A DNA stretch of 11,456 nucleotides. Origin: Isotricha intestinalis. Its lineage: Eukaryota > Ciliophora > Litostomatea > Vestibuliferida > Isotrichidae. A model generated the notes under the pieces. The model was not told the origin of the DNA and made no database searches. It saw only the letters and a list, made by a program, of their open reading frames with translations. The stretch lies in assembly GCA_023807065.1 (NCBI GenBank), contig JAJJLU010004582.1, positions 1-11,456 of the forward strand, read 5' to 3'. This document shows, in pieces, positions 1-11,456 of this stretch (positions are counted from its first letter, which is position 1; the number at the start of each line of letters is the position of its first letter). A program made the translations under genes and the position numbers.

Positions 1-182
1 AAGATAAATGATTGTTCTATCTTTTTTAATATCAAATTAAATTTTTTATTATTGATTAATATTTCCTTTATTTAAATACTATATTCATATTCTCTTCTAT
101 TTCAATTAAATTTTAAACACATAATACATTCTATTTATTATTTTTTTCCAAATTTTAAAAAAAAAAATTTATTAATAAAATA

Positions 183-256
183 CCTTAACCTTATTAATAA
201 ATTAAATAAACCTTAATAAAAATAATAAATAATAAATAATAAATTAAATAAAATTA
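183..256. repeat. AT simple repeat downstream of the first gene
   Basis: Three exact tandem copies of the 7-mer TAATAAA lie at 223-243, inside a longer stretch made almost only of A and T. Short CCTTAA-like words recur at its left edge (183-193 and 211-216). This is the 3' side of the minus-strand gene that ends at 260, so it probably forms its 3' UTR or spacer. I see no gene in 1-259. Confidence 0.6.
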
Positions 257-259
257 CCT

Positions 260-862
260 TTAACAATAAGCATAAAGTGCTTGTTGATTTTCTTTTATTC
301 CTTGTAAAATTACATTATATGGTACTTTATGAGGATAAATAGGAAATTCATTATTGTTTTTTTGAAAATCTTTTTCAATTAAATTAGGAATTAATTCTTT
401 AACATGATCTTTTTTTAACTTTTTAAATCTTGGAGGTTCAATTTTATTTTTTTTTACATTTTGATGTTTTAAATTATTTTTAGAAAAAATAATATCAAGT
501 GCATTATCTTGATTATTTTTTTTATAATTAGTTCTTCTTAAACTTCTATAATTATTTTTATAATTAGAATTATCATTTTTTAAAAGAGAAGTAACATTAA
601 AAGAAAAATTCGGTTGAGTAACTTTTTTACTATGAGGACGAGGATTTTTAGTTTTTTCTTCTTGTTCTTCTCTTAATTTACATCTATTACTTCTTATTTG
701 AAAAGTATTTTCAAAAGTATTTGTCAAAGAAAAATTATCATGAGGAGTAAAATTTCTATTTACATGATTTTTTTCTGGTTTAATTTTATTTCTTTTAATA
801 TATTCTTCTAACAATGTTGGTTTTTTTGGATGAGTTTTTATTTCATTTACATTCTCATTCAT
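260..862 (-). CDS. Basic, Lys/Asn-rich hypothetical protein (200 aa)
   Basis: I do not recognise this family. The frame is open for 200 codons, starts at an ATG at 862-860 and ends on TAA. It has no signal peptide, membrane segment or clear coiled coil. The chain is strongly basic and Asn-rich, with Lys/Arg clusters around residues 14-31, 58-80 and 102-145. Proline-containing, less repetitive stretches at both ends (about 12-32 and 172-200) look like short linear motifs rather than a globular fold. Such small basic proteins are common among cytoskeletal and ciliary accessory proteins of protists, but nothing here proves that role. It is divergent from the coiled-coil gene at 1358 across a 495-bp spacer. 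A longer frame of this kind is unlikely by chance in such AT-rich DNA, which supports a real gene. Confidence 0.7.
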   Translation of the reverse strand: MNENVNEIKTHPKKPTLLEEYIKRNKIKPEKNHVNRNFTPHDNFSLTNTFENTFQIRSNRCKLREEQEEKTKNPRPHSKKVTQPNFSFNVTSLLKNDNSNYKNNYRSLRRTNYKKNNQDNALDIIFSKNNLKHQNVKKNKIEPPRFKKLKKDHVKELIPNLIEKDFQKNNNEFPIYPHKVPYNVILQGIKENQQALYAYC

Positions 863-1357
863 ATTAAATATGTCATTTCCCTTTTTAAATTTGTGTTTTA
901 TTATATGTAATTTTTGCTTCGAATCTCTATAGGTTTTCTGGAATTGTCTATATTACATTAATTTTTTAATTTTTTACTCGGAATTAAATCGTGGCCTTTG
1001 AGACATTTTTCTCTATTATTATTTTTTATTTACTTATTTATTCTTTTTTGATATTTATTTTAATATTGGATTTTTTGGTATTTGAAAATTTATACAATTT
1101 TTTTATGTGAATTGATTACTTTTTAATATTATAAGTTTAGTTAAATAATAAATGTGCTGTTAATAATTATTACTTATTTTCTATTGAAAAATCATAAAAA
1201 ATAGAAAATAAATTTGTATTTTCAATACACAAAAATTAAATATTATCAAATTTTATATTATATTATAATATAAATTCTCTAATAAACTTTTTTATTTTAT
1301 TTTTTTGTTTGTATACAATATTTTTTAAATTTTGATTCCATTTAAATTTCAATAAAA
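863..1357. other. Divergent intergenic region with one GC-richer island
   Basis: This 495-bp spacer lies between two divergently transcribed genes and should hold both promoters. Most of it is A/T only. The exception is about 911-1010, annotated separately. No TATA-like element can be singled out in such AT-rich DNA. The last bases before the ATG at 1358 are A-rich, as in the other genes of the window. Confidence 0.5.
911..1010. other. GC-richer island, possible ncRNA or promoter element
   Basis: Two short segments (916-948 and 978-1004) contain many G and C bases in an otherwise A/T-only spacer. A small hairpin is possible between TATAG at 928-932 and CTATA at 948-952, which a G-T pair can extend. 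A T-run follows at 1006-1010. There is no tRNA fold: the TTCGA at 918-922 is not flanked by a paired T-stem. I could not match it to U1, U2, U4, U5, U6 or SRP RNA by eye. Confidence 0.3.
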
Positions 1358-2740
1358 ATGGATTTAACAATTAATGAAAAAAAAAATTTAGTATCTTCAA
1401 AATCTTTCATAGCTTCATCAAAATATCAAAATAATATAATATTTAATAGTAATTATACAATTAAACAAAATAAAAACGACATTTCAATTTTAATTGAAAA
1501 AATAAATTATTTTCTAGACATTCAAGAAGAACTAAAAAAATCAATAAATAAAATTCCTTCAGTAGAAAGTTATATAATAAATGATATTGAAAATTATAAA
1601 TATGAAATAATAGAATATTTCAGTAAAATAGTAAATCAAATAGAAAAATTGAAAGATGATTTATCAAAAGGAAATGAAGACATAAAAACAAAATTTGATT
1701 TATTTTTAAAAGAACAAGCAAAATTTATTAAAAATAATTCATCAATAGCAGATAAAGAAGTTGAAATATATAAAAATTTATTAGAATATTATATTCATAG
1801 AGAAAAAACTAATGAAAACTATCATTTTTTTAAAGACATAATATCAAAATTTAATGCAATAAATCAAGAAATAATAAAAATTTTAAAAGATAATAATATA
1901 AAAGAAACAAATAAGATTGACATAAATGAATTAACAGAAATAGAAATGTTAAAAACTAAAATAAATATTTTAGAATCACATTTAAAAGCAAAAACATCTC
2001 CTATTCAAAATTATAAAAGTAAAATTCCAAAAGTCTCTTCAACAAAAAGCTTTAATAGAAGTGTTTCAACAGGAAGAAATAGAGAAAATAAAAATAAAAC
2101 ATTAAATGAACTTCAGCTTCAAATATATTCTAAAGATAAAGAAATTTCATATTTAAATCAACATATATTTACTATTCAATCTAAAGCAGATGAAGAAATA
2201 AAAATGATAAAAGATAAAATTTATAAATTACAAACTGCTTTACAGAAATTAACATCTGAAATTACTAATTATTCTTTAATTAATACTACTTTAGAAAAAG
2301 AAAATGAAAAATTAATGAATGAAATAAAATATTTAAAAAATAAAAAAAGATTTCTTTCTTCATCAAATGAAAGATTAGAAACTCATCAAAGAAATAACAG
2401 TATGAAAAATATTCATTCGAGTACTGAAACATATTTTCAACAAAAATATTGTTATAAAACTCCAAAAATAATTAAAGTTAATAAAAGTAAATATGATTCA
2501 GAAAATAATAATATAATTAGTGATAAGAAAAGTGATTCAAATTTTAATAAAAGTTTAAATTTATCTGAATTAAAAAACATTGATTCTGAAAGTGAAATTA
2601 ATATTTTACAAAAAATTAATTCATCTCCTATAACTGAAATTTACGACAAAAGAAGTAATAATTATACATTATTTATTAACTCCAAAAACAAAAATTCTAT
2701 TAAAAATGGAATTAAAAAAAAATCAAACAAAAAAAAATAA
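1358..2740 (+). CDS. Coiled-coil protein of unknown function (460 aa)
   Basis: I do not recognise a named family. Residues 1-40 are polar and likely disordered. Residues 41-210 are dominated by long amphipathic helices rich in Ile, Glu and Lys, and the best heptad pattern runs from about 248 to 330. A basic, Ser-rich linker at about 213-247, with SSTKSF- and SVSTGR-like patches, separates the two helical parts. The tail from about 333 to 460 is Ser/Asn/Lys-rich and should be disordered and phosphorylatable. There is no signal peptide or membrane segment. The architecture fits a cytoskeletal, basal-body or axonemal scaffold, which is inference from shape only. The CDS ends in an A-rich stretch coding for Lys (2707-2737), which runs into further A-runs after the TAA. 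The start is the first ATG after a stop-rich leader and has the usual A-rich context. Confidence 0.78.
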   Translation: MDLTINEKKNLVSSKSFIASSKYQNNIIFNSNYTIKQNKNDISILIEKINYFLDIQEELKKSINKIPSVESYIINDIENYKYEIIEYFSKIVNQIEKLKDDLSKGNEDIKTKFDLFLKEQAKFIKNNSSIADKEVEIYKNLLEYYIHREKTNENYHFFKDIISKFNAINQEIIKILKDNNIKETNKIDINELTEIEMLKTKINILESHLKAKTSPIQNYKSKIPKVSSTKSFNRSVSTGRNRENKNKTLNELQLQIYSKDKEISYLNQHIFTIQSKADEEIKMIKDKIYKLQTALQKLTSEITNYSLINTTLEKENEKLMNEIKYLKNKKRFLSSSNERLETHQRNNSMKNIHSSTETYFQQKYCYKTPKIIKVNKSKYDSENNNIISDKKSDSNFNKSLNLSELKNIDSESEINILQKINSSPITEIYDKRSNNYTLFINSKNKNSIKNGIKKKSNKKK

Positions 2741-2791
2741 AAAAAAAAGGCAAAAAAAAAAATTTAAATTTTATTATTTAATAAATATATT

Positions 2792-2819
2792 ATTTTATAA
2801 TAGTAATTAGTTATAAAAT
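2792..2819 (+). repeat. 9-bp inverted repeat 3' of the coiled-coil gene
   Basis: ATTTTATAA at 2792-2800 and TTATAAAAT at 2811-2819 form a perfect 9-bp stem with a 10-nt loop, about 50 bp past the stop codon. It could lie in the 3' UTR. Stems of this size made only of A and T are expected several times by chance in DNA of this composition, so a function is unproven. Confidence 0.35.
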
Positions 2820-2872
2820 TAATTTTGAAAAATTGAAAATAATAAACTTATAGACATCAAGGACATTAATGA

Positions 2873-2908
2873 TTTTTTTTTTTTCATAAAAATATTGAAA
2901 AAAAAAAA
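2873..2908 (+). promoter_or_regulatory. T-run/A-run hairpin abutting the cyclin start codon
   Basis: A T-run followed by CA (2873-2886) is complementary to TG followed by an A-run (2896-2908). This gives a stem of about 13 bp with a 9-nt loop. The last A of the right arm is the A of the cyclin ATG. If the transcript starts upstream, the hairpin would overlap the start codon. If it starts inside or after the T-run, this is just an A-rich leader. Confidence 0.35.
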
Positions 2909-3483
2909 TGAGTGAAGTAACAGGAACTAGTTCACCGAATCTAACAAGTCCAAAAACTTCTTATTTAAGAAAACAAGATAATCTCAATCAACAACTTAGA
3001 AGAGTTAACCATGTTTTAAATTCTAATATTTCTATTTCTTTATTAAATTTAATTTCTCAGAATAAATTAAAAAAAAATTATAAAGAAATATTAAAAAAAC
3101 AAAAAAATTTAATATTCAACGCAAAAGAATTACCAAAAATTAGCCTTGGCGATTTTATTTATAGGATAACATATTATTTAAAAATGGATGATGCAAGTTT
3201 AATTTCTGCTTTAATTATCTTAGATAGATTTTGTAAAAAACAAAAAATTATTTTAACTGAGTTTAATATACATAGATTACTTTTTGTGAGTGTACTTATT
3301 GCAATTAAATCTTATGAAGATAAATATTTCACAAATACTTTTTATGCTAAGATTTGTGGGATTAAAACTTCTGTTTTAAATAAGTTAGAATATGAATTTA
3401 TTTGTAGTTTAGATTTTAAGATTTATATAGAAAAATCTTTATATAACAAATATCAAGATTTATTATTAAATTCTCAAGAATAG
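2908..3483 (+). CDS. PHO80-like (P/U-type) cyclin
   Basis: This is a short cyclin of 191 residues and the predicted regulatory partner of a cyclin-dependent kinase. Residues 1-40 are polar and unstructured. The cyclin box spans about 78-175. ISLGDF and a helix lead into a LIILDRF segment at 102-108, followed by a helix with IAIKSYED at 131-138. Then comes the Y-x-N-x-x-Y-A-x-x-x-G-I type stretch at 140-152, and L-N-K-L-E then F-x-x-x-L-D-F at 157-170. The order and spacing are those of the PHO80/cyclin P-U family (in yeasts, plants, kinetoplastids, apicomplexans and ciliates) rather than of mitotic A/B cyclins. There is no second cyclin fold and no destruction box that I can see. In other organisms these cyclins bind Pho85- or CDKA-like kinases and link growth or nutrient state to the cell cycle. 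The actual partner here cannot be read from the window. The stop is TAG, the only one among the eight genes. Confidence 0.88.
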   Translation: MSEVTGTSSPNLTSPKTSYLRKQDNLNQQLRRVNHVLNSNISISLLNLISQNKLKKNYKEILKKQKNLIFNAKELPKISLGDFIYRITYYLKMDDASLISALIILDRFCKKQKIILTEFNIHRLLFVSVLIAIKSYEDKYFTNTFYAKICGIKTSVLNKLEYEFICSLDFKIYIEKSLYNKYQDLLLNSQE

Positions 3484-3544
3484 AGAATGGATATTTAAAT
3501 TATATTATTAATTTTAAATATCATTTATTCAATATTTTATTCTC
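3483..3544 (+). repeat. Nested inverted repeats just after the cyclin stop
   Basis: GATATTTAAA (3490-3499) pairs perfectly with TTTAAATATC (3513-3522). An outer 6-bp pair, GAGAAT (3483-3488) with ATTCTC (3539-3544), encloses it. Two nested stems directly after the stop codon could be a 3' UTR structure or a transcript-end signal. Each stem alone could arise by chance in this composition, but the nesting and position are mildly suggestive. Confidence 0.35.
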
Positions 3545-3870
3545 TTTTTGGAATTTTTCAAGGTAATTAGTAAAGAATTTTTAATGTTTATATTTTTATA
3601 ATATCAAATTATAAAGTGATAAAAAGTTGTTTAAAGTGTTTTCTTAATATTTGAATCATTTTATCATAATTTTTAATGAAACTTTTTAATTATTTATGAA
3701 TTATATTAACATATCTTTATTTGTTTTTATAAATATTATAGAATAAACAATATATAATTTTAAAAAGAATATGAAATATAATATTATTGATATTATTATT
3801 TGTATTAAAACTTGAATTTAAATTATTTTCTTTTTAAATCATTTTTTTTATTTTTTATAAAATTATAAAT

Positions 3871-3917
3871 TCATCATGGTATGTGCGAATTGAATGCTTG
3901 CGTTTCCAGGATAATAA
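3871..3917. other. GC-richer island, possible ncRNA
   Basis: About 45 bp of mixed sequence sit in the middle of a 1.2-kb A/T-only spacer. It includes GTGCGAATTGAATGCTTGCG (3883-3902) and CCAGGATA (3906-3913). The complementary strand contains ATGATGA at 3877-3871, which fits a box C of a C/D snoRNA, but no CTGA box D follows nearby, so that reading is weak. It shares CCAGGATA, preceded by a CGT, with the island at 11113-11185. Confidence 0.3.
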
Positions 3918-4113
3918 ACAATAAATTGATTGTTAAGAATAAATAAATTTTAATCAAGTATTTCTTTTTTTAAAAAATAAAGCAACATACTATTTTATAA
4001 TAGGAAACCTATGAATTTTTTTTCTAATTCCATGTTCTGAATTCTTTACATATATGAAATCCTTCTTTTTAATATATTTTTCTATTATTTAACTCATTTC
4101 AACATTTTTAAGA

Positions 4114-4129
4114 TTCAATCGAGATTGAA
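4114..4129. repeat. Short inverted repeat TTCAATC-GA-GATTGAA
   Basis: Two 7-bp arms form a perfect inverted repeat with a 2-bp centre, inside a gene-free spacer. It could be a binding site for a dimeric protein. Chance occurrence is quite possible. Confidence 0.3.
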
Positions 4130-4678
4130 ATTTATTAAACTTTTTAAGTAGACTTTATTTAATGCTTTTTAATTGGATTTATTATTCTTCTATTTGCCAT
4201 AATAGTTTCATCAATACATTCTTTTAAAAAAACGTTAAATAAAAATATTCTAATCCTTTAATAAATCGTATTCTAGGACATTATAATTCATTGAATAATC
4301 AGAAAAAGATTTTTGCAATTTTTGAAATTATAAGATGATGAAATAAAACTTATTTTTTGATGAGATAATCATTTACAAATAAATTTATTTCACTTCCATT
4401 TATTAATTTTTTTTTATTAAAAGGATTTTAATATTTTATTTAATTTATCTACTATTTTAGTATTATTTTTTATTTTTTTATTTCATATTTCTTTTTTTTA
4501 CAATTGAAAATTTCTTTGAAAAACTAAAATAATATTATAAAGAACAAAGATATAGTTTATAGATGTTATTTAATAATGAAACATCTATTTTCAAATACTA
4601 AACATTATTTATAATATTTTCATTATATATTTTCATTCAAATATAAATTAACCATTTTAAAGTATATAAAAAGATTAA

Positions 4679-5101
4679 ATGGGATGTTCATCATCAAGAG
4701 AAAAAATAGAATCCAGAATGCTGATATTAAAATTAAAGAGAATAGAGATAAAACAAGAAAGAGAAGAAAGAATAAAAGCATTAGAAAAATTAACAGGCAA
4801 AGAAATTAAAAGAAAATCAGTTCCAGATTATATTGAAAAAATAAAAGATGGGAATGACGACATGGACAGTGAAAAAAATTCTGATAGTAATACAATTGTA
4901 AATCAAAATGAAAATATCATTTTGAATAAAAATAGACAATTTAATTTTGATGAGGATAATTTCAACGAAAGTGAAAGTGATAATTATGAAAATAACAAGA
5001 AATCCTTTAATGAAAGTGAAAGTGATTCTAATTATGAAAATGAAGAAAGTTTAGGTGGTGAAAAAAAAGAAATTGAAAATATATCTTCTGAAAATATCTA
5101 A
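4679..5101 (+). CDS. Small acidic protein with N-terminal MGC dual-acylation motif
   Basis: The family is not recognised by name, but the layout is clear. The 140-residue chain begins MGCSSS: Gly2 with Ser at position 6 fits N-myristoylation and Cys3 fits palmitoylation, so the protein is probably anchored to the plasma, alveolar or ciliary membrane. Residues 7-57 form a basic, charged amphipathic helix. From about 58 onward the chain is acidic and Ser/Asn-rich. It contains two imperfect copies of a FNESESD-(S)-NYEN unit (95-108 and 110-124), full of S-x-x-E/D casein-kinase-2-like sites. The start is fixed by the acylation motif. The gene lies between a 1.2-kb spacer and CFAP298, on the same strand as CFAP298. 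A 14-bp stem-loop follows the stop by a few bases. Small acylated proteins of this kind are common in ciliates and often adapt signalling or calcium-binding proteins to membranes, but the specific role is unknown. Confidence 0.82.
   Translation: MGCSSSREKIESRMLILKLKRIEIKQEREERIKALEKLTGKEIKRKSVPDYIEKIKDGNDDMDSEKNSDSNTIVNQNENIILNKNRQFNFDEDNFNESESDNYENNKKSFNESESDSNYENEESLGGEKKEIENISSENI
4961..5050 (+). repeat. Coding tandem repeat (two units of about 15 codons)
   Basis: The two FNESESD-NYEN units of the acylated protein are also similar at the DNA level (GAAAGTGAAAGTGAT is shared exactly). This suggests a recent internal duplication, with a few silent and replacement changes since. Confidence 0.6.
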
Positions 5102-5106
5102 AATAT

Positions 5107-5149
5107 AGTTATTTACATTAGTTTTCAAATTATTGTAATGTAAATAACT
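5107..5149 (+). terminator. 14-bp perfect stem-loop, putative 3'-end element
   Basis: AGTTATTTACATTA (5107-5120) and TAATGTAAATAACT (5136-5149) are perfectly complementary, with a 15-nt loop. The stem starts five bases after the stop codon of the acylated-protein gene. A second, overlapping pair (TATAGTTA at 5104-5111 with TAACTATA at 5155-5162) offers an alternative fold. A 14-bp stem with this small loop is rare by chance even in DNA this AT-rich. It may mark the mRNA 3' end or control stability. The type label is tentative. Confidence 0.45.
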
Positions 5150-5408
5150 TAAAGTAACTATAAAAAGTGGTTATATCATATTTATATATTTTAAATATGC
5201 ATTAAATTTTAAATTTTTATATTCAAATTTATTAATCTTTATTTAATAATTAAAATGGTATCTCTAGATTAATTATAAGAGAAATAAAAAAAAATAATTA
5301 AAATTTTACTAAAAATATAATGTATAAAATAAAATAAAAGAAAACATATAAATAAAAAAATAAAAAAACGAAAAAAATAAAAAAAAAAACCCCTCTTAAA
5401 AAATAAAA

Positions 5409-5422
5409 GAATTCTAGAATTC
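5409..5422. promoter_or_regulatory. Perfect palindrome GAATTCTAGAATTC (HSE-like core)
   Basis: This 14-bp perfect palindrome lies 59 bp upstream of the CFAP298 ATG. Its centre, TTCTAGAA, matches the tail-to-tail TTCnnGAA core of heat-shock elements. A full element would need a third correctly spaced unit, which is absent. It could be a site for another dimeric factor or a chance palindrome. Confidence 0.35.
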
Positions 5423-5481
5423 AAAATTTAAACCTAAAATAAATAAAAAATAAAATAAAAGAAAAACATATTAGAAAAAAA

Positions 5482-6372
5482 ATGGTACTCCTCCATTTTA
5501 AAATAGCAGAAAAAAACCAATTTATATACTCAGTACCAGCTACAACACCAATAACAGATATAATAAAGGGAGCAGTAGAAATAAACAATCTTCGTTGTAA
5601 AATAGATACATTATGCATGGTAACAGAAGAGTTAATAAAGCATGGTCCATTAAAGCCAGAAGAATATCGTGGATTAAAAGAGACAGAAAATTTAGATGAA
5701 AATATAGAGCCACAATATCGAGCAAAAAAAACTCCATTTCCTGAAAAAGTAGGAACAAAATATAATGAAGATAAAACAAATCAAAGAACAGGATGGATAT
5801 TAGAAGATGATATAAATAAGAAAATAATGGAAGCTGTAAAAGAAGCAAAGGAATATTTAGACCCAAAAAGAGCTGAAAGTAGGAAAATAACAACTTCAGA
5901 TGAATTAAATAAATTAATTCAATTAATGTATGGTGGAGTTATGATTGGATATCCTGCTTATCATGGTTTAGGTGAATGGGAACCTTGTAGAGTAATATTT
6001 GAAGATAAAAGTGATATTTTAAAAAAAGATGAACCTAATCAAGATTATTTTCAATTTGATACTACTTGTTTATGGTATGCTGGAAAAGAATTAGAAAGAG
6101 GAAAATTATTAAGTGATTATATTGGGAAAAATGAAAAAACTAAAGTAGTTGTTAAATTCACTAAAAAAGGATCTGGAGCTCCAGTTAGGGAACCACTTAT
6201 TGATAAGGAAACTCATTCTAAAATGTTACAATATTATTATAAGAAACAAGAAGAAGAAAAAAAATTACAGAATGAAAATGAAGATAGTTATTTAGATTCA
6301 CAATGGGCTGATCCCAAACAAATGGAAAAACAATTGTATATGAATGGGGATATTAAATGGAAATATCATTAA
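5482..6372 (+). CDS. CFAP298: Cilia- and flagella-associated protein 298 (C21orf59/Kurly homologue)
   Basis: This is a full-length homologue (296 residues; the vertebrate protein is about 290). CFAP298 is needed for assembly and transport of axonemal dynein arms and for cilium motility and polarity, and human mutations cause primary ciliary dyskinesia. Family hallmarks are visible along the chain. The start is MVLLH. An N-terminal ubiquitin-like region covers about 1-55. A helical segment at about 108-131 follows. GGVMIGYP lies at 151-158, then LWYAGKEL at 197-204. The most conserved block is LSDYIGKNEKTK (210-221) followed by GAPVREP at 232-238. An acidic/basic helix leads to YLDSQWADP (270-278), and the end is DIKW-x-x-x. 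Start and stop both match the family ends, so no intron or truncation is present, and TAA is a true stop. A 161-bp U-rich gap separates it from the convergent gene at 6534-8453. Confidence 0.97.
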   Translation: MVLLHFKIAEKNQFIYSVPATTPITDIIKGAVEINNLRCKIDTLCMVTEELIKHGPLKPEEYRGLKETENLDENIEPQYRAKKTPFPEKVGTKYNEDKTNQRTGWILEDDINKKIMEAVKEAKEYLDPKRAESRKITTSDELNKLIQLMYGGVMIGYPAYHGLGEWEPCRVIFEDKSDILKKDEPNQDYFQFDTTCLWYAGKELERGKLLSDYIGKNEKTKVVVKFTKKGSGAPVREPLIDKETHSKMLQYYYKKQEEEKKLQNENEDSYLDSQWADPKQMEKQLYMNGDIKWKYH

Positions 6373-6533
6373 ATTTTTTTTTTCATGTTTTTTTTCTTTT
6401 TTTTCAGTTTTTTATTTGGAATTTTTAATTGATTTTAATTTTTTTTATTTTTTATATGTTTTTATTATAAAATATTTTAAAGAAAATAAAGGATTATATT
6501 TGAATAAAATTTAATAGAAATTATTTTTTATAT

Positions 6534-8453
6534 TTATTCTTCATCATATCTTCTAAGTTGCATTTTCTTTCTTTTATTCTTTTCAATATCTTCTAAAAAT
6601 TTACTATGATCACTAAGAATACAATATTGGCATTTTCTTTCAGGACTTTTTCCACTATGTTTATGAACATGTTTATTTTGTTCTTGATTATCCATTTGAC
6701 TTAAAGCAAGACAATTTTTAGTAGGTAATTTTTTATTTGTAGGAGAAATTTTAAGAATAATTTTTTCTTTTGCTTCTTCATTTTTTTCAATTTGTTTTTT
6801 AAGAATTTCTTCATTTTTATTAACATTAAAATTTTTTTTTTGTTTTTGAACTCCCATTCCAGCTCTATAATAAGGATCATAATTAACATAACCTTTATTA
6901 GTAATAAATCCTTTTTTTAATAATTCACTTTGAATATATTTACTTCCAAAGAAACCATGAAGATTATAATCAAATAAAGGAACATAATATTTCATTTTTG
7001 ATTTTTCAGCGTTTAAACAATCTAAAACAAATTTATTTTCCAAATCATTTAATTCAAATTTTTTAATATAATCATCTAATTCTTTTTTATCTAATCTAAC
7101 AATATAATATTTAGAATTTAAAGTAATAGGATAACCATTTACATTTAATTCAAGTACTCTTTTTAATAATTCACATCCACTCATATAACTAGGATATAAA
7201 TCTTTAATTCCTTTTTCTTTATTATTATTTGAGCAAAATCTTCCTAATAAACCACCATAAAAAATACTTTTATAAAAATCTCTATTATTAGGGTCTCTTA
7301 ATGTATTTTTATATTCTCCTATTTTATCTACATTTTGAGGAGTAATTTTTGGATAAGGTTTAATATCATAAATCATTTTTAATGCTTTACCATCATTTGG
7401 AACTTCTATTATTGATATTTTACTAAAATTTTCATCTAAAAAAAATCCCACTTTTGAACATGTTATACTTAATGCTCCTCTACATGCTATTGATTGAATA
7501 TAATAATCTTCTATATCTTCTTTTTTTATTTCTTCATCTTTTTTTTGCTTTGTTTGATATTTATTTGAATGTTGATTATAATTTTTAACTGCATCATTTA
7601 TATCTGAGATTGTTGTATCTGTTAATAAATATATTCTGTTTAAAATCGACATTTCTTCTGATGAAAAATATTGAGTTGTATCTGAAAAATTTATTATTAT
7701 ATTTGCATTATATGATGATTTTAATTTATTAATAAAATCAATAAAATCATCTAATTGTTCAATTTCTATTATATCATGAATAAAACTTATAAAATAATTA
7801 TATTGTTTACTTCTTAAAAATATTTTATCAAATATAGATTTTTGTTCTTCTTCTTCTTCTTTATTTTGATTATTTTTATTATAATTATTAGGATTTTGTA
7901 ATTTTTTTCCAGAATTACTTGTTTTTTGAGCTTTTGATTCTTTTTCTAAATAATGTTCTCCTGAATCTGTTCCAGTTCCAATTTTAATTGAATTATTTTC
8001 TCCATATGATTTATTTATTATTGTTAATGTTATTGGATTATGTTTTCCTTCAAATAAAGGCCTTTTTTTAACATTAAAATTATATCTTTTATTTACTTTA
8101 TTAAATAATTCTTCAAATTCTTTTTCTTCTAATGTAAAAATTGGAGTTTCATATGCAATATATTCTATGTTTAATTTATTATTATCATTTAAACTTCTAT
8201 TCATAAATAATAATGTATTTATTTCTTGATTTTGTGTATTTATTTCTATTTGATTCAATAAATTTGGATTTTTTATTAAAAAAGAATAATCCTGAAGTTG
8301 ACTTAAATTTCCTATATTTTCAATTTCTAGAAGTATTAATTCTTCATTTGTTAATTCAATTTTATATTCTATATCATAATGACCCATTCCTAAAATTGTA
8401 ATATCTGCTTCATTTGAGGTTTTCTTTGTTTGCTTTTTTTTGTTGTTTTTCAT
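6534..8453 (-). CDS. Large conserved-looking protein of unknown function (639 aa)
   Basis: I do not recognise this protein. It has no signal peptide or membrane span. After a Lys-rich start, residues 17-165 alternate beta-like and helical stretches. Residues 166-206 are low-complexity with Asn and a run of Glu. Residues 216-290 look like an alpha/beta fold (hydrophobic strands near 219-227, 251-256 and 274-279, the last two followed by Asp/Thr). After a charged linker (300-315), the most protein-like part runs from 318 to 534, with GFFLDENF near 336, FYGGLLGRF at 398-406, LYPSYMSG at 419-426 and NYDPYYRAGMG at 524-534. Lys/Glu-rich helix follows to about 570. The C-terminus carries H595, H597, H599, C608, C611 and H616, which could bind zinc. 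It is convergent with CFAP298. A cytosolic or ciliary role is possible but rests only on that neighbour. Confidence 0.8.
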   Translation of the reverse strand: MKNNKKKQTKKTSNEADITILGMGHYDIEYKIELTNEELILLEIENIGNLSQLQDYSFLIKNPNLLNQIEINTQNQEINTLLFMNRSLNDNNKLNIEYIAYETPIFTLEEKEFEELFNKVNKRYNFNVKKRPLFEGKHNPITLTIINKSYGENNSIKIGTGTDSGEHYLEKESKAQKTSNSGKKLQNPNNYNKNNQNKEEEEEQKSIFDKIFLRSKQYNYFISFIHDIIEIEQLDDFIDFINKLKSSYNANIIINFSDTTQYFSSEEMSILNRIYLLTDTTISDINDAVKNYNQHSNKYQTKQKKDEEIKKEDIEDYYIQSIACRGALSITCSKVGFFLDENFSKISIIEVPNDGKALKMIYDIKPYPKITPQNVDKIGEYKNTLRDPNNRDFYKSIFYGGLLGRFCSNNNKEKGIKDLYPSYMSGCELLKRVLELNVNGYPITLNSKYYIVRLDKKELDDYIKKFELNDLENKFVLDCLNAEKSKMKYYVPLFDYNLHGFFGSKYIQSELLKKGFITNKGYVNYDPYYRAGMGVQKQKKNFNVNKNEEILKKQIEKNEEAKEKIILKISPTNKKLPTKNCLALSQMDNQEQNKHVHKHSGKSPERKCQYCILSDHSKFLEDIEKNKRKKMQLRRYDEE

Positions 8454-9663
8454 TTTATATTATACAGATTTAATTATATTTTAAATTATATTAAATAATT
8501 ATCTAATATCGGTTTCATTTAATGAATTATAATTCAATTTCATTTTATTTATATTAAAATTATGTAATTTATTTTCTCAAAAAAAAATTTCCTAAAACAC
8601 CATCATTTTATAAAATTTTAAATTTGTAAATTTTTCTTCCTTGAAATTCCATTATTTAGAAATCATTAAATGAATTACTAAATTCAAAAAAAAAATAACC
8701 TTTTCATTATCTTTTCTAGGCACTGAATTATGAAAATATGTTTTATGAACATAAAATGAAGTATTATTCACTTCTAAATTTTTCCTATTCATTCTTACTT
8801 TTATATATTTATATTATTTGTTTTTCCTTTTCTTTTAAATGTTTTATTAATTTCTTTATTTAAAGCATCATCTTCAGTAAAATATTAATTTTTGTAATTT
8901 GAATAAAATCTGAAATTAGAGTTCCTTTTAAAATTTAAGTATTTCATTGATTTTATAAAATTAAATTATTCATTGTTAGTTATTTTATTTTTAATTCATA
9001 ATAATTATTTTATTTACAATTTATAATATTTATAATAACATTATTGTAAAATTATTCATATCAAAAACAAATAAAAAATTAAAAAAAAAAAACTCTTTGA
9101 ATGAAAGCTTATTAATTCTTCTAATAAAATTATAAGTAAATGTATATATAATATTATGTTTTAAATTAATTGAAGAATTATAAGATAAATAAATTTTATA
9201 AAAATACTTATTAATCATATTAGAAAACAAATTGTCATAAATAAAGTTATTTGTAATAATTTTTTATACTTTTATAAATAATCAAACAAATTTTTTAATT
9301 AATTTGAATCAATTATTTCTAAATTTCTATATTAATAATATCAACATTATTACTTAAAAAAAAACATCATTCAAAGGAAACTGTAATTAAAATCTTTCAT
9401 ATTTTTTGGGAAAAGTTGGAAAGGTATTGGGAAATATAGAAAAATTTAATTCATGTTTTATACACAAAGTATAAATAGTAGAAGAAATACTTATTATGAT
9501 GATTGATAAACAATTGTTCTTGTTTTTTTTATGATAAATTTTATAAATTAATAATTTTTCATGTTTTTATCACCCAAAAATATTTTGATTTGATTTTATA
9601 TTATTCAATGAAATTAATAATCATAGGAAGAATTAAAATTTTATAAAGTAAATTGAATTAAAT
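8454..9663. other. Intergenic region (about 1.2 kb), no gene supported
   Basis: The left edge is the upstream region of the minus-strand gene starting at 8453. The right edge is the 3' side of the small secreted-protein gene. The rest is A/T-rich without a convincing reading frame. A 66-codon frame at 9030-9230 has random-looking Ile/Asn/Phe content and was not accepted. The only compositional oddity is the G-rich patch at 9406-9434. Confidence 0.5.
9406..9434 (+). repeat. G-rich patch with repeated TTGGGAAA
   Basis: TTGGGAAA occurs at 9406-9413 and again at 9427-9434, with GG pairs at 9417-9418 and 9423-9424 between them. Four short G-tracts within 24 bases could form a weak two-layer quadruplex or be a binding site. 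It stands out because G is very rare in the surrounding spacer. Confidence 0.35.
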
Positions 9664-10062
9664 TTATTCTAAATTATTATAATAAGATTTTCTCCCACCA
9701 ATTCCTGCTTTACAATAAGCAACTGCCCATTCACCTGCTTTAGCAATAATTCTTTTTTGTTCATTTGATGATAAAAATCCTCCTTTACATGTAGCAGAAT
9801 GTTTTTTAGTTTTATGCCAATACATTGAAATAACATAACCACCTTGAATATTGGATATGAAACGAGCTTTCCCATTTTCAAGAGTAGTATCTCTAAAATT
9901 ACCTTGAACTACTTCATAACTTAATTTTTCTCCTAATTTTTCCTTTAGATAACTAAGTGCTGCTGTTCCTGCCTCTTTTAATATAAATCCTCCTACTGCA
10001 GCTAATGATATAGAACATAATGATAAGGTTATTAATAATGATATAATTATTATCTTTTTCAT
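9664..10062 (-). CDS. Secreted lactococcin 972-like bacteriocin-domain protein, copy 2 (132 aa)
   Basis: This is a predicted secreted antibacterial-type protein. I start it at the ATG at 10062-10060. A signal peptide follows at once (residues 1-19: Lys-Lys, an Ile/Leu-rich core, then SLCSIS), and this ATG sits after an A-run exactly as in the neighbouring copy. An in-frame ATG 54 bp upstream (10116) would add a polar stretch before the signal and is less likely. Residues 20-47 form a Gly/Ala-rich amphipathic or hydrophobic helix (LAAVGGFILK at the start). The lactococcin 972-like domain covers about 62-132: ENGKA, then YWHKTKKHSATC (81-92), AGEWAVAYC (109-117), and an SYYNN end. It is about 64% identical to the upstream copy over about 111 residues by hand alignment. 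Cys92 and Cys117 are shared and could form a disulphide. The family call rests on motifs, not on a database search. Confidence 0.78.
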   Translation of the reverse strand: MKKIIIISLLITLSLCSISLAAVGGFILKEAGTAALSYLKEKLGEKLSYEVVQGNFRDTTLENGKARFISNIQGGYVISMYWHKTKKHSATCKGGFLSSNEQKRIIAKAGEWAVAYCKAGIGGRKSYYNNLE

Positions 10063-10217
10063 TTTTTTTTTATTATTTATATTATTGATATTTATATATT
10101 TGCTTTTTTTATACAATTAAATAATACATTTAATCAAAGATATTTTCAATGATATATGCTAATGAAGTTTATTAAAATTATAAAAACAAATTTGATTTTT
10201 GAATAAAAAAATAAATT
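10063..10217 (-). promoter_or_regulatory. Spacer/promoter between the tandem bacteriocin-like genes
   Basis: The 155 bp between the stop of the upstream copy and the ATG of the downstream copy are A/T-rich. They end, reading on the minus strand, in an A-run directly before the start codon, as before the other copy. Each copy could have its own promoter, as is usual for nuclear genes. Confidence 0.35.
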
Positions 10218-10679
10218 TTATTCTAAATTATTATAAAAAGTTTTTCTCCCACTTACTCCAGCTTTACAATAAGCAACAGCATATTCTCCTGCATTGGCAA
10301 TAACTCTTTTTTGTCCACCACCCAATAATCCTCCAACACAAGTAGCAGAATGTTTTTTAGTTTTATGCCAATAAAGAGAAAAAACATATCCATCTTTAAT
10401 ATTTGAAACCCAATGAGCTCTTCCATTTTCAAGAAAAGAATCTCTCATATAACCTTGAGTTACTCTATAATGAATTTTATCAAATATTTTTTCACAAATT
10501 AATCCTATAGCATAACTTGCTGCAGCTTTAAGTATAAATCCTCCAACTACTGCTAAGGTAACTGATTGAAGATTTACTTCATCTTTATTGATTTTATATT
10601 TTAACTTTTCATCGAATTCTCTTACTTCTTCACATAATGTTAAAGAGATTAAAAAAATTACCACAATTAATTTTTTCAT
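10218..10679 (-). CDS. Secreted lactococcin 972-like bacteriocin-domain protein, copy 1 (153 aa)
   Basis: This is a predicted secreted antibacterial-type protein. Residues 1-16 are a classic signal peptide (MKK, then a hydrophobic core ending TLC). Residues 17-39 are a charged propeptide-like stretch missing from the other copy. Residues 40-65 are a Gly/Ala-rich hydrophobic helix (LAVVGGFILK and onward). The C-terminal domain spans about 84-153: GRAHW (86-90), YWHKTKKHSATC (103-114), AGEYAVAYC (130-138), TFYNN near the end. In bacterial lactococcin 972 proteins the same Y-x-H, K-x-H-S-A-T, A-G-x-x-A-x-A and aromatic-Y ends occur in this order. Those peptides bind the cell-wall precursor lipid II and block septum formation. 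Target and activity here are inferred. The conserved Cys114/Cys138 pair is not part of the bacterial pattern as I know it. No transporter or immunity gene is nearby. The start ATG at 10679 follows an A-run and directly begins the signal peptide. Confidence 0.8.
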   Translation of the reverse strand: MKKLIVVIFLISLTLCEEVREFDEKLKYKINKDEVNLQSVTLAVVGGFILKAAASYAIGLICEKIFDKIHYRVTQGYMRDSFLENGRAHWVSNIKDGYVFSLYWHKTKKHSATCVGGLLGGGQKRVIANAGEYAVAYCKAGVSGRKTFYNNLE

Positions 10680-11456
10680 TTTTTTTTTTGTAATTTTCTT
10701 TTATATTATCTTATTTGTAATAATTATTTATAATTTTTATTAACAAGTAAACAAAAATGAAAAAATTCATTTTTAATAAATAGAATACCGATATAAATAA
10801 TAATAAATGAGAATTTTGTTAATTCAAAATACTATTTATAATCAATTAAAAAATACAATGTTTATAATTCTAAAAAGTTTGTAATTTTTATCAAAATTAA
10901 AATCAATAACTAATTTTTCAATATTGAAGCTTTCTTTTTATATTGAATTAATTAAACATATAAAAGAATGTTTTGTTGATTTTAGGAAAAGATAATATTT
11001 GTCGTGATAGAATTTATATAACAAAAAATTTAAATTCCAATACAATTATTTCATTAAAAAATTTATTTTGGAAAAATTATAATCAAAGAAATAAATAATC
11101 AACAAAAAAAAAGAGAGTGGATTTTTTTGCTTCCTGTTCACATCCCTTCCCCGATACGTCCCAGGATACTTTCAAGACGTGAAAATAATTTTATACAAAT
11201 AAAAGAAAAAAATATGTATTATTATCAATTTTTAAACAATTAGTAAAATAAAATTAACACTATTTATTTGTTAATTTTAAGTAATTTTTTTGGTTCTTTA
11301 ATAGTCAAGTCACAAATATCAGTTTCATCATTATTTTTAATTTTTTTTTTTTTATATATAATGATAAAATCATTCATCAATTGAAAGAAGAAATTTCAAG
11401 TTTAAAAGATATCCTTTTTTTTTTTAATTTCTTTATTTTCAAATTAATTAACTAAA
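10680..11456. other. Intergenic region with one GC-rich island, no gene supported
   Basis: The left edge should contain the promoter of the minus-strand secreted-protein gene. The remainder is A/T-rich and lacks long frames. The island at 11113-11185 is the most GC-rich stretch of the whole window. A short uninterrupted frame near the right edge (about 11359-11455) reads like a helical fragment at first, but it has no start and soon turns into a T-run. Confidence 0.45.
11113..11185. ncRNA. GC-rich island, candidate non-coding RNA
   Basis: About 70 bp contain most of the G and C of the last 750 bp. The C-rich core at 11141-11162 includes CATCCCTTCCCC. ACGTC (11156-11160) and GACGT (11176-11180) can form a 5-bp GC-containing stem, and GATAC occurs twice within it (11153-11157 and 11165-11169). 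On the minus strand the island is followed by a T-run (complement of 11103-11112), as expected at a polymerase III transcript end. No tRNA A/B boxes are seen and no snRNA or SRP RNA is recognisable, so the identity is open. Confidence 0.4.

Follow-up and report, generated by a model that had tools for sequence, protein, structure and literature searches.

Lactococcin 972 domains in two tandem genes from the genome of a probable gut ciliate, and their predicted role as secreted inhibitors of bacterial cell wall building

Lactococcin 972 genes of bacterial origin were reported in 2025 from three Trichomonas species, in which they were laterally acquired and named AMP-Lcn972, and homologues were listed for five metamonads: T. 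foetus, H. meleagridis, H. inflata, M. exilis and S. strix (PMC12612818). One of the AMP-Lcn972 genes was upregulated with E. coli. When the domains were produced recombinantly, most of the expressing E. coli grew poorly and little soluble protein was obtained (PMC12612818). The target of lactococcin 972 is lipid II (PMC12612818, citing Martinez et al.), and the toolkit described for Trichomonas lists NlpC/P60 and GH25 alongside AMP-Lcn972 (PMC12612818). An earlier note on the DNA analysed here had taken a eukaryotic use of the lactococcin 972 fold to be new, and this claim falls, since Trichomonas and other metamonads were already covered in 2025. A literature search for lactococcin 972 in ciliates gave no report, as judged by title, and the words “ciliate”, “cysteine”, “disulfide” and “disulphide” are absent from the main text of PMC12612818. 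As far as these searches go, the lactococcin 972 domain in eukaryotes is thus already known and the ciliate branch is new; ciliates appear to be the second eukaryotic group using this domain.

The window, that is the whole stretch of DNA analysed, is an entire contig of 11,456 bases with 18.6% GC (C2018), belonging to an assembly of 57.3 Mb in 2153 contigs. Near one end of it, gene 1 (9664–10062, minus strand) and gene 2 (10218–10679, minus strand) lie in tandem on the same strand, separated by 155 bases. Both are intact ORFs with an ATG start and a TAA stop, encoding 132 and 153 aa, respectively, with the lactococcin 972 domain at the C-terminus; the ORF list begins gene 1 at an upstream TTG, and its ATG is at 10062. 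The two genes showed 62% identity over 131 aligned codons and were shown to be two diverged paralogues. Both proteins start with MKK followed by a hydrophobic stretch, as judged by inspection and hydropathy (the highest Kyte-Doolittle mean over 19 residues near the start was 2.54 for gene 1 and 1.73 for gene 2, at residues 4–22 in both), and signal peptides are predicted for both. In gene 1 this start is followed by a helix-like segment and the domain (residues 72–128 by Pfam), and in gene 2 by a charged linker (about residues 17–40), a hydrophobic helix segment of low confidence (about 41–76) and the domain (95–149 by Pfam). The last 70 residues of gene 1 (9667–9876, minus strand) hold the two cysteines of the family and the H..H motif, and those of gene 2 (10221–10430, minus strand) hold cysteines 114 and 138 and histidines 105 and 110.

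This organization resembles that of metamonad AMP-Lcn972, in which a small eukaryotic protein likewise ends in a laterally acquired domain. The Trichomonas species also contain two paralogues each, some with signal peptides, in genomes with NlpC/P60 and GH25. However, metamonads belong to another eukaryotic supergroup than ciliates, and the two systems were compared by their descriptions.

The earlier note had recognized lactococcin 972 motifs in the last 70 residues of the two adjacent genes, and profile searches bear this out. Pfam PF09683 (Lactococcin_972), with a curated cut-off of 22 bits, matched gene 1 with 34.5 bits (E 3e-8, residues 72–128) and gene 2 with 30.4 bits (E 6e-7, residues 95–149). 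Both matches cover profile positions 11/12 to 62 of 62, leaving the first strand of the family unmatched. When the entire 57.3 Mb assembly was searched in all six frames, PF09683 matched at these two genes only (35.4 and 32 bits; gene 1 E 8.8e-7), and none of 14 control genomes gave a match. With NCBIfam TIGR01653 the genes scored 19.5 and 20.4 bits, below its cut-off of 32.1, and they were therefore not placed in the lactococcin_972 subfamily. Seven proteins were tried with this model: the bacterial P0042, P0043 and E. faecium proteins passed and the environmental P0022, P0037, P0041 and P0048 failed. Sequence comparison with the solved lactococcin 972 was not significant for gene 2 (E 0.32) or for a profile of alignment A2 (E 0.16); the environmental relative P0041 reached E 0.0063.

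The AlphaFold2 model of gene 2 showed a helix at residues 42–76 and seven strands between residues 78 and 152. Its mean pLDDT was 63.1, with confidence over the domain only and residues 22–76 below 50. The beta-sandwich fold of 2lgn was found in this model, and the structures nearest to it were two solved members of the lactococcin 972 family. Foldseek matched it to lactococcin 972 (2lgn) with probability 1.00 and an rmsd of 2.1, with no match reaching E 0.001, and Formosin D (9hkj), a bacteriocin of the same family, gave the highest VIA Z, 10.2, with an rmsd of 3.1 and 22% identity over an alignment of 77 residues. The assignment of the C-terminal domain to lactococcin 972 is supported by both Pfam profile and fold.

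Compared to lactococcin 972 of L. lactis (2lgn; plasmid pBL1), the ciliate proteins share the fold, the histidines, the HSAT core and aromatic residues near the end, but the L. lactis protein contains no cysteine and is made as a 91-aa precursor without the helix segment. Downstream of its gene lie those of a membrane protein and of an ABC ATPase. In the two bacterial loci examined (L034 and L031), an ABC ATPase is encoded after the bacteriocin gene, together with either a membrane protein or uncharacterised proteins; no membrane-protein or ABC transporter gene of this kind was present among the eight window proteins scanned. Ciliates are not known to make lipid II; the bacterial membrane-protein and transporter genes, and self-protection, would therefore not be needed in such a host.

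Besides genes 1 and 2, the only ones of the eight window proteins scanned with Pfam to pass the cut-off were a cyclin (PF08613, 93.9 bits) and the cilium protein CFAP298 (5482–6372, plus strand; PF11069, 130.2 bits), both eukaryotic; CFAP298 forms part of the eukaryotic context and stands outside the bacteriocin system. GC at third codon positions was 9.0% in gene 1 and 8.4% in gene 2; CFAP298 had 12.8% and the cyclin gene 10.9%, and since these values are close to each other the two genes look resident. The stops of the four window genes checked were TAA or TAG. In the assembly, a CCCCAAT repeat opens 12 of the 19 contigs whose starts were inspected. An 18-base telomere-repeat pattern matched 1150 times in forward and 1031 times in reverse orientation, overlapping matches included, against 0 for a reversed-pattern control, and among the matches listed those on contigs C2–C10 sit at contig ends. 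The trichostome ciliate Muniziella cunhai is reported to use the standard genetic code in an AT-rich genome with (CCCCAAT)n telomeres (PMC11316547); a literature search also linked the CCCCAAT motif with papers on Entodinium caudatum and Balantidium. The CCCCAAT contig ends, as in Muniziella, together with the TAA and TAG stops, identify the assembly as the macronuclear genome of a ciliate, and the host is probably a trichostome gut ciliate. The AT-rich eukaryotic setting with CFAP298 on the same molecule, as described in the earlier note, thus agrees with the CFAP298 match and the telomeres of the assembly.

The contig of the window itself contains no telomere repeat, so that its placement in the ciliate rests on composition and assembly. 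This, and the finding of relatives in environmental assemblies, would be compatible with a contig from another gut eukaryote contaminating the ciliate assembly. We consider such contamination improbable, as the two genes and their two measured neighbours are alike in AT-rich codon use, a cilium gene is present on the contig and the TAA and TAG stops agree with the standard code reported for Muniziella (PMC11316547).

Relatives of the two proteins were found in environmental sequences, 11 in a search with gene 2 and 41 (P0001–P0041) in a profile search. Their sources were mostly “ena”, some “lgn”, and one also “jgi” and “ncbi”. P0001 showed 99% identity with gene 2, and P0020, present on contigs of up to 12.5 kb, showed 95% identity with gene 1. 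Within alignment A2, PF09683 matched 36 of 37 members. A search seeded with P0041 gave four further relatives of 105–107 aa (P0045–P0048), which lack the cysteine pair and, by eye, the hydrophobic start. P0041, which shares this size range and these absences, and P0045–P0048 form a second group of relatives near the ciliate-like group and possibly come from other gut protists, e.g., metamonads; their lengths resemble some of those in Table 1 of PMC12612818.

Rows were termed ciliate-like by resemblance, their hosts being unnamed, and comprise the two window proteins and P0001–P0040 except P0039. Histidines 105 and 110 were kept in all rows compared (41/41 ciliate-like, 5/5 cysteine-poor and 19/19 bacterial). 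Cysteine 114 was present in 41/41 ciliate-like rows and in none of the 5 cysteine-poor or 19 bacterial rows. Cysteine 138 was found in 41/41 ciliate-like, 0/5 cysteine-poor and 1/19 bacterial rows, the last being an E. faecium protein. As a pair the two cysteines occur in 39 of the 41 environmental relatives compared to 0 of the 19 sampled bacterial rows. P0039, a 79-aa fragment outside these counts, lacks cysteine 114 and keeps cysteine 138. Of the 42 ciliate-like sequences, which include partial ones, 14 have cysteines 114 and 138 as their sole cysteines. The conservation of the pair in the ciliate-like rows makes a disulfide within the domain, between residues 114 and 138, likely as judged from the alignment, and this predicted bond would make the fold sturdier outside the cell. 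The cysteine pair is new as far as the literature searches reach; it suggests a natural, sturdier binder of lipid II, an antibiotic target of interest.

The E. faecium protein (WP_002305242.1), a lactococcin 972-family bacteriocin encoded on plasmid 7 (L067:1336–1710), was the best plasmid match of P0048, with 45.7% identity across 66% of the query at E 2e-5. It resembles the ciliate proteins in carrying a cysteine where they have cysteine 138, but its other domain cysteine is located on the first strand and not at 114. These two domain cysteines perhaps form a disulfide that differs from the ciliate one within a common fold.

Two trees were built from 65 rows and 77–81 columns, with Bacillota as the sole bacterial phylum sampled, so that only coarse forks are trustworthy; the tree program warned of long branches. 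Of 23 genome loci considered for the trees, 18 were included at first and 16 retained; L035 and L036, which had been read in a wrong frame, the fragment P0039 and P0044 (identical to the L056 protein) were left out. In the first tree, the ciliate-like and cysteine-poor rows were split from the 19 Bacillota rows with support 100/100. The same split was obtained with support 99/95 in the second tree, to which the E. faecium protein had been added and from which L060 had been removed because of its very long branch. Here the E. faecium protein, on a long end branch, took an intermediate place, with the remaining bacterial rows on one side and the eukaryote-type rows on the other. The ciliate-like rows formed one group in both trees (support 89/98 and 52/85).

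Searches for a bacterial donor covered several collections. No close bacterial relative was detected in GTDB genome contigs or plasmids, both of them weak searches. Two peptide patterns from alignment A1 gave 14 pattern matches and no relative among the GTDB contigs. Gene 2 gave no match at E 1 against 72,556 plasmid records, a search that is weak because lactococcin 972 genes present in that collection also escaped it. P0041 gave no match at E 1 against plasmids and none against phages, and no relative was found among viral contigs. With the Streptococcus protein P0043, records of Staphylococcus phages yielded three matches, all weak and the best at E 0.1. P0046, like P0048, reached enterococcal plasmid genes, with a best E of about 5. 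PF09683 matched in 3 of 398 Bacillota genomes (G001, the centre, counted). One of these three matches, in G100, was not used, as it has an internal stop and overlaps a long unrelated-looking frame, and a Streptomyces plasmid match (H5) was discarded because its frame, on inspection, resembled an integrase.

Since bacteria were the first known source of the domain, the two genes could in principle be recent bacterial sequence, such as a fragment from prey or a symbiont, rather than eukaryotic genes. This we regard as very improbable indeed: third-position GC is only 8–9%, no bacterial operon gene was found among the eight proteins scanned, in which the other Pfam matches above cut-off were eukaryotic (CFAP298 and cyclin), and the GTDB contigs and plasmids yielded no near relative. 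The observations fit an ancient transfer from bacteria followed by adaptation to the base composition of the ciliate, and the bacterial origin and adaptation put forward in the earlier note are in line with the third-position GC of the two genes beside that of CFAP298.

We consider it fairly probable that the ciliate lactococcin 972 proteins derive from such an ancient transfer and act as lipid II binders, secreted or in food vacuoles, that block the building of bacterial walls. By analogy with the described members, the product most likely inhibits cell walls from outside the cell or from within vacuoles. After secretion, or once delivered to food vacuoles, the domain may bind lipid II and stall wall building in nearby or swallowed bacteria. 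The use as a weapon that the earlier note proposed, secreted or phagosomal, is likewise an inference. They might act jointly with GH25 lysozymes and NlpC/P60 peptidoglycan peptidases of the same genome, as the Trichomonas toolkit would suggest; in the assembly, GH25 was matched at 6 sites and NlpC/P60 at 11. On one contig (G000:C1175), an NlpC/P60 match (52–273) and a GH25 match (11324–11863) lie about 11 kb apart. The rumen community is shaped by its ciliates, which eat bacteria in large numbers, and Entodinium caudatum, a rumen ciliate with high bacterivory, has many lysozyme transcripts (PMC6925433). If the proposed function is true, a lipid II inhibitor would give rumen ciliates a route of bacterial killing beside digestion, and ciliates would be the second eukaryotic supergroup to have taken up the lactococcin 972 fold.

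A genuine family domain may also have been re-purposed, e.g., for binding or recognition of bacterial cell walls, possibly in membrane-anchored form and without killing. The strong divergence from the sampled bacterial members, seen as long inner branches, points in this direction, as do the added helix segment and cysteines and the paralogue dN/dS of about 0.55 (NG86: 0.289/0.526). Residues 44–62 of gene 2 have a Kyte-Doolittle mean of 1.83 and are as hydrophobic as its own predicted signal peptide, so that a membrane anchor is possible for this protein; the equivalent stretch of gene 1 is less hydrophobic. Re-purposing is nevertheless unlikely in our view, since histidines 105 and 110 are kept in every ciliate-like, cysteine-poor and bacterial row and the metamonad domains impaired growth of most E. 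coli expressing them (PMC12612818). A role of the N-terminal helix as a membrane-active peptide was set aside, as its hydrophobic moments were modest (about 0.1–0.5). Returning to the inhibitor of wall building, a more tentative extension is that gut ciliates have a weapon family of their own, in which a disulfide-locked domain is combined with a hydrophobic helix and released into vacuoles with lysozymes, and which might have passed between ciliates and metamonads in shared guts.

Some further observations were made in the window and the assembly. A 639-aa ORF (window 6534–8453, minus strand) adjoins CFAP298 and gave no Pfam match at E 0.1, and a 140-aa ORF (window 4679–5101, plus strand), also without a Pfam match, starts with MGCSSS, which we take to resemble a lipid-anchor (myristoylation) start. 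Elsewhere in the assembly, alpha- and beta-tubulin genes were found head to head with their start codons about 120 bases apart (L008, G000:C1640:1–3507), and the match table showed three such tubulin pairs (C1640, C1974 and C1462). Tubulin-like stretches with internal stops were present at G000:C1843:11806–12333 and C2063:9460–10068 and may be pseudogenes or intron-bearing genes.
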